Shown here: piece by piece, positions 1 to 64,000 of the stretch
How the letters are laid out: every line of letters begins with the position of its first letter
How positions within the stretch are numbered: the first letter of the stretch is position 1
NCBI RefSeq assembly: GCF_001441535.1
Contig: NZ_LMAU01000004.1
Coordinates: 62,001-126,000 of the forward strand
DNA length: 64,000 nt
Source: Tsuneonella troitsensis
GTDB taxonomy: Bacteria > Pseudomonadota > Alphaproteobacteria > Sphingomonadales > Sphingomonadaceae
Direction of reading: 5' to 3'
The notes under the pieces: model-generated
What the model saw: only the letters and a program-made list of their open reading frames with translations
The model's database searches: none
Told to the model about the DNA's origin: nothing
Program-made: the position numbers and the translations under genes

Positions 1-851
1 ACACGATCGGCGGGGACGATACCAACGGCGCCGCGGCCGAACTGGCTGCATACTTGGCCCGCAATGGCTACGACCTCACCGTTGTCGGACTTCCCAAAAC
101 CATCGACAACGACGTGATCCCGATCCGCCAGTCGCTCGGTGCGTGGACCGCCGCCGAACAGGGCGCCATCTATGCCCGAAACGTGATCGCCGAACACACC
201 TCGAACCCGCGGATGCTGACCGTGCACGAAGTAATGGGACGCAACTGCGGCTGGCTGACCGCCGCCACGGCGCATGCCCACCACGAATGGGTCAAGAGCG
301 CGCCCTTCGCCGAATGGATGGAAAACGCCGCGGCCCGCTGGGACGTCCACGGCGTGTTCGTGCCCGAGCGACCTTTCGACATCGCCGCCGAGGCAAGCCG
401 CCTGCGCGCCGTCATGAACGAGCATGGCAGCGTCAACCTGTTCGTTTCCGAGGGAGCCGGGGTGGCGGAAATCGTCGCGGCACTCGAAGCGACGCGCGAG
501 GCGGTTCCGCGCGACCCCTTCGGCCACGTACAGCTCGACAAGATCAATCCGGGCCAGTGGTTCGGTGGCCGCTTCGCCGAAGCGCTGGGCGCGGAAAAGG
601 TGCTGGTACAGAAGAGCGGCTATTTCTCGCGCTCGGCGCCCGCGAACGGTGCCGATCTCGCGTTGATCAAGTCATGCGTCGAGCGCGCCGTGGACGCCGC
701 GCTGACCGGCGAATCGGGCGTCGTCGGCCAGGATGAGGATCGCGGCGACGAATTGCGGGTGATCGAGTTCGAGCGGATCAGGGGCGGCAAGACTTTCGAT
801 GTCGATACGCCGTGGTTCGCGCAATTGCTGCGCGAGATCGGTCAGGCCTGA
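1..851 (+). CDS. 6-phosphofructokinase, PPi-dependent type (5' end outside window)
   Basis: This enzyme phosphorylates fructose 6-phosphate in glycolysis. The reading frame is already open at base 3, so the N-terminus lies outside the window; about 282 codons are visible before the TGA. The fragment starts with TIGGDDTNG, and PKTIDND follows about 30 residues later. In this family a GGDD motif, rather than GGDG, together with PKTIDND is the mark of pyrophosphate-dependent enzymes, so PPi is inferred as phosphoryl donor. Later segments (HEVMGRNCGWLTA, and GRFAEALGAEKVLVQKSGYF) also fit the family. The gene converges on the thioredoxin-like lipoprotein gene with only 17 bases between the two stops. 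Cofactor choice is a motif inference, not shown directly. Confidence 0.88.
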   Translation, partial: TIGGDDTNGAAAELAAYLARNGYDLTVVGLPKTIDNDVIPIRQSLGAWTAAEQGAIYARNVIAEHTSNPRMLTVHEVMGRNCGWLTAATAHAHHEWVKSAPFAEWMENAAARWDVHGVFVPERPFDIAAEASRLRAVMNEHGSVNLFVSEGAGVAEIVAALEATREAVPRDPFGHVQLDKINPGQWFGGRFAEALGAEKVLVQKSGYFSRSAPANGADLALIKSCVERAVDAALTGESGVVGQDEDRGDELRVIEFERIRGGKTFDVDTPWFAQLLREIGQA

Positions 852-868
852 GACTTCCTCGGCTTGGA

Positions 869-1463
869 CTAGCCGCCGATAGCTTCGTCGACGAGCGCCT
901 TGGCTTCTGCACTCTGCCAGTCGTATCCGCCCACCACGCGCGCCACTTCGACCCCGCTGGCATCGTAGAGTACGGTCGTCGGCAGGACGCCGTCGCCGCC
1001 GAGCGCGGTGCTCAGCGCGTTTTCCCGATCGAGCCACGGTTCGAGGCGGGCGAAATTCGCCTTTTCGAAGAACGGAACGACCTTTTCGGCGCCAGAAAGG
1101 TCCTGGCTCGCAACGACCACGCGCAACTTGTCGCCATAGTCGGCCGCCAGCCCGTCGAGCAGCGGCATTTCCTCCACGCACGGCGCGCACCAGGTCGCCC
1201 AGAGGTTCAGCAGCACCGGCTTGCCCGAAAGCGCCGCGGTGTTGAGCTGCTTGTCGTCGGGATCGACGAGCGCCACCGCGGGCATCAGTTCCCCGGCGCG
1301 GCTGCGGTCGATTTCGCCGGTCAGGGTGCCTTGGGCCGTCTGTTCTCCCGCCTGTTCTTGCGGGTCGGCAGGCTCTTCCCTACTGCACCCGGCAACCAGG
1401 CAAGCCGAAAGAACCAGCGTGAACGACAGTCGCAAGGACAGTGACGGCAAGGGGGCAAACTCC

Positions 1464-1465
<2 letters not shown>
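869..1465 (-). CDS. TlpA-like thioredoxin-fold lipoprotein
   Basis: Predicted membrane-anchored periplasmic thiol-disulfide oxidoreductase of 198 residues. A short hydrophobic signal ends in the lipobox LVAGC (Cys27). The thioredoxin active site WCAPC is at about residues 92-96, inside [17 protein letters not shown], and the cis-proline region is [11 protein letters not shown]. TlpA/ResA-type proteins reduce disulfides, for example during cytochrome c maturation; the client of this one cannot be read from the sequence. The ATG at 1465 is the only Met before the lipobox, but TTG codons 5 and 10 codons further in would give a more usual signal length. The chosen start overlaps the argH start on the opposite strand, so each gene's 5' leader lies inside the other gene. 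Confidence 0.85.
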
Positions 1466-2839
<1,374 letters not shown>

Positions 2840-2843
<4 letters not shown>

Positions 2844-3076
2844 AGCGCATTGCCGTTCTTTCCGCCGTCGTCCTTCTTGCCGCCTGTGGGCAGAAGGCCG
2901 TGCTGGCGCCGCCGCCGGGCCAAGCCTTGCCCCCCGCGCCTTATGGTTCGCAATCCCAGCCTGACGCGGAAGACCTGCTCAAGCCGGACCCGCTCGCCGC
3001 GCCGGAGCGCTCGGTCGAGCTGCGCAGACGGTCCGAGGAACGCGCCGACGACCCATTCGACCTGCCGCCGGAATAG
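2840..3076 (+). CDS. Small lipoprotein downstream of argH
   Basis: A 78-residue predicted lipoprotein of unknown function. A 15-residue hydrophobic signal is followed by the lipobox LLAAC (Cys16). The mature part is short, Pro- and Ala-rich and then charged ([17 protein letters not shown]), with no recognisable domain. Its ATG overlaps the argH stop (ATGA). lysA follows 83 bases downstream. Small lipoproteins at this spot between argH and lysA are common in Gammaproteobacteria and Sphingomonadales, and some are labelled LptM-like, but the similarity here is limited to the signal and size, so no function is assigned. Confidence 0.75.
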
Positions 3077-3103
3077 CTTCGGCCGATAACCTGCGGCCAT
3101 GAC

Positions 3104-3128
3104 CGGCCAAGCAAGGCTTGCTTGGCCG
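3104..3128 (+). promoter_or_regulatory. Perfect inverted repeat in the lysA leader
   Basis: A 25-base odd palindrome: the arm CGGCCAAGCAAG (3104-3115) is exactly complementary to CTTGCTTGGCCG (3117-3128). As RNA it folds into an 11-bp stem with a three-base loop. It begins 27 bases after the preceding lipoprotein stop and ends 30 bases before the lysA ATG. No U-tract follows, so it is not a standard intrinsic terminator. It could be an operator, a transcript-stabilising stem or a factor-dependent attenuator; the sequence does not decide. Confidence 0.5.
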
Positions 3129-3158
3129 ACCTCCCCTACAAGGCTAATCGCCCCGCCG

Positions 3159-4418
3159 ATGGACCACTTCCAGCTCCGCAACGGCATCCTCCACGTCGAG
3201 GACGTACCCCTTCCCGCGATCGCCGAAGCCGTCGGCACCCCGGTATACGTCTATTCGCGAGCTACGCTGGTGCGTCACGCCCAGGTCTTTCGCGACGGGC
3301 TGTCAGGCCTCTCGGACCCGCACATCGCCTTTGCGGTGAAGTCTAACCCCAACCTCGCGGTACTTCGGGTCTTGGCGAAGGAAGGCTTCGGCGCCGACGT
3401 GGTCAGCGGCGGCGAACTGACCCGCGCGCTCGCCGCCGGGATGAAGCCGGCGGACATCGTGTTCTCCGGTGTCGGCAAGACCCACGCGGAACTCGTCCAG
3501 GGGATCGAGGCCGGAATCGGCCAGTTCAACATCGAGAGCGAGGAGGAAGGCTACGAGCTTTCCGCCATCGCCCAGGATCGAGGGGTCCGCGTCGCCTGCG
3601 CGTTGCGTGTTAATCCCGACGTGGATGCCCGGACTCACGAGAAAATCTCTACCGGCAAGCGCGAGAACAAGTTCGGCGTGCCGCTCGACCGGGCCGCATC
3701 TATCTATGCAGCACTGGCCGACAAGCCGGGCCTTGATATGCGCGGCGTGGCGGTACACATCGGCAGTCAACTCGGCGATCTCGAGCCGCTGGAAACCGCG
3801 TTCGGCAAACTGGGTGCCCTGATCGCGGAGCTGCGCGGCAAGGGTCAGTCGGTCACCCATGCCGACCTCGGAGGCGGTCTCGGCGTTCCCTATCGCAAGG
3901 ACGAGGTGTTTCCAACTCCAGCCGAATACGGCGCGATGGTCGCGCGCGTTACCGCCGATTGGAGCGTTCGGCTGTCCTTCGAGCCCGGGCGCGTGATCGC
4001 GGGCAACGCGGGCGTGCTGCTCACCCGGGTCATCCGGTCCAAGCGGAGTGGGAACGGCCCGCCCTTCGTGATCGTCGATGCAGCGATGAACGACCTCGCC
4101 CGCCCGGCGATGTACGGCGCCTGGCACGATTTCGACGCGGTGCAGCCGACCGGCGAGCGGATGACGGCGCACATAGTCGGCCCCATCTGCGAGACGGGGG
4201 ACACCTTCGCCATGGACCGCGAGATCGATGCCATCGGCGCAGGCGACCTCGCGGTGTTCCGCACCGCGGGCGCATATGGCGCGACGATGGCATCGAGCTA
4301 CAACAGCCGGGGCTACGTCGCCGAAGTGCTGGTGGACGGCGATCGGTTCGCGGTCGTGGCGGACCGGATCATGCCGCATTCGATCATGGATGCCGAGCGG
4401 GTCCCCGAATGGCTCTGA
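3159..4418 (+). CDS. lysA: Diaminopimelate decarboxylase
   Basis: PLP enzyme that converts meso-diaminopimelate to lysine in the cytoplasm (419 residues). The PLP lysine lies in HIAFAVKSNPN (Lys61). Further family motifs are HIGSQ near residue 200, the glycine loop GGGLG near 238, EPGR near 274 and CETGD near 340. The start at 3159 gives MDHFQLRNG, the usual length; an upstream in-frame ATG at 3099 would run through the leader palindrome and is unlikely. The next gene starts 10 bases before the stop, so it is translationally coupled. LysA competes with MurE for meso-DAP; the MurE encoded in this window carries the DAP-type motif. Confidence 0.97.
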   Translation: MDHFQLRNGILHVEDVPLPAIAEAVGTPVYVYSRATLVRHAQVFRDGLSGLSDPHIAFAVKSNPNLAVLRVLAKEGFGADVVSGGELTRALAAGMKPADIVFSGVGKTHAELVQGIEAGIGQFNIESEEEGYELSAIAQDRGVRVACALRVNPDVDARTHEKISTGKRENKFGVPLDRAASIYAALADKPGLDMRGVAVHIGSQLGDLEPLETAFGKLGALIAELRGKGQSVTHADLGGGLGVPYRKDEVFPTPAEYGAMVARVTADWSVRLSFEPGRVIAGNAGVLLTRVIRSKRSGNGPPFVIVDAAMNDLARPAMYGAWHDFDAVQPTGERMTAHIVGPICETGDTFAMDREIDAIGAGDLAVFRTAGAYGATMASSYNSRGYVAEVLVDGDRFAVVADRIMPHSIMDAERVPEWL

Positions 4419-5227
4419 ACTCGCTGCCGCTGTTTCACCGCGTCAGCGGACAGCGGGTGGTGGTGCTTGGCGACGGCGACGCGGCAGACGCCAAGCGCAG
4501 GCTGGTGGAGCGCGCCGGCGGGATATGCTGCGGCGAGCCCGAAGCGCACCATGCGCGGCTCGCCTTCGTGGCGATCGACGACGCCAAGACCGGGGAAGCG
4601 GCGGCGATCCGGCTGCGTTGCAGGGGCCTGCTGGTCAACGTGACCGACCGGCCCGAACTGTGCGATTTTACCGTGCCCAGCATCTTGGACCGCGATCCGG
4701 TTATCGTGGCGGTGGGCACCGGAGGAGCCTCTGCCGGTCTTGCCAAGCAGCTGCGCCTGCGGCTCGAGGGATTGCTGCCTCCATCGCTCGGGGCGCTGGC
4801 ATCGGCGCTATCGGATGCGCGTGACGCCTTGCGCACGCGCTGGCCCGACGGCGGCGCAAGACGCCGCGCTCTAGACAGCGCGCTGACGTCCGGTGGTCCG
4901 CTCGACCCCTTGCGCGCCCAATCCGCCGATCATGTCCAGGCATGGCTGAATGGCGATGAAGCGGCGTCCGCCTCAGGCATAATCGACGTTTACTTGGCCA
5001 GCGACGATCCCGATGACCTGACGCTCCGTCAGGCGAGGGCTCTGGGAGAGGCCGACGCGGTCGTCGCCGGACCGGGAGTGCACGACGCGATACTGTCCCG
5101 CGCACGCGCCGACGCGATCCGCTTGGGAGCGGGTGAGAAGATACCGACGCAAGCCGCGCTGACAGTGCGCTTGCACGCACCCGGCGATCAGGGCGAAACG
5201 ATCTCCAGGTTTTCGAACCGGAATTGA
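4409..5227 (+). CDS. Siroheme synthase N-domain protein (precorrin-2 dehydrogenase type) with vestigial C-terminal segment
   Basis: Predicted to act between precorrin-2 and siroheme, the cofactor of the sulfite reductase encoded near 29 kb. The 272 residues begin with an NAD-binding strand-loop, RVVVLGDGDAADAKRR (about residues 15-30), followed by LLVNVTDRPELCDFTVPS and VGTGGASAGLAKQLR, as in the N-terminal half of CysG and in Met8-like enzymes. From about residue 190, VYLASDDPDDLTLRQARAL aligns by eye with the start of uroporphyrinogen methyltransferase (FLVGAGPGDPDLLTLRAAR in the CobA of this window) but has lost the glycine loop and ends within about 80 residues. This looks like the stump of a former full-length CysG. 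The gene overlaps lysA by 10 bases and its end overlaps the convergent gene by 40. Confidence 0.8.
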   Translation: MALNSLPLFHRVSGQRVVVLGDGDAADAKRRLVERAGGICCGEPEAHHARLAFVAIDDAKTGEAAAIRLRCRGLLVNVTDRPELCDFTVPSILDRDPVIVAVGTGGASAGLAKQLRLRLEGLLPPSLGALASALSDARDALRTRWPDGGARRRALDSALTSGGPLDPLRAQSADHVQAWLNGDEAASASGIIDVYLASDDPDDLTLRQARALGEADAVVAGPGVHDAILSRARADAIRLGAGEKIPTQAALTVRLHAPGDQGETISRFSNRN

Positions 5228-5715
5228 CCTGAGCCGCAGAACACGGTCGCCTTGCCAAGCCCCAGGTTACCGAGGCGAAGCGGCGCCACCTGCGTGCCGA
5301 AGCGCACCTGACCCTGCCCCGCCGCATCGACCTGCATCTCGAAATCGATCACGTTCGCGATCGGCACCTCGGCAATCGCCTGGCGGATGGGTTTCCCGTC
5401 TGCGCGGCCGACCAGCAGAAGCTGGAAAGCCTGCGCGCCGGCCGCGGGCAAACTGATCTGGAACCCGAGCGAATTCGCGTTGTCGGCAGAGCTAAGCACG
5501 ATCCCCGCATTGGGCACGATCCGACCCGACTGCAACGATACGGCCCGCAGGATGGATTTCATCCTAACCGACGGTCCCGCCGGACTCGTGATCGACGAAC
5601 TACGGTTCGCGGCCGCGTCACAATCGAAAGTGAGCGGCGCCGCGGTGGCGAGGTTTGCCGACACACCGACACAAAGTGCACACCCCAGAGCGGCCAAAGC
5701 TTGGAATTTTCGCAT
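5188..5715 (-). CDS. Exported protein of unknown function
   Basis: 175 residues with a classical Sec signal peptide (MRKF, then a hydrophobic core, ending near NLATAAP at residue 26). The mature protein has two cysteines, at FDCDAAA and FCGSGQF, that could form a disulfide, and otherwise shows short beta-strand-like stretches (IDFEMQVDAAGQGQVRFG). I do not recognise the family. The start was placed at 5715 because it directly precedes the signal peptide and follows a GGCGGA-type ribosome-binding site; longer upstream readings are not plausible. The 3' end overlaps the convergent siroheme gene by 40 bases, so the transcripts overlap. Confidence 0.7.
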   Translation of the reverse strand: MRKFQALAALGCALCVGVSANLATAAPLTFDCDAAANRSSSITSPAGPSVRMKSILRAVSLQSGRIVPNAGIVLSSADNANSLGFQISLPAAGAQAFQLLLVGRADGKPIRQAIAEVPIANVIDFEMQVDAAGQGQVRFGTQVAPLRLGNLGLGKATVFCGSGQFRFENLEIVSP

Positions 5716-5783
5716 GATAGATCCGCCTATGAAGCCCCGCTGCGAACTTGTCACGCCTCGGGCGTGCGCAGAGGTCGCTGCCT

Positions 5784-6242
5784 TCAGGCGGCGCCGATCG
5801 CCTGCAGCCTGCTTACCAGCGATGCATCGTCGAACGGCTTGATGACGTACTCGTCCGCGCCGGCCTCTATGCCCTTGTGAATGTCGCGAGCGCCGGAATT
5901 GGTGGTGCAGAATACGACACGGGGACGGCGCTCCGTCGGGATCGCACGCAGGGCGGTCACGAAGTCGATGCCGCTCATGACCGGCATGTTCCAATCCGTG
6001 ATCACGAGATGGGGCATGGCCGCACGGCAGCGGGCGAGGCCTTCCTCGCCGTTCTCGGCCTCGACCACCGCATAGCCCACGCTCTCCACGATCCGGCGGG
6101 CGACTTTGCGGATCATGCGCGAATCGTCGACGATCAGGCAGATGCGCTGCGACGGTTGCGGTGGCGATGCGGGGCGGTCGGCTTCGGCCGACGCGACATG
6201 CGGCGCAGTTGCGGCATCACCAGTGTTCAGGCGCTTGATCAA
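5784..6242 (-). CDS. Single-domain response regulator (CheY-like)
   Basis: 152 residues: a variable N-terminal tail of about 33 residues, then one receiver domain. The phosphorylation set is complete: acidic pair DD at 39-40 (LIVDDSRMIRK), phospho-acceptor Asp83 (ITDWNMPVMSG), Thr113/Thr114 (FCTTNS) and Lys135 (VIKPFDD). There is no output domain, so it should act by protein contact, as CheY-like regulators do; no kinase is in the window. The best start is a TTG at 6242 that overlaps the stop of the upstream gene (TTGA), which suggests coupled translation. It forms a two-gene unit with the 106-residue protein. Confidence 0.85.
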   Translation of the reverse strand: MIKRLNTGDAATAPHVASAEADRPASPPQPSQRICLIVDDSRMIRKVARRIVESVGYAVVEAENGEEGLARCRAAMPHLVITDWNMPVMSGIDFVTALRAIPTERRPRVVFCTTNSGARDIHKGIEAGADEYVIKPFDDASLVSRLQAIGAA

Positions 6243-6559
6243 CCCGTGAATGACACGAACTCCTCTTCGCCATAGACCGGGCGCTCGTCGCCAGCGATCT
6301 CGGTATCCCCGATCGGCCGCTGCGCGGCACTCGCCGGAGCCTTCGATGCCGATTCGGAAGGCGTCATGCAGACATGGAGATAGGGCACCCAGACATCGCC
6401 GAAATCGGCCTTCTGGTACCACAGGTCGAGCACGTCGTAGCTGGCCCAGCAGCCATCCGGTTCAAGCAATCGAACGCCTTCGCCGATTCGCGGAACCGCG
6501 GCAAATCGGATTCTGTGCTGGGTTTGATGCGTTTCGTTCTGGATTTCGATTTCGATCAC
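6239..6559 (-). CDS. Hypothetical protein paired with response regulator
   Basis: 106 residues, not recognised. The first 65 residues look folded (RIRFAAVPRIGEGVRLLE, then DVLDLWYQKADFGDVWVPYLHVCM), while the C-terminal 40 are acidic and probably disordered. There is no signal peptide or membrane segment. The ATG follows an AAGCAAGGGG-type ribosome-binding region. The gene overlaps the downstream response regulator by TTGA. The tight coupling suggests that the two proteins work together, for example as an output or adaptor partner, but this is inference from position only. Confidence 0.6.
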   Translation of the reverse strand: MIEIEIQNETHQTQHRIRFAAVPRIGEGVRLLEPDGCWASYDVLDLWYQKADFGDVWVPYLHVCMTPSESASKAPASAAQRPIGDTEIAGDERPVYGEEEFVSFTG

Positions 6560-6644
6560 CGGCGCGCACCCCTTGCTTGAAGGCGACCCTAAATCGAAAT
6601 GGTTGCCGAAGTTTCAACTCCGGCGCGCGAGCCGTGCCTTATGG

Positions 6645-7604
6645 TCAGATCGCCGATTTCGCTGCCTTGCCCAGCTCGTGGAAATAGCGCGCCATAGCGT
6701 CGGCGGCCTTGTCGCTGAGCTCGATGAAGGCGCGGCGCCGATCGCTCTCGTCCTCGACCCTCACGAGGAGGCCCGCCTCGACCATCTGGCTTATCCAGCG
6801 CAGCGCGGTGGTCGGGGGAACGCCGCTGGCGATGCAGAGGGACGTAACCGACACTCGCGTGTGTTCGGCGCGTGCGGCAGTAAGGTCGAGCAGGATGTCC
6901 CAGGCCGGGTCGGCAAAAAGCTCCCCGCCGAGGAACTCGCTACGGAGCTGGCGCTGCCTGATTATCTTCCGCACCAGCCGGGGATCGGGCAGAGGCGGAC
7001 GCGACGGCCGGATAAGCTTGCGCTCCGCATCGCCATCGCCCGAGAAGTCATCGGTTGGCGACTGAAGCCGGAACGCGCTGCCCTCGTCGGTCGAGAGCCG
7101 GTCGATCTGCGCCGCGATCTGGGCAACCTGCTCGGTCAACCGATGCAAGGTTTCGCGGTCCTGCTCGTCGAGTTCGCGCAGTCTCATGCGGGCAACCTTG
7201 GGCAAGGTGCGCGCAAGGGCAATTACGCGCTCTCCCCTAGTCGGCTCGATAACTATGTCGGCGCCCGAACGGTCGAGACAGGCGAACACGGCCTCAAGGG
7301 CGGACATGGTGGTGGCGACGACCAACGGCACGCCTCGTTCTGCGGCCCGCTGGTCGAGATGCATCAGCGCGGCCAAAGTGGCTCCGTCGGCCACCGGACT
7401 ATCGACCAGAATGACGTCGGCAGGCAGCGGAGGGGCGTTGTCGTCCAGTTCGGCGAGCAGGTCGTAGCTGACCCATCCGAACCCGGCAGTCACCGCGTCG
7501 TCGCGGAAATCGGCTGCGGTCGCGAGGCGTGCGGAATAGACCCCCACCATCAGCGAGATCGCGTCGCTGAGGCTAGTTGCATACGCGAAATCGGCCTGGC
7601 TCAT
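6645..7604 (-). CDS. MarR-like winged-helix regulator with N-terminal receiver-like region
   Basis: 319 residues. The C-terminal 100 residues form a winged helix: EHTRVSVTSLCIASGVPPTTALRWISQM is the helix-turn-helix and LLVRVEDESDRRRAFIELSDKA the wing, as in MarR-family regulators. The N-terminal 130 residues alternate hydrophobic strands and helices (PADVILVDSPVADGATLAAL, GVPLVVATTMSALEAVF, GADIVIEPTRGERVIAL) like a receiver fold but without an evident phospho-acceptor set. A central helical linker (residues 135-170) may dimerise. Its target is unknown. It stands alone between two other minus-strand genes, with 65 and 85 bases on either side. Confidence 0.75.
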   Translation of the reverse strand: MSQADFAYATSLSDAISLMVGVYSARLATAADFRDDAVTAGFGWVSYDLLAELDDNAPPLPADVILVDSPVADGATLAALMHLDQRAAERGVPLVVATTMSALEAVFACLDRSGADIVIEPTRGERVIALARTLPKVARMRLRELDEQDRETLHRLTEQVAQIAAQIDRLSTDEGSAFRLQSPTDDFSGDGDAERKLIRPSRPPLPDPRLVRKIIRQRQLRSEFLGGELFADPAWDILLDLTAARAEHTRVSVTSLCIASGVPPTTALRWISQMVEAGLLVRVEDESDRRRAFIELSDKAADAMARYFHELGKAAKSAI

Positions 7605-7669
7605 GCCCGCGGCTCCGTGGTTCTACCTAGCAACAGGCGTAGAACGGGCCGAACCGAAGTCAATATTTC

Positions 7670-8158
7670 TCAAGGCCTTATCTCGATCGGCGTGCCATCT
7701 TCGATCGCATCCCACAACAACGTGATCTCCGCGTTGGAGACTGCGATGCACCCGTCGGTCCAGTCCCCCTCCATCCTGTCATCCACCGGCATTCGGTTGG
7801 GCTGACCGTGGATAAAAATGTCGCCGCCGGGAGACAGCCCGTATGACTCCGCGAACGCGCGATCGGTCGCGTTCGGATAGTCGATCTGCAGACTGAGGCG
7901 ATAGGCGCTGCGCGGATTGCGCGTGTGGATCGTGTACCGGCCTTCTGGAGTGCGTTCGTCCCCCTCGAATTGCTTGTGGCCGACCGGCGCATCACCAAGC
8001 TGAATGCCGGTTATCGTCCGGATCGGCTGACCGACTGCATAAAGGGTCAGAGTCCGGTCGGACTTGTCGACCAGCACGAAATCGGCGACCGGTTCGTTCG
8101 CCAGGCCGGGGGCGCTGGATGCCAGCGCCGTCCCCAGCATGACGACGAACCGCCGCAT
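7670..8158 (-). CDS. L,D-transpeptidase-type (YkuD) exported protein
   Basis: 162 residues with a signal peptide (MRRFVVMLGTALASSAPGLA). The YkuD catalytic motif is complete: His117-Gly118 in DIFIHGQPN, followed by DWTDGCIAVSN with the nucleophile Cys137. Such enzymes make 3-3 cross-links in peptidoglycan or attach proteins to it; some family members only process small substrates, so the exact reaction is open. The start is two bases after the purA stop, so it is read as the second gene of a purA operon. It acts in the periplasm. Confidence 0.88.
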   Translation of the reverse strand: MRRFVVMLGTALASSAPGLANEPVADFVLVDKSDRTLTLYAVGQPIRTITGIQLGDAPVGHKQFEGDERTPEGRYTIHTRNPRSAYRLSLQIDYPNATDRAFAESYGLSPGGDIFIHGQPNRMPVDDRMEGDWTDGCIAVSNAEITLLWDAIEDGTPIEIRP

Positions 8159-8160
8159 CG

Positions 8161-9450
8161 TCAGTCGATGAAGGGATCGCGGACGAGGATGGTATCCTCG
8201 CGTTCCGGGCTGGTCGAAACGAGCGCGACCGGGGTCTCGATCAGTTCCTGCACGCGCTGGATGTACTTGATCGCCTGTGCCGGAAGGTCAGCCCACGAAC
8301 GGGCCCCAGCCGTCGTCTCGTGCCACCCGTCCATTTCCTCGTAGATCGGCTCGACCGCCGCTTGATCGGCCGAGTGACTCGGGAAATAGTCGAGGATTTT
8401 GCCGTGCAGGCGGTAGCCGGTGCAGATCTTCACCGTGTCGAACCCGTCGAGCACGTCGAGCTTGGTCAGCGCGATGCCGGTAACGCCGGAGATCGCGCAC
8501 GACTGACGCACGAGCACGGCGTCGAACCAGCCGCAGCGGCGCTTGCGCCCGGTGACGGTGCCGAATTCATGCCCTCGCTCGCCCAGCTTCTGGCCCGTCG
8601 CATCGTCGAGCTCGGTCGGAAACGGCCCGCTACCGACGCGCGTCGTGTAGGCCTTGACGATCCCGAGCACGAACCCGGTCGATGCCGGGCCCAGGCCCGA
8701 TCCCGATGCAGCGGTGCCGCTGACGGTGTTGGAGCTGGTGACGAACGGGTAGGTTCCGTGATCGACATCGAGCAGAACGCCCTGCGCGCCCTCGAACAGG
8801 ATACGCGCGCCCGCCTTGCGAACCTTCTTGAGGCGCTTCCACACCGGCTGCGCGTACTGCAGGACATAGGGGGCGATCTCGGCGAGGTCCGCCAGCAAGC
8901 GGGCGCGATCGACGGGAGGCTCGCCGAACCCGGCGCGAAGCGCATCGTGATGCGCGCAGAGCCGGTCGAGCTGCGGTTCGAGCTGGTCGAGGTGCGCCAG
9001 ATCGCACACGCGAATCGCGCGGCGGCCGACCTTGTCCTCGTAGGCCGGGCCGATGCCCCGCCCGGTCGTGCCGATCTTGCCCGATCCGGCAGCGGTTTCG
9101 CGCAAGCCGTCGAGGTCGCGGTGGATCGGCAGGATCAGCGGGCAATTGTCCGCGATCGCGAAATTCTCGGCATTGATGACGACGCCCTGCCCTTCGAGCT
9201 TCTCGATCTCGGACTTCAGATGCCAGGGATCGAGCACCACACCGTTACCGATGATCGACAAGGTGCCGGTCACGATACCGCTGGGAAGCAGGCTGAGCTT
9301 GTAGACCTTCTCGCCAACGACGAGTGTGTGGCCGGCGTTGTGCCCGCCCTGAAAGCGTACGACGGCATCGGCGCGACTGGCCAGCCAGTCGACGATCTTG
9401 CCTTTGCCTTCGTCGCCCCACTGGGCGCCGATCACGGTTACATTGGCCAC
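8161..9450 (-). CDS. purA: Adenylosuccinate synthetase
   Basis: GTP-dependent ligation of IMP and aspartate, the first committed step to AMP, in the cytoplasm. The protein is 429 residues, full length. It opens with [15 protein letters not shown], the GTP-binding loop of PurA, followed by [11 protein letters not shown], the IMP/catalytic segment, and contains [14 protein letters not shown] and [11 protein letters not shown] further on. The L,D-transpeptidase gene follows after two bases. Upstream lies a 175-base divergent spacer shared with trhO in which no clear operator is seen. Confidence 0.98.
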
Positions 9451-9625
9451 TTGGGAAACGGTCCTTCCATCGGGGGGCGAAAACCGTGCCGCGCCCTAGG
9501 GCAAGCGAGCGGCAGGGGCAAGGCGACTCCGTGTGCAATGCGCCACAATGGATCGGACCGAGGTGCGCGAGGCTCGGCAAGCTGCTATCGGCCGCTTCAA
9601 TCCACCCATCCGCAGCAGGTTTCAC

Positions 9626-10591
9626 GTGCCCCTATCCGCCCCCGCCCGGCATGACCCCGTTCAGGTCGCCGCGCTCTATCATTTCACCCGGTTCGACGAT
9701 CCTGCCTCGCTCAGGCAGCCGCTTGTCGACGCGTGCGAAGCCGCCGCCATTCGCGGAACGCTGCTCCTCGCACGCGAAGGCATCAACGGGACGATCGCGG
9801 GCAGCGAAGACGGTATCGCCGCCGTTCTCGATCACATTCGCAGCCTTTCGGGATGTGCGGAAATCGAGGTCAAGTTTTCGCGAGCCGATTCAATGCCCTT
9901 CCACCGCATGAAGGTGCGGCTGAAGCGCGAGATCGTGACGATGGGCCAGCCCGATCTCGATCCGTTGTCAGGCACCGGCACCTATGTCGCTCCGGAAGAC
10001 TGGAACGCCCTGATCGACGATCCCGACACGATCGTCATCGACACCCGCAATGCCTACGAGGTGGCCATCGGCAGCTTCGCAGGCGCGATCGATCCGGGAA
10101 CTGACAGCTTCAGCGAATTTCCCGCCTGGTTCAGAGGCCGGCGGGCCGAACTGGAAAATGACGGCAGGACGCCGCGCATCGCCATGTTTTGCACGGGCGG
10201 AATTCGCTGCGAGAAGTCGACGGCATTCCTCAAGAGCGAGGGGGTGGAGGAGGTTTTCCACCTCAAGGGCGGGATCCTCAATTACCTCGAACACATTCCT
10301 GCCAGCGACAGCCGGTGGCACGGCGAGTGCTTCGTGTTCGACGAACGGGTGAGCGTGGGTCACGGACTCACCCCCGGACCCCATACGCTGTGCCGTGCCT
10401 GCCGGATGCCGCTGGGAGAGGATGATCGTTCCTCACCGCTGTTCGAGGACGGCGTAAGCTGCCCGCACTGCGCGGCGGAGCGAACGGAAGAACAGCGGGC
10501 GCGCTATGCCGAGCGCCAGCGGCAGGAAGCATTAGCTGCCCGACGGGGCTACGAACATGTCGGCGCGCGGCTACCGTCTTCGGACAGCTAG
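9626..10591 (+). CDS. trhO: tRNA uridine(34) hydroxylase, rhodanese-type
   Basis: TrhO (YceA) family proteins catalyse oxygen-dependent hydroxylation of U34 in tRNA. The sequence contains the family start region [24 protein letters not shown] near residue 45, and a rhodanese domain with the active loop CTGGIRC (Cys189-Cys195), followed by [14 protein letters not shown] Cys-rich tail ([17 protein letters not shown]) completes it. The start is uncertain: GTG at 9626 gives the usual length (321 residues), while an ATG at 9548 would add 26 residues. The gene ends four bases inside the convergent hisZ gene. Confidence 0.9.
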
Positions 10592-11694
10592 ACCGGCTGC
10601 GGTTCCCTGCCCACCAGGCGGTGGGTGCATCCCAGCCCTGCGGCGTCCTCGGTCCCGTCCAGTGCGGCAAGCGTACGCCAGCCGATCGCCCGGAGCCGTG
10701 CGGCAGCATCCCGATCGTGATCTTCAGGAAGAAACAGTAGGTCGCCCGCCGGGGCATCGCCGAGCGCATCGACCAGTGGATCGATATACAGCGAGAACCC
10801 GGTCGCCGGCTCCCCGCCTCCAACGCGGTAGGTTCCGCCGCGCCCCAACGTCCCGCGTGCACCTTCGGCATAGAGGGTAAAGCCGAACCAGCTCTGGTAC
10901 TGGAAGCCGTGGCGTTCTGCCGGATCGAGAGTAACGCGCGCCTTGCCTTCGACGCGCGCGGCGATCTGCCGCAATCCCTCCAGCCGCGTCGCGAGCGCGC
11001 CGCCTGCATCGATCGCGGCCAGCCGCCGAGATGCCTCGTCGAACGGACCGGCCGCATAGAGCAGCGGAAGATAGGCCTCGCCCCCCGCAGCCTTGAGTGC
11101 GCCGGCATCCTTGGCATCCAGTTCCCGGCGCACATCCTCCACTTTCTCGGGCGAAAGAGGCAAGGCGCTTTCGGCAAGCGTGTCGACGAGGTCGGGCAGC
11201 GTGAAATCGACCGAGATTCCCTGCGCGCCAGCCGCGCTCAGCGCCTCGATCGCCACATCGACGATTTCCGCCGCGGCCGCCGCGCTGTCGCTGCCGATGA
11301 GTTCGGCGCCGATCTGCAGCCGCTGCCTTGCCGGATCGAGCTGGTCGCTGGCGATCACCGTGACTTCGCCGGCATAGCACAGCCTCAGCGGCCTGGGCGC
11401 CGTGGCCATGCTCGTCGCCGCGATGCGCCCCACCTGCACGGTGATGTCGCTCCGCAACGCCAGAGTGCGCAGGCTGGCCGGATCGACGAACCGGAACATC
11501 CGCCGTGTGGCGACCCCGCTCATCCGCGTGGCCATCGACTTTTCGAATTCGATCAACGGCGGGATGACCCGGTCGTATCCGTGCGCGTCCATCGCATCGA
11601 GCGCCGCGCGGCGCGCGCGGGTGAGTGCGCGCGCAGAGGCTGGAAGGCGGTCTTCCAGCCCGACAGGCAGCAGGTCGGCGGTCGGATCGGTCAT
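10588..11694 (-). CDS. hisZ: ATP phosphoribosyltransferase regulatory subunit
   Basis: HisZ is a histidyl-tRNA-synthetase paralogue that activates the short form of HisG in the first step of histidine synthesis. The 368 residues contain class II synthetase-like motifs: [35 protein letters not shown] (motif 2 region) and RLCYAGEV. The C-terminal anticodon-binding domain of a true HisRS is lacking. The presence of HisZ implies a short HisG elsewhere in the genome. It lies 99 bases downstream of serA, separated by a strong hairpin. Confidence 0.92.
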
Positions 11695-11723
11695 CTCAGT
11701 CCCGTTCGATCAGTTTCGCGAGC

Positions 11724-11754
11724 GCGGGTGTCCGGCGGCGAACCGGACGCCCGC
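11724..11754 (-). terminator. Hairpin between serA and hisZ
   Basis: Inverted repeat with 12-base arms (11724-11735 and 11743-11754, beginning GCGGGTGTCC and ending ACGCCCGC) and a seven-base loop; one pair is a G-T wobble. No T-run follows on the minus strand, so intrinsic termination is doubtful. It may reduce readthrough from serA into hisZ or stabilise the serA 3' end. Confidence 0.4.
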
Positions 11755-11793
11755 TTTCGCGGCGCAGAGGCGGTTATGCAATAGGCGCGCGGT

Positions 11794-13389
11794 TCAGAAC
11801 GACAGCGCCCTGACGGTCTTCACGCCCTGCAACTGGCAGGCCTTGTCGATCACGTCCTTGGTGATCGGCTGGTCGACGCTGAGCAGCAGGACCGCTTCGC
11901 CCCCGGCATCGCGGCGCCCGAGATGGAAGGTGCCGATGTTGATGCCGCTTTCGCCCAGCAGCGTACCGATGCGGCCGATGAAGCCGGGAGCGTCCTCGTT
12001 CACGATGTAGAGCATGTGTCCGGCAAGCTCGGCCTCAATGCCGATGCCGAAGATCTCGACCAGGCGCGCGGTATCCTGCCCGAAGAGAGTGCCGGCCACC
12101 GACCGATCGCCTTGGCTGGTGCCCACGGTGACCCGCAGCAGGGTGCTGTACGCGCCTTCGCGCTCGTGCCGGATCGATCGCACGTCCAGCCCGCGTTCCT
12201 TCGCCAGGAACGGCGCGTTGACCATGTTCACGCTGTCAGAATACTGCTTCATGAAGCCAGCCAGCACGGCCGCTTCGAGCGGCTTTCCGGCCAGTTCCGC
12301 CGCCGCGCCTTCGCGCTCGATCGAGATTTGCGTGAGGTTGCCGTGGGCAAGCTGTCCCACGAGGCTTCCGAGGTTTTCGGCGAGCTTCATGTAGGGGCGC
12401 AGCTTGGGCGCTTCCTCCGCGCTGAGCGACGGCATATTGAGCGCGTTGGTGACCCCGCCGTTGACGAGGTAGTCGGCCATCTGCTCGGCAACCTGAAGGG
12501 CCACATTGACCTGCGCTTCGGTCGTGCTCGCGCCGAGATGCGGCGTGCAGATGAAATTCTTCGTCCCGAACAGCGATGAATTCGTCGCTGGCTCGGTGGC
12601 GAATACATCCAAAGCAGCACCCGCGATGTGCCCGCTGTCGAGTCCATCCTTCAATGCCGCTTCGTCGATCAAACCGCCGCGCGCGCAGTTAACAATGCGG
12701 ACACCCTGCTTGGTCTTTTCGAGCCGCTCGCGGCTGAGGATATTGCGGGTCTGGTCGGTCAGCGGCGTATGCAGCGTGATGAAGTCGGCCCGCGAAAGCA
12801 GCGTTTCGAGATCGACCTTTTCGATGCCCAGTTCGACCGCCCGTTCCTTGGTCAGGAAGGGGTCGTAGGCGACGACCTTCATCCTGAGGCCCAGCGCGCG
12901 GCTGGCGACGATCGAGCCGATGTTGCCCGCGCCGATCAGGCCCAGCGTCTTGCCGGTAACCTCGACGCCCATGAACCCGTTCTTGGGCCACTCGCCCGCC
13001 TGGGTGCGCTCGTTGGCTTCGGGGATCTGCCGCGCGAGCGCGAACATCAGCGCGATGGCATGTTCGGCGGTGGTGATCGAGTTGCCGAACGGGGTGTTCA
13101 TCACCACCACGCCCTTGCCGCTGGCATAGGGGATATCGACGTTGTCGACACCGATGCCGGCGCGGCCGATGACCTTGAGGTTGGTCGCGGCGTCGAGGAT
13201 TTCACGCGTGACCTTGGTCGAGCTGCGGATCGCCAGACCGTCGTATTCGCCGATCCGGGCGATGAGCTGTTCGGGCGTTTCGCCAGTGATCACGTCGACG
13301 TCGCAGCCGCGCTCTTCGAAGATCTTCGCGGCGTTGGGATCCATCTTGTCGGAAATGAGGACTTTGGGCTTGGTATTGCTCTGGGCCAT
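11794..13389 (-). CDS. serA: D-3-phosphoglycerate dehydrogenase
   Basis: Oxidises 3-phosphoglycerate to 3-phosphohydroxypyruvate, the first step of serine synthesis. The 531 residues are the long, ACT-containing form. Visible parts are the substrate domain (KVLISDKMDPNAAKIFEERG), the Rossmann NAD motif LGLIGAGNIGSIVASRA near residue 150, catalytic NCARGGLIDE near 235 and the acid/base His in CTPHLGAS near 285. An intermediate domain and a C-terminal ACT domain follow (MLYIVNEDAPGFIGRIGTLL). The start at 13389 gives MAQSNTKPKVLI; it follows an AAGGAGG ribosome-binding site. serC lies 61 bases upstream on the same strand, forming a serine operon. Confidence 0.96.
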   Translation of the reverse strand: MAQSNTKPKVLISDKMDPNAAKIFEERGCDVDVITGETPEQLIARIGEYDGLAIRSSTKVTREILDAATNLKVIGRAGIGVDNVDIPYASGKGVVVMNTPFGNSITTAEHAIALMFALARQIPEANERTQAGEWPKNGFMGVEVTGKTLGLIGAGNIGSIVASRALGLRMKVVAYDPFLTKERAVELGIEKVDLETLLSRADFITLHTPLTDQTRNILSRERLEKTKQGVRIVNCARGGLIDEAALKDGLDSGHIAGAALDVFATEPATNSSLFGTKNFICTPHLGASTTEAQVNVALQVAEQMADYLVNGGVTNALNMPSLSAEEAPKLRPYMKLAENLGSLVGQLAHGNLTQISIEREGAAAELAGKPLEAAVLAGFMKQYSDSVNMVNAPFLAKERGLDVRSIRHEREGAYSTLLRVTVGTSQGDRSVAGTLFGQDTARLVEIFGIGIEAELAGHMLYIVNEDAPGFIGRIGTLLGESGINIGTFHLGRRDAGGEAVLLLSVDQPITKDVIDKACQLQGVKTVRALSF

Positions 13390-13450
13390 CTTCGGCCTCC
13401 TTGAATGAAAGGGGAAACGCGGCGGGCAACGGGGCCCGCTCACGCTGAAA

Positions 13451-14581
13451 TCAGGCTGCTGTCGCCGCGTAGGCCCAGTCGAGCCACGGACCGAGCGCCT
13501 CGATGTCGGCGGTCTCGACCGTGGCGCCGCACCAGATGCGCAGGCCCGCCGGCGCGTCGCGATAACCCGCGACGTCGTAGGCGGCATCGTGCTCTTCAAG
13601 CAGCTTGGCCATTGCCTTGATCCGCGCTTCGTCGGCACCGTCCACCGTAAGGCAGACGCTGGTGTTCGACCGGCTTGCGGGATCGGCGGCGAGATGGTGC
13701 AGCCAGTCGCGCGCGCCGACGATGGCGTCGAGCGCCGCCGCGTTGGCATCGGCCCGCGCCTTCAGCGCCGACAGGCCGCCGAGCGACCTGCCCCACTCGA
13801 GCGCGAAGATCGCGTCCTCGACCGCCAGCATCGACGGGGTGTTGATCGTCTCGCCCTTGAACACGCCTTCGGCCAGCTTGCCCTTGGAAACGAGGCGGAA
13901 GACCTTGGGCAGCGGCCATTCGGGGGTATAAGTTTCGAGCCGTTCGACCGCGCGCGGGCCGAGGATCAGCACGCCGTGCGCGCCCTCTCCGCCCAGCACC
14001 TTCTGCCAGGAGAACGTCAGCACATCGACCTTGTCCCAAGCGATATCCTGCGCGAACACCGCGCTGGTGGCGTCGGCGATCGACAGGCCTTCGCGGTCGG
14101 CGGCGATCCAGTCGGCATTCGGGACGCGAACGCCCGAGGTGGTGCCGTTCCATGTGAAGATTACATCGGTCGACCAGTCGACCTGCCCGAGATCGGGCAG
14201 CTCGCCATAATCTGCGCGGATCACGGTCGGATCGATCCTGAGCTGCTTGACCGCGTCGGTCACCCAGCCCTCGCCGAAGCTTTCCCACGCCAGCGTGGTC
14301 ACGCCGCGCGCGCCGAGCATCGTCCACATCGCCATTTCGACCGCGCCGGTGTCCGAACCGGGGACGATCCCGATCCGGTGCGTGTCCGGCACCTCGAGCA
14401 CTTCGCGGATGAGGTCGATGCATTGCTGCAGGCGCGCCTTGCCGATCTTCGAGCGATGCGAACGCCCGAGCGATTCGGTGGCCAGTTTTTCGGGGGACCA
14501 GCCCGGCGGCTTCGCGCAGGGACCGGAAGAAAAGTACGGGCGCGCCGGCTTCATTGCCGGCAGCGGCGGGGTATCAGTCAT
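13451..14581 (-). CDS. serC: Phosphoserine aminotransferase
   Basis: PLP enzyme that makes phosphoserine from 3-phosphohydroxypyruvate and glutamate; 376 residues. Family features include RPYFSSGPCAKPPGWS at the N-terminus, TDVIFTWNGTTSGVRVPN, and the PLP lysine segment VDVLTFSWQKVLGGEGAHG near residue 190. This is the alphaproteobacterial SerC subgroup. The ATG at 14581 lies five bases after a GGAGAG ribosome-binding site that is buried in a small hairpin (see leader). It is the first gene of serC-serA. Confidence 0.96.
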   Translation of the reverse strand: MTDTPPLPAMKPARPYFSSGPCAKPPGWSPEKLATESLGRSHRSKIGKARLQQCIDLIREVLEVPDTHRIGIVPGSDTGAVEMAMWTMLGARGVTTLAWESFGEGWVTDAVKQLRIDPTVIRADYGELPDLGQVDWSTDVIFTWNGTTSGVRVPNADWIAADREGLSIADATSAVFAQDIAWDKVDVLTFSWQKVLGGEGAHGVLILGPRAVERLETYTPEWPLPKVFRLVSKGKLAEGVFKGETINTPSMLAVEDAIFALEWGRSLGGLSALKARADANAAALDAIVGARDWLHHLAADPASRSNTSVCLTVDGADEARIKAMAKLLEEHDAAYDVAGYRDAPAGLRIWCGATVETADIEALGPWLDWAYAATAA

Positions 14582-14640
14582 GTAGTCTCTCCTTGCAGAG
14601 AGCACGCGCGGCGTTGGGACCGCGTGGCCCGTCGGCCGCA
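14582..14640 (-). promoter_or_regulatory. serC 5' leader with hairpins, candidate serC-motif RNA
   Basis: On the serC transcript, two small GC-rich stems (GGCC/GGCC at 14626-14637 and CGCGG/CCGCG at 14607-14624) are followed by a hairpin CTCTC-TGCAAG-GAGAG (14587-14602) whose 3' arm contains the GGAGAG ribosome-binding site, five bases before the ATG. A conserved serC RNA motif ahead of serC is known in Alphaproteobacteria. The position and ribosome-binding-site occlusion seen here fit such an element, but I matched it by architecture only. Confidence 0.5.
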
Positions 14641-14753
14641 CTAATGTTGCGGCGCAGCGAGTCAAGCGCGCAATCAGGTTATGCGCTCAAGCGGTTTCGC
14701 GCACGGACGGTTCCCCCCTCGCCAATCGCCTTTGATATCAATATGGCCACCCG

Positions 14754-15902
14754 ATGCAGGTGTCCGATCTTCGCGTCGCATTGTTCAGCGGCAACTACGC
14801 CATGACGGTGGACGGGGCGAACAAGGCGCTGAACCGGCTGGTCGACTACCTTCTGCGCCAGGGCACTACGGTGCGGGTCTATTCGCCAACCATCGCCAAT
14901 CCTCCGTTCGAGCCGAAGGGCGAACTGGTCAGCCTGCCGTCGGTCGCGATCCCCGGTCGCAGCGAATACCGGGTGCCGACCTGGCTCGGTTCCCGCGTGC
15001 GCGCCGACCTCGAGGCTTTCGCCCCCGACATCGTCCACATCTCCTCGCCCGACTTCGCCGCGCGCGAAGCGGCGCGGTGGGCGCGCGACCGGAGCATTCC
15101 CGTAGTCGCCAGCGTACACACCAGGTTCGAGACGTATCCGCGCTACTACGGCCTCGGGTTTCTCGAACCCGCGCTGGAGAGCTGGCTTCGCCGCCTGTAT
15201 CGGCGTTGCGATGCACTGATCACGCCTTCGCCAAGCATGATCGAGACACTGCGCGAGCAGCGGATGAACGACGACATCGGCCTGTGGTCGCGCGGGGTCG
15301 AACACACGATCTTCAATCCCGGTCGCCGCGATTCGGCCTGGCGGCGCGAACTGGGCTTCGCCGACGACGACATCGTGGTCGGCTTCCTTGGCCGTCTCGT
15401 GCTCGAAAAAGGTCTCGACGTCTTTTCCGAAGTGGTCGCGGAACTCGGCCGGCGCCGCGTGCCGCACAAGGTGCTGGTGATCGGCGACGGGCCGGCACGG
15501 GCGACTTTCGCCGACAAGATGAAGGGCGCTTGTTTCGTAGGATTTCAGGGCGGGATGAACCTCGGCCGCGCGGTCGCCTCGATGGACGTCCTGCTCAACC
15601 CGAGCGTGACCGAGACGTTCGGCAACGTCACGCTCGAGGCGATGGCCTGCGGCGTGCCGGTGGTCGCCGCCGACGCGACGGGAGCGGCCAGCCTGGTCGA
15701 GGACGGGGTGAACGGCTACCTCGTGCCGCCGCGAGCGATCGGCGACTATGCGGACCGGATCGAGGCTTACGTGGCCGATCCGGACCTGCGATCGGCGCAC
15801 GGGCAGGTCGGCGCTGACCGCGCCCAAGCGTTCGAATGGGACACGATCAACCGGGCGGTCGCCGATACCTACGTTTGGGTGCTGGGCGCCAGGAAGCGCT
15901 GA
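14754..15902 (+). CDS. GT4-family glycosyltransferase
   Basis: 382 residues with the two Rossmann-like halves of GT-B enzymes. The N-terminus has RVALFSGNYAMTVDGANKAL, a glycine-poor variant of the acceptor loop. The donor domain has VGFLGRLVLEKGLD near residue 205 and the EX7E signature in TETFGNVTLEAMACG near 285, typical of GT4. The closest patterns I know are mannosyl/glycosyl transferases acting on lipids (MgtA/PimB-like); the sugar and acceptor cannot be told from sequence. It is monocistronic and divergent from serC across 172 bases. Confidence 0.85.
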   Translation: MQVSDLRVALFSGNYAMTVDGANKALNRLVDYLLRQGTTVRVYSPTIANPPFEPKGELVSLPSVAIPGRSEYRVPTWLGSRVRADLEAFAPDIVHISSPDFAAREAARWARDRSIPVVASVHTRFETYPRYYGLGFLEPALESWLRRLYRRCDALITPSPSMIETLREQRMNDDIGLWSRGVEHTIFNPGRRDSAWRRELGFADDDIVVGFLGRLVLEKGLDVFSEVVAELGRRRVPHKVLVIGDGPARATFADKMKGACFVGFQGGMNLGRAVASMDVLLNPSVTETFGNVTLEAMACGVPVVAADATGAASLVEDGVNGYLVPPRAIGDYADRIEAYVADPDLRSAHGQVGADRAQAFEWDTINRAVADTYVWVLGARKR

Positions 15903-15903
15903 C

Positions 15904-16377
15904 CTAGCGCAGCACTCCGGTCGCGGTCATGCGGTTCGCGTACCATACCAGTGCGATGATGATCGCGAAGATCACCAGCGTGAACACCATCGGGATCGTC
16001 GAATCCGTCAGGCCCGGCATCGGGTTAGTGAACTGGTATGCCATGCCGCCGATCAGGCCGATCAGCGAAATCACGAAACTGTGCATCGCGAAGCGGCTCC
16101 GCAGAAGCAGCAGTACCGATCCGGCGACCGATCCCCAGACGCCCAGCGCCCAGAAGAAATCGGCCCAGATCGGGAAGCCGTCCCAATAGGCGATCGCGGT
16201 TTCGACGTCGAAACCCAGCGGTTCGACCGCGCTGGCGATGTAATCCCGGTCGCGCAACTGGGTCATCGTGTAGTCGTAGGCGCCGAACGAGTTCCACAAC
16301 AACGACAGCCCACCGACGACCCAGAGATGCCAAGGCGATGCGGCAACGGCATCAGTCGTCCCGATTGACTCGTCCAT
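15904..16377 (-). CDS. Four-helix membrane protein, unknown function
   Basis: 157 residues with four predicted membrane segments: WHLWVVGGLSLLWNSFGAY, FFWALGVWGSVAGSVLLLL, FVISLIGLIGGMAYQF and VFTLVIFAIIIALVWYA. A charged loop between helices 1 and 2 contains two aromatic/acidic clusters (LRDRDY and AIAYWDGFPIWADFF). No known family is assigned, although similar small proteins are frequent in sphingomonads. The ATG at 16377 follows a GGAG site. The gene converges with the glycosyltransferase (one base between the stops) and lies 70 bases downstream of the PadR gene, so it could be co-transcribed with that regulator. Confidence 0.7.
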   Translation of the reverse strand: MDESIGTTDAVAASPWHLWVVGGLSLLWNSFGAYDYTMTQLRDRDYIASAVEPLGFDVETAIAYWDGFPIWADFFWALGVWGSVAGSVLLLLRSRFAMHSFVISLIGLIGGMAYQFTNPMPGLTDSTIPMVFTLVIFAIIIALVWYANRMTATGVLR

Positions 16378-16447
16378 GCTTGCACTCCCCCCTCGAATGC
16401 GGCCCGCGGCGGCGAGGATATCACGCCGCCGCGGTTGCACCAAACGG

Positions 16448-17119
16448 TCAGAGCCTTTCGATACGCTTGGCCATCTCGTCGATCATGTCGACGATCTGGT
16501 CGATCGCCTCTTCGCCCAGTTCGCCGGCGCGCGCCTTGTGCTTGAGCACTTGCGCCAGATTGCCCATCGCCCGCGCCACGTGGGGCGAGCGGCCGCGATG
16601 CTGGCGTTCGCCGTGATCCGAAAGCCGTTCGAACAGCGCGTCGACTTCATCGGCCCTCTCTTCGAGTTCCTTGCGTCCTGCGTCGGTGGCCGCAAACGGC
16701 TTGCGCGCGCTGGTGTCGTCCAGTTGCTCGCCGATCATGCCCTCGTCGGCCAGGAGTTGCAGCGTCGGATAGACCGCGCCGGGGCTGGGGGCATAGCCGC
16801 CGCCGGTCAGTTCCTCGATCGCCTTGATCAGCTCGTACCCGTGCCGCGGTTGGTCGGCGATCAGCTTGAGCATCGCGAGACGCAGCTCTCCCTGTCCGAA
16901 CATCCTGCCGCGGCGACCGCGACCACCGGGTCCGCCCGGCCCGAAGGGGCCCGAGGGTCCGAAAGGTCCGGAAGGCCCGAACGGTCCACCGGGTCCGAAC
17001 GGCCCGTCGGGACCGAACACGTCCCCGTTCCACCCGCGCCCTGCCATCCGGGAGGCCATCTTCGCGGCCATTGCGGCCTTCATCGCGCGCCTGATGTCGC
17101 GCTGGTATCCGTGTCTCAT
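16448..17119 (-). CDS. PadR-family transcriptional regulator with collagen-like N-terminal segment
   Basis: 223 residues. The PadR winged helix starts near residue 75 ([45 protein letters not shown]). The wing is [22 protein letters not shown], and a C-terminal helical dimerisation region follows. Unusually, a Gly/Pro/Phe repeat of the type FGPxGP occupies about residues 35-67, between a basic N-terminal helix and the DNA-binding domain. The start at ATG 17119 follows a GAAGGAAG site; a GTG at 17137 would add six residues. PadR proteins usually repress their own gene and a neighbouring membrane-protein gene, which fits the next gene downstream. Confidence 0.88.
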
Positions 17120-17138
17120 ATCTTCAACTTCCTTCACT

Positions 17139-17165
17139 ACGATAACTCACGATATATCTTAGATA
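17139..17165 (-). promoter_or_regulatory. Candidate PadR operator
   Basis: An A/T-rich island in GC-rich surroundings, immediately upstream of the PadR gene. It holds the perfect odd palindrome TATCT-T-AGATA (17155-17165) and two copies of ACGATA ten bases apart (17139-17144, 17149-17154). Known PadR/VanR-type operators are A/T-rich palindromes of similar character. The site also lies 56 bases upstream of rarA, so it could influence both genes. Confidence 0.5.
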
Positions 17166-17220
17166 CGTCGAATTGCAAGACCCCTCGCCGCCGGACGGAC
17201 TAGTTCCTACATCTCCGCCA

Positions 17221-18540
17221 ATGGCCGATCTGTTTCCCGATAGTCTTCCCGCCGCGCCCAGCGACGAGCCCCGCGCCGACGCGCCGCTCGCCGATCGGCT
17301 TCGCCCGCGCTCGCTGGCAGACGTGGTCGGCCAGGAGCACCTGTCCGGTCCCGAAGGCGCGATCGGCCGGATGGTGGCCGCTGGGCGGCTGTCGAGCATG
17401 ATCCTGTGGGGTCCTCCCGGCACCGGCAAGACCAGCATCGCCCGGCTGCTCGCGGACGCGGTGGGAATGCGCTTTGCCGCGATCAGCGCGGTATTCAGTG
17501 GCGTCGCGGACCTGAAGAAAGCTTTTGCCGAAGCCGACAAGGCGGCGCAGGCCGGCCAGCGCACCCTGCTGTTCGTGGACGAGATCCATCGCTTCAACCG
17601 CGCGCAGCAGGACGGATTCCTGCCGTTCGTCGAGCGCGGCACGGTCACCCTCGTCGGGGCGACGACCGAGAACCCCAGCTTCGAACTCAATGCGGCGTTG
17701 TTGTCGCGGGCGCAGGTGCTGATCCTGCGGCGTCTCGATGCGGATGCGCTCGGCCAGTTGCTCGACAAGGCGGAAGCGCTGGAAGGCCCGCTACCGCTTA
17801 CCGACGAGGCGCGCGAGGCGCTGATCGCGAGCGCGGACGGCGACGGGCGCTTCCTGCTCAACCAGGCCGAAACGCTCTATGCGGCGAACATACTCCAGCC
17901 GCTCGATCCGGCCGGACTGGGTTCGTTCCTCCAGCGCCGCGTGGCGGTGTACGACAAGGATCGCGAAGGGCACTACAACCTCATTTCCGCGTGGCACAAG
18001 GCGCTGCGCGGATCGGACCCCGACGCTGCGCTCTACTACATGGCGCGGATGCTCGTCGCGGGAGAGGAGCCGCTGTTCGTGCTGCGACGCTTGGTCCGGG
18101 CGGCCGTCGAGGATATCGGCCTCGCCGATCCCCAGGCCCTCGTCCAGTGTCTCGCAGCCAAGGACGCCTACGACTTCCTCGGCAGTCCGGAGGGCGAACT
18201 CGCGATCGTGCAGGCGTGCCTCTATTGCGCGACCGCCCCCAAATCGAACGCTGCTTACAAGGCGCACAAGGCCGCCTGGAGGACCGCGCGCGAGACCGGG
18301 AGCCTGATGCCTCCCGCGCACATCCTCAACGCTCCGACCAAGCTCATGAAGGACGTAGGCTACGGCAAGGGGTATGCCTACGATCACGATGCCGAGGACG
18401 GGTTCTCGGGCGCCGATTACTGGCCCGAGGAGATCGGTCGCCAGACGTTCTACGACCCGCCCGAGCGCGGGTTTGAGCGCGAGGTGCGCAAGCGGCTCGA
18501 TTACTGGGCCAAGCTGCGCAGCGAGCGCGGCGGGGCGTGA
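17221..18540 (+). CDS. rarA: Replication-associated recombination protein A (MgsA/RarA AAA+ ATPase)
   Basis: AAA+ ATPase related to clamp-loader and RuvB proteins, acting at stalled replication forks. The 439 residues contain RPRSLADVVGQEHL, Walker A GPPGTGKT near residue 65, Walker B LLFVDEIHRFN near 120, sensor 1 GATTENPSFELN near 145 and the C-terminal tetramerisation part (YGKGYAYDHDAEDGF). The ATG at 17221 gives the standard N-terminus. The stop overlaps the start of the next gene (GTGA), so the two are translated together. Confidence 0.95.
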   Translation: MADLFPDSLPAAPSDEPRADAPLADRLRPRSLADVVGQEHLSGPEGAIGRMVAAGRLSSMILWGPPGTGKTSIARLLADAVGMRFAAISAVFSGVADLKKAFAEADKAAQAGQRTLLFVDEIHRFNRAQQDGFLPFVERGTVTLVGATTENPSFELNAALLSRAQVLILRRLDADALGQLLDKAEALEGPLPLTDEAREALIASADGDGRFLLNQAETLYAANILQPLDPAGLGSFLQRRVAVYDKDREGHYNLISAWHKALRGSDPDAALYYMARMLVAGEEPLFVLRRLVRAAVEDIGLADPQALVQCLAAKDAYDFLGSPEGELAIVQACLYCATAPKSNAAYKAHKAAWRTARETGSLMPPAHILNAPTKLMKDVGYGKGYAYDHDAEDGFSGADYWPEEIGRQTFYDPPERGFEREVRKRLDYWAKLRSERGGA

Positions 18541-19412
18541 GGCCGGACCGCTTCGCGCACTTCGCCGCGATCGACTGGTCGGGCGCCGCGGGCGAGCGCC
18601 ACGCGGGCATCGCGCTCGCGATCTGCGAGCCGGGCGACGCCCCGCCCCGCGTGGTCCGCCCCGGCCACCGCTGGTCGCGCGCCGAGGTCGCCGACTGGAT
18701 CGTCCGCAAGATGCCCGCCGAAACGCTCGTCGGCCTCGACATCTCGGGATCGCTCGCGTTCGCCGATCGCGGCGCCTTCTTTCCCGGCTGGCCTGAGAGC
18801 CCGCCCGATGCGCGCAGCCTGTGGGCCGCCGTCGAGGCGCAGTGCGAAACCGAACCCCACCTCGCCGCCGGCGCGTTCGTCGACCACCCCGAGATCGCCC
18901 GCCACTTTCGCCGGCACGGCGGGCGCGAGGGCGACCGGTTCGGCGGGGGCATCGGCCGCCTTCGCGTGACCGAGCACATCGGCCAGACTGCGCTCGGCTG
19001 CCGCCCGACCAGCAATTTCAACCTCGTCGGCGCGAGCCAGGTCGGCAAGGCGAGCCTGACCGGGATGCGCGTGCTGCACCGCATCGCCGGCCACGTCGCG
19101 CTGTGGCCGTTCGACCCCCTGCCCCCGCACGGATCGGTCGCGGTCGAGATTTACACCACCATCGCCGCCGTCGCCGCGGGACGACCGGCGGGGCGAAGCA
19201 AGTTGCGCTCCTACGCCGAACTGAACGAGGCGCTCGTGGCGGTCGGCAGCAAGCCCGTACGCGGTCGCGGGCCGATCGACGATCACCGGTCCGACGCGCT
19301 GCTGGCCGCGGCGTGGCTGCGCCAGGTCGCGCACCGGCCCGCATACTGGAGCCCTCCCCAGATGACCCCCGACATTGCCCGCACCGAAGGCTGGACTTTC
19401 GGCGCGCTTTAA
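18537..19412 (+). CDS. DUF429-like, RNase H-fold-like hypothetical protein
   Basis: 291 residues, GTG start overlapping the rarA stop. The N-terminus FAAIDWSGAAGERHAGIALA and the segment TLVGLDISGSLAF look like the strand-Asp motifs of RNase H/actin-like folds. HGSVAVEIYTTIAAVAA and DDHRSDALLAAAWL supply a conserved Glu and Asp, as in DUF429-type proteins. No function is established. Coupling to rarA suggests a DNA-related job, but that is inference. Codon usage is very GC-rich, as in its neighbours. Confidence 0.65.
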   Translation: MRPDRFAHFAAIDWSGAAGERHAGIALAICEPGDAPPRVVRPGHRWSRAEVADWIVRKMPAETLVGLDISGSLAFADRGAFFPGWPESPPDARSLWAAVEAQCETEPHLAAGAFVDHPEIARHFRRHGGREGDRFGGGIGRLRVTEHIGQTALGCRPTSNFNLVGASQVGKASLTGMRVLHRIAGHVALWPFDPLPPHGSVAVEIYTTIAAVAAGRPAGRSKLRSYAELNEALVAVGSKPVRGRGPIDDHRSDALLAAAWLRQVAHRPAYWSPPQMTPDIARTEGWTFGAL

Positions 19413-19475
19413 TTCGCCCTATCGCTTCGCTACTTGAGGGTCTTTAGTTCGCCCAATCGCTTCGCTACTTGAGGG
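19408..19475 (+). repeat. Two-copy 33-base direct repeat upstream of tRNA-Thr
   Basis: Copies at 19408-19440 and 19443-19475 agree at 31 of 33 positions and share the core ATCGCTTCGCTACTTGAGGG. The first copy starts inside the stop region of the preceding gene. The period is 35 bases. Downstream of the tRNA, AGCGATAGCGAAGGG (about 19641-19655) contains a short inverted match to the core. No function is evident; it may influence tRNA transcription or be a duplicated scar. Confidence 0.7.
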
Positions 19476-19513
19476 CGGAGACAGGTTGTCCTAGTGGCCC
19501 ACCTCCACGTTAC

Positions 19514-19589
<76 letters not shown>

Positions 19590-19590
19590 G

Positions 19591-19634
19591 TTTCGACTGC
19601 ACAAAATCATCCGGGGGATGGTTTTGGGTCGAAA
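19591..19634 (+). terminator. Extended hairpin after tRNA-Thr
   Basis: Begins two bases after the CCA. The outer arms TTTCGAC (19591-19597) and GTCGAAA (19628-19634) pair, and an inner stem AAAATCATCC/GGATGGTTTT pairs with one G-T wobble around a GGG loop. It lacks a terminal T-run but is well placed to end the tRNA transcript or guide 3' trimming. Confidence 0.55.
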
Positions 19635-19664
19635 CTCCCGAGCGATAGCGAAGGGTATCGCGCC

Positions 19665-21053
19665 TTAATTCCCGCGCCCCACCATGTCCTCCGGCCGCAC
19701 CAGTCGGTCGAAGTCCGCCGCGCTGACGCCTGCCGCCAGCGCCGCTTCGCGCAGGGTGCTGCCGGACGTGTGCGCCGCCTTGGCGATCGCGGCGGCCCTG
19801 TCGTAGCCGATCTCGGGCGCGAGCGCGGTGACCAGCATGAGGCTGTTCTCCACCCCGCGGGCGATGGTGTCGCGCCGCGGCTCGAGGCCGTTCAGCAGGT
19901 TGTCGGTGAAACTCGTCGCGGCATCGGCCAGCAGTCGGACCGAGCGCAGGAAGTTCCACGCCATGACCGGGCGATAGACGTTGAGCTCGAATTGCCCTTG
20001 GCTACCCGCGAAGGTGATCGCGGCATGGTTGCCGAACACCTCGATGCAGACCTGGGTCAGCGCCTCGACCTGGGTGGGATTGACCTTGCCCGGCATGATC
20101 GAGCTGCCCGGCTCGTTCTCCGGCAACGCCAGTTCGCCTAGTCCCGCTCGCGGACCGGAGCCCAGCAGCCGAATGTCGCTGCCGATCTTGTAGAGGCCGG
20201 CCGCAAGCGCGTTGAGCGCGCCGTGGGCGAACACCAGCGCGTCCTGCGCGGCCAGTGCGGCGAACTTGTTGGGCGCGGTGACGAACGGCAGTCCGGTGAT
20301 CGCGGCGACCTTAGCGGCCACCAGCTCCGCAAACCCGGCGGGCGCGTTGAGGCCGGTGCCCACCGCAGTCCCGCCCTGCGCCAGCTCGTACAGACCGGGC
20401 AGCGCCAGCTCGATCCGCGCGATCCCCGCCTCGACCTGCGCCGCGTAGCCCGAGAATTCCTGTCCCAGCGTCAGAGGTGTGGCATCCTGAGTATGCGTGC
20501 GCCCGATCTTGACGATATCGTCCCAGCGCGCCGCCTTGTCGGCCAGGTCGGCGTGCATCGCCTTCAGCGCGGGCAGAAGGTGCCGGACGACCTCGCCCGC
20601 CGCCGCGACGGTGATCGCGCTGGGGAACGTGTCGTTGGAGCTCTGGCTCATGTTCACGTGGTCGTTCGGGTGGACCGGCGCCTTCGAGCCGATCTGGCCG
20701 CCGAGCAGTTGAATCGCCCGGTTGGCGATAACTTCGTTGGCGTTCATGTTCGACTGGGTGCCCGATCCGGTCTGCCAGACGACCAGCGGAAACTCGCCAC
20801 CCAGCTTTCCATCGATGACTTCCTGCGCCGCCTCGACGATGGCATCGGCGATCGCGGGGTCGAGCAACCCGAGCTCGCGATTGGCCTCGGCCGCCGCGCG
20901 CTTGATGACGCCCAGCGCACGGACCAGCGGCACCGGCATCGTCTCTCCGCCGATGCGGAAATTCTGCAGGCTGCGCTGGGTCTGCGCGCCCCACAGGTGA
21001 TCGGCGGGGACCTCGATTGGTCCGAAGGTATCGGTTTCGGTGCGGGTGATCAT
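19665..21053 (-). CDS. fumC: Fumarate hydratase, class II
   Basis: Reversible hydration of fumarate to malate in the TCA cycle; iron-independent tetrameric enzyme of 462 residues. It starts [26 protein letters not shown] and contains [14 protein letters not shown], the B-site region [17 protein letters not shown], catalytic [10 protein letters not shown] and the signature [13 protein letters not shown] near residue 317. The start ATG at 21053 gives the usual N-terminus. It is monocistronic and converges with tRNA-Thr. Confidence 0.97.
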
Positions 21054-21264
21054 GTGGGGGTTCTGGCCCTCGCGGGGCGGCGGTGCAAGGCGGCGAACGC
21101 CGAGGGCATGTCACACATGTCACAGTGTCCAGGAGTGAAACTGGTGTTCCCCTCGATCCGCCGTTCTGTATGCGCGATTGGGGGTCGTAGCGGGTCGGCC
21201 ATGAGCACCTGTTGTCACAGGCGCGGGTGTGTAGGAAAATGTCCAGCCGCACCGATTTCGCGCG

Positions 21265-21303
21265 CAAGGCTGCCTGTCGGCAAACGACCCCATATCGGAC
21301 ACC
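21265..21303 (+). repeat. Dispersed repeat, copy A
   Basis: Contains GGCTGCCTGTCGGCAAACGA followed by CCC and, three bases later, ATCGGACACCCG. The first part matches 63139-63162 with two or three differences. The second part resembles TTTCGGACATTCGG near 63684-63697, at the far side of the cassette gene there. See the finding on this repeat family. Confidence 0.65.
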
Positions 21304-21331
21304 CGAGTAGATATGGTCATCTCGGATCTAC

Positions 21332-21360
21332 AGAAAAAAGACCCCACACGGAGCGGGGTC
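21332..21360 (-). terminator. Orphan intrinsic terminator (minus strand)
   Basis: On the minus strand, GACCCC-GCTCCGTGT-GGGGTC is followed directly by TTTTTT: a textbook intrinsic terminator with a 6-bp stem. No minus-strand protein gene ends nearby (fumC begins 280 bases further on), so the transcript it ends may be a small RNA from the A/T-rich segment up to about 21560, or the remnant of a lost gene. Confidence 0.75.
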
Positions 21361-21781
21361 TAAAAGTTGAGAATTCGATTTTCACCAAATTCTTCGGGTC
21401 GCCCGGTCTCTTCTCGCTCATTCGACTGTTTAGCAACGATTTCGCCGCGCGAAAATAAATGGCCACTGCCCGATGTTCCGCGACTTACAAATCTTGTACT
21501 CGCATCCTATTTTAGCAGAATAACAGGTATAATTCCTTACTGACCGCAGTGAGACAATAATGGTGCCTCCATTACACGGGAGCGACGAGGTGCGTCTCAT
21601 TCAGCTTTATCATGACCATGGCGTTGCTCAGATCAAAGCGCGTCACGCTGATTCGGCGGAGCTGCGGAGCGAGCATGCAGCCCAAGCGCTTTTCCTCGGT
21701 GAACTTATCCGCGTAAGACGGGCCGATCAGACCGGTCCCATTGTCGGTCCTGCGCGTGCGCCTCTCCAGGACGGGCGCTGC

Positions 21782-22129
21782 ACGACGATCCACATTTATG
21801 GAGTTCCTGACAGCGCCACCGTCAGAAAGGCACGCAAATGGCTCGACGATAATGGCCTTGTGCATACCTTCCATGACTTCGAGAAGGAAGGCGCCACCCA
21901 AGGCCTTGTTCGAGGCTGGGTGGTTGCTGTGGGCTGGGAGCGGGCGCTTAACCGCCAGTGCATGGCCTTCCGCGAGCTCGAAGCCAGCCAGAAAGAACAT
22001 TTGGATGCTGAAAAGGCGATCAGGCTAATGATCGCCCGGCCTTCGTGCATCAGGAGCCCAGTGACCCGTCATCCCGGCGGGGTTCTTGTCGGATTCCACC
22101 CTGCCGAGTGGGTAGCCATGTTGGCGTGA
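21782..22129 (+). pseudogene. ArsC/Spx-family (YffB-like) reductase, probably decayed
   Basis: 115 codons from ACG to TGA align along their whole length with small thioredoxin-fold ArsC-like proteins: TTIHIYGVPDSATVRKARKW, then GLVHTFHDFEKEGATQ, VGWERALNRQ and PVTRHPGGVLVGFHPAEW. Two defects are visible. The position of the usual start ATG reads ACG. The N-C-D-T type motif, which carries the active cysteine in relatives, reads D-S-A-T, so the cysteine is gone. A longer frame opens at 21560 and would fuse about 74 unrelated residues in front. Family members elsewhere reduce arsenate or act on RNA polymerase; this copy is unlikely to do the chemistry. Confidence 0.65.
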
Positions 22130-22251
22130 GCCTGCTGGAGATCGTGAGAAGGATTGTCGGCCTCGACTACAGGTGAATATGAGACTCGCAGGCGTCAGGC
22201 CGGGCATGGATTGCGAGGGTCGGACCGGGTTGAGTAAGCATCAAACGGCGC

Positions 22252-22425
22252 CTAGCCAGCCAGAAGGGTCGCAGCAGTCTCCTCGATGCTTCCAGCAACG
22301 AGAATTGCATCGCTTCCCACCATACCAACCTTGGTTTGATCATTCTCGTGCGAACGCAGCCACGCTACGTTTTCGGCGATTACCATATAATCACCACCAC
22401 GCGACTTGAGCAGGACGAATTTCAT
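22252..22425 (-). CDS. Small protein of 57 residues, unknown function
   Basis: ATG at 22425 to TAG at 22252. The protein begins MKFVLLKSRGGDYMVIAENV and continues with AWLRSHENDQTKVGMVGSDA and ILVAGSIEETAATLLAG. The alternating strand pattern and final helix suggest a small folded domain, not noise; short proteins of this shape occur in sphingomonads, and I have no function for them. A strong ribosome-binding site AAGGGAG lies eight bases before the ATG but within the stem of a hairpin (22434-22447). Confidence 0.65.
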   Translation of the reverse strand: MKFVLLKSRGGDYMVIAENVAWLRSHENDQTKVGMVGSDAILVAGSIEETAATLLAG

Positions 22426-22433
22426 GATTTGGT

Positions 22434-22447
22434 CTCCCTTACGGGAG
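22434..22447 (-). promoter_or_regulatory. Shine-Dalgarno hairpin with GNRA loop before the 57-residue gene
   Basis: On the transcript, CUCCC-GUAA-GGGAG folds into a 5-bp stem with a GNRA-class tetraloop. The 3' arm is the ribosome-binding site of the small gene starting at 22425. This arrangement can lower or condition translation, as in RNA thermometers or ligand-free switches; which of these applies is unknown. Confidence 0.5.
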
Positions 22448-22556
22448 GTGTCTAAGCCAACGATCTCTGCGTCAGACTAATGCCGTCAGCTTTCCACTCA
22501 CGTTGCGGCAATTCCGCATCTTCCCTGAATTGCCGAAATCTGCCGCTCAGGCCGCC

Positions 22557-23015
22557 TCACCCCCGCCCGCGATACCCTGCCACGCCTTGCTCCGGCACCC
22601 ATAGTCCCTCTGGCGGCGCGCCGGTCTGCCAGAACACGTCGATCGGGATGCCGCCGCGCGGGTACCAGTAGCCGCCGATGCGCAGCCACGTGGGCTGCAT
22701 CTCGTCCGCCAGGCGCTGGCCGATTCCGACCGTCACGTCCTCGTGGAAGCCCGCATGGTTGCGGAAGCTGCCGAGGAACAGCTTGAGGCTTTTCGATTCG
22801 ACGATCCGGTCGCCGGGTGCGTAGTCGATCACGAGATGCGCGAAATCTGGCTGGCCGGTGACCGGGCAGAGCGAGGTGAATTCCGGTGCCGCGAAACGCA
22901 CGAGGTACAGCGCGCCGGTGCGCGGATTGGGCACGTAGTCGAGCGTCGCCGCCTCGGGCGAAGCGGGTAGCGCGCTCGACTGGCCGAGGTGCAATGTGGC
23001 AGGTGTGTCGCTCAT
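22557..23015 (-). CDS. queF: NADPH-dependent 7-cyano-7-deazaguanine reductase
   Basis: Reduces preQ0 to preQ1 in queuosine synthesis. The 152 residues are the short, YkvM-type unimodular form. Diagnostic features are [17 protein letters not shown] with the catalytic Cys and the QueF motif [15 protein letters not shown], followed by GFHEDVTV. The start at 23015 ([11 protein letters not shown]) was preferred to a GTG-like upstream extension. It is divergent from the following membrane protein gene across 106 bases. Queuosine is placed at tRNA position 34, as is the TrhO product, but in different tRNAs. Confidence 0.95.
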
Positions 23016-23121
23016 GCCGCGCATCTGGCGCGAATCGCGTTTCATCGCAAGGCGGCGGTGGACTTGCGCAATTCAGTGCCTATTCAGCCCTTCGGACGCT
23101 TCGGAAGCGCCACCGGGAATC

Positions 23122-24255
23122 ATGAGACACTTCGCAACCGCCAGCCTGTTCGCACTCGCCGTGGGCACGTCCGCCGTGCCGTCGCTTGCGCAGGACACCC
23201 AGTCGCCGGGCGGATTCCGCTTGCCGACCCCCACGGCCACGCCGACGCCGACCGACATTCAGGGGCCGGTCGATCCCGATGCCCCGATCCTGACCCGGCC
23301 GCGCGCGCCCACGCCGACACCCACCCCGCGCGCAACCGCCACGCCCACGCCGACCCCCGCGCCCCAGCCGACCGCGGCCCCGTCGCCGCGCACGGTCCCG
23401 CCGCCGCGCAACAGTTCGCTGCCGCCGCGCTTCACCCCGCCATCGGCCATCACGCAGGAAGAAAGGGAGGCCATCACATCGGCCCCCAGCCCACTCCCGC
23501 CGATCACCACCGCGGCGCCATCGACCGATCTTCCGGCGGCTCCGGTCGACATCGCTCCTGCGACACCGGACAGTGCGCCGTCGCCGGCTCCTGCCGACGA
23601 AGGACTGCCCGGCTGGCTGCTGGCCCTGGGAGGCCTGATCGCAGCAGGGGGCATAGGTGCGGCGTTGTGGTTCCGCCGCCGCCGCTCGAGCGAGCATGCA
23701 CCGGCACCCGCGATCGAGCCGCCGCGCCCTGTCGGCCAGCCGGCTCCGACACCCGCCGCTCCACCCGCCGCGGCGCTGACGGGACCGCCGCTGCTGATCG
23801 AGGCGCAGGTGAAGCAGCTTGCCCGCTCCATGCGCTTCGCCACGCTGTCTTACCAGTTGCGCGTGACCAATCGCGGGGCGCATCCGCTGGAGAGCGTCAC
23901 GTTCGGCGGCGACCTCGTCACCGCGCATGCGCGCGTTCCCACGCAGGCGCAGCTCGCCGATCCGGCGGTGCCGCTTGCGCCGGTGCGCTCGATCGAACGG
24001 CTCGATCCGGGTGAGAGCGCCGAGTTCACCGGCGAATTCCGCCTCCCGGTCGAGGAAATCCGGCCGATCCCGCACGGCAAGGCGGTGGTCTATGTGCCCC
24101 TGCTCCGCGTTCGGGCGGAAGCGACCGGCATGGCACCCGTCGCGCGCACGTTCGTGGTGGGGCTCAAGCAGCCCGGCGCCCAGCGCCTCCAGCCGTTCCG
24201 GCTCGACGAGATGCCGCAGACCTACCACGCCGTGGGCCAGACCGCGCTCGACTAA
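23122..24255 (+). CDS. Pro/Thr-rich exported single-pass membrane protein
   Basis: 377 residues. Signal peptide (MRHFATASLFALAVG, cleavage near SLAQD), then about 140 residues dominated by Pro, Thr and Ala with TPTPT repeats, which are probably extended and periplasmic. A membrane helix follows (GWLLALGGLIAAGGIGAALWF, about residue 165) with a basic stop (RRRRSS), another Pro-rich linker and a C-terminal beta-rich domain from about 225 (LIEAQVKQLARSMRFATLSYQLRVTNRG). That domain resembles the accessory beta-sandwich of proteins built like BatD, but no family can be named. It would lie on the cytoplasmic side by the positive-inside rule. Confidence 0.65.
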   Translation: MRHFATASLFALAVGTSAVPSLAQDTQSPGGFRLPTPTATPTPTDIQGPVDPDAPILTRPRAPTPTPTPRATATPTPTPAPQPTAAPSPRTVPPPRNSSLPPRFTPPSAITQEEREAITSAPSPLPPITTAAPSTDLPAAPVDIAPATPDSAPSPAPADEGLPGWLLALGGLIAAGGIGAALWFRRRRSSEHAPAPAIEPPRPVGQPAPTPAAPPAAALTGPPLLIEAQVKQLARSMRFATLSYQLRVTNRGAHPLESVTFGGDLVTAHARVPTQAQLADPAVPLAPVRSIERLDPGESAEFTGEFRLPVEEIRPIPHGKAVVYVPLLRVRAEATGMAPVARTFVVGLKQPGAQRLQPFRLDEMPQTYHAVGQTALD

Positions 24256-24305
24256 CCGCAGACTAGGGCTGGATTGCGCGTTGCGTGGCCGCTAGCCTTG
24301 CGCGG

Positions 24306-25154
24306 ATGGACACCCTCGTTTCGACAGACTGGCTCGCGCACGCGATCGAAAGCGGCGACGTCGTCGTGCTCGACGCGACCGCGCATGCGACCGATCCGAC
24401 CCGCGACGCCCGTGCCGAATTTGCCGCCGGTCACATTCCGGGTGCCCGTTTCCTCGACCTCGCGACGCTGAAGGATAGCGGCTCGCCCGTACCCAACGCC
24501 CTGCCCACCTCCGAACAGGTCGCGGCGCGCCTCTCCGCGCTCGGCATCGCCCGGCCCGATGCGGTCGTGCTCTACGACGACAGTGCGGTGAAGACCTCCG
24601 CCCGCGCGTGGTTCATGCTGCGGATGAACGGCCTGGCCCAGGTCGCGATCCTGGACGGCGGAATCGCCAAGTGGAAAGCCGAAGGGCGGCCCATCGAAAA
24701 TGGCGAAGCCAATGCCGCGCCAACCGAGGCCCCCACCCTGACCGCAGACTGGCGCCGCGTACGCACCAAGGACCAGATGCTCGCCAACATCTCCGACGCG
24801 GGCGAGCAGGTGATCGACGCGCGCGACGCCGGGCGCTTCACCGGCGAGACGGTCGATACCGTCCACGGTCTGCCGGGCGGACACATCCCCGGCGCGCGCA
24901 ACCTGTTCTTCCGCGATCTCTACAATGCCGACGGCACCTTCCGCTCCGACGACGAACTGCGAGCGGCATTCGAACGCGCAGGGGTGGACCTGTCGCGCCC
25001 GATCGCCGCTTCGTGCGGCAGCGGAGTGACGGCATCGGTCCTGCTGTTCGCGCTGCACCGCCTGGGGATCGAGGACGCGGCGCTCTACGACGGAAGCTGG
25101 AGCGAATGGGGCGCCGACCCCGCGACGCCGAAGGAAACCGGGGCGGCTGCCTGA
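24306..25154 (+). CDS. Sulfurtransferase with two rhodanese domains (SseA type)
   Basis: Transfers sulfur from thiosulfate or 3-mercaptopyruvate to a thiol acceptor. The 282 residues contain two rhodanese modules. The first, inactive one has HIPGARFLDL and VVLYDD near residue 85; the second has GHIPGARNLFFRDLY and the active loop CGSGVTAS (Cys near residue 239). A CGSGVTA loop is characteristic of 3-mercaptopyruvate sulfurtransferases, so that substrate is inferred. metC starts two bases after its stop, and mscS overlaps metC, so three genes probably share a transcript. Confidence 0.9.
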   Translation: MDTLVSTDWLAHAIESGDVVVLDATAHATDPTRDARAEFAAGHIPGARFLDLATLKDSGSPVPNALPTSEQVAARLSALGIARPDAVVLYDDSAVKTSARAWFMLRMNGLAQVAILDGGIAKWKAEGRPIENGEANAAPTEAPTLTADWRRVRTKDQMLANISDAGEQVIDARDAGRFTGETVDTVHGLPGGHIPGARNLFFRDLYNADGTFRSDDELRAAFERAGVDLSRPIAASCGSGVTASVLLFALHRLGIEDAALYDGSWSEWGADPATPKETGAAA

Positions 25155-25156
25155 GC

Positions 25157-26356
25157 ATGGCCAAGGGCAGCGGCAGGCAAAGGCCGGGAACGAGGCTCGT
25201 CACCGCGGGGCGCCGCGCCGAATGGACCGGCGCCGCGGTCAACCCGCCCGTCTGGCGCACGAGCACGCATCTGTACGAAGACAGCGCCGACCTCGCCGCA
25301 GGCAGGCCGAACGCAGACGGTCATTTCTATTACGGTCGCCGCGGCACGCCGACCCAGTGGGCGCTCGCCGAAGCGCTGACCGAGATCGAGCCGGGCGCGG
25401 CAGGGACGGTCCTCTATCCCAGCGGGGTGGCGGCCATCGCGGGGGCGTTGCTGACGGTCCTGAAGCCCGGCGATGTCCTGCTCGTCACCGACAACGCGTA
25501 CGAGCCGACGCGGACGCTCGCCAACGGATTGCTCAAGCGGATGGGTATCGAGACTCGATACTTCGACCCGCTCGACATCGAGGGTTACGCGGCGCTGTTC
25601 TGCGAACGGACTGCGGCGGTCATGCTCGAAAGTCCCGGCAGCCTGACGATGGAGGTATGCGACATCCCCGCCCTCGCCCGCACCGCCCGCGAAAAGGGCG
25701 CGGTGAGCGTGATCGACAATACCTGGGCGAGCGCGCTGGGCTTTCCCGCGCTGGAGCGCGGGTGCGATATCTCGGTCATGAGCCTGACCAAGCACGTCGG
25801 CGGGCATTCGGACCTGATGATGGGTTCGGCGAGTGCGGGCGAGGCCTGGCATTCTCGGTTACGCCCCACGGCTCAGTCGCTCGGCAACGTGGTATCGCCC
25901 GACGATGCCTCGCTCGCCTTGCGGGGCTTGCGGACGATGGGCGTTCGCCTGGCCCAGTCGACCGCCTCCGCGCTGGAGATCGCCCGCTGGCTCGAAACCC
26001 GGCCGGAAGTGGCCCGCGTGCTGTGTCCCATGCTGCCGGGCGCGGCAGGGAACGACCTGTGGGCGCGCGACTTCACCGGCGGATGCGGGCTGTTCAGCGT
26101 CATCCTTGCTGGCGGCGGACCGGACGGGCGCGCCGCCTTCATCGATGCGCTCGAACTGTTCGGCATCGGTTATAGCTGGGGCGGATACGAAAGCCTCGTC
26201 GTCCCGGCCGACCCGAAGCGCACCGCGAGCGAGTTTCCACCCTCCGATCTGCCAGATGGCGCGGGCGCGGCGATACGGTTCTCCATCGGCCTTGAGGATC
26301 CGCGAGACCTGATCGCGGATATCGAGCAGGCATTCGCCGCGATGGAGAAACAATGA
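25157..26356 (+). CDS. metC: Cystathionine beta-lyase
   Basis: PLP enzyme of the Cys/Met metabolism family that cleaves cystathionine to homocysteine, ammonia and pyruvate. The protein is 399 residues. Motifs are NPPVWRTSTHLYED and HFYYGRRGTPTQWALAEAL at the N-terminal substrate site, and SVIDNTWASALGFPALERG with ISVMSLTKHVGGHSDLM, which holds the PLP lysine near residue 218. YSWGGYESLV near the C-terminus is typical of MetC rather than MetB. The start ATG at 25157 lies two bases after the sulfurtransferase stop. The stop overlaps mscS by ATGA. Confidence 0.93.
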   Translation: MAKGSGRQRPGTRLVTAGRRAEWTGAAVNPPVWRTSTHLYEDSADLAAGRPNADGHFYYGRRGTPTQWALAEALTEIEPGAAGTVLYPSGVAAIAGALLTVLKPGDVLLVTDNAYEPTRTLANGLLKRMGIETRYFDPLDIEGYAALFCERTAAVMLESPGSLTMEVCDIPALARTAREKGAVSVIDNTWASALGFPALERGCDISVMSLTKHVGGHSDLMMGSASAGEAWHSRLRPTAQSLGNVVSPDDASLALRGLRTMGVRLAQSTASALEIARWLETRPEVARVLCPMLPGAAGNDLWARDFTGGCGLFSVILAGGGPDGRAAFIDALELFGIGYSWGGYESLVVPADPKRTASEFPPSDLPDGAGAAIRFSIGLEDPRDLIADIEQAFAAMEKQ

Positions 26357-27399
26357 ATTCCGCGCTGATCCCCAAGTCCACACCCGCTCCGCAACCCGAA
26401 CCCACGCCCTCCGAGCAGGGGGTCGAAGTGGCTGAAGGGCTCAAGGACGCCGTTTCCGAACGGAGCGGCACCGCAGCCGGCGTGGTCGATACGCTCGACC
26501 GCTGGGCGATCGACCTGGGCTCGTTCCGCATTTCCGTCTGGGACACGATCGTGTTCGTCGCGGTCCTCGTCGCCATCCTCGTCGCGGCGTGGTTCCTCAG
26601 CCGGCTGGCACGGCGGCTGCTGCGCCGCCTGACGAAGTTCGACGAAACCCAGCGCCTGCTGGCCGAAAAGCTCGTCACCATAGCGGTCTGGGCGATCGCG
26701 ATCATGCTCGGCATCGACATCCTCGGGATCGACCTCACCGCGCTCGCTGTGTTCTCGGGCGCCTTCGGCCTTGCGATCGGCTTCGGCCTGCAAAAGACGT
26801 TCGGCAACCTGATCGCGGGCATCATCCTCCTGATGGACCGCTCGATCAAGCCGGGCGACGTGATCGCCATTGCCGACCAGGCGGGGGTTTCGACCTTCGG
26901 CCAGATCCGCAAGATCGGCATCCGCGCGGTTTCGCTGACCACCCGCGACCAGCGCGAATACCTGATCCCAAACGAGAACCTGATGATCAATCAGGTGGAG
27001 AACTGGTCCTATTCCAGCCGCAACGTCCGCATCCAGGTGCCGGTCGGCGTCGGCTACAACTGCGATCTCGAACTTGCCGAGAAGCTGATGCTCGAAGCCG
27101 CGAAGGGCGCAAAGCGGGTCCTCGCCACGCCGCCGCCGGTCGTCTGGCTGGAGGGGTTCGGACAAAGCTCCGTAGACTTCAAGATCCACTGCTGGATCAA
27201 CGACCCCGAGGAAGGCGTGGGCAACGTGCGGTCCGACGTGCTCAAGCGACTGTGGAAGCTGTTCAAGGAAAGCGGGATCGAAATCCCCTTCCCGCAACGC
27301 GACATCAACCTGCGCGACAATGCCCAGTTTCAGCAGCTCGTCGCGGCCATTGCCCAGCGGATGGACCAGCCCGACGAGGATGCGAAGGCGGAAGGCTAG
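26353..27399 (+). CDS. MscS-type mechanosensitive channel
   Basis: 348 residues. A non-conserved N-terminal tail is followed by membrane helices around residues 62-84 (WDTIVFVAVLVAILVAAWFL), 100-120 (LVTIAVWAIAIMLGIDILGI) and the pore helix, ALAVFSGAFGLAIGFGLQKT, with small Gly/Ala packing residues as in MscS TM3. The cytoplasmic beta domain begins IAGIILLMDRSIKPGDVIAI and continues through RDQREYLIPNENLMINQVENWS. The inner-membrane channel releases osmolytes on hypo-osmotic shock. It overlaps metC by ATGA although the functions are unrelated. Confidence 0.92.
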   Translation: MNSALIPKSTPAPQPEPTPSEQGVEVAEGLKDAVSERSGTAAGVVDTLDRWAIDLGSFRISVWDTIVFVAVLVAILVAAWFLSRLARRLLRRLTKFDETQRLLAEKLVTIAVWAIAIMLGIDILGIDLTALAVFSGAFGLAIGFGLQKTFGNLIAGIILLMDRSIKPGDVIAIADQAGVSTFGQIRKIGIRAVSLTTRDQREYLIPNENLMINQVENWSYSSRNVRIQVPVGVGYNCDLELAEKLMLEAAKGAKRVLATPPPVVWLEGFGQSSVDFKIHCWINDPEEGVGNVRSDVLKRLWKLFKESGIEIPFPQRDINLRDNAQFQQLVAAIAQRMDQPDEDAKAEG

Positions 27400-27496
27400 C
27401 TTCGCGCCCGCCAACCGCAGATTTCAAAATCCTCCCTTCCCGTCCTGACAGGCAATCTGGCTGGCGAACAACCAGCGCCACGCGCATTTCGCAGGA

Positions 27497-28252
27497 ATGG
27501 CAAAGGTTGGAACCGTATTTCTGGTCGGCGCGGGTCCGGGTGATCCCGACCTGCTGACCCTGCGCGCTGCCCGTCTGATCGAGGGCGCGCAGATCGTCGT
27601 TCACGACGGCCTCGTGGATCCGCTGATCCTCGCGATGGCAAACCCGGGCGCCGAGCTCGTCTCGGTCGCGAAGAGCCGCGCACGGCATACCTTGCCGCAG
27701 GCCGCGATCAACGCACTGCTGGTTCGCGAGGCTTTGGCCGGACGCGACGTGGTGCGGTTGAAGGGCGGCGATCCGCTGGTCTTCGGACGCGGCGGCGAGG
27801 AAGCCGAAGCGTGCCGCGCCGCCGGTGTTCCGGTCCAGATCGTCCCCGGCATCAGTGCGGCCAACGGGGCGGCGGCTGCGGCGCAGATCGCGCTTACCCA
27901 TCGCGATGCGTCCAGCGTGGTCAGCTTCGTCGCCGGCCAGTGCAAGGGGCTGAGCGAGCAGGACTGGGCTGGCCTCGCCGGAAAAGGCCGGACGCTGGTG
28001 ATCTACATGGGTGTGAAGACCGCCCCGCAAATCGCTGAAAAGCTTATGGCCGACGGGCTCGCGCCCGACATGCCGCTCGCGGTGATCGAGAAAGCCGCTC
28101 GCCCGCAGATGCGCGTGCTGCGCGGTCCTCTGGCGGCGTTACCGGACCTCGTCGCGCGCGAGCGGGTCAAGAGCCCGGCGCTCATCGTCATCGGCGAAGT
28201 CACCGCACGCGAAGATGCGGCCGTGGCCGCCCTGGTAGAGGCACACGCATGA
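27497..28252 (+). CDS. cobA: Uroporphyrinogen-III C-methyltransferase
   Basis: SAM-dependent double methylation of uroporphyrinogen III to precorrin-2, on the way to siroheme for CysI. The 251 residues contain TVFLVGAGPGDPDLLTLRA (SUMT signature 1), VVRLKGGDPLVFGRGGEEAEA (signature 2) and VPVQIVPGISAANGAAA. It is a stand-alone SUMT; the complementary CysG-N-like enzyme is encoded separately at 4.4 kb. First gene of the sulfite-reduction operon; its stop overlaps the next start by ATGA. Confidence 0.96.
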   Translation: MAKVGTVFLVGAGPGDPDLLTLRAARLIEGAQIVVHDGLVDPLILAMANPGAELVSVAKSRARHTLPQAAINALLVREALAGRDVVRLKGGDPLVFGRGGEEAEACRAAGVPVQIVPGISAANGAAAAAQIALTHRDASSVVSFVAGQCKGLSEQDWAGLAGKGRTLVIYMGVKTAPQIAEKLMADGLAPDMPLAVIEKAARPQMRVLRGPLAALPDLVARERVKSPALIVIGEVTAREDAAVAALVEAHA

Positions 28253-28548
28253 GAATCCTGACCGGAAACGATCTGAAGACCGGCGCGGTCACCTGGTGGA
28301 CCGGCTACGACTGGTCGATTCACGTCGAGGACGCGGTGGACGCAGGCGACCAGGCCGATGCTATCCTCGCGCGCGAGGCGGCCGCCTGCCGGGTCAACAA
28401 TCCCTATGCCATCGACGGCGAGAAAGCCCCCGACGGCAGCGTGCGCCCCGCGCACATCAAGGACCGCATCCGCGCGCTCGGCCCGACCGTCCGCCCCGAC
28501 CTGACCCTGAAGCCCGCCGACCCCGATGCACGAAACTGGGTGATCTGA
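28249..28548 (+). CDS. DUF2849 protein of the sulfite-reductase operon
   Basis: 99 residues: MRILTGNDLKTGAVTWWTG, with AAACRVNNPYAIDGE and AHIKDRIRALGPTVRPDL. This matches the DUF2849 family, which in Alphaproteobacteria is found almost only beside cysG/cobA and cysI. No activity is established. It overlaps cobA by ATGA and shares one base with cysI (TGATG), so it is translated with both. An accessory role in siroheme delivery or CysI assembly is a guess from position. Confidence 0.85.
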   Translation: MRILTGNDLKTGAVTWWTGYDWSIHVEDAVDAGDQADAILAREAAACRVNNPYAIDGEKAPDGSVRPAHIKDRIRALGPTVRPDLTLKPADPDARNWVI

Positions 28549-30182
28549 TGTACCGCTACGACAAATACGACCAGGCCATGGTCGACACCCGGGTCGAGGA
28601 ATTCCGCGACCAGGTCCGCCGCCGGCTCGAGGGCAAGCTCGACGACGACCAGTTCAAGCCGCTGCGGCTGAAGAACGGGCTGTACTTGCAACTCCACGCA
28701 TACATGCTGCGCGTCGCGATTCCGTACGGCACTCTCAATTCGGCGCAGATGCGCGCGCTGGGCGCCATCGCGCGCAAATACGACCGGGGTTACGGGCATT
28801 TCACGACCCGGCAGAACATCCAGTACAACTGGATCAAGCTGGCCGAGGCGCCCGACCTTTTCGCCGATCTCGCCAAGGTCGAGATGCACGCCATCCAGAC
28901 GAGCGGCGAATCGATCCGCAACATCAGCTCGGACCAGTATGCCGGCGCCGCCGCCGACGAACTGATCGACCCGCGCCCGTGGTGCGAGATGCTGCGGCAG
29001 ATGACCACGTTCATGCCCGAATTCAGCTACCTGCCGCGTAAGTTCAAGATCGCGGTGATTGCCAGTGCGGAGGACCGCGCGGCGCTGCGGTGGCACGACT
29101 TCGCGCTGCGGATCGTGCAGAACGCATCCGGCGAAATCGGCTTCGAGGTCTATGCCGGCGGCGGAATGGGGCGCACCCCGTTCATCGCCTATCGCATCCG
29201 CGAATTCCTGCCGACCTCGCAGCTTTTCAGCTACTTGCAGGCCGTACTTCGTGTGTGGAATCGCCACGCGCGCCGCGACAACATCCACAAGCAGCGGATG
29301 AAGATCCTGGTCCACGACCTGGGCCAGGAGGAATTCACCCGCCAGGTCGAAGAAGCATTCGAGCACTTCCTGTCGCTGGCCGAGGATTTCCCGCAGGCCG
29401 AATACGACCGGATCGCTGCCTACTTCGCGCCGCCGCCTTTCGAGCAGGGCCTGAGCGACGAGATCGACCTGTCCGACCCCGCATTCGCCGCGTGGGTGGA
29501 CCGGCAGGTGATCGCCCACAAGGCGCCCGGCTATGCGATCGCCAACATCAGCCTGAAGCCCGTCGGCGGCATTCCCGGCGACATCTCGGCCGACCAGATG
29601 GACGTGGTCGCCGATTTGGCCGAGCGGTACAGCTTCGACGAACTGCGGGCGACACACGCGCAGAACCTCGTCCTGCCGCACGTTCGCAAGGCCGACCTCC
29701 ACGCGGTTTGGCAGGCGCTGGTCGAGGCCGGACTGGCCGACGCCAACCTGGACCTCGTCAGCGACATCATCGCCTGCCCCGGCCTCGATTACTGCAGCCT
29801 CGCCAACGCGCGCTCGATCCCCGTCGCGCAGAAGATCGCCGAGCGGTTCGCCGATCCGGCGCGGCAGGCCGACGTGGGCGAACTCAAGATCAAGATATCG
29901 GGCTGCATCAATGCCTGCGGGCATCACCATGCAGGCAACATCGGCATCCTGGGCGTCGATCGGAAGGGCAGCGAAAGCTACCAGCTCCTGCTCGGCGGAT
30001 CGGGCGACGAGGTGACCACGCAGGCCAAGATCGCCGGGCCCGGCTTCGACGAGGACGGCATCGTCGATGCGGTGGAACGGGCGGTCGAACAATATCGGAC
30101 CATCCGCGAACCGGGCGAGCGGTTCATCGACACCTACCGCCGCGTCGGCATGGATGGGTTCAAGGAGGCGATCTATGGCTGA
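28548..30182 (+). CDS. cysI: Sulfite reductase, hemoprotein subunit
   Basis: Six-electron reduction of sulfite to sulfide using siroheme and a 4Fe-4S cluster. The protein is 544 residues. The nitrite/sulfite reductase half-domain RGYGHFTTRQNIQYNW lies near residue 85. The cluster ligands are the C-x5-C of ACPGLDYCSLAN (near 410) and the C-x3-C of ISGCINACGHHHAGNIG (near 450). No flavoprotein CysJ is encoded here, so the electron donor is probably a ferredoxin or another reductase; a 2Fe-2S ferredoxin gene lies at 62 kb, but linkage is not shown. It overlaps DUF2849 by one base and the next gene by eight. Confidence 0.95.
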   Translation: MYRYDKYDQAMVDTRVEEFRDQVRRRLEGKLDDDQFKPLRLKNGLYLQLHAYMLRVAIPYGTLNSAQMRALGAIARKYDRGYGHFTTRQNIQYNWIKLAEAPDLFADLAKVEMHAIQTSGESIRNISSDQYAGAAADELIDPRPWCEMLRQMTTFMPEFSYLPRKFKIAVIASAEDRAALRWHDFALRIVQNASGEIGFEVYAGGGMGRTPFIAYRIREFLPTSQLFSYLQAVLRVWNRHARRDNIHKQRMKILVHDLGQEEFTRQVEEAFEHFLSLAEDFPQAEYDRIAAYFAPPPFEQGLSDEIDLSDPAFAAWVDRQVIAHKAPGYAIANISLKPVGGIPGDISADQMDVVADLAERYSFDELRATHAQNLVLPHVRKADLHAVWQALVEAGLADANLDLVSDIIACPGLDYCSLANARSIPVAQKIAERFADPARQADVGELKIKISGCINACGHHHAGNIGILGVDRKGSESYQLLLGGSGDEVTTQAKIAGPGFDEDGIVDAVERAVEQYRTIREPGERFIDTYRRVGMDGFKEAIYG

Positions 30183-30624
30183 GCCCGGCAACCAGGCCTT
30201 TCCCACCTCGCTGCGCTTTCGCGACGATGCAGCGGCGGACGAACCCTCCGTCTCGCTCGACGCGTTCCTCGACCAGGGCGAGGCGGACTCGGTGCGGATC
30301 GAGGCGGGCGAGGACGTAACCGTGCTGTTCCCGCACCTCGACCGCGTGCGCCTGATCGAGGTCGACTTCCCGCGGTTCCGCGACGGACGCGGGTTCTCGA
30401 CCGCGCGGATGCTGCGCGAGGCGGGTTATACGGGCGAGCTGAAGGCGACCGGAGACGTGCTGGTCGACCTCATCTTCTTCATGCGGCGCTGCGGTTTCGA
30501 CAGCTTCGCGCCCGACAAGCCATTCGACCCTGCGGATGCCGAGGCCGCGCTGTCGCGCTGGGACCACGTCTATGTTCCCGCCGCCGACGATCGGGTGCCG
30601 ATCTGGAAGCTGCGCCATGGCTGA
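30175..30624 (+). CDS. DUF934 protein of the sulfite-reductase operon
   Basis: 149 residues with LIEVDFPRFRDGRGFSTARMLRE and the C-terminal VDLIFFMRRCGFDSFAP, both characteristic of DUF934. The family is conserved between cysI and cysH in many Proteobacteria, and its biochemical role is unknown. It overlaps cysI by eight bases and cysH by eight bases, so stoichiometric expression with both is likely. The compact alpha/beta pattern lacks metal-binding Cys clusters. Confidence 0.88.
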   Translation: MAEPGNQAFPTSLRFRDDAAADEPSVSLDAFLDQGEADSVRIEAGEDVTVLFPHLDRVRLIEVDFPRFRDGRGFSTARMLREAGYTGELKATGDVLVDLIFFMRRCGFDSFAPDKPFDPADAEAALSRWDHVYVPAADDRVPIWKLRHG

Positions 30625-31417
30625 TCTGGGCGTGGCCCGGTTCGTCGACAGGATCGACACCGCGCCGCGCTTTTCGGCAGACGATGCCGCGCGCCTCAAT
30701 ACCCGCTATGCCGTTGCGGACACCGCGGGCCTGCTCGACGCGGTCCTCAACGAAGGCGTTGCCGGGCAGGTGGCCCTGGTGTCCAGCTTCGGAGCGGAGA
30801 GCGCGGTTCTGCTCCATCTGGTGGCCCAGGTCGCACCGGCCACTCCGGTGCTTTTCCTCGACACCGGGAAGCATTTTCCCGAGACGCTGGCCTACCGTGA
30901 CGAGCTTGTCGCGCACCTCGGCCTGACGAACCTGGTCGTGCTGCAACCCGCCGAAACCGACCTGCGGAGCCGCGACGAAAGCGGGCTGCGCTGGTCCTAC
31001 GATCCAGACGGCTGCTGCGAGATCCGCAAGGTTCGCCCGCTCGCGGCGGCGCTGGCCGGGTTCGATGCCTCGCTGACGGGCCGCAAGGCGTTCCAGTCGC
31101 AGACCCGGGCGAACCTGCCGCGTTTCGAAATAGACCTGTCGGACAGCGCAGGCAGGCTCAAGATCAACCCGCTGATCGACTGGCAGGCTGCCGACCTGGC
31201 GGATTACATCGCCAGGCACGACCTGCCGCCGCACCCGCTGGTGGCAGCGGGTTTCCCCTCGATCGGCTGCTCTCCCTGCACCACCAAGGTCGCACCGGGC
31301 GAAGACCCGCGCGCAGGCCGCTGGAAGGGCTGGGACAAGACCGAATGCGGCATCCATACGCCGGTCCCGTTGGGGCCGGACGGCGAACTGCCGCCGGGCT
31401 ACGAACCTTTCCTCTAG
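30617..31417 (+). CDS. cysH: Phosphoadenylyl-/adenylyl-sulfate reductase
   Basis: Reduces activated sulfate to sulfite. The 266 residues contain the PP-loop-like motif VSSFGAESAVLLHLV near residue 55, FLDTGKHFPETLAYRDEL, the Cys-Cys pair in DPDGCCEIRKVRPL and a second pair in GCSPCTTKV, then ECGIHTP with the catalytic Cys. The two extra Cys pairs ligate a 4Fe-4S cluster and are the mark of the APS-reducing type, so APS is the likelier substrate than PAPS. It is the last gene of the operon; a minus-strand terminator follows. Confidence 0.95.
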   Translation: MADLGVARFVDRIDTAPRFSADDAARLNTRYAVADTAGLLDAVLNEGVAGQVALVSSFGAESAVLLHLVAQVAPATPVLFLDTGKHFPETLAYRDELVAHLGLTNLVVLQPAETDLRSRDESGLRWSYDPDGCCEIRKVRPLAAALAGFDASLTGRKAFQSQTRANLPRFEIDLSDSAGRLKINPLIDWQAADLADYIARHDLPPHPLVAAGFPSIGCSPCTTKVAPGEDPRAGRWKGWDKTECGIHTPVPLGPDGELPPGYEPFL

Positions 31418-31420
31418 GAC

Positions 31421-31453
31421 AAGAAAAGGCCCCGGAGGCGCACCCCCGGAGCC
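31421..31453 (-). terminator. Intrinsic terminator for the 137-residue lipoprotein gene
   Basis: On the minus strand, GGCTCCGG (31453-31446) pairs with CCGGGGCC (31435-31428), with one U-G wobble and a ten-base loop, followed by TTTTCTTG. It lies between the convergent cysH and lipoprotein genes and may also slow plus-strand transcripts. Confidence 0.7.
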
Positions 31454-31472
31454 CGTTTCCCATCCGTATCGA

Positions 31473-31886
31473 TCAGCTTTCGACGCGCTCGACCGTGGCA
31501 ACCTGGCCCTCGGCATTCTTCGACGTCCATACGCCGGCGGCATCGATGCCTTCCACATTGCACTTCTCCACCGCACCTTCGGTATCGGCGGTGGTGCAGT
31601 ACTCGGTCGGCGATTCCTGGACCCACTTTCCGGTTTCGACGACCTTGCCGTCCTTGTCGGTCTGCGAATAGGTGCCGTCGGCCTTCACGTCTTCCATGAA
31701 CTCGACGCCTTCCGCCGTCGTCACCTTGTACATGCCGACCGAGGATTTGCCGTCGGCGGCCAAGGGCCCGGCGGCTTCGGCCGCGGCAGGCGCGGCGGCT
31801 TCGGTTGCAGCGGTTTCCGGCTCCGGCGCAGGCTGACTGCACGCGGCGAGCGAGGCCAGCGCGGCCATCGCGATCAGTCTTTTCAT
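31473..31886 (-). CDS. Lipoprotein of unknown function
   Basis: 137 residues. Signal MKRLIAMAALASLAAC with lipobox LAAC (Cys16), then an Ala/Glu-rich linker (about residues 17-45) and a compact domain with strands such as GMYKVTTAEGVEFMEDVKAD and WTSKNAEGQVATVERV. Two cysteines, at EYCTTAD and EKCNVEG, may form a disulfide. The function is unknown. The ATG at 31886 follows AAAGGGGAAAA, a good ribosome-binding site. It is monocistronic and ends at the terminator described above. Confidence 0.75.
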   Translation of the reverse strand: MKRLIAMAALASLAACSQPAPEPETAATEAAAPAAAEAAGPLAADGKSSVGMYKVTTAEGVEFMEDVKADGTYSQTDKDGKVVETGKWVQESPTEYCTTADTEGAVEKCNVEGIDAAGVWTSKNAEGQVATVERVES

Positions 31887-31991
31887 GGTTTTCCCCTTTA
31901 CGTGACGCGGTGAAGTGGTCGTTGCCACCGATGCGACTCGCGATCCCGTGGCGCGACTATGCACCCTCGCGCGCGCAAGTCGAATCACGCG

Positions 31992-32924
31992 TCAAAGCCA
32001 GCCTTTCTCGCGGTACCAGCGCGCGGTGGCGCGAAGTCCCTCGCGCGTGGGAATCTTCGGTCGCCAGAGCGCTTCAGGCACCGCGAACTCGGGCCGCGCC
32101 ACCCAGTCGGGATGGGTCATGTAGCCGACCCTGTCCTTCGTCAGCCGCGCACGCGAGCGGCGCACGAGGCTGTCGGCGCGCGACGCCTGCTCGAGGAGCG
32201 GCCGGGGCAGGTGGATGACCCACGGACGCCGCCCGACAGCCCATCCGATTACCCGCGCTAGTTCGCGGTGGGACCAACCGCCCGCGTGCCCGTCGTCCGG
32301 CTCGAACGTCCGGTGGGTTACGGCTTCGCCGCCCGGCAGCAGCGCCACCAGCAATTCGGCGAGGTCCTGCACGTGGATCAGCGAACTGCGTCCCGGCGGC
32401 GGCACCGGCACGACCCCTCTGCGCGCAAGCTTGAACATCTCGAGGTAATCGCGGTCCCACGGTCCATAGACGCCCGGCGGGCGCACGATCGTCCAATCGA
32501 GTCCGCTCGCGGCCACCAGCCGCTCGGCGCGTTCCTTGGAAGCGCCATAGGCCGAAAGCGAAGGCTCACGCGCAGCCAGCGACGAGACGCACACGAGGCG
32601 CGGAACGCCGGCCTCGGTCGCCGCCTTCACGACCTTCAGGGTGCCCGCCACGTTTGCCGCTTCGAAGGATGCGGCATCGGGCGCGGTCGTGAGGCCGGCG
32701 ACGTGGATCACCGCTTCGGAGCCCCGGACCAGCCGGGCAAGAGCCGCCGTGTCCGATAGATCGCCCCGCACCCACTCGGCGCCGCCCCGATCGGCCGGAA
32801 CGGTCCGCGCCAGCGCACGCACCTCGACCCCGGCCCGCGTCAGCGCGGCGAGCGTCGCGCGCCCGACGAAGCCTGTCGCGCCGGTCAGCGCGACCAGCGG
32901 CCTTGCCTCGGTCCCGTTGCTCAT
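31992..32924 (-). CDS. NAD(P)-dependent epimerase/dehydratase (extended SDR)
   Basis: 310 residues. Rossmann motif LVALTGATGFVGRATLAAL near residue 10, then VIHVAGLTTAPDAASFEAANV, catalytic Ser in LVCVSSLAAREP and the YxxxK motif in SAYGASKERAERL. WTIVRPPGVYGPWDRD is typical of extended short-chain dehydrogenases acting on NDP-sugars or of quinone-related NDUFA9-like members. The substrate is unknown. It overlaps proB by ATGA, so it is translated after it. Confidence 0.85.
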   Translation of the reverse strand: MSNGTEARPLVALTGATGFVGRATLAALTRAGVEVRALARTVPADRGGAEWVRGDLSDTAALARLVRGSEAVIHVAGLTTAPDAASFEAANVAGTLKVVKAATEAGVPRLVCVSSLAAREPSLSAYGASKERAERLVAASGLDWTIVRPPGVYGPWDRDYLEMFKLARRGVVPVPPPGRSSLIHVQDLAELLVALLPGGEAVTHRTFEPDDGHAGGWSHRELARVIGWAVGRRPWVIHLPRPLLEQASRADSLVRRSRARLTKDRVGYMTHPDWVARPEFAVPEALWRPKIPTREGLRATARWYREKGWL

Positions 32925-34054
32925 AGCAGGACCATGTGATCGCGGTGCACCACCGCCGCACGCGGCGAGTAGCCGAGCAGTGCGGACTGCTCAGCCGCCT
33001 TGCGCCCGGCGATCGCGCGGCATTCGGCGGACGTATATTCCACCAGCCCCTGCGCCAGCCGGTCGCCCTTGGACGAATGGATCGTCACCAGATCGCCGCG
33101 CGCGAACTCTCCGTCGACTGCGACGAGTCCGGCAGCCAGCAGGCTCGATCCCCCAGTCAGCGCGTCGGCGCACCCTGCATCGACCGTCAGGACGCCCGCC
33201 GGCGCGATACGGCCACCCAGCCAGGCCTTGCGCCCGCCGTCGCGGCGTTGCGGCAGGAACACCGTCCCCCGGTCCACCGCGATCGCGGTGGCGAGCGGGC
33301 GGTCGTGCGTGCCGTTGACGATGGCGAGCGCGATCCCGGCGCGTCCAGCGATCTCGGCCGCCTGCAGCTTCGACACCATCCCGCCCGAGCCCATACCCGA
33401 TCCCGAGCTGGCCCCGGCCATCGCCCGGACGCTCTCGTCGATCCCGCCGACTTCGCGAACGAGCTCGGCCGCCGGGTCCTTGGGATCGCGATCGAACAGG
33501 CCGTCGACATCGCTCAGCAGCACCACGGCATCGGCCCCCGCCGCTTGCGCGGCGCGCGCGGCCAAGCGGTCGTTATCGCCGAAGCGGATTTCCGCAGTCG
33601 CGACGCTGTCGTTCTCGTTCACCACCGGCACCGCGCCCTGGTCGAGCAGTCGAGCCAGCGTCGATGATGCGTTGAGGTAGCGGCGCCGATCCTCGAGGTC
33701 GTCGAGCGTCAGGAGAAGCTGCGCCGCGACGAGGCCCTGCTGGCCGAGAAGCTCTGCCCACGCACCCGCGAGCTCGATCTGGCCGACCGCCGCCGCCGCC
33801 TGCGCGTCCGCCAGGTTGGCGCGCCCTCCGGCGGTCAGCCCAAGGCGGGCCGCGCCCAACGCGATCGCGCCCGAACTGACGACGACGACCTGCTGCCCGC
33901 GTACCCGTGCCTCGGCGATCTCTCCCGCCAGTGCCTTCAGCCAGTCGCGCCGCAAGGTCCCGCCGCGCTCGACGAGCAGCGCCGAGCCGACCTTGAGGAC
34001 AAGGCGCGGACAGGCGGCCGGATCGGCGATCTGCGATAGTGCGGCGATAGTCAT
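32921..34054 (-). CDS. proB: Glutamate 5-kinase
   Basis: ATP-dependent phosphorylation of glutamate, the first step of proline synthesis. The 377 residues comprise an amino-acid kinase domain (LVLKVGSALLVERGG, VVSSGAIALGAARLG, PVVNENDSVATAEIRFGDND, and GSGMGSGGMVSKLQAAE) and a C-terminal PUA domain from about residue 275. The gene order obgE-proB is common in Alphaproteobacteria. proA is not in the window; proC is, at 37.5-38.3 kb. Confidence 0.95.
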   Translation of the reverse strand: MTIAALSQIADPAACPRLVLKVGSALLVERGGTLRRDWLKALAGEIAEARVRGQQVVVVSSGAIALGAARLGLTAGGRANLADAQAAAAVGQIELAGAWAELLGQQGLVAAQLLLTLDDLEDRRRYLNASSTLARLLDQGAVPVVNENDSVATAEIRFGDNDRLAARAAQAAGADAVVLLSDVDGLFDRDPKDPAAELVREVGGIDESVRAMAGASSGSGMGSGGMVSKLQAAEIAGRAGIALAIVNGTHDRPLATAIAVDRGTVFLPQRRDGGRKAWLGGRIAPAGVLTVDAGCADALTGGSSLLAAGLVAVDGEFARGDLVTIHSSKGDRLAQGLVEYTSAECRAIAGRKAAEQSALLGYSPRAAVVHRDHMVLL

Positions 34055-34091
34055 GCGCGGGCCGCTTAGCGAAGCCGCGGCGAAACGTCAC

Positions 34092-35162
34092 CTAGATCGG
34101 CGACCAATCGCCTCCGCCTTCGGGAACGTCCTCGACCTGGCTGCCCTTCGTTTCGGTCGCAGTGCGATCGGGAAGGTAGGCGAGCGCTGCATCGAGCAGG
34201 GCATCGATCCCCTCGCCCGTCGCGCCCGAGATCGGGAACACCGCCTCCGCGCCCGCGGCGAGCAGTTCCTTCTCGAACGCCGCCACCAGTTCGGCATCGG
34301 CGAGATCGACCTTGTTCAGCGCAATCAGCCGCGGCTTTTCGTCGAGCGCCACGCCTTCCTTGGCGACGTAGGCCGACAGCTCTTCCTCGACGATGGCAAG
34401 CGCCTCGGCCGGATCGACCCCGGAAATGTCGATCAGGTGGATAAGCACCCGGCAGCGTTCGATATGGCCCAGGAAACGGTCGCCGATCCCGGCACCGTCG
34501 GCAGCCCCCGCGATCAGGCCCGGAATGTCGGCTAGCACGAACTCGCGCCCCCGGTGGCGCACGACGCCGAGCTTCGGCACGAGCGTGGTGAACGCATAGG
34601 TGCCGACCTTGGCCTGGGCGTTCGACACCTGGTTGATGAAGGTGCTCTTGCCCGCGTTCGGCAGGCCCAGCAGACCGACATCGGCGAGCAGCTTGAGCCG
34701 CAGCCAGACCCACAGTTCTTCCGACGGGATGCCCGGCTGATGCTGGCGCGGGGCGCGGTTGGTGCTGGTCTTGTAGCTCGCGTTGCCGCGACCGCCCATG
34801 CCGCCTTCGAGCAGGGTCACCCGCTGGCCGACCTCGGTGAAGTCGGCGAGCACTTCCTCCTTGTCCTCGGACAGGACCTGGGTGCCGACCGGCACTTCGA
34901 TCACGAGATTGGGCGCCGACGCACCCGTGCGGTCCTTGCCCATGCCATGCCCGCCACGGGCGGCCTTGAAGTGCTGGGTGTAGCGGAAGTCGATCAGGGT
35001 ATTGAGGCCCTGGACGGCCACGAAGACGATATCGCCGCCCTTGCCGCCATTGCCGCCGTCCGGTCCGCCGTATTCGACGTACTTCTCGCGCCGGAACGAC
35101 ACGGCCCCAGGGCCGCCTGCGCCGGAGCGGATGTAGATCTTGGCCTGGTCGAGAAAGTGCAT
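34092..35162 (-). CDS. obgE: Obg-family GTPase
   Basis: Essential ribosome-associated GTPase (CgtA/ObgE) that links large-subunit assembly with growth state. The 356 residues start with the Gly-rich Obg domain ([33 protein letters not shown]). They continue with the G domain: G1 GLPNAGKST near residue 168, G3 [10 protein letters not shown]4 LNKVDL and G5 ISGATGEG. The C-terminal tail is short. proB follows after 37 bases. The upstream leader lies in a hairpin-rich spacer. Confidence 0.96.
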
Positions 35163-35474
35163 ATTAGTCTTGCCTCAAGCGCCGGCGCTGCATCCGCAGC
35201 CTTGGCTATCCTTCGCGGCTATTCCGTGCCCGAACAAGTCGGGCTCGGGCCGCTACGGGCGCGGGTTCGCGCTAGCGGTCCGCTGGTCGCGGACCGATTT
35301 CAATTCACCGTCGCCAGTATACACATTCCGGACTTGCGACCAGCAAGTCCGCAAGGCCGAACGGCCGCCCGCAGGTGCTCCGAAGCGAAGCGGAGGAATT
35401 GCACCGAGGACGCGCTCGCGGAGGCGAGTGCGAAAAAACTGGAAATCACCAATCCCCGATCGAAGATCGGGAAT
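35163..35474. other. Hairpin-rich spacer between obgE and tRNA-Ala
   Basis: No gene in 312 bases. Inverted repeats follow one another: 35228-35244 (GCCCGA/TCGGGC), 35251-35277 (CGCTA/TAGCG with inner GCGCG/CGCGC), 35276-35296 (CGGTCCGC/GCGGACCG), 35329-35351 (CGGACTTGC/GCAAGTCCG), 35355-35366 (GGCC/GGCC), 35374-35405 (GGTG+CTCCG / CGGAG+CACC), 35411-35432 (nine pairs around GGAG) and the tRNA terminator stem. The third and fourth share the core GCTGGTCGC in opposite orientation and have complementary loops. No promoter could be pinned down for obgE within it. Confidence 0.7.

Positions 35475-35475
<1 letters not shown>
35433..35475 (-). terminator. Terminator of tRNA-Ala
   Basis: On the minus strand, AATTCCCGATC-TTC-GATCGGGGATT (35475-35451) forms an 11-bp stem with one U-G wobble, and TTTTTT follows 12 bases later (35438-35433). 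Its first base is the last base of the encoded CCA. The distance between stem and T-run is longer than ideal. Confidence 0.65.
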
Positions 35476-35550
<75 letters not shown>

Positions 35551-35638
35551 GTTCCAGTCCCTCGCTGCCGGGCACCCGCCAGCGAGCGCGCCGCTTAGCG
35601 AACCGTACCCGGGAATTAAAGCCCTTTGTGAGCCGCGC

Positions 35639-36532
35639 CTAGAGCTTCGAAGGATCCTTGGGCACCGGCTGCACCACGGGCACCGCCTCATCCCTTTCGG
35701 GGACGCTCAGTACCGGGATCGAGGCGCCGGTCTCCGCGTCCGTCACGACCCCCGACGTCACGACAGGCTGCGTCGTCGTCGTGGTCGGATCACTGACGCC
35801 GACTTGCGGAACGCCCGCAAGTCGCGCTGCCTGCACGGCCACGAAGCCCGGTTGCGAAGCCCCGTAACGCGCGCCGTATTGCGCATCCCACGCCGCGGAT
35901 TCGCGCTGGTACTGCTCGTAGGCCGTGAAGAAGTTCTCGAACGGCATCTCGAACTGGACGAAGTTTGCTGCGGCCAGCGCCGCGCCATCCGCCTTGGGCA
36001 TTGCCGCCTGCGCGGCGGCCACGCGGAGGGCTGCCTGGCAGAATTCGGTGCGAGCGGGCGGCAGGGCAAAGTAATTGTAGATCGTCGTCATCAGACGCTC
36101 GCGCCCTGCGACCGCCTGGTTGCGTCCCGGAAATTCCCTTTGCGCAGCGCGATCGAGCCGCTGGTTGGTTTCGCGCAGCAGTTTGGCATTCCCGGTCAGG
36201 AACGAGCGATACCCTTCCAGGATCGGCTCATCGCCCGGTGCCGTACAGTTGAGCGCGGCGACGTTCCATGCCGAACGGAAATACCACAGGCGCTGGTCGT
36301 CGTTCAGGTTCTTGAGCGGGGTGAGCCGCTGCCCGTCTGGTCCGCGACCGGGAATATTCATGATGTAAGCCGCGCTGCCAGGCGGAAGCGGGCGATACGG
36401 AATGACTTCCACCGGCGGCGGCGGCGGCGGGGGAGGCGGAGGAGGAGGAGGTGGCGTCGCGCAAGCGCCCAGCATGGCCACCCCTGCGGCCAGAGCGATC
36501 ATTCGGATGCGTACGGGTGAACTGGAAATCAT
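35639..36532 (-). CDS. Proline-tract lipoprotein of unknown function
   Basis: 297 residues. Signal peptide MISSSPVRIRMIALAAGVAMLGAC with lipobox LGAC (Cys24), then ATP and an uninterrupted run of 14 prolines, followed by VEVIPYRPLPPGSAAYIMN. The main domain (about residues 60-235) is helical, with LWYFRSAWNVAALNC and a second cysteine in TEFCQAALRV. The tail, rich in Thr/Val/Pro, ends VPKDPSKL. The proline run may act as a rigid spacer through peptidoglycan. The family is unknown. Translation across 14 consecutive prolines would normally need EF-P. Confidence 0.72.
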   Translation of the reverse strand: MISSSPVRIRMIALAAGVAMLGACATPPPPPPPPPPPPPPVEVIPYRPLPPGSAAYIMNIPGRGPDGQRLTPLKNLNDDQRLWYFRSAWNVAALNCTAPGDEPILEGYRSFLTGNAKLLRETNQRLDRAAQREFPGRNQAVAGRERLMTTIYNYFALPPARTEFCQAALRVAAAQAAMPKADGAALAAANFVQFEMPFENFFTAYEQYQRESAAWDAQYGARYGASQPGFVAVQAARLAGVPQVGVSDPTTTTTQPVVTSGVVTDAETGASIPVLSVPERDEAVPVVQPVPKDPSKL

Positions 36533-36622
36533 GCGGCGCGGCCCTCCTCTGCCCGCATAGGGAATGACAGCGCGCGCCTTTCGCGCGGCTGAAGCAAACC
36601 GGCCCTAACGTGGGGTCGGGAC

Positions 36623-36659
36623 AAAGAAAATGCCCGGGGAACACGTCGTCCCCCGGGCA
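36623..36659 (-). terminator. Intrinsic terminator for the Bax-inhibitor-like gene
   Basis: Minus strand: TGCCCGGGG (36659-36651) pairs perfectly with CCCCGGGCA (36639-36631), an 11-base loop between them, followed by TTTTCTTTG. It lies 24 bases after the gene's stop. Confidence 0.85.
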
Positions 36660-36683
36660 CGATGAAACGAGTCCTGCGTGCGA

Positions 36684-37415
36684 CTATTCGCGGTTGCCCA
36701 GGAAGCTCAGCAGGAACTGGAACATGTTGATGAAGTCCAGGTAGAGCGTCAGGGCGCCAAGCACGATCGCCTTGCCGGCGAATTCGGTGCCGCGGAGAAC
36801 CGCATACTCGTTCTTCAGGCGCTGCGTATCGTAGGCGGTGAGGCCCGCGAAGATGAGCACACCAATGAAGCTGATCGCATACATCAGCGCCGGGCTCTGC
36901 AGGAACATGTTGGCGATCGTCGCGACGATGAGGCCGACAACGCCCATGATCAGGAAGCTGCCCCAGCTGCTCAGGCTCTTCTGGGTGGTGTAGCCGAACA
37001 GGCTAAGCCCCGCGAACGCCGCTGCAGTCGCGAAGAACGTCACCGCGATCGACCCGCCGGTGAACCGGAGGAAGATCGTCGACATCGACAGGCCCATCAG
37101 AGCCGCGAAGGTCCAGAACATCATCTGCAGGGTCGTCTTGCTGAACCGGTTCGCACCGAAGCTCATCGCAAAGACGATCGCGAGCGGCGACAGCGCCACG
37201 ATCCACATCATCGGGCCCGAGGCGAAATTGATCGCCAGGCCCGAATTGAACGTGAGCAGCGCGACGATACCCGTCAGCAGCACGCCACTGGTCATGTAGT
37301 TGTAGATCGAGAGCATGTGCTTGCGCAGGCCCGCGTCGAACACGACCTGCCCACCAGCGCGCGGCACCGACCCGAAGGCGGTGCTCGTCGGGCGGGGATC
37401 GTTCAAATTTGCCAT
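36684..37415 (-). CDS. Bax inhibitor-1/YccA family membrane protein
   Basis: 243 residues with seven hydrophobic segments, from YMTSGVLLTGIVALLTF through LGALTLYLDFINMFQFLL. Family hallmarks are VFDAGLRKHMLSIYNYM at the N-terminus, IGVLIFAGLTAYDTQRLK near residue 200 and the final LYLDFINMFQFLLSFLG. Bacterial relatives (YbhL, YccA, BsYetJ) form pH-sensitive calcium leak channels or interact with FtsH; which applies here is unknown. The gene is monocistronic and ends at a strong terminator. Confidence 0.92.
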   Translation of the reverse strand: MANLNDPRPTSTAFGSVPRAGGQVVFDAGLRKHMLSIYNYMTSGVLLTGIVALLTFNSGLAINFASGPMMWIVALSPLAIVFAMSFGANRFSKTTLQMMFWTFAALMGLSMSTIFLRFTGGSIAVTFFATAAAFAGLSLFGYTTQKSLSSWGSFLIMGVVGLIVATIANMFLQSPALMYAISFIGVLIFAGLTAYDTQRLKNEYAVLRGTEFAGKAIVLGALTLYLDFINMFQFLLSFLGNRE

Positions 37416-37509
37416 ACAATCTCCATTCCGGCGCCGAGCGACGACAAGCCGGTAGGTGCAATATCGGGATATTACGCCCCGGATTCAAGGAAAACCGGAC
37501 GCCGTCGCA

Positions 37510-38319
37510 TTAACCCTGCTCGCGGGCCTCCGCCGCCATTTCCCGGCCCCGGTCCCGCGCGGACCGCAGGGTATCGGTCACCAGCCGCGTGAGAGCCTCT
37601 CCCTCGTCGAGGACGTCGAGGCCCTTCTGCGTCATTCCGCCGGGACTGGCTACCTTTCGGGCCAGTTCCGCCGGCGAAAGGTCAGCTGCGGACGCCAGCG
37701 TGGCGGCGCCTTCGACCATCTGGACCGCGAGCCGTTCGGCCTGATCCGCCTCCAGCCCCAGCCGCGTCGCCGCCGCCGCGAGCGCGTCGATGAAGCGATA
37801 GACGAAGCCCGGGCCCGATCCGGCAAGCGCGGTCACCAGTTCGAACTGCCCCTCGTCGGCAAGCCATTCGGCGCTGCCCAGCCGTTCGGCCAGATCGGTC
37901 ACGGCGATGCGCCGCTCATCGTCGAGGCCGGTGGCGACAAGCGCATTGGGCGACTTGCCGATGGCGGCAGCGAGGTTGGGCATCAGGCGTACGACGCCGC
38001 CAGCCTGCGGAAAATGGCGCGCCAGGCTGGCCAGTTCCACTCCCGCCAGAACCGAGATCACGGTCGTCTCCGAACCTGCGAGCAGCTTTAGCTGAGGAGC
38101 GGCATCCGCCAGCATCTGCGGCTTGAAGCCAAGAACGATCGCATCGAACGGTCCGTCCGGTACCTGCGCCGTGAAGCGAACACCGTCCGGCACCGTCTTG
38201 GCGCGGGGGCCGTAAGCGGTGAACGTGCCCGGCGTAATGCCGGAAACCAGCCAGCCCTCCAGCATCGCCCCGGTCATCGCACCGTATCCGGCTATCAGGA
38301 TGGATCGGAAGGCAGCCAT
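37510..38319 (-). CDS. proC: Pyrroline-5-carboxylate reductase
   Basis: NAD(P)H-dependent last step of proline synthesis. The 269 residues contain a Rossmann start ILIAGYGAMTGAMLEGW, VLGFKPQMLADAAPQL and VRLMPNLAAAIGKS near residue 115. The C-terminal dimerisation domain has LAGSGPGFVYRFIDAL and the signature ELARKVASPGGMTQKGLDVL. It lies 33 bases downstream of the YbjN-type gene, so the two are probably co-transcribed. Confidence 0.95.
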   Translation of the reverse strand: MAAFRSILIAGYGAMTGAMLEGWLVSGITPGTFTAYGPRAKTVPDGVRFTAQVPDGPFDAIVLGFKPQMLADAAPQLKLLAGSETTVISVLAGVELASLARHFPQAGGVVRLMPNLAAAIGKSPNALVATGLDDERRIAVTDLAERLGSAEWLADEGQFELVTALAGSGPGFVYRFIDALAAAATRLGLEADQAERLAVQMVEGAATLASAADLSPAELARKVASPGGMTQKGLDVLDEGEALTRLVTDTLRSARDRGREMAAEAREQG

Positions 38320-38352
38320 TCGGGTCTCGCGGTCGGGAAACGAGTGTCCGCT

Positions 38353-38862
38353 CTACGCTTCGCCCGCGGCATCGACCATAGCGCTGGCTAGCGCGTCCTG
38401 CGGGCTCTTGTCGCCCCACAGCACGAACTGGAACGCGGGATAGAACCGGTCGCATTCGTCGACCGCGGTTTCGATCAGACCCTGCGCCTGTCCGAGCCCG
38501 AGCAGCCCTTCGTCTCCCAGCAGCAGGCCGTGGCGATAGACCAGCATCCCGCCCTGCGACCACACGTCGAAGTGGCCGAGCCAGAGTTGTTCGTTGACTA
38601 GCGCCAGCAATTCGTGCGCCGCGCGGCGCTTGTCGTCGGACACGCGGATATCCGGCAAGCAAAGCAATTGCAGGACGTTGTCGTCGGCTCGCCAGATCGC
38701 GCGGACCTGGTAGCTGGTCCAACTGCCCTGGATCTCGGCCGAGATCTCGTCCGCCGACACGATCTCGTGCGCCCACCCGCGCGCCTCGAACAGCGCCGCC
38801 AGCATGTCGACGGGTGCCGCGTCCTCGACCGAAGTCTCGTAATCGTCCTGCCCGGTTCTCAT
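38353..38862 (-). CDS. YbjN-domain protein
   Basis: 169 residues: VDMLAALFEARGWAHEIVSA, a central domain with AIWRADDNVLQLLCLPDIRV, and NEQLWLGHFDVWSQGGMLVYRHGLLL. This is the pattern of YbjN/T3SS-chaperone-like folds, which are cytoplasmic and usually of unknown client. In sphingomonads this protein commonly precedes proC, as here. The start at 38862 (MRTGQDDYE) was chosen over an upstream GTG-like extension. Confidence 0.82.
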   Translation of the reverse strand: MRTGQDDYETSVEDAAPVDMLAALFEARGWAHEIVSADEISAEIQGSWTSYQVRAIWRADDNVLQLLCLPDIRVSDDKRRAAHELLALVNEQLWLGHFDVWSQGGMLVYRHGLLLGDEGLLGLGQAQGLIETAVDECDRFYPAFQFVLWGDKSPQDALASAMVDAAGEA

Positions 38863-39002
38863 CGTGGCGATCTCTTTTGCGTCATCGAACGGGTGGATGC
38901 AGCGTGGCCCGCCGACCCGCAATCGCGGTGCGGCTAACGGCTGGGGACAACGCGATAACCCTGTTCACAGCCTGTGCAAAAGCGGTGGAAGCGCTGTGCA
39001 CT

Positions 39003-40760
39003 CTACTTGAGAGGGGCGACTTCCTCGCCGACCTCGCTGGTGAACGTGAAGGCATCGATACCCTCCGCCTTCAAATCGGCGACCAACTTATTAGCCGCGC
39101 GCGCCGAATCGATCGGACCGGTCAGCAGGCGCTGCGAGACGCCCCACTTGGCGGTGAAAGCGTCGCGCTTCCCCAGGAGTTCGGGCGCCTTCTTCTCGAA
39201 ACGACGCCAATCGAACGCCAGCGCCTTCAAGTCCTTACCCGTGGCGACCTGCACCCAGATCCGGCTGGGCGCCTTGGGCTTGGGCGGAGGGGGTGGCGGT
39301 GGCGGGGGCGGAGGAGGTTGGGCAACTTCGCGCTTCGGCTTGATGGCCGTGATGTCGACCGCACCGGCCGCAGGCGCACGCGCGGTGCTTGCCGCGGTGA
39401 ACTCGGCGAACGCATCCGCGAGATCCTCGGGCTCCGGCGCGGCCTGAACCGTCTGCACGGCCTGCACCGAGGCCGGCACGGGAGCGGGGACGATGACGAC
39501 CGGCGGCGCAGGGTTCGTCTGTGCGGCGCTGACCCGGCTCAGTTCGAAACCGGGCCCCTGCTGCTGCGGCAAGGTTGCGACGACGACCGGCGCGGACGCT
39601 TCCCGCACAGGCGGAAGCTCGCTCGTCTGTGACACGGCAACTGGTGTCGGCGTGGTTACGGTCGGCAGCGGTGACGCTGGCGGCGGAGGTGGTGGCGGCG
39701 GGGGCGGCGGAGGAGGCGTCGGCGCTGGACGCGGCACATCCGCCTGTGCGATCCGCACCGGCGTGGTCTCTCGCGCCCCGGCGGCGACTTGCGCAGGCGT
39801 AGGCGCGCGAGTGGGCGCCGTGGCAGTCTGGCGCCGCTCGTTCCGCCGGGCGACCCGCGTGCGCGGGCCCAGCGGCTCGCCCTGGGGCGCAAGTCGGGAG
39901 TCGGCAGTCCCCGCAGGCACGGCGACAGGTTGAGCCGTGGTCGTCCCGGCGTACTGGGCAAGGCGCGGATCGTCGCGGCCGATCTGCGCCGCGCGCGGGA
40001 AATTGCCGAGGTTCGCTGCGGCCGCCTGCTGGGCGCGGGTCAACTTGGGCATATAGCGCAGGTATGGCGACATCCGGTCGGCCATGTCGCGCGGCATCAC
40101 AGCCTCGACGATCGCGACCGCTTCGTCCTCCCGCCCGAGGATCGCCAGGCCGAACGCCCGCGCGCGATAGGCGGCGAGGTCACGGCGCTGCAGCAGGGGC
40201 AGCAACGTGGCCTCGAACGCACGTGTATCGCCTGCAATCGCCTGGCTAATGGCCATGCGCCGCACGATTTCGTCGTCGCGGTTCCGGCTGAGTGCCAGCT
40301 TATACTGGCCCTGAGCCAAGGCATTGTCGCCCACCAGGTCGTAAGCGAGACCGCGGTCCGCCGCGATCGCCTCGACCTGTGCGCCGGACGCCTGCGCCTG
40401 CGCGAACAAGTCGATCGCCTCGATCGGGCGCCCCGACTTGAGATTGGCCGAAGCCAGCCCCGCCTTTACCCGGGGATCGCCGGCACGCACGGTCTCCGCA
40501 CGCCCGAAGAACCCAATCGCGGCGTCGACATCGTCGAGTGCGAGCGAGGCTCGGCCGGCCGCCACGAGCGCTTCGAAATCGGCCGGATTGCGCGCCAGCC
40601 GCTGCAAGGCGGAACTCAGTTCGCCCGATGCCGGTCCCGGCACCGCCTGCACGACGGCATAGCTTTGTGCTGCCAGTGGCGCCGAAACGAGCGCGAAGGG
40701 CAGCACCGCCAGCATCGCCGCCGCATGGCGGTTGCGCGAAGTCAACGTTCGTTCACCCAT
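39003..40760 (-). CDS. Tetratricopeptide and SPOR-domain exported protein
   Basis: 585 residues. Signal peptide (about 1-32, ending PLAAQS), helical TPR-like repeats about 45-260 (FEALVAAGRASLALDDVDAA, DNALAQGQYKLALSRNRDDE), then a long Pro/Ala/Thr-rich disordered region with two polyproline tracts of about a dozen residues each. A C-terminal SPOR domain ends it (SRIWVQVATGKDLKALAFDW to LKAEGIDAFTFTSEVGEEV). SPOR domains bind denuded septal glycan, so a role at the division site is inferred; the position just after ftsZ supports this. It is periplasmic and separated from ftsZ by 70 bases. Confidence 0.85.
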   Translation of the reverse strand: MGERTLTSRNRHAAAMLAVLPFALVSAPLAAQSYAVVQAVPGPASGELSSALQRLARNPADFEALVAAGRASLALDDVDAAIGFFGRAETVRAGDPRVKAGLASANLKSGRPIEAIDLFAQAQASGAQVEAIAADRGLAYDLVGDNALAQGQYKLALSRNRDDEIVRRMAISQAIAGDTRAFEATLLPLLQRRDLAAYRARAFGLAILGREDEAVAIVEAVMPRDMADRMSPYLRYMPKLTRAQQAAAANLGNFPRAAQIGRDDPRLAQYAGTTTAQPVAVPAGTADSRLAPQGEPLGPRTRVARRNERRQTATAPTRAPTPAQVAAGARETTPVRIAQADVPRPAPTPPPPPPPPPPPPPASPLPTVTTPTPVAVSQTSELPPVREASAPVVVATLPQQQGPGFELSRVSAAQTNPAPPVVIVPAPVPASVQAVQTVQAAPEPEDLADAFAEFTAASTARAPAAGAVDITAIKPKREVAQPPPPPPPPPPPPKPKAPSRIWVQVATGKDLKALAFDWRRFEKKAPELLGKRDAFTAKWGVSQRLLTGPIDSARAANKLVADLKAEGIDAFTFTSEVGEEVAPLK

Positions 40761-40830
40761 GACCCGGCCTCATGCCCGCGCGCGGCTGAACCCGCGTGTA
40801 ACGGACGCCCGACGCGTGGGACCAGACCGA

Positions 40831-42516
40831 TTACTGATTGTTCTGGCGATTGAGGAAGCGCGGAATGCTGAGCGAGGCCGAACCGGCATCGTCGTCATCG
40901 TCTTCGTCCTCGTCCGGCTTGGCACCGCCACGCGACAGGTTTGCCATCCGTTCGAACAGCGTGCTTCCGGCGCTGGGCGCAGCCCCGCCGCCTTCGCTTG
41001 CCCCATCGCCCGACACCAGGCCCCGGCGGCGACCGCCGCCAAGCTTGGCCTGGACCGGTTCGTCACGCTCTGCCAGTCGGTCGGCATCGCCCAGGAGATC
41101 ATCCTGAACACCCGACGAAGGCGGTGTGAGGTCGAGCGGGGCATCGTCGGTGCGTGCGTCGCCGCCCGTCCACTCGTCATCGCCAAAGCCGTCCTCTTCC
41201 GCAGCGTCGTCGTCGGCATTCCGCAGGCCGGCCAGCGGATCGACGATCCCGTCGACATCGTCGAAGTCCTCGGCCTCGTCCCCAGTGTCCCCGCCGTCGG
41301 AACCCGCACCGAATCCGCCCAGGTCGAGCGGCGCGCCGTCGGCCGTTTCCTCGTCCGAGGAGAGCACCAGTTCGTCCGTATCTGAGTCCGCAGCGGCGGA
41401 AGCCACGTAGGACTCAGGCGTCGATCCACCCTGGCCGAGGGTGTCTTCCTCCTGGTATTCCTCTTCGGCCGGCAATTCGAGAACCGGGCGCTTGGGCGCG
41501 CGGCTGGCGCCGAGCGAGAACGAGCGAGGCTCGGCCGCGCGGGTCTCGCCGGTTCCGTCGATCCCGGTGGCGACCACCGACACGCGGATCTTGCCCTGGA
41601 GGTCGGGATTGAACGCAGAACCCCAGATGATGTTCGCGTCTTCGTCGACCAGTTCGCGAATGTGGTTCGCGGCCTCGTCGACCTCGAGGAGCTTCATGTC
41701 CTCGCCGCCGATGATCGAGATGATCACGCCCTTGGCGCCGGCCATGCTCACGCCGTCGAGCAGCGGGTTGGCGATCGCGCGTTCGGCGGCCTCGAGTGCG
41801 CGGTTCTCGCCCTCGCCCTCGCCGGTGCCCATCATCGCCTTGCCCATTTCCTGCATCACCGAACGGACGTCGGCGAAGTCGAGGTTGATGAGGCCCGGCA
41901 TGACCATAAGGTCGGTGATCGAACGGACGCCCTGCTGCAGGACTTCGTCCGCCAGCATGAAGGCTTCCTTGAAAGTCGTTTCCGCCTTGGCGACCAGGAA
42001 CAGATTCTGGTTCGGAATGACGATCAGCGTATCGACGTGTTTCTGCAGCTCGTCGATGCCGGCCTCGGCCGCGCGCATCCGGCGCGTGCCTTCGAACAGG
42101 AACGGCTTGGTTACCACGCCGACCGTCAGCACGCCCTTGCGGCGGGCCGCTTCGGCGATCACGGGCGCCGCGCCGGTGCCGGTGCCGCCGCCCATGCCCG
42201 CGGCGATGAAGCACATGTTCACGCCTTCCAGCGCGTCTTCGATATCGCCGACGGTTTCTTCCGCCGCCGCCTTGCCCACTTCGGGGCGAGCGCCCGCGCC
42301 GAGTCCGCCGGTAATGTCGGGACCGAGTTGGATGCGCTTGTCGGCGCTCGCGTTGCTCAACGCCTGCGCGTCGGTGTTGGCGACGATGAAGTCGACGCCT
42401 TCGATCTCGGCGGCGATCATGTTGGCGATGGCGTTACCGCCTGCGCCGCCGACGCCGATCACCATGATCTTGGGACGAAGGTCGTCGGTAGCGGGTGGAC
42501 CGATGTTGATGCTCAT
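40831..42516 (-). CDS. ftsZ: Cell division protein FtsZ
   Basis: Tubulin-like GTPase forming the cytokinetic ring. The 561 residues contain [18 protein letters not shown] and the tubulin signature GGGTGTG (109-115). The catalytic T7 region [17 protein letters not shown] lies near 210. From about residue 330 an acidic linker of roughly 220 residues precedes the conserved C-terminal peptide IPRFLNRQ (551-558), which binds FtsA. The ribosome-binding site GGAGGGG can pair with CCCC just upstream (CCCC-GGA-GGGG), perhaps damping translation. A 101-base spacer with an exact DnaA box separates it from ftsA. Confidence 0.98.
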
Positions 42517-42617
42517 GGGGTGCCCCTCCGGGGAAAAAGTTGCTTGTGGCCAGTCTTACACGAACCGATTCGTCTCGGCATAGGACGAAATCCCTTATCC
42601 ACAGGGGTTAACGCCCA
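42517..42617 (-). promoter_or_regulatory. ftsA-ftsZ spacer with DnaA box and inverted repeats
   Basis: Contains an exact DnaA box, TTATCCACA (42595-42603), followed by GTTAAC. An inverted repeat TTCGTC-N9-GACGAA (42569-42589) and a small palindrome CGAA-CCGA-TTCG (42561-42572) lie closer to ftsZ. In Caulobacter, ftsZ transcription responds to DnaA and CtrA; a comparable promoter here is an inference from these sites. Confidence 0.6.
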
Positions 42618-43898
42618 TCAGAAATACTCGCGCATGGCGCGAACCACGCGGTTCACTAGTCCGACGCCGGTGTAGCGGGTCGTCGCGGTGTGCTTGGGAC
42701 CGATCGAGCGGATGTCGACCGGGTCGTCCGCGGCATAGAGGCACAGGCCCGCCAGCGTAACGAAACTGGGGGTGGCGTTGGCTTCGCCAAGTCCGCGCAG
42801 CGCGGGCGGCTTGCCCACGCGCACCGGCCGGCCGAGCGCGCTCTGCAGGAATTCCGCAATACCCGCGAGCTCCGAGCCGCCGCCGGTAACGACCACCTGT
42901 CCGCCCTTGGCGCCGGTGAAACCCATCGCCTTCAGCGCGCGGCCGACCTCGTCGGTCAGCTTCGAAAGTTGCTCGGTGATCACCGATACGAGTTCGGCCC
43001 GGGGGACGCGGTTTTGGTCGTCGGCGCCGCGCGCTGCGGGACCTGCGCCCTCGTCGCCGGGTCCGTTGACCGGCACCATATCCTTGTAATCGCTGGGAGA
43101 CGCGATGGCCGATCCGTATCGGCTCTTGAGCCGCTGGGCCTGCAACCGCTTGACCCCGAACGCGCCGGCCACCGCATCGGTGATGTCCGACGATCCGAAG
43201 GGGATCGCCGTCAGGCCGAGCAGCATCCCACCCGCATAGACCGCAACGTTGGTGACCTCGCCGCCGATCTCGACCAACGCGGTACCCAGTTCGCGCTCTT
43301 CAGGAGTGAGACAGGCGTGGCCCGCCGCGATCGGTGCCGCGACGACCGCTTCGACATCGAGGTGCGCGTTCTGCACCGCTTCGATCAGGTTGCGGACCGG
43401 GGCACCGTCGGCCAGCATGACGTGGATATCGACGCCCAGCCGCTCGGCATGCAGGCCGCGCGGGTTGGCCACGCCGTGCGCCCCGTCGAGGGTGTAGTGC
43501 GCAGGCTGCGCGTGGAGCACCATCCGGCCGTCGGGCTGGATGCTGTCGCGTGCGGCGACGAGCAGGTGCTCGATATCGTCTTCTTCGATCCGCCGCCCGC
43601 CGATATCGATCTCGACCTTGGCGACGCGGCTTGCGAGGCCCGCGCCCGAGCAACCGACCCAGACGCTCGAAACGCTGGTCCCGGCGTTCTTCTCCGCGCG
43701 CTCCACCGCATCGCGGATCGCATAAGTCGCGGCCGCCATGTCGGTGACATAGCCGCGCTTGATCCCCTGGCTCGCCCTATTGCCCGATCCGAGCACGATC
43801 AGCTCGCCGGTTTCGGACAGCCCCATGATCATCGCCGAAATGCGGAACGATCCGACGTTCACGGCGCCGAAGACCCTAGCGATGCGCGGGAGTGCCAT
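42618..43898 (-). CDS. ftsA: Cell division protein FtsA
   Basis: Actin-like membrane tether for FtsZ; 426 residues. It opens RIARVFGAVNVGSFRISAMI and has GIKRGYVTDMAAATYAIRDA, the SHS2/1C region, ALVEIGGEVTNVAVYAGG near residue 210 and VVVTGGGSELAGIAEFL near 345. It ends in a membrane-binding amphipathic helix, GLVNRVVRAMREYF. The start ATG at 43898 shares one base with the ftsQ stop (TAATG). It is the last gene of the overlapping dcw chain. Confidence 0.97.
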   Translation of the reverse strand: MALPRIARVFGAVNVGSFRISAMIMGLSETGELIVLGSGNRASQGIKRGYVTDMAAATYAIRDAVERAEKNAGTSVSSVWVGCSGAGLASRVAKVEIDIGGRRIEEDDIEHLLVAARDSIQPDGRMVLHAQPAHYTLDGAHGVANPRGLHAERLGVDIHVMLADGAPVRNLIEAVQNAHLDVEAVVAAPIAAGHACLTPEERELGTALVEIGGEVTNVAVYAGGMLLGLTAIPFGSSDITDAVAGAFGVKRLQAQRLKSRYGSAIASPSDYKDMVPVNGPGDEGAGPAARGADDQNRVPRAELVSVITEQLSKLTDEVGRALKAMGFTGAKGGQVVVTGGGSELAGIAEFLQSALGRPVRVGKPPALRGLGEANATPSFVTLAGLCLYAADDPVDIRSIGPKHTATTRYTGVGLVNRVVRAMREYF

Positions 43899-44821
43899 TA
43901 TTCGGCCCCTGCCGTCTTCGCAGCCTGGGCGTCGAGCGCCTGCTGCGCCCGGCCGGGAATGCGCATGTAGATGCGGTCCGGTGCGCGCATGTCGAACGCC
44001 GCGACCTTTCCGCCGAGCAGTCGGTTGGACCCGTCGAGCCGCGCGAACTGGACCAGCGCACCGGCCGATGCGTCGGGCCCGTGCGGCAGGGCGAGCACCT
44101 GTCCGGTCTTGAACGTCAGGTTCCAGCGACGATTGCCGATCCATTCGGCTTCGGCCACCTGCGATTTCAGCGCCGGAGCGGCATCGAGCAGTTCGTCGAG
44201 CGCCGCGACCTGTCGTGCGGCACCCGGGCCGGCGACCTTTAGCATGCCCTTGGCGTTGGCCTCGGACACCGGCTCGAGTTCGTGACCCTGCCCGTCGATC
44301 AGGACCAGACGGTCAGGCTTCCTCAGAGCCGCGCGCGGGGTGCGTTCGACGACATCGACCACAAGCGTGTCGGGAAGCTGGCGGCTGACCCGCGCATCCG
44401 CCACCCACGACAGCGCCAGCAGGTCGGCCCGGATGGCGGCGACATCGACCAGCGGCATCGGCCTGTCGCGCTCTGTCAGAACGCGCTCATAGACCTTGAG
44501 TTCGTTCATTCGCTCGACGCCGGTCACGTTGACCCGGCGAACCTCGAACCCTGCATCGCTCGCGACCGCGGCGACTTGCGCCTGTGCCAGCGCCGGAACG
44601 CCGGCCAGGCTCGCGACGAACCACGCGAGCGCGACCGCAGCGCCCAGGATCATCGCGAGGAACACCTTGTGCAGCTGTTCCTCGGTGAACGGCAGAAGCG
44701 CCAGCGCGCCACCGACCGCGCCCGATGTGCGCGCCTTCGCCTTGCGCGCGGTCGCCGCTCGGCTCTGCGCCGCGGCGGAACGGCGCACGCCCTTGCCCTT
44801 GCGATTGATCGTTTCAGCCAT
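43898..44821 (-). CDS. ftsQ: Cell division protein FtsQ
   Basis: Bitopic divisome protein linking early and late division proteins. The 307 residues have a basic cytoplasmic tail of about 35 residues, a membrane helix near 50-75 (VFLAMILGAAVALAWFVASL), the POTRA domain (FEVRRVNVTGVERMNELKVY) and the beta domain (LPDTLVVDVVERTPRAALRK). The tail is unusually Lys/Arg/Ala-rich. It overlaps ddl by eight bases and ftsA by one. Confidence 0.94.
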   Translation of the reverse strand: MAETINRKGKGVRRSAAAQSRAATARKAKARTSGAVGGALALLPFTEEQLHKVFLAMILGAAVALAWFVASLAGVPALAQAQVAAVASDAGFEVRRVNVTGVERMNELKVYERVLTERDRPMPLVDVAAIRADLLALSWVADARVSRQLPDTLVVDVVERTPRAALRKPDRLVLIDGQGHELEPVSEANAKGMLKVAGPGAARQVAALDELLDAAPALKSQVAEAEWIGNRRWNLTFKTGQVLALPHGPDASAGALVQFARLDGSNRLLGGKVAAFDMRAPDRIYMRIPGRAQQALDAQAAKTAGAE

Positions 44822-45776
44822 TGCGCCCCCCGGTGCTCGCTCGGCTCAGCGCTTCCTCGACCAGCGCCTCGACCAGGTCTTCGTAGCTCATCCCGCAATA
44901 CTTCGCCTGCTCGGGCACGAGACTGAGCGGCGTCATCCCCGGCTGGGTGTTTGTTTCGAGCACGAACAGCCCGTCCTCGCCCAACTCGTCGTCCCAACGG
45001 AAATCGGTCCGGCTGCACCCCTTGCAGCCCAGCAGCGTGTGCGCCTGGACGGCATAGCCCTTGCACAGGTCCGCGATCCGGTCCGGAATCTGCGCGGGGC
45101 AAATGTGGTCGGTCATACCATCGGTGTACTTGGCGTCGAAATCGTAGAAACCCGACTTGGGCACCAGTTCGGTCACCGTCAGAGCGCGCGGACCTTCGGC
45201 TCCGTCGAGGACGGCCACCGTCATCTCGCGGCCCTTGATGTAGGGCTCGGCGAGCAACCGGTCGAATTCCTGCCACGGCCCCTTCGCGTCCCGGCGGATC
45301 GGGTTGCCGTAGTTGCTGGAGTCGGTGACGATAGCGACCCCGACCGAGCTGCCTTCGTTGACCGGCTTCAGCACGTAGGGCCGCGCAAGCGGGTCCTTTT
45401 CGTATAGGCTCTCGCAGTCGACGATGCGGCCACCGGGCATCGGCACGCCGTGCGGGACGAGCGCCTGCTTGGTCAGTTCCTTGTCGATTGCGATGACAGA
45501 CGTGGCGAGGCCGGAATGGGTATAGGGCACGCCCATCAGGTCGAGCATCCCCTGCACCGTGCCGTCTTCGCCCGGAACGCCGTGCAGCGCGTTGAACACG
45601 ACGTCGGGCCCGGCCTCGGCGATGCGCGCTGCGACCTTCCGGTCCATGTCGATGCGGGTAACACGGTGACCGCGGGCTTCGAGCGCTTTCGCCACGCCCT
45701 CACCGCTCATCAGCGAGACCGGGCGCTCGTTGGCCCAGCCGCCCATCAGCACGGCGACATGATGCTTTTCCGTCAT
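44814..45776 (-). CDS. ddl: D-alanine-D-alanine ligase
   Basis: ATP-grasp enzyme that makes the D-Ala-D-Ala dipeptide for MurF. The 320 residues contain HVAVLMGGWANERPVSLMSG, FNALHGVPGEDGTVQGMLDL, the ATP loop KPVNEGSSVGVAIV near residue 140 and the Mg-binding end FVLETNTQPGMTPLSLVPEQ. LMSG in the first motif and SLVPEQ at the end fit the Ddl subfamily. It overlaps murB by ATGA and ftsQ by eight bases. Confidence 0.97.
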   Translation of the reverse strand: MTEKHHVAVLMGGWANERPVSLMSGEGVAKALEARGHRVTRIDMDRKVAARIAEAGPDVVFNALHGVPGEDGTVQGMLDLMGVPYTHSGLATSVIAIDKELTKQALVPHGVPMPGGRIVDCESLYEKDPLARPYVLKPVNEGSSVGVAIVTDSSNYGNPIRRDAKGPWQEFDRLLAEPYIKGREMTVAVLDGAEGPRALTVTELVPKSGFYDFDAKYTDGMTDHICPAQIPDRIADLCKGYAVQAHTLLGCKGCSRTDFRWDDELGEDGLFVLETNTQPGMTPLSLVPEQAKYCGMSYEDLVEALVEEALSRASTGGRNG

Positions 45777-46741
45777 GGCCGACCCACCCGCTGGATTTCC
45801 CATTCTAGGCTGATGCCGGTGCTGGAATAGACTTTCTCGCGCACGAGTTCTCCGAGACCCTCGATGTCGGCGCTCGTCGCGTCGCCGGTGTTGATGAGGA
45901 AGTTGGTGTGCTTCTCGCTCACCTGCGCACCGCCTAGCGTCAGGCCGCGGCAACCCGCCCGGTCGACGAGCTCCCACGCCTTTTCGCCCGGCGGATTCTT
46001 GAAGGTGGAACCGCCGGTCTTCGTCCGCAGCGGTTGGCTCGCCTCGCGCGCGGCGGCGATCTTGTCCATTTCCTCGCCGATTTCGGCGGGGATGCCCTCG
46101 CGTCCCTGGAAACGCGCGGCGACGACCACCGCGCCTTCTGGGAGGTTCGAGTGGCGATAGCTGTATTCGAGGTCGCGCGCGGGCAGTGTCACGAACTCGC
46201 CGGTGGGCAGCACGACGTCGCAATCGATCAGCACGTCGCTGACCTCGCGGCCGTAGGCTCCGCCGTTCATCCGCACGAAACCGCCGACGGTGCCGGGAAT
46301 GCCGCGCAGGAACTCGACCCCGGCTATCCCGGCGTCGCGGGCCTTCGAAGACACGAGTATGCCGCTGGCCCCGCCGCCGCATTCCAGCACCTTGTCGCGC
46401 CGCGCCTCGACCGTCGCGAACGCCTTGCCGAGGCGAATGACCACGCCCGGAACTCCGCCGTCGCGCACGATCAGGTTCGATCCAAGGCCCAGCGCCATGA
46501 CTGGCATGCGCCCGCCGATGCGCGACAGGAATTCACGTAGGTCTTCGAGGTCTGCGGGCTCGAACAGCCAGTCTGCGGTGCCGCCGGTCTTGAACCATAC
46601 CAGCGGCGCGAGCGGGGCGTTCTGCGTGATCCTTCCCCGAATTCCGTCGGTGGCGAACGGCACCGTCATGTTCTCCTCGATCGCCGAGGATGGTGCCGAG
46701 CCATGGCGCCAGCCGCGCCGATCGCCGATCTGGGGGCTCAT
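45773..46741 (-). CDS. murB: UDP-N-acetylenolpyruvoylglucosamine reductase
   Basis: FAD/NADPH enzyme that makes UDP-MurNAc. The protein is 322 residues from an ATG that overlaps the murC stop (ATGA); a second Met at 46669 would remove 24 residues, so the exact start is moderately certain. Motifs are [35 protein letters not shown] (FAD binding), [18 protein letters not shown] and GSTFKNPPG. The YSYRHS Tyr-Ser element of type I/IIb enzymes is present near residue 190. Confidence 0.95.
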
Positions 46742-48153
46742 GTCGCGAAATCCGAGATACGTGCGGGCAGCGCGGCCGCCCAGCGCGTGATGTCGCCCGC
46801 CCCGAGGCAGACCACGAAGTCGCCCGGCTCGATATCGGTCGCCAGCGCCTGCGCCAGGGCGTCCTGATCGGGAATGGTCGCCGCCGAGCGGTGCCCGCGC
46901 GACTTCAGCCCCGCGACCAGCGCTTCGGCGTCGATGCCGGGGATCGGCTCCTCGCCTGCGGTGTAGACCGGGGTCACGAAAACCTGGTCGGCGTCGTTGA
47001 AGGCGTTCTGGAAGTCGTCCATCAAATCGCGCAGCCGCGTGAAGCGGTGCGGCTGGACCACGGCGATCACCCGGCCACCGCTGGCCCCGGCGCTTTCGCG
47101 CGCGGCGGCGAGCACCGCGCGGATTTCGACCGGGTGGTGCGCGTAATCGTCGATCACCGTCGCCCCGCGGACCTCGCCGGTCTTGGTGAAGCGGCGCCGC
47201 ACGCCGGTGAACTGTCCGAAACCGGTGCGGATCGTCTCGTCGCCGCATTCCATCTCGAGCGCGACGGCGATGGCGGCCAGCGCGTTCTGAACGTTGTGAC
47301 GTCCCGGCATCGGCAGATGGACACCGGCGATCCGCCGATCCTCCTCGCCGCGCCGGCGGACGATCACGTCGAACCGACTGCCGCCCGCCTCGGGCGTGAC
47401 GTTGACCGCGCAGACGTCTGCCTGAAGCGAGAAACCGTAGGTCACCACCCGGCGGTCTCGGACCTGCGCCATCACCGCCTGGACTTCGGGGTGATCAATG
47501 CACAGCACCGCAGCGCCATAGAACGGGACATTGTGGATGAATTCCACGAACGCCCGGCGCACGGCGTCGAAATCGCCGTAGTGGTCCAGGTGCTCGGGAT
47601 CGATGTTGGTGACGACCGCGATCGTCCCGTCGAGGCGCAGGAAGCTGCCGTCGCTCTCGTCCGCCTCGACCACCATCCAGTCGGAATCGCCGAGCCGTGC
47701 GTTCGAGCCGTACTGCTCGATCACGCCGCCGTTGATTACCGTGGGGTCGACCCCGCCCGCATCGAGCAATGCCGCGATCATGCTGGTCGTGGTCGTCTTG
47801 CCGTGCGTTCCGGCCACGGCGACGGTATTCTTGAGCCGCATCAGTTCGGCGAGCATTTCGGCCCGGCGCACTACCGGAATGCGATTTTCCAGCGCGGCGA
47901 CGACTTCCGGATTGGTCCGCTTTACCGCGGTCGATGTGACGACGACGCCGGCCCCTTCGACGTTGTCTGCCTGGTGTCCGATATGCACCGTGATCCCGCG
48001 CTTGCGCAGCCGTTCGACGCTGGGCCCTTCGGCAAGGTCGGAGCCCTGCACGTCGTAGCCCAGGTTCTTCATCACCTCGGCAATGCCGGACATGCCGATG
48101 CCGCCGATGCCGACGAAATGCACGGTGCCGATGTCGGTAGGAACGCCCTTCAC
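46738..48153 (-). CDS. murC: UDP-N-acetylmuramate-L-alanine ligase
   Basis: Adds the first amino acid to UDP-MurNAc; ATP-dependent cytoplasmic Mur ligase of 471 residues. Motifs are [18 protein letters not shown] at the N-terminus, the ATP loop [15 protein letters not shown] near residue 113, [12 protein letters not shown] and the C-terminal [12 protein letters not shown]. The start is GTG 48153, overlapping the murG stop by GTGA; the resulting [15 protein letters not shown] is the normal N-terminus. It overlaps murB by ATGA. Confidence 0.97.
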
Positions 48154-49358
48154 GACAGGTCCCCCACCGCGCCGGTCATGGCGGCACCCTGCCCGGCGAT
48201 CACGCCTTGGCTCGCGCCGCGATCGTTGCTGCCGCCCACGCGGATGACGTCCATCAACTCGTTGCCGCCGAAGCTTTCGACAAGGTCGGCCAGGTCCTGC
48301 GCGGCCTTGGGCCGTCCGCAGTTCCACGCGGCGTGGGCCGCCGTCGCCAGTGTGTCGGGACGCTGGGCAAGCGCCTGGATCTGCTTGGCCAGTTCCTTCG
48401 CGGTGAATTTCTCCTGCCGGATCATCCGCGCCCCGCCGGACTTGACGATCTCGCGCGTATTCGCGGCCTGGTGATCGTCGGTCGCGATCGGCAAGGGAAC
48501 GAGGATCGCCGGACGGCCGACCGCCGTCAGTTCGGCTATGGTCGAAGCGCCCGCGCGGCCTATGAACAGGTGCGCATCGGCAAGGCGCGACGCCATGTCC
48601 TCGAAATACGTGCCAAGTTCGGCGGGAATGTCGTGGCCGCGATAGCGCGCGCGCACCGCTTCTAGATCCTCAGCCCGGCACTGCTGCGTGACCTGCAGCC
48701 GCTGGCGCAGCGCGGGCGGCAGCATGGCGAGCCCGTCGGGCACGACCTCTGACAATACGCGCGCGCCCTGGCTGCCGCCGGTCACCAGCACGCGCAGCAG
48801 GCCGTCGGCGGTGAACGGCGGGAACGGTTCGTCGCGCAGCGACAGGACTTCGGCCCGCACCGGATTGCCGACGAGGTGGACCTTGTCCGCGTTCTTCGGC
48901 GAGAGGCGCGCCACCTCGGGATAGGCGGTCGCGATTGCATCGACCTTGCGGGCGAAGAACCGGTTGACCCTGCCCAGCACCGCGTTCTGTTCGTGGACCA
49001 GGGTGGGAATTTCGCAGGCCATCGCGCCGAGCAGCGCCGGGAACACCGGATAGCCCCCGAAGCCGATCACCGCCGAAGGCTCGAAGCTTTCGTACAATCG
49101 CATCGCCATACGGCGACCTTCGAGAATAGCGGAGATGCCGCGCGGCCAGCGCAGCGGGTTCTTGCCCAGCTTGCTGGCGGGGATGACGTGTGCGGGAAGG
49201 AAATCGGGCTTGCCGGGAAGCGATGCGCCCCGGCTATCGGTTACCAGCGCGACATGATGCCCGCGGCGGTCGAGTTCCGTCGCGAGAGCGAACGCGGGGA
49301 TCAGGTGCCCCCCGGTTCCGCCCGCGGCCAGGACGTAGTGGCGGCTGGCGCGGGTCAT
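48150..49358 (-). CDS. murG: UDP-GlcNAc:undecaprenyl-PP-MurNAc-pentapeptide transferase
   Basis: Makes lipid II from lipid I on the inner face of the cytoplasmic membrane. This GT-B enzyme has 402 residues, slightly longer than usual because of a Gly/Ala-rich tail. Signature elements are [52 protein letters not shown] and [22 protein letters not shown]. The start ATG at 49358 overlaps the ftsW stop (ATGA), and the stop overlaps murC (GTGA). Confidence 0.97.
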
Positions 49359-50578
49359 GCGTTGAGTTCCTTGGCGATCAGCGCCTTGAGGCCGGGTGTC
49401 TCGCGGTAGAGAAACGGATTGCGCCGGGTGAGCGCGATGAGCAGGCCGACCGCAAGGCACACCGCGATGGTCGACGATCCGCCATAGCTGACCAGCGGCA
49501 GGGTCATCCCCTTCGACGGGAACAGCTGCAGGTTCACGAGGATGTTGATGAACGCCTGCCCGCCGATCTGCGTGGTCAGTCCCGCGGCGGCGAGGAGCGT
49601 GAACAGGTCTTCCTCGTCCACCAGGCGAGTCAGCACGCGCACCACGATCGCGAGGTAGAGGACGACCACCAGCGCGCAGACGATCAGGCCGAATTCCTCG
49701 CCGATGACCGAGAAGATGTAGTCGGTGTGCGCCTCGGGCAGGTTCATCTTGCGAACGCCAAGCCACAGACCGCTTCCCGTCCACCCGCCCGCGAGGAGTG
49801 TGCGGCTGGCAAGGTCCACCTGATCGAACGCGGTGCCGCCGCCGAAGAACGCATCGATGCGGTGGCGGGCGTTGTCGTAGAGGAAATAGGTCGCGGTCAG
49901 CAGGGCTACCCCGGCCCCCGCCAACATCCCGAGGCGTTTGAGCGGCACGCCCGCCAGCAGGACGATCACGAACCACACGCCCGCGAACAGGATCGTGCCC
50001 CCGAAATCGGGCTGCATCATCATGAGCGCGGCCACCAGCCCCATCGCCGCCGTCGCCAGCACGAGCACGGGCAGGTTGGGATCGCGCAGGCGCCAGCTCA
50101 CGATCCACGCAAGCAGGATCGCGAAACCGGGCTTGAGAAACTCCGAGGGCTGGAAACCGGCAATGCCGAGGTTGATCCAGCGCCGCGCGCCATTGACCTC
50201 GCTACCGACGATCGGAACCAGCAAGAGGAACACGAGCATCGTCCCCGCCAGCACGATCCCGACGCGGCGCGCATTCTCGCGGCTCAGCGCCGATGCCCCG
50301 AACAGGAATACCAGCCCGACCGCCTGCCACCGCAGGTGCGCCCAGTAGAAGTAGAGTTCGGGCAGCTTGATGCTCGCCGTGGAGAGGCGGTGCGCGCTCG
50401 CGGGCGATGCCGCGAAGACCGCCGCCGTCCCGACCGCCATCAGCAACAGGATCAGTGCGACCAGCACCCGGTCGACCTCGCGCCACCACACCTTGAATTG
50501 CGCGCCGGTCGAAACCGGATAGCGCGGTTGCGAAGCGACCGCTGCTCCGGCGCGGGGAATGTAGGGCCGCTCGGTCAT
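49355..50578 (-). CDS. ftsW: Septal SEDS peptidoglycan polymerase FtsW
   Basis: Polymerises lipid II at the septum with FtsI. The 407 residues have about ten membrane helices, beginning with VLVALILLLMAVGTAAVFAA. SEDS signatures are GARRWINLGIAGFQPSEFLKP near residue 132 and the C-terminal GMTLPLVSYGGSSTIAVCLAVG near 365. The long extracytoplasmic loop contains FFGGGTAFDQVDLASRTLLAGG. The start at 50578 overlaps the murD stop by ATGA. A 30-residue cytoplasmic tail precedes the first helix. Confidence 0.96.
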   Translation of the reverse strand: MTERPYIPRAGAAVASQPRYPVSTGAQFKVWWREVDRVLVALILLLMAVGTAAVFAASPASAHRLSTASIKLPELYFYWAHLRWQAVGLVFLFGASALSRENARRVGIVLAGTMLVFLLLVPIVGSEVNGARRWINLGIAGFQPSEFLKPGFAILLAWIVSWRLRDPNLPVLVLATAAMGLVAALMMMQPDFGGTILFAGVWFVIVLLAGVPLKRLGMLAGAGVALLTATYFLYDNARHRIDAFFGGGTAFDQVDLASRTLLAGGWTGSGLWLGVRKMNLPEAHTDYIFSVIGEEFGLIVCALVVVLYLAIVVRVLTRLVDEEDLFTLLAAAGLTTQIGGQAFINILVNLQLFPSKGMTLPLVSYGGSSTIAVCLAVGLLIALTRRNPFLYRETPGLKALIAKELNA

Positions 50579-51846
50579 GCCGCGCCCACCTGCACGCAGG
50601 GATCGACGCTGGCATCCTCGATCAGCGCGTCGACGAACTGCCGGAAGCGCTCGCCGCGCTGCTCGTAGTCCTTGAACTGGTCGAAGCTGGCACAGGCCGG
50701 GCTGAGCAGTATCACGTCGCCCGGCACCGCCGCCGCCATCGCCTCGCGCAAGGCGGCGCACATCATTTCCGCATTGGTCACCGGCACGCGGCCCGCCAGC
50801 AGCTCGGCAAACCTCGGCCCCGCCTCGCCGATGGTGTAGGCGGCCTTGACGTTGGCTAGGTGCGCCTCGGTCGCGCCGAGACCGTCTTCCTTGGGCAGTC
50901 CGCCGACGATCCAATGGATGCGCGGGCCATTGCCTTCGGGCGGATAGGCCGCGAGCGCGGGGGCGGTGCTGTCGGTATTGGTCGCCTTGCTGTCGTTGAC
51001 GAACAGCACGCCGTTGTGGGTGGCGACGCGCTCCATGCGGTGCGGGAGGCCGGTGAAGGTGCGGAATCCCTCAGCAATCTGCTGGTCCTCCAGCCCTAGA
51101 GCGCGGCATACTTCCCATGCGGCTGCCCCGTTCTGTGCATTGTGCGGCCCTTGGAGCGAAGGCGCGTCGGCTATTAGCGGCGCATTTTCCCGCCCATATA
51201 TGCGAGCGCCGGTCGACATCTCGAACAGCCGCGCCTTGCTCCCCGCATACGCTTCGAAGCTGTCGTACCGGTCGAGATGATCCGGCGTAACATTCAAAAG
51301 CACCGCCACATCGCAATCGAGCGAATAGGTGAGGTCGATCTGGTAGCTCGACAGCTCGAGCACATAGACCCCGCCTTCGGGCAGCGGGTCCTGCGCGAGG
51401 ATCGGCAGGCCGATGTTTCCGCCCATCGTCGTCGGCACGCCCGCCGTCTTCAGGATGTGGTGGACCAGCGCGGTCGTCGTGCTCTTGCCGTTGGTGCCGG
51501 TTATCCCGACGACCTTGTGCGGCGGCAGGCTTGCGCGGGCCTGCGCGAACAGTTCGATGTCGCCTATCACCGGTACCCCGAACTGCGCGGCACGCACGGC
51601 GATGGGGTGGGTGTTGAGCGGGACACCGGGGGACACGACCACGCCGTCGTATCCGGTGAGGTCTATCTCGAGCGGATCGCCCAGAAGCACGTTCGCCGGA
51701 TCGACCTTGGCCCGCGCCACGTCCTGACGGTCCCATGCGGTCACCCGCGCCCCACTCGCCACGAGCGATTCCACCACCGCCAGCCCGCTGCGCGCGAGAC
51801 CGAGGACGGCGTATCGCTTTCCGGCGAAGGCGGGGCTCGTGATCAC
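50575..51846 (-). CDS. murD: UDP-N-acetylmuramoylalanine-D-glutamate ligase
   Basis: Adds D-Glu to UDP-MurNAc-L-Ala. The 423 residues start at GTG 51846, which overlaps the mraY stop by GTGA; the product begins [20 protein letters not shown]. The ATP loop [19 protein letters not shown] is near residue 112, followed by [20 protein letters not shown] and [12 protein letters not shown]. It is somewhat shorter than the E. coli enzyme but has all the ligase motifs. It overlaps ftsW by ATGA. Confidence 0.97.
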
Positions 51847-52913
51847 CGCAGCTTCAACGTCGACAGACCGATCAGCGCGAGCACGATGGCGACGATCCAG
51901 AAGCGGATCACGACCTTGCTCTCGGACCAGCCGAGCTGTTCGAAATGATGGTGTATCGGGGCCATGCGGAACACGCGTTTCCCGGTGCGTTTGAACCAGA
52001 CAACCTGAATGATCACCGAAAGCGCCTCGAACACGAAGAGCCCGCCGACCACCGCAAGCACGATCTCGTGATGGCTGGCGACCGCGATTGCGCCGAGCGC
52101 GCCGCCCAGCGCAAGACTGCCCGTGTCGCCCATGAACACGGCCGCCGGGGGCGCGTTGAACCACAGGAAGGCCAGGCCCGCCCCCATGATCGCCGCGCAG
52201 AATATCGCCAGCTCGCCCGCGCCCGGCACGTGCGGGATGCCCAGATACTCCGAGTAGTCCGCCCGGCCCGCGAGGTAGGAAATGATCGCGAAGGTGCCCG
52301 CCGCGATGATGACCGGCATCGTGGCGAGACCGTCAAGACCGTCGGTCAGGTTCACCGCGTTGCCCGCGCCGACCATCACCAATGCGGCGAAGATGTAGTA
52401 GGCATAGCCGAGCTCGATCCCGCGCCCGCTGAAGAACGGGATGTAGAGGAACGTGTTGATCTGCCCGACGATGATCCAGGCCGCGATGCCCGCGACCACG
52501 AATTCCATCAGTAGCCGGACCCTGCCGGAAACCCCCTTGTGGCTCGCCTTGGACACCTTGTCGTAATCGTCGAGGAACCCGATGAACCCGAAGCCCAGCG
52601 TCACCGCGACGCAGGCCCAGACGAACGGATTGGACAGGTCCATCCAGATCAGCAAGGAAAGGGACAGGCTGACGAGAATCATCAGTCCGCCCATCGTCGG
52701 CGTGCCGCGCTTGGCGAGGTGGGTTTGCGGGCCGTCCTCGCGGATCGGCTGGCCCTTGCCCTGGCGCACGCGGAGCAGGTCGATGAAGCGCGGGCCGATG
52801 ATCAGGCCGATGAGCAGCGCGGTCATCAGCGTCGCGCCGGCGCGGAAGGTCTGGTAGCGGACGAGGTTGAACAGTCCCTCGAAACTCATCCACTCGGCGA
52901 GCAAGTACAGCAT
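51843..52913 (-). CDS. mraY: Phospho-MurNAc-pentapeptide transferase
   Basis: Integral membrane enzyme making lipid I from UDP-MurNAc-pentapeptide and undecaprenyl phosphate; 356 residues and about ten helices. Conserved loops are [40 protein letters not shown] (catalytic Asp pair), [30 protein letters not shown] and [19 protein letters not shown]. It begins 16 bases after the murF stop, the only gap in the mraZ-to-ftsA chain. Confidence 0.98.
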
Positions 52914-52929
52914 TCAGCCTTCCCGGCCC

Positions 52930-54387
52930 CTAACGTCCACGGTCGACGAGATGGGTGACCAGCCTCCCGAGACCGATCGAATTCGATCCCTTGACCAGCA
53001 CTGCGTCCCCGCCCGCGAGCCCGTATTCCTCCAGCGCAGCGATCGCTTCGCCAGGCCCATCGCAATGCGCGAACGACAGGGGGGCGGCAAGCGTGACGAC
53101 GTTGCCTTTCCCCAGTTCGCGCGCAAGGGCGCGCATCTCGTCGCCCACGAGGACCAGGTGATCGACGTGTGCCTCGCGGATCGGCTCGACGAGCTGGGCG
53201 TGCATGGCTGGGGCGAAGTCGCCCAGTTCCTTCATGCTGCCGAGCACGGCGATACGCCGGGTCGCCGGGGTCTGGCCGAGTTGGCGCAGCGTCGCCCGCA
53301 TCGAGGCGGGATTGGCGTTGTAGCTTTCGTCGATCACCAGCGCGTGCCCGCCGGGCACCGCGATCCGGTGACGCGCGCCGCGCCCCTTCAGGCCGCCCAT
53401 TTCGGCGAGCGCGAGGCCGGCGGCGGCAAGATCGCCGCCCGCCACCTTTACCGCGGCCATCACGGCGAGTGAGTTCAGGATCCAGTGCTCACCCGGCTCC
53501 GCCACCGAATAGCACAGGCGCGTCCCGTCGATGTCGGCGGTGACCACCGAGCCCCCGTTGGCCGAAGGGATCGCGTCTAGCAGTCGGGCGTCCGATCCGG
53601 GAGCCCGGCCGAACGTCATGACCCGCGCCCCGGCCTCGCGCGCGTTGACCAGCAGACGCTCGTAATGCGGCGTATCGGTCGGGATGATTGCCGTACCGCC
53701 CTCGACCAGCCCGGTGAAAATCTCCGACTTCGCGTCGGCAATCGCTTCCATCGACCCCAGGTTCTCGATGTGCGCGGGGGCGATGGTGGTGACTACGGCC
53801 ACGTGCGGACGGACGTGCGCCGTCAGCGCGTCGATCTCTCCGGCGTGGTTCATGCCCATCTCGAACACGCCGAACTTCGTGCGCGAAGGCATCCGGGCGA
53901 GGCTCAGCGGCACGCCCACGTGGTTGTTGTAACTCCGCACGGAACGGTGCGCCGCGCCCCTGCTCGACCGGTCGAGCGCGGCGAAGATCGCCTCCTTGAC
54001 CCCGGTCTTGCCGACCGAGCCGGTCACGCCAACCCTTACCGCATCTGCGCGTCCGCGCGCGGCTGCGGCAAGCATCGCCAAGGCCACGCTGGTGTCTTCG
54101 ACCAGGACGTGCGGCCATTCGACCGGCTCGCTGACCAACGCCGCGGAAGCGCCGTTGGCGAACGCCTTGTCGATGAAGCGGTGACCGTCGGTCGCCTCGC
54201 CCTTGAGCGCGACGAACAGGTCGCCGGACCGCACGTCGCGGCTATCGATCTCGACCCCCGCGCACTGGAACGCGCCGCTGGCGGTACCGCCACACGCGGC
54301 CGCGATCTCGTCGGCGGTCCACAGCGCAAGCCGCAGGCCGTCGCGCTTCTGGCGGGGCCAGGCCTTGAGGGCGGGATGCCGGCTCAT
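52930..54387 (-). CDS. murF: UDP-MurNAc-tripeptide-D-alanyl-D-alanine ligase
   Basis: Adds the D-Ala-D-Ala made by Ddl. The 485 residues contain VEIDSRDVRSGDLFVALKGE at the N-terminus, the ATP loop VGVTGSVGKTGVKEAIFAAL near residue 118, FEMGMNHAGEIDALT, and the C-terminal VIDESYNANPASMRATL and VLVKGSNSIGLGRLV. The ATG at 54387 overlaps the murE stop (ATGA). Confidence 0.97.
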   Translation of the reverse strand: MSRHPALKAWPRQKRDGLRLALWTADEIAAACGGTASGAFQCAGVEIDSRDVRSGDLFVALKGEATDGHRFIDKAFANGASAALVSEPVEWPHVLVEDTSVALAMLAAAARGRADAVRVGVTGSVGKTGVKEAIFAALDRSSRGAAHRSVRSYNNHVGVPLSLARMPSRTKFGVFEMGMNHAGEIDALTAHVRPHVAVVTTIAPAHIENLGSMEAIADAKSEIFTGLVEGGTAIIPTDTPHYERLLVNAREAGARVMTFGRAPGSDARLLDAIPSANGGSVVTADIDGTRLCYSVAEPGEHWILNSLAVMAAVKVAGGDLAAAGLALAEMGGLKGRGARHRIAVPGGHALVIDESYNANPASMRATLRQLGQTPATRRIAVLGSMKELGDFAPAMHAQLVEPIREAHVDHLVLVGDEMRALARELGKGNVVTLAAPLSFAHCDGPGEAIAALEEYGLAGGDAVLVKGSNSIGLGRLVTHLVDRGR

Positions 54388-55913
54388 GCCGATACTCCCG
54401 CCGCAGCCGCTTCGCGCGCAACCGACACATCGTCGAACGGCAGTATCTTCATCGTATCTCCCGAGCCGATGATCTGGCCCTGTTCGTGTCCCTTGCCGGC
54501 GACGAGGACGATGTCGCCCGCCTGCGCCAGCGCGATCGCGGCGGCGATCGCCGCGCGCCGATCGCCGATTTCCCGTGCGCCCACCGCACCGTCGAGCACC
54601 TGCCGCCGGATCGCCGCAGGGTCTTCGCCGCGCGGGTTGTCGTCGGTGACGATAGTGATGTCCGCTCGCTCTGCCGCCACGCGGCCCATCTCGGCCCGCT
54701 TGCCCTGGTCGCGGTCGCCGCCGGCCCCGAACACCACGATCAGACGGCCCCGGGGGCTGTCCGACACGTGCGGGCGCAGCGCGGCGATTGCCGCCTCCAG
54801 CGCATCAGGGGTGTGGGCGTAATCGACGTAGACCGGCGCGCCTGCCCGGTTGAGCGCGGCCCTTTCGAGCCGTCCGCGCACCGGCTGCAGGCGGGTGAGA
54901 CCGTCGATAGTCGCCGCCGGATCGCCGCCCGTGGCGATGACCAGTCCTGCGGCCACCAGCGCGTTCGCGGCCTGGTAGGCTCCGATCAGCGGCAGGTTGA
55001 TGCGCCGCGACGTGCCGCCGTATTCGATCTCGAGCTCCTGCCCGAGCGATCCGGGAGTGCGGGCGACGAGGCGAATCCCCTCCCCCTCGCCGTCCACACT
55101 CCCGTTCAGGGTTCCCGCCAAAGTACTGCTTTGAGGGATGCCCCCGACCAGGAACACGCGGAGACCCCTTTTGCTCGCGTGTTCCACGGCGCGCTCGGCC
55201 CATCCATTACCGTCGCGCCAGATGACTGCGGCCCCGCCGGGGGCCACGACTTCGTCGAACAGCCGCATCTTGGCGGCGAAATACTCGTCCATGTCCGCGT
55301 GATAATCGAGGTGATCGCGGCTCAGGTTGGTGAACGCACCGGCAGCGACGTTCAGCCCCTCGTTGCGGAACTGGGTGAGACCGTGGCTCGATGCCTCGTA
55401 AGCCACGTGGGTCACGCCTTCGCGGGCGAGACCGGCCATGTTGGCGAGGAACGTGACGATGTCCGGCGTGGTGAGACCGGTCGAGACGCTTTCGTCCGGC
55501 GTGGTCACGCCCAATGTGCCGATCGAGGCGGCGGACAGGCCGGCCATCCGCCATAGCTGCCGGGTCATCTCGACCGTGGACGTCTTCCCGTTGGTTCCGG
55601 TGACGGCGACGATCGTTTCGGGGACCGGCGCGAAGAATTCGGCTGCCGCCTGTGCGAAGGCGCGGCGCGGCTCTGCATCGGAAATGTGGAGCGCGCCCTG
55701 CACATGGGCCTCAGGCCGCGCGACCACCGCCACGGCGCCTGCTGCAACGGCTGCGGGAATGAAGTCTTCCCCGTTCACCCGCGCGCCCTTGAACGCACCG
55801 AAGACGGTGCCGGGCGCGACCTTGCGATGGTCGATTGCGAAGCCCGTCACCTGCGTGTCCGCCGCTTCGCCCGCGTCCGCGCCCGCTGCGGCGGCGATCC
55901 GTCCGAGCTTCAT
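54384..55913 (-). CDS. murE: UDP-MurNAc-tripeptide synthetase, meso-DAP adding
   Basis: Adds meso-diaminopimelate to UDP-MurNAc-L-Ala-D-Glu. The 509 residues contain IDHRKVAPGTVFGAFKGARV, the ATP loop VAVTGTNGKTSTVEMTRQ near residue 106, EASSHGLTQFR, NLSRDHLDYHADMDEY, VYVDYAHTPDALEAAI and TDDNPRGEDPAAIRRQV. The DNPR motif marks DAP-specific MurE enzymes, so peptidoglycan of the meso-DAP type is inferred. The ATG at 55913 overlaps the ftsI stop by ATGA. Confidence 0.97.
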   Translation of the reverse strand: MKLGRIAAAAGADAGEAADTQVTGFAIDHRKVAPGTVFGAFKGARVNGEDFIPAAVAAGAVAVVARPEAHVQGALHISDAEPRRAFAQAAAEFFAPVPETIVAVTGTNGKTSTVEMTRQLWRMAGLSAASIGTLGVTTPDESVSTGLTTPDIVTFLANMAGLAREGVTHVAYEASSHGLTQFRNEGLNVAAGAFTNLSRDHLDYHADMDEYFAAKMRLFDEVVAPGGAAVIWRDGNGWAERAVEHASKRGLRVFLVGGIPQSSTLAGTLNGSVDGEGEGIRLVARTPGSLGQELEIEYGGTSRRINLPLIGAYQAANALVAAGLVIATGGDPAATIDGLTRLQPVRGRLERAALNRAGAPVYVDYAHTPDALEAAIAALRPHVSDSPRGRLIVVFGAGGDRDQGKRAEMGRVAAERADITIVTDDNPRGEDPAAIRRQVLDGAVGAREIGDRRAAIAAAIALAQAGDIVLVAGKGHEQGQIIGSGDTMKILPFDDVSVAREAAAAGVSA

Positions 55914-57631
55914 GGCTTTTTCGACTGCGGCACGAGCGGGGCGAGGTCGGACAGATCGACGTCGCGCGAAGAGTCCGGCGCCACACCGAGGATTGGGCCG
56001 ATGCGCGGAACCAGGCGCCCGACGACCGGCGCGGCGTTCCAGGCAGCCGTGCGCTGGAAGCTCGAAGCGACGGTGCCCTTGGGCTCGTCGAGCATGGCAA
56101 TCACGACATAGCGCGGCCGATCCATCGGAAACGCTGCCGCAAAGGTCGCGACGACCGAAGTGCGGTTGTAGCCGCCGCCTGCGGGCTTGTCGGCCGAGCC
56201 GGTCTTTCCGCCCACGCGAAAGCCGGGTGCATTCGCCTTGCGACCCGTGCCGTAGGTCACGATCATGCGCAGCATCTGGTTCATTTTCGCCGACGTGCTG
56301 GCCTTGAATACTCGACGTCCTTTCGGGGCCTTGCCGGGCTCGACCTTGTGCATGGTCGCGGGACGCCAGACGCCGCCGTTCACCATCGCGGCATATGCGC
56401 TGGCCAGGTGGAGGGGCGTTACCGCGATGCCGTGGCCGTAGCCGACGGTCACGCCGCGCAGCAGCGGCCAGTCGCCGCCCACCCAAAGCGGAAAACCCTT
56501 TGCCGGAAGCTCGATATGGGGCCGCTCGTTCATGCCGAGATCGACCAAGACCTTCTTGAGCCGCTTGGTGCCCAGATCCGCGACGATGTGCCCGGTGACG
56601 ACGTTGGACGAATGCATCAGCATTTCGGGCGTGTTGAGCGACGCGCCGAGATCGTGGCTGTCCTTGATGGTGTATCCGCTCAGAGGGTACGGCCGTGCCG
56701 AATAGCGGCGACCCAGATCGGTGATCGTCCCGGCATCGATCGCCGCAGCGACCGTCAGCGGCTTGAATGTCGAACCCAGTTCGTAGACCTGATTGGTCAC
56801 CCGGTTAAACATGTTGGCGACGCCGGCCTTGTCGATGTGGTTCGGATCGAACTCGGGAAGCGAGGCGAGCGCGAGGACTTCGCCGGTATCCACGTCGAGC
56901 ACGATACCCGCCGAACCGAGCGCATTCGTCGCCCGCATCCCGCGGGTCAGCTCGTCTTCGAGCGCACCCTGGACACGCACGTCGATCGACAACGGGATGG
57001 GCTGGCCGCGGGTCGCGGGGTCGAGCAGCTGCTTGTCAAGAACCGCTTCCATGCCCACCCGGCCGTGCCCGTCCGCTCCCACATAGCCGAGCACGTGAGC
57101 GCCCAGTGACCCTTGCGGGTAATGACGGTCGGTTTCCTTCGGCAGTTCGAGAGCAAGCTCACCGATCGCCTGCACCTTGTTGGCTTCCTCGGGCAGCACG
57201 CGCCGGCGCAGGTAACCAGCCTTGCCCTTGGCCAACCGGTCGGCGAGTTCGGTCTCGTCGATATCGGGGAAGATCGCGGCGAGTTCTTTGGCCACCGCCT
57301 GCGGAGAGCGGACGAGCGGGTTGTCTTCGCCAAGCGCTTCGGGATTGTACCACAGCGCGAACGCGGGAAATGCGCGGGCCAGCGGCTCGCCGTTGCGATC
57401 GGTGATCTCGCCCCGCGAAGGTAGCAGCGCGTCTTCGAAAGACGTGACCGCACGGCCACTTCCCGTAACCCCCAGAAAGCCGATCCGCACGATCGCGGCC
57501 ATCGCCATCGCAACGAATACCGCTGCGACCAGCAGCACCCGCAGGCGCGCCACCGTCAGCGATTTCTGGCGGAGGGAAACGAGCTGGACGCGGCCCGAAT
57601 GAATGGCCGCGGTATATGTGAGCGCGTTCAC
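55910..57631 (-). CDS. ftsI: Septal transpeptidase FtsI (PBP3)
   Basis: Class B penicillin-binding protein that cross-links septal peptidoglycan with FtsW. The 573 residues have one membrane helix near 30-50 (VLLVAAVFVAMAMAAIVRIG), a pedestal domain (SRGEITDRNGEPLA) and a transpeptidase domain with STFK (near residue 286), SSN and KTG (in VGGKTGSAD, near 474). The start is GTG 57631, overlapping the ftsL stop (GTGA); in-frame upstream sequence belongs to ftsL. It overlaps murE by ATGA. Confidence 0.96.
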   Translation of the reverse strand: MNALTYTAAIHSGRVQLVSLRQKSLTVARLRVLLVAAVFVAMAMAAIVRIGFLGVTGSGRAVTSFEDALLPSRGEITDRNGEPLARAFPAFALWYNPEALGEDNPLVRSPQAVAKELAAIFPDIDETELADRLAKGKAGYLRRRVLPEEANKVQAIGELALELPKETDRHYPQGSLGAHVLGYVGADGHGRVGMEAVLDKQLLDPATRGQPIPLSIDVRVQGALEDELTRGMRATNALGSAGIVLDVDTGEVLALASLPEFDPNHIDKAGVANMFNRVTNQVYELGSTFKPLTVAAAIDAGTITDLGRRYSARPYPLSGYTIKDSHDLGASLNTPEMLMHSSNVVTGHIVADLGTKRLKKVLVDLGMNERPHIELPAKGFPLWVGGDWPLLRGVTVGYGHGIAVTPLHLASAYAAMVNGGVWRPATMHKVEPGKAPKGRRVFKASTSAKMNQMLRMIVTYGTGRKANAPGFRVGGKTGSADKPAGGGYNRTSVVATFAAAFPMDRPRYVVIAMLDEPKGTVASSFQRTAAWNAAPVVGRLVPRIGPILGVAPDSSRDVDLSDLAPLVPQSKKP

Positions 57632-58119
57632 TGCCCCGCCTCTGCGAGGAAGGCGCCGCCGTTGGCCAGCTTGTCGGCCAGCGAAGCGGTATCGTCGGCC
57701 ACCTGCACCGGCTTGCCGGTCAACGGCGAGACCAGCGCGGGGAAGTGCGCCTTGCTTTCGGCGCCGGGGGCGTGGGCGACGCGGATCGGCGACGGGGCAG
57801 CCGGCAGGCGCGGCTCGCCCAGGCTCGCAAGCTGACGCTCGCCCTCGAGATACTGACCGGGACCGGGCGCCTGATAGCCGAAATCGACCGCGTTCCACTG
57901 GGCGAGCTGTTGCTGGCTCGCCCGCGTTTCGAACTCGGTTTCGAGCAGGAGCTTCTCGCGCTGGAGCGCGAGGATCTGCCGCTCGGCCAGGCGCACCTGG
58001 CTGCGAACCGAGTTCACCTTGAACGTGAGCGCGGCGAAGATCGCGCAGCACAATGCCAGCGACACGGCCCAGCCCAGCTGGCGAAGACGGCTACCGCCGA
58101 TGGTGGGACGGCTGGCCAT
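57628..58119 (-). CDS. ftsL: Cell division protein FtsL-like
   Basis: Small bitopic divisome protein, recognised by position and architecture more than by sequence. The 163 residues have a short cytoplasmic N-terminus, a membrane helix at about 15-36 (LGWAVSLALCCAIFAALTFK) and a coiled-coil segment (RSQVRLAERQILALQREKLLLETEFETRA) of leucine-zipper type, as in FtsL. A longer than usual Pro/Ala-rich periplasmic tail follows. It lies between rsmH and ftsI as in other dcw clusters. The ATG at 58119 shares one base with the rsmH stop. Confidence 0.85.
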   Translation of the reverse strand: MASRPTIGGSRLRQLGWAVSLALCCAIFAALTFKVNSVRSQVRLAERQILALQREKLLLETEFETRASQQQLAQWNAVDFGYQAPGPGQYLEGERQLASLGEPRLPAAPSPIRVAHAPGAESKAHFPALVSPLTGKPVQVADDTASLADKLANGGAFLAEAGQ

Positions 58120-59054
58120 CAAGCGGCCTCCCGCGCAGGTGCAGCGGTGCGAACGGCATGGCGCAAGGTCGCCGAGCGCGCGCGCGGATTGCGGGCAATC
58201 TCTGCCTCGGAAGCGCGGATGCCCTTCGAGACATGCGCGAATGTGGCGGGTGCAGATTGCGCCATCGGCATGTGACGCGATCCAGCCGCAACTGCCGAAG
58301 CATCGCGCAGGAAGCGCTTGACGATCCGGTCCTCGAGACTGTGGAAACTGACCACCGCCAGCCGGCCACCCTCGTCGAGCAGGGTCTCCGAAGCGACCAG
58401 CGCCGATTCCAGTTCGGCCAGTTCGGCGTTCACGTGGATGCGGATCGCCTGGAAGCTGCGCGTGGCGGGGTCCTTGGGCGCGCCAGGACGATAGCCGAGC
58501 GCCTTGCGCACCACGCGGGCAAGGTCGCCGGTGGTCGTCAGCGGCCGCGCGGCGACGATCGCCCGGGCCACGCGGCGGCTCTGGCGCTCCTCACCATAAG
58601 TATAGAGAACGTCGGCGATCTCGGCCTCGTCGGCCTCGTTCAGGAAGTCGGCCGCGCTGGCGCCTTCCTGGCTCATCCGCATGTCGAGCGGACCGTCGGC
58701 CGAGAACGCGAAGCCGCGCTCTGCCTGGTCGAGCTGCATCGAAGACACGCCAATATCCAACACGATCCCGTCGACGCGCGCCAAACCCGAATCGGCGAGC
58801 GCGTTAACCATTTCGGAGAAACGACGGGGATGGAGAACCAGCCGCGGCGGGTTTTCCGCAGTTTCCGGCCACTTTTCGCCCGCCGCGATCGCATCGGGAT
58901 CGCGGTCGAAGGCATGAACGGTCGCGCCGGCCGCCAGAAGCGCGCGGGTATAGCCGCCCGCACCGAAGGTCGCATCGACGATCACGTCGCCCGGTTGCGG
59001 GGCCAGCGCCGCGACGACTTCGTCGAGCAGGACGGGAATGTGAGGTTGGGTCAC
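58119..59054 (-). CDS. rsmH: 16S rRNA (cytosine(1402)-N4)-methyltransferase
   Basis: RsmH (MraW) methylates N4 of C1402 in the decoding centre. The 311 residues contain [13 protein letters not shown], the SAM-binding loop [18 protein letters not shown] near residue 28, [45 protein letters not shown] and [18 protein letters not shown]. It starts ATG at 59054, overlapping the mraZ stop by ATGA. Confidence 0.97.
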
Positions 59055-59530
59055 TTGCCCTTCCCCTCTGCCTGAAACTGCGCGCAGGCCGCCTTGGCCG
59101 CGGCCCAGGCGTCGTCCATCTTCATCAGTTCGGCGGGATTCCAGATCGTAAAGCTGCGCCCGCCGCCCTGGAAGAACAGCGCATCGTCGATGTTCGCGAG
59201 CATCCGCAGGTGATCGGGCAGCACGAACCGGCCCGAATCGTCGAACGGCACGCGGGCGTAACCGAACAATTGGGCCGCGCGGGTATCGCGGTCGAAGTCG
59301 GGCCCGGCGCGGTCCTCTTCGCGATCGAGCTGCGTCTCGAGCTCAAGCTGGCGGGACAGGCCGAAGCCGACCAGGCACGTGAAGCGCGGGTGCTTGTCCA
59401 GGCACAGGACGCGACCGTCGCTCGATTCCTTGACCGCGCTGCGGAACAGCGGCGGCAGCACGAACCGACCCTTCTCGCCGAGGGGCGAAAAGGCCTGTCC
59501 ACTGAAACCGCCGAATAGCAAAGCCGCCAC
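59051..59530 (-). CDS. mraZ: Transcriptional regulator MraZ
   Basis: AbrB-fold DNA-binding protein that in other bacteria binds repeats upstream of its own operon and tunes division gene expression. The 159 residues (GTG start) contain two SpoVT/AbrB-like halves: [19 protein letters not shown] and [19 protein letters not shown]. The family DxxGR motif is intact in the second half, while the first reads GEKGR instead of the usual DxKGR. First gene of the dcw cluster, coupled to rsmH by ATGA. Confidence 0.93.
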
Positions 59531-59723
59531 CTGTCCCCGTTCCGGGCCGCTCGGCCCACCCCCTCACGGACAAGACTTCCCCGCTGCCGCCAGCGCGAAC
59601 GCGAGGGGCACGTGACGCCCCGATTCGGTGCGCCGTGGAAACAAATGTCCGATGGAGCAGGGTATTAACTTTCTCCGGTCCGGGATGGAAGGGAAAAGTG
59701 CGGGAATTCGCGGGATCACACGG

Positions 59724-59738
59724 TTAATGCCGGTTTTA
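59724..59738. promoter_or_regulatory. CtrA-like site (TTAA-N7-TTTA)
   Basis: TTAA at 59724-59727 and TTTA at 59735-59738 with seven bases between, one mismatch from the alphaproteobacterial CtrA consensus TTAA-N7-TTAA. It lies 194 bases upstream of the mraZ start. In GC-rich DNA such A/T spacing is not frequent, but a single imperfect site is weak evidence. Confidence 0.35.
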
Positions 59739-59740
59739 CG

Positions 59741-59749
59741 TGTGGATAA
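59741..59749 (-). promoter_or_regulatory. DnaA box upstream of mraZ
   Basis: Exact match to the high-affinity DnaA box TTATCCACA, read on the minus strand. It lies three bases from the CtrA-like site and 211 bases upstream of mraZ. A second exact copy precedes ftsZ. Confidence 0.5.
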
Positions 59750-59854
59750 AGTACTTCCACATGGCAGGCGCGATCGCCTCGAACCGATGTCGAAAGGGCA
59801 GAATCCCGGCGATTTTCGATGGCGTCCCGCGGTTTCCCGCGTCTCGCGTAGGGT

Positions 59855-60601
59855 TTATCCGATGGACCGGGAGATCAATGTGCGGATTGCCCGGAGATCC
59901 CCCTCGCCGCCGCCTTCACGGTCCAGCACTTCGGCATCGGCCACGACCGTGACCGAGCCCTTCCCGACTCTGCAGGTGGCGGTGACGCCGGAGTCGCCGA
60001 CCGAACACCTCGACGGCGCCCCGGGAGTTACCGCGACGAGAGTGCCGGAAAGATCGACCGGAATCTCGATGCTACCGTCCGCGACCATCCGCCGACCTTC
60101 ACGCTGGTCCTCGTCGAAGCGCAGCTCCAGGCCCCAGCGCTTCAGGATCGGCGACAGCACCGCGATGTCCTGCGGGCGGCGGCGATCCCCCAGCGCGAAA
60201 CGGGAATGTTCGGTCAGCATCGGGTCGGCGAAGAGCAGCGCCCTGCCCCCAGCCCGCACCCAATCGTCCAGTGCGACGTTTTCTGCGGGCGCCAATGGCC
60301 GAGGTTGGGCCAGTAAAAGGCGCTTCAAGGACTTCAGATCGCCTCCGTCCAGCGTGTCGAGCGGGACAAGGCGATTGCCGCTTTCGAGTTCGGTTCGCAC
60401 CCAGTGCGTGCTGTCGCCTCCGCCGTCGATCGTGCCGCCGATATCGTCGCTTTCGCTCCAATAGATCGGCAACGAGGAGAACAGCCCAAGCGGTTGTTTG
60501 TCGCCGGCGTCGGGCGGGCCGGGTAGTATCTGTCCTGCGATACCGGCGGCGAGCAGCAAAGCACCGAGACCCGCGGCGATCAACTGCGTCTTACCTCGCA
60601 T
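59855..60601 (-). CDS. GldG-like membrane-anchored protein, function unknown
   Basis: 248 residues. An N-terminal membrane anchor (LIAAGLGALLLAAGIAGQIL) is followed by a soluble domain: GLFSSLPIYWSESDD, LDTLDGGDLKSLKRLLLAQPR, DDWVRAGGRALLFADPMLTE and VGKGSVTVVADAEVLDRE. The DWVxxGGRALLFADP element and overall plan resemble the sugar-binding-like domain of GldG/DUF4350 proteins, often tied to ABC transporters; no transporter is adjacent, so this is tentative. Its start lies 11 bases inside the end of the upstream gene. Confidence 0.6.
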   Translation of the reverse strand: MRGKTQLIAAGLGALLLAAGIAGQILPGPPDAGDKQPLGLFSSLPIYWSESDDIGGTIDGGGDSTHWVRTELESGNRLVPLDTLDGGDLKSLKRLLLAQPRPLAPAENVALDDWVRAGGRALLFADPMLTEHSRFALGDRRRPQDIAVLSPILKRWGLELRFDEDQREGRRMVADGSIEIPVDLSGTLVAVTPGAPSRCSVGDSGVTATCRVGKGSVTVVADAEVLDREGGGEGDLRAIRTLISRSIG

Positions 60602-60977
60602 CGCCCGGGCCAGGCTCCGCAGCGGGAATGTCGAGCACTTTTACTTCCGCCTCGGCCGGCAGGTCCGGGACCACGCCAGCGTCGGCCAGCGGGTCGTTCG
60701 CGCTGGATGTAGGTGTGGGCGCCACGGTCGCGGCCGCTTCCGGCACCGCCGCGCTGTCCGATTGCTTGGCGCGCTCCTCGATCACGTTGGCGAGGCCCAC
60801 GATCAGGACGATGCCGAGGAGCAGCGAGACCCCCACTTGCAGGCGTTGCAGCGACTGCGCGCGGGTGCCGGCCAGCGGTGCGAGCGACGCATCGACTGAT
60901 GTATCCTGCACGGGCGATCGTCCGGCCATAGGCAACCAAGCTAGCCGCTGGCCCGGCCCAGTCAACTTCGCGGCCAT
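60591..60977 (-). CDS. Small single-pass membrane protein, unknown
   Basis: 128 residues: a 40-residue N-terminal part, one membrane helix near 48-67 (VGVSLLLGIVLIVGLANVIE), then an Ala/Pro/Asp-rich tail, probably disordered. No family is recognised. The ATG at 60977 shares one base with the cysK stop (TGATG), and the 3' end overlaps the GldG-like gene by 11 bases, so cysK, this gene and the next form a coupled unit. The last two may act together at the membrane. Confidence 0.65.
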   Translation of the reverse strand: MAAKLTGPGQRLAWLPMAGRSPVQDTSVDASLAPLAGTRAQSLQRLQVGVSLLLGIVLIVGLANVIEERAKQSDSAAVPEAAATVAPTPTSSANDPLADAGVVPDLPAEAEVKVLDIPAAEPGPGDAR

Positions 60978-61975
60978 CAGTCGGGCTTGAGCCAGTCGAA
61001 CACCGGTAGCTTCTTTGCCGCCAGCCATTCGGCGGAATAGAGGGTCGAAAGGTATCGGAAGCCGGTGTCGCACAGGATCGTGACCACGCGCGCCTGCGGG
61101 CCGAGCTGCTTGCCCAAGAGGACCGCACCGGCCACGTTGATGCCCGACGACAAGCCCAGGCACAGTCCTTCCTCGCGCAGCAGGCGGGCGACCCATTCCA
61201 GCCCTTCCTCGTCCGATACGCGGAACTGGGTGTCGATCGGCGCGCCTTCCAGGTTGCCGGTGATCCGCCCCTGCCCGATCCCTTCGGCGACCGAGTTGCC
61301 CTCTGCCTTCAGTTCTCCGGTGGCGTAGTAGCTGTAGAGCGCCGCGCCATGCGGATCGGTCAGGGCGATGGTCACCTTCTCGTCGCGTTCCTTGAGGCCC
61401 ATCGCGACGCCCGCGATCGTGCCACCGGTCCCGGCCGCACAGGTGAACCCGTCGATCCGGCCTTCCATCTGGTCCCAGATCTCGGCCGCGGTCGTCTCGA
61501 TGTGCGCCTTGCGGTTGGCGGTATTGTCGAACTGGTTGGCCCAGACCGCGCCGGGTGTTTCCTCCGCCAGGCGGCGGCTCGTGTGGACGAAGTGATTGCA
61601 GTCCGAATACTTGGTCGGCGGCACCAGCACCAGTTCGGCGCCCAGTGCGCGCAGCGTCGCCATCTTCTCGCTGCTCTGGTTGTCGGGCATCACGATGATC
61701 GTGCGATAGCCGAGCGCGTTCCCCACCAGCGCAAGGCCGATGCCGGTGTTGCCCGCCGTCCCTTCGACGATGGTGCCGCCCGGCTTCAATTCGCCCGCAT
61801 TTTCCGCATCGCGCACGATGCCCAGCGCTGCGCGATCCTTCACGCTGCCGCCGGGATTGAGGAACTCGCACTTGCCGTAGATGTCGCAACCCGCTTCGGC
61901 GCTGGGGCCGGCGAGACGGACGAGCGGGGTGTTGCCGATGAGGTCGAGCGCCTTGGCGCGCACTGCTGCAGTCAT
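60977..61975 (-). CDS. cysK: Cysteine synthase (O-acetylserine sulfhydrylase)
   Basis: PLP enzyme forming cysteine from an activated serine (typically O-acetylserine) and sulfide, the sink for the sulfide made by CysI. The 332 residues contain LIGNTPLVRLAG, the PLP lysine motif CEFLNPGGSVKDRAALG (near residue 46), VEGTAGNTGIGLALVGNALG for substrate binding, and CAAGTGGTIAGVAMGLKE for the PLP phosphate. Some cystathionine beta-synthases share these motifs, but the length and the absence of CBS domains favour CysK. The ATG at 61975 was chosen because it is followed by the usual AVRAKALDLIGNTP. Confidence 0.93.
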   Translation of the reverse strand: MTAAVRAKALDLIGNTPLVRLAGPSAEAGCDIYGKCEFLNPGGSVKDRAALGIVRDAENAGELKPGGTIVEGTAGNTGIGLALVGNALGYRTIIVMPDNQSSEKMATLRALGAELVLVPPTKYSDCNHFVHTSRRLAEETPGAVWANQFDNTANRKAHIETTAAEIWDQMEGRIDGFTCAAGTGGTIAGVAMGLKERDEKVTIALTDPHGAALYSYYATGELKAEGNSVAEGIGQGRITGNLEGAPIDTQFRVSDEEGLEWVARLLREEGLCLGLSSGINVAGAVLLGKQLGPQARVVTILCDTGFRYLSTLYSAEWLAAKKLPVFDWLKPD

Positions 61976-62075
61976 GTCGGACGAGCTAGGATCGCACCGC
62001 GCCGCGGGCAACGCAGTTCCGGTTTGCGACCTGCTACTCCGCCTTGCGGATACGGGTCGCGGACCGGCGCTTCGC

Positions 62076-62393
62076 TCAATCTTCCTGGGCGATCGTCACG
62101 CGCATCCCGTCGAGGTCGGGCGTGAAGGGGACCTGGCAGCCGAGGCGCGAATTCTCGTCGCGGTGATCGGTGGATTCGAGCAAGTCGTCCTCGTCCTCGC
62201 TCATCGCCGGGAGCCGGTCCTTGAACGCCGGATCGACGTGGACGTGGCACGTGGCGCACGAACAGCACCCGCCGCACAGCGCGAGCAGTTCGTCGAAGCC
62301 GTTGTCGCGGATCGCTTCCATCACGGTCAGGCCATCGGCCACGTCGACGGACTTCTCTTCTCCCGCGCGGTTGACGACGATCAGCTTGGGCAT
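62076..62393 (-). CDS. 2Fe-2S ferredoxin
   Basis: 105-residue adrenodoxin/plant-like ferredoxin, a soluble electron carrier. The cluster ligands are the C-x5-C-x2-C in ALCGGCCSCATCHVHV and a fourth Cys in RLGCQVPF. The region between has the acidic patch SEDEDDLLESTDHRDENS that usually docks reductases. The start at 62393 (MPKLIVVNRAGEEK) is the family norm. Partners are not identifiable; P450 systems and Fe-S assembly are typical, and donation to CysI is possible but unproven. Confidence 0.93.
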   Translation of the reverse strand: MPKLIVVNRAGEEKSVDVADGLTVMEAIRDNGFDELLALCGGCCSCATCHVHVDPAFKDRLPAMSEDEDDLLESTDHRDENSRLGCQVPFTPDLDGMRVTIAQED

Positions 62394-62485
62394 GGTGTGC
62401 GGATCCTTCAGACGTGCCCCCTGTCGGGCATTCGGCGCGGCTGCTAGGGGCTGGCCGCAGGTTTGGCAAGATTGGGAAAGCGCAC

Positions 62486-63103
62486 GTGGGTTTGACCGCA
62501 AGCCAGATCAGGGACGGCCTCGACGCGGTCGCGGCGCAGGAGCCGGCGATGGCCCGCGCGCTGGCCGCCGCCGGCTATCCCGAACCGCGCATCCGCGAGC
62601 GCGGGCACGTGACGCTGCTGCGCGCGATCGTCGGCCAGCAGGTCAGCGTCGCCGCCGCCGCGAGCATGTGGAACAAGCTGGCCGCAGAAGTGGGCGAAGA
62701 TGTCGATCCCGCCGAACTGCTCGCCCGCGATTTCGACACCCTGCGCGCCTGCGGCCTGTCGCGCCAGAAACAGGGCTATGCCCGTTCGCTGTGCGAACTC
62801 GTGGCGGCGGGCGCGATCGATTTCGACGCCCTCCCCGCCGACGACGAGGAGGCCATTGCCCAGCTCACCCAGATCAAAGGCATCGGCCGCTGGACCGCCG
62901 AAATCTACCTCCTGTTCGCCGAGGGCCGCCCGGACATCTGGCCCGCCGGCGACCTCGCCGTGCAAGCGGGCTTGGGCAAGATCCTTTCGCTCGAGGAGCG
63001 ACCCAGCGAAAAAGAGACCCGCGCCCTCGCCGAACCCTGGCGCCCTCACCGCGGAGCGACGGCGATCTTCACGTGGCATTGCTACAACAATCCCGCGCTT
63101 TGA
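62486..63103 (+). CDS. DNA-3-methyladenine glycosylase (AlkA type, HhH-GPD)
   Basis: Base-excision repair enzyme removing alkylated purines. The 205 residues contain HVTLLRAIVGQQVSVAAAAS near residue 40, the helix-hairpin-helix LTQIKGIGRWTAEIYLLF near 130, and the catalytic Asp in IWPAGDLAVQAGLGK. The N-terminal domain of E. coli AlkA is absent, as in many alphaproteobacterial forms. The start is GTG 62486, or TTG 62492, after GGGAAAG. The last nine codons and stop are duplicated 764 bases downstream. Confidence 0.9.
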   Translation: MGLTASQIRDGLDAVAAQEPAMARALAAAGYPEPRIRERGHVTLLRAIVGQQVSVAAAASMWNKLAAEVGEDVDPAELLARDFDTLRACGLSRQKQGYARSLCELVAAGAIDFDALPADDEEAIAQLTQIKGIGRWTAEIYLLFAEGRPDIWPAGDLAVQAGLGKILSLEERPSEKETRALAEPWRPHRGATAIFTWHCYNNPAL

Positions 63104-63112
63104 GATTGTCGG
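63077..63112 (+). repeat. 36-base direct repeat, left copy
   Basis: Begins CATTGCTACAACAATCCCGC and ends GATTGTCGG. It covers the last nine codons and stop of the glycosylase gene plus nine bases. It is identical to 63841-63876. Confidence 0.9.
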
Positions 63113-63121
63113 GGATCGGTT

Positions 63122-63168
63122 GCCATCGAGCGGGTCGAAAGCTGCCTGTCGGCTAACGACCCGATGGC
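63122..63168 (+). repeat. Dispersed repeat, copy B (REP-like hairpin)
   Basis: Inverted repeat: CGGGTCG (63131-63137) pairs with CGACCCG (63157-63163), and GCCATCG (63122-63128) with a GATGGC arm (63163-63168) across a small bulge. The loop GCTGCCTGTCGGCTAA is shared with copy A at 21265-21288. It could also serve as the glycosylase terminator. Confidence 0.6.
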
Positions 63169-63199
63169 TGCCATCAGCTGTTTGCGTTATTCTCCTCCG

Positions 63200-63664
63200 A
63201 TGAAAGCGACCTTCTTGGCCTTCGCGCTGTTAATCGGTGGAGCCAGCTCGGAGCGGCCCTCCGTTCGAGAAGTAATCATGCGCGTGATCGAGTCCGCCGT
63301 GGAACTACCCGTCGGGGCTGAGGCACTTGAAGAATACTCGCGCAACTACGCCCTGCGGCCCGACGGAAAGGTGATGGCGGTTTATGTCACTCCCCTGCCA
63401 ACAGAAGCGCGCGGGAGCGAGGACGGCTGCGAAGTGATGCTCGAAGACATGGATTCGCGACCATGCACCGAGGCCGAGGAGGCAGAGATTGCATCCAATG
63501 ACGAAGTGATGGCAGCTTCTTTCGGACAAGCCGACCAGTCGCGTTGGTTCGACGACTACCGCGATTTGCCAATGATTATGGATGGCGGCTGCAGTCTGAT
63601 TGAGATCATATACGATCCCCAGTCACAGCTGATTGAAAGCACGCAATGTAACGGGGAGGCCTGA
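63200..63664 (+). CDS. Exported hypothetical protein inside the repeat-bounded cassette
   Basis: 154 residues. Signal peptide MKATFLAFALLIGGASS, then VELPVGAEALEEYSRNYALR and GKVMAVYVTPLP. The C-terminal part contains RWFDDYRDLPMIMDGGCSLIEIIYDP and ends CNGEA. The DGGC...CNG pair of cysteines recurs in a family of small exported sphingomonad proteins that I know only as hypothetical. GC content is visibly lower than in neighbouring genes. The ATG follows TCTCCTCCG, a poor ribosome-binding site; the start is supported by the signal peptide. Confidence 0.65.
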   Translation: MKATFLAFALLIGGASSERPSVREVIMRVIESAVELPVGAEALEEYSRNYALRPDGKVMAVYVTPLPTEARGSEDGCEVMLEDMDSRPCTEAEEAEIASNDEVMAASFGQADQSRWFDDYRDLPMIMDGGCSLIEIIYDPQSQLIESTQCNGEA

Positions 63665-63840
63665 CGGCCGCTTCCCACCCCAATTTCGGACATTCGGCCC
63701 TGTTGCCAGATTTCCTCAAAGCGAACATCGGCATTACGGAATGGCACCGGATTGTTTCAGCGTTCATCGAGAGTCGCCTTGGGGGGAAACCCGCTCGGAA
63801 AGCGTATTTTCACAGATTTTGTGGGGGATTTTCCGCCCTC

Positions 63841-63876
63841 CATTGCTACAACAATCCCGCGCTTTGAGATTGTCGG
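63841..63876 (+). repeat. 36-base direct repeat, right copy
   Basis: Identical to 63077-63112 and 764 bases away. The next gene starts seven bases after it. Nothing in the 176 bases between the cassette gene and this copy looks coding. Confidence 0.9.
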
Positions 63877-63882
63877 ATAGTT

Positions 63883-64000
63883 ATGAATAGCTCCTCTTTC
63901 CGCATCAACCCGGCGCTCGATCCGGAAGATCTGTCACGGGCGTTCGCTATGCGACGCCGCCTGCACATTCCGTCCTTTCTCGAACCCGAATGCGCCGGGA
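63883..64000 (+). CDS. 2OG-Fe(II) oxygenase-like protein, N-terminus only
   Basis: 39 codons to the window edge: MNSSSFRINPALDPEDLSRA, then FAMRRRLHIPSFLEPECAG. The pattern INPALDP...R.HIP.FL...A is that of sphingomonad 2OG-Fe(II) oxygenases of the prolyl-hydroxylase type, whose catalytic residues lie further on and are not visible here. The gene was presumably next to the glycosylase gene before the cassette between them appeared. Confidence 0.55.
   Translation, partial: MNSSSFRINPALDPEDLSRAFAMRRRLHIPSFLEPECAG

Follow-up and report, generated by a model that had tools for sequence, protein, structure and literature searches.

The question raised by this locus is how 728 bp of comparatively GC-poor DNA came to lie between two perfect copies of the end of a repair gene, and to what kind of genetic unit the inserted DNA belongs. 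The locus lies at the right end of the window, by which the whole 64-kb stretch of DNA analysed is meant (Table 1). The 36-base perfect direct repeats described in the original prediction were confirmed by sequence comparison and by a scan of the entire window, the two copies being identical over 36 bases at a start-to-start spacing of 764; since they form the sole exact direct repeat of at least 22 bases in the window, chance is ruled out as their origin. With up to three mismatches allowed, the window's own genome has two matches to the repeat's first 22 bases, both at the alkA locus, which is interior to a 366,857-bp contig and away from its edge. The left copy does form the end of an AlkA-type gene, with eight codons (HCYNNPAL) rather than the nine initially proposed, followed by the stop and nine bases beyond it. 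The right copy, as predicted, stands just upstream of the next gene, with six bases between its end and the start codon (ATG) of a gene for a 2OG-Fe(II) oxygenase. The low GC content attributed to the insert also held (57.3%, against 66.9% for the window), as did the lack of an integrase between the repeats: none was found among the ORFs there, and the main ORF, whose product resembles an exported protein at its N-terminus on reading of the sequence, has no Pfam match.

Table 1. Features of the alkA locus and of a related site in the window, numbered from the first base of the window.
Feature	Position	Strand	Basis
AlkA-type HhH-GPD DNA glycosylase gene (host gene)	62414..63103	+	Pfam PF00730, E 2.1e-16
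Left 36-bp copy: last 8 codons of alkA, TGA and GATTGTCGG	63077..63112	+	sequence identity
3'-half of the dispersed element	63113..63174	+	nhmmer E 1.8e-5, 23.5 bits, with model 81-122 aligned at 63133-63174 and weaker likeness further left by eye only; reversed-sequence control 0 matches
Cassette ORF, small exported-looking protein	63164..63664 (alternative start 63200)	+	no Pfam match, no PADLOC match
5'-half of the dispersed element (model 1-65), 3 bp past the ORF stop	63668..63731	+	nhmmer E 2e-7, 29.8 bits
109-bp stretch, without matches in other family genomes, that separates the 5'-half from the right repeat	63732..63840	.	
Right 36-bp copy	63841..63876	+	sequence identity
Start of the 2OG-Fe(II) oxygenase gene, which runs past the window (L032:1884-2615)	63883..64000	+	Pfam PF13661/PF13640
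Another 3'-half of this element, standing alone at a different place in the window	21254..21300	+	nhmmer E 7e-4

Both sides of the cassette ORF carry parts of a dispersed element. When bases 63665-63840 were used as the query, their first ~20-65 bases were matched at a wide variety of places in 34 of 298 family genomes, the window's own among them, and matches in the other family genomes were confined to the first ~65 bases. Reading of 20 such places yielded a composite element ~122 bp long, in which conserved boxes mark the middle as well as either end. A profile trained on 18 copies, 16 of which belong to the loci searched, returned 115 matches at E ≤0.01 and none in reversed sequences, across 36 sources (35 loci and the window, 653 kb) picked because they had matches. 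In a wider survey, which scored 17 candidates per genome and therefore gives lower bounds for each, the element was present in 68 of 197 relatives, all 68 from the window's family, with at least 12 copies in the window's own genome. The 3'-half motif by itself was found 10 times in that genome and 16 times in the backward control, and only the longer element model beat its controls. The REP-like hairpin of the original prediction is located in the 3'-half of this element; its conservation as a hairpin gained no support, covariation being no better than in shuffles and RNAalifold giving no pairs. Assignment to a known Rfam family was set back (no family matched in four element loci at E 1, and the window gave two matches only, far below gathering thresholds), and searches of the open-licence literature brought up no description of the element or its rows. 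The element is also present on two named plasmids, both from Sphingomonadales hosts: pYT40 of Porphyrobacter sp. YT40 holds a serine-hydrolase gene between a 3' part and a whole element, and one from Novosphingobium sp. ES2-1 has a lone 3' part. The pYT40 cassette (L203:2470-4627, NZ_CP041223.1) lies on a plasmid typed as mobilizable and adjoins a gene annotated as aminoglycoside 6'-N-acetyltransferase. The half-element of the window found no match in the plasmid search.

The arrangement of the copies is informative as to what they delimit. Thirty-three rows with at least two elements on one strand were recorded, usually running from a 3'-half through an ORF, a whole element, a further ORF and so on to a 5'-half, all in a single orientation. 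For half-element classes defined after the matches had been seen, first, middle and last places were taken by 16, 4 and 4 of the 3'-halves and by 1, 1 and 12 of the 5'-halves (Fisher p 6e-5). Sixty-five intervals were delimited, 10 of which were excluded for an ill-fitting bounding half-element; in the 55 kept, the window included, the median gap was 508 bp, and the longest ORF was co-oriented with the elements in 38 and anti-oriented in 17. The co-oriented ORFs are closely fitted to their surroundings, the distance from the stop to the following element being -3 to 26 bp for 29 of the 38, and the start lying 15 to 46 bp past the previous element for 21. Nine of 19 scanned interval ORFs (two of the 19 anti-oriented) had a Pfam match and ten had none, the recognised cargo comprising glyoxalase, alpha/beta hydrolases, acetyltransferase, DJ-1/PfpI, PIG-L, MgtC, DUF1275 and FG-GAP. 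Transposase-like genes, IS6-type and IS3-type by reading of their translations, stand directly behind a row or cassette in two loci (L155:10662-11378 and L011:2675-3430). With its 3'-half, ORF and 5'-half in this order, the alkA insert is very probably a gene cassette of the same element-bounded family. The larger finding is the family's set of such cassettes, to which the insert appears to belong.

The same observations can be read differently. The element might be a mere dispersed intergenic repeat of the BIME or ERIC kind, perhaps a hairpin acting as terminator or promoter, that accumulates in the gaps separating small genes. Illegitimate recombination would then have brought in the insert and duplicated the 36 bp, and nothing would move as a cassette; we regard this as rather unlikely. 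The short pieces of the element at many places in 34 of 298 genomes, the window's own included, are what such a repeat would leave, and neither a recombinase nor covariation was found; moreover, the relative G005 is cassette-free yet not empty behind alkA. Relatives of the cassette ORF, which is present in 15 of 249 family genomes when the window's own is counted, also fit it in part, as eight of their 16 loci are without an element at E 0.5 and a clear element just upstream was seen only in L053 and L055. Eleven aligned proteins of this ORF family conserve GGC and a later C(N/S). The closest relative (68% identical; G092, L053) occupies a different site, flanked by genes for a hydrolase and an EngB-like GTPase, both named by reading or by a scan, with a 3' part of the element (model 36-121) upstream and a weak 5' part (E 0.25) downstream. 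What an intergenic repeat accounts for poorly is the polarity of the rows, with half-elements at opposite ends, and the occurrence of different cassettes behind alkA in two species of the genus.

A comparison across genera also counts against a simple dispersed repeat. In alignments of 958-971 bases, a hydrolase cassette shows 86-91% DNA identity among G092, G070 and G095, which represent three genera, and it is the only block common to their loci at E 1e-10. For the engB region of the same three genomes, the main aligned piece is 71-73% identical (one pair has an extra 331-bp piece at 81%), and the EngB protein of G092 shares 69% identity with its G070 counterpart and 72% with that of G095. 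Across genera, the unit with element cores at its ends is thus much better conserved than the engB region. By eye, the boundaries of the hydrolase block coincide with GCGGAC-like element cores. The block is inverted relative to its neighbours in G095 (L190), and in G070 (L178) the nearest detected upstream element lies ~600 bp from it. Recurrence was seen for two further cassette ORFs as well, with identities of 54% and 34%, which is less telling, and the plasmid search with the hydrolase returned nine distant relatives at 60-80%. From sequence comparison of this kind, the chance that the cassette moved by site-specific recombination may be put just short of even.

The 3' flank of alkA was then compared among relatives, 54 of 60 of which had an alkA match (own genome included). 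The distance from alkA to a downstream SDR gene ranges from ~80 bp to ~2.2 kb in eight genus members and amounts to 1.6 kb in the window's genome and ~4.5 kb in G005. The SDR gene follows alkA directly in G004 and, by reading, in G019, and an S9-peptidase-like gene lies 3' of alkA in several genomes, including G003, G006, G007 and G008 (reading of translated starts). The alkA-SDR stretch is a gene-turnover hotspot in the genus, its contents varying from locus to locus (L032 of the window's own genome, L033-L040, L205). Because this content is variable, the oxygenase and the cassette may both be additions in the window's lineage. An empty site, with alkA, a single 36-mer and the oxygenase, was seen neither in the flanking DNA of alkA at 29 further loci or in eight longer flanks nor around seven oxygenase relatives; with no single-copy alkA-oxygenase junction found, the direct empty site is missing. 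Those seven loci (49-62% identical; flanks of 1.5-4 kb) contain neither alkA nor the SDR gene, and a search of genome contigs for the oxygenase gave 33 loci, none with the element at E 0.1, three of which (L096-L098) were checked and are without alkA.

Another species of the same genus, G001, carries a different cassette behind alkA, with an ORF 61% identical to one in a row of G136; the DNA similarity to that row starts within the element, and the half-element of G001 is weak on its own (E 0.07). When the cassette-free G005 is compared with G001, 62 of 72 bases agree through TGTCGG and 20 of 60 past it. As G005 has other genes 3' of alkA, it may not show the ancestral site. G001 and G005 (L011 and L013) have an altered alkA 3' end in common, reading YYAVGSDPV in G001 instead of HCYNNPAL, and in G005 an in-frame stop precedes it.

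This flank may also have had another history, in which the cassette was first to settle behind alkA and a fragment from a sister strain, with the alkA tail and the oxygenase, was later imported with the help of homology, joined illegitimately on the left and recombined at the SDR gene on the right. The adjacency of alkA and SDR in G004 and, by reading, G019 would make the oxygenase too a possible addition in the lineage; the seven oxygenase-relative loci without alkA or SDR agree with this, and the 109 bp ahead of the right copy, which are unmatched in other family genomes, would be compatible with an illegitimate join. Such an import needs a sister strain with an alkA-oxygenase junction, none of which was seen in the loci examined, and two events instead of one, and is in our judgement unlikely.

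The repeat itself was first interpreted as the attL/attR pair of a site-specific insertion. A classical integrative element that has lost its integrase by deletion, with the 36 bp at the alkA 3' end as its att core, would explain a perfect repeat at a gene end, the preservation of the gene and the low GC content of the insert. The 728 bp contain no integrase or phage gene, however, and bases 63060-63900 are unmatched in 50,697 phage records; an exact 21-base scan of viral contigs was also negative. An exact pattern for the alkA 3' end, which a decayed second copy would escape, was matched by 128 of 397 family genomes (the other 269 being uninformative), and the end was doubled in the window's genome only, with none of the other 127 showing a second copy. 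The ends of the insert are, besides, those of the cassette rows, which as a rule are without such repeats: in 450-bp flanks of the 33 rows with at least two elements, the window has its 36 bp, L168 a 34-bp repeat and L177 an 11-bp match, and the other 30 have none of at least 11 bases. On these grounds the classical att remnant was set back as highly improbable, and a flanking direct repeat was rejected as a general feature of the cassettes. In L168 the 34-bp GC-rich repeat lies on either side of a single cassette, ~90 bp before and 119 bp after the element halves in cassette orientation; it looks like another GC-rich dispersed (hairpin) repeat. The proposal of a non-autonomous cargo unit at the alkA 3' end thus gains from the variable alkA-SDR stretch and the different cassette in G001, and the repeat pair as the typical attL/attR of such a unit is not supported. 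A tandem duplication with subsequent replacement, the other option of the original prediction, is a possibility as well. Among the 33 rows the 36-bp duplication is peculiar to the alkA site, and the other rows give no explanation for it. It must stem from a special event, whether an incoming unit with an alkA tail, a duplication on insertion, or an oxygenase gene that was imported later together with an alkA tail. The first two of these together, that is, a tail copy brought by the incoming unit or duplicated as it inserted, can be advanced tentatively, at somewhat less than even confidence.

Taken as a whole, the reading of the alkA insert as one unit of the family's integron-like mobile cassette system, with a recombinase acting in trans, is slightly favoured on the sequence evidence. 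The cassette would travel as a circle with one whole element, which would recombine via that element with short chromosomal sites, the recombinase being supplied in trans. The alkA 3' flank could be one such recurrent site, with TGTCGG at the junction; the 36-mer ends in TGTCGG, about 35 bp from the element's own TGTCGG in the window. The alkA tail might have come in with the unit, picked up when it had previously been excised imprecisely beside alkA in a sister strain; otherwise it would have been duplicated during insertion, alkA staying intact in both cases. Several findings count against this cassette reading, namely that motif scans of 35 loci gave no dedicated recombinase, that the hairpin shows no covariation above shuffles, and that the junction points differ, being at TGTCGG in G001, in the middle of the element in many rows and at GCGGAC in the hydrolase block. 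To these are added the eight of 16 ORF-relative loci without an element, the 17 of 55 anti-oriented ORFs and a 36-mer that other rows do not explain. A broader form of the cassette reading, in which an integron-like gene-capture system with its own three-part ~122-bp sites and a trans-acting recombinase circulates in the Sphingomonadales and uses alkA as a recurrent secondary site, is possible, with a likelihood somewhat below even. If the rows really move, Alphaproteobacteria have their own route of gene capture, which uses new recombination sites and draws on a pool of cassette genes without assigned function. The element-bounded cassette also offers a testable explanation of the alkA finding at a defined site.

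Candidates for the recombinase were sought in several ways. The integron integrase model TIGR02249 had no match above its curated cut-off in 45 genomes, and none in 14 controls, so that no positive control was available; matches, scored in pieces, fell below the threshold in all 45 genomes and all 14 controls. The two best of these sub-threshold matches came from G218 and G138. In L170:868-2976 and L171:1456-3510, tyrosine recombinase genes are followed, by reading, by IS91-like transposase genes, and the best TIGR02249 matches look like recombinases of IS91-like elements, as judged from their sequences. Crude motif scans of the 35 loci gave one convincing tyrosine recombinase adjoining a row, in L158 (13630-16084, minus strand), where tRNA-Pro, the recombinase and then a row of three intervals follow one another; no other row was found to border on a recombinase. 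Its position next to tRNA-Pro suggests an island integrase. A tmRNA beside this row was rejected as a candidate, ARAGORN reporting tRNA-Pro and no tmRNA.

Among known systems, integrative elements with attL and attR share with the alkA locus the direct repeat that restores a gene's 3' end, alkA being intact; they differ in the integrase, which is absent between the repeats here. REP, BIME, ERIC and RU repeats are dispersed, intergenic and partly palindromic sequences of ~100-130 bp, and the element resembles them in these features; such repeats are not known to delimit cargo genes in polar rows that terminate in half-elements. The dif (pdif) modules of Acinetobacter plasmids are described as cargo genes flanked by short sites and served by a recombinase in trans (PMC6449649), and the element cassettes are alike in having cargo genes between sites and, as proposed here, a recombinase in trans. 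Xer recombination takes place at a dif site of 28 bases, and the dif sequence given for Novosphingobium in PMC2731167 is AT-rich and by eye unlike the GC-rich ~122-bp element; an Xer/dif site was accordingly set back, on a by-eye comparison of the consensus with this one Novosphingobium dif.

A close likeness is seen to integron cassette arrays, in particular CALINs (clusters of attC lacking IntI). As in these, compact single ORFs stand in one row, many closely followed by an element of ~120 bp that resembles a recombination site; the cargo is diverse, about half of it without a Pfam match, and one unit is common to several genera. The terminal boxes of attC read RYYYAAC and GTTRRRY, which the element consensus does not fit by eye, and no IntI exceeded the cut-off in the 45 genomes considered here (the controls were also below it). 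Since the ends of rows are often half-elements, the junction lies inside the element, which is a further difference from integrons. According to a statement in PMC9668308, integrons are entirely absent from Alphaproteobacteria. The arrangement by which integrons are recognised, co-oriented cassettes each made of an ORF and one site, was found in this family, in 33 rows, with 38 of 55 ORFs co-oriented and 29 of those 38 stopping near an element.
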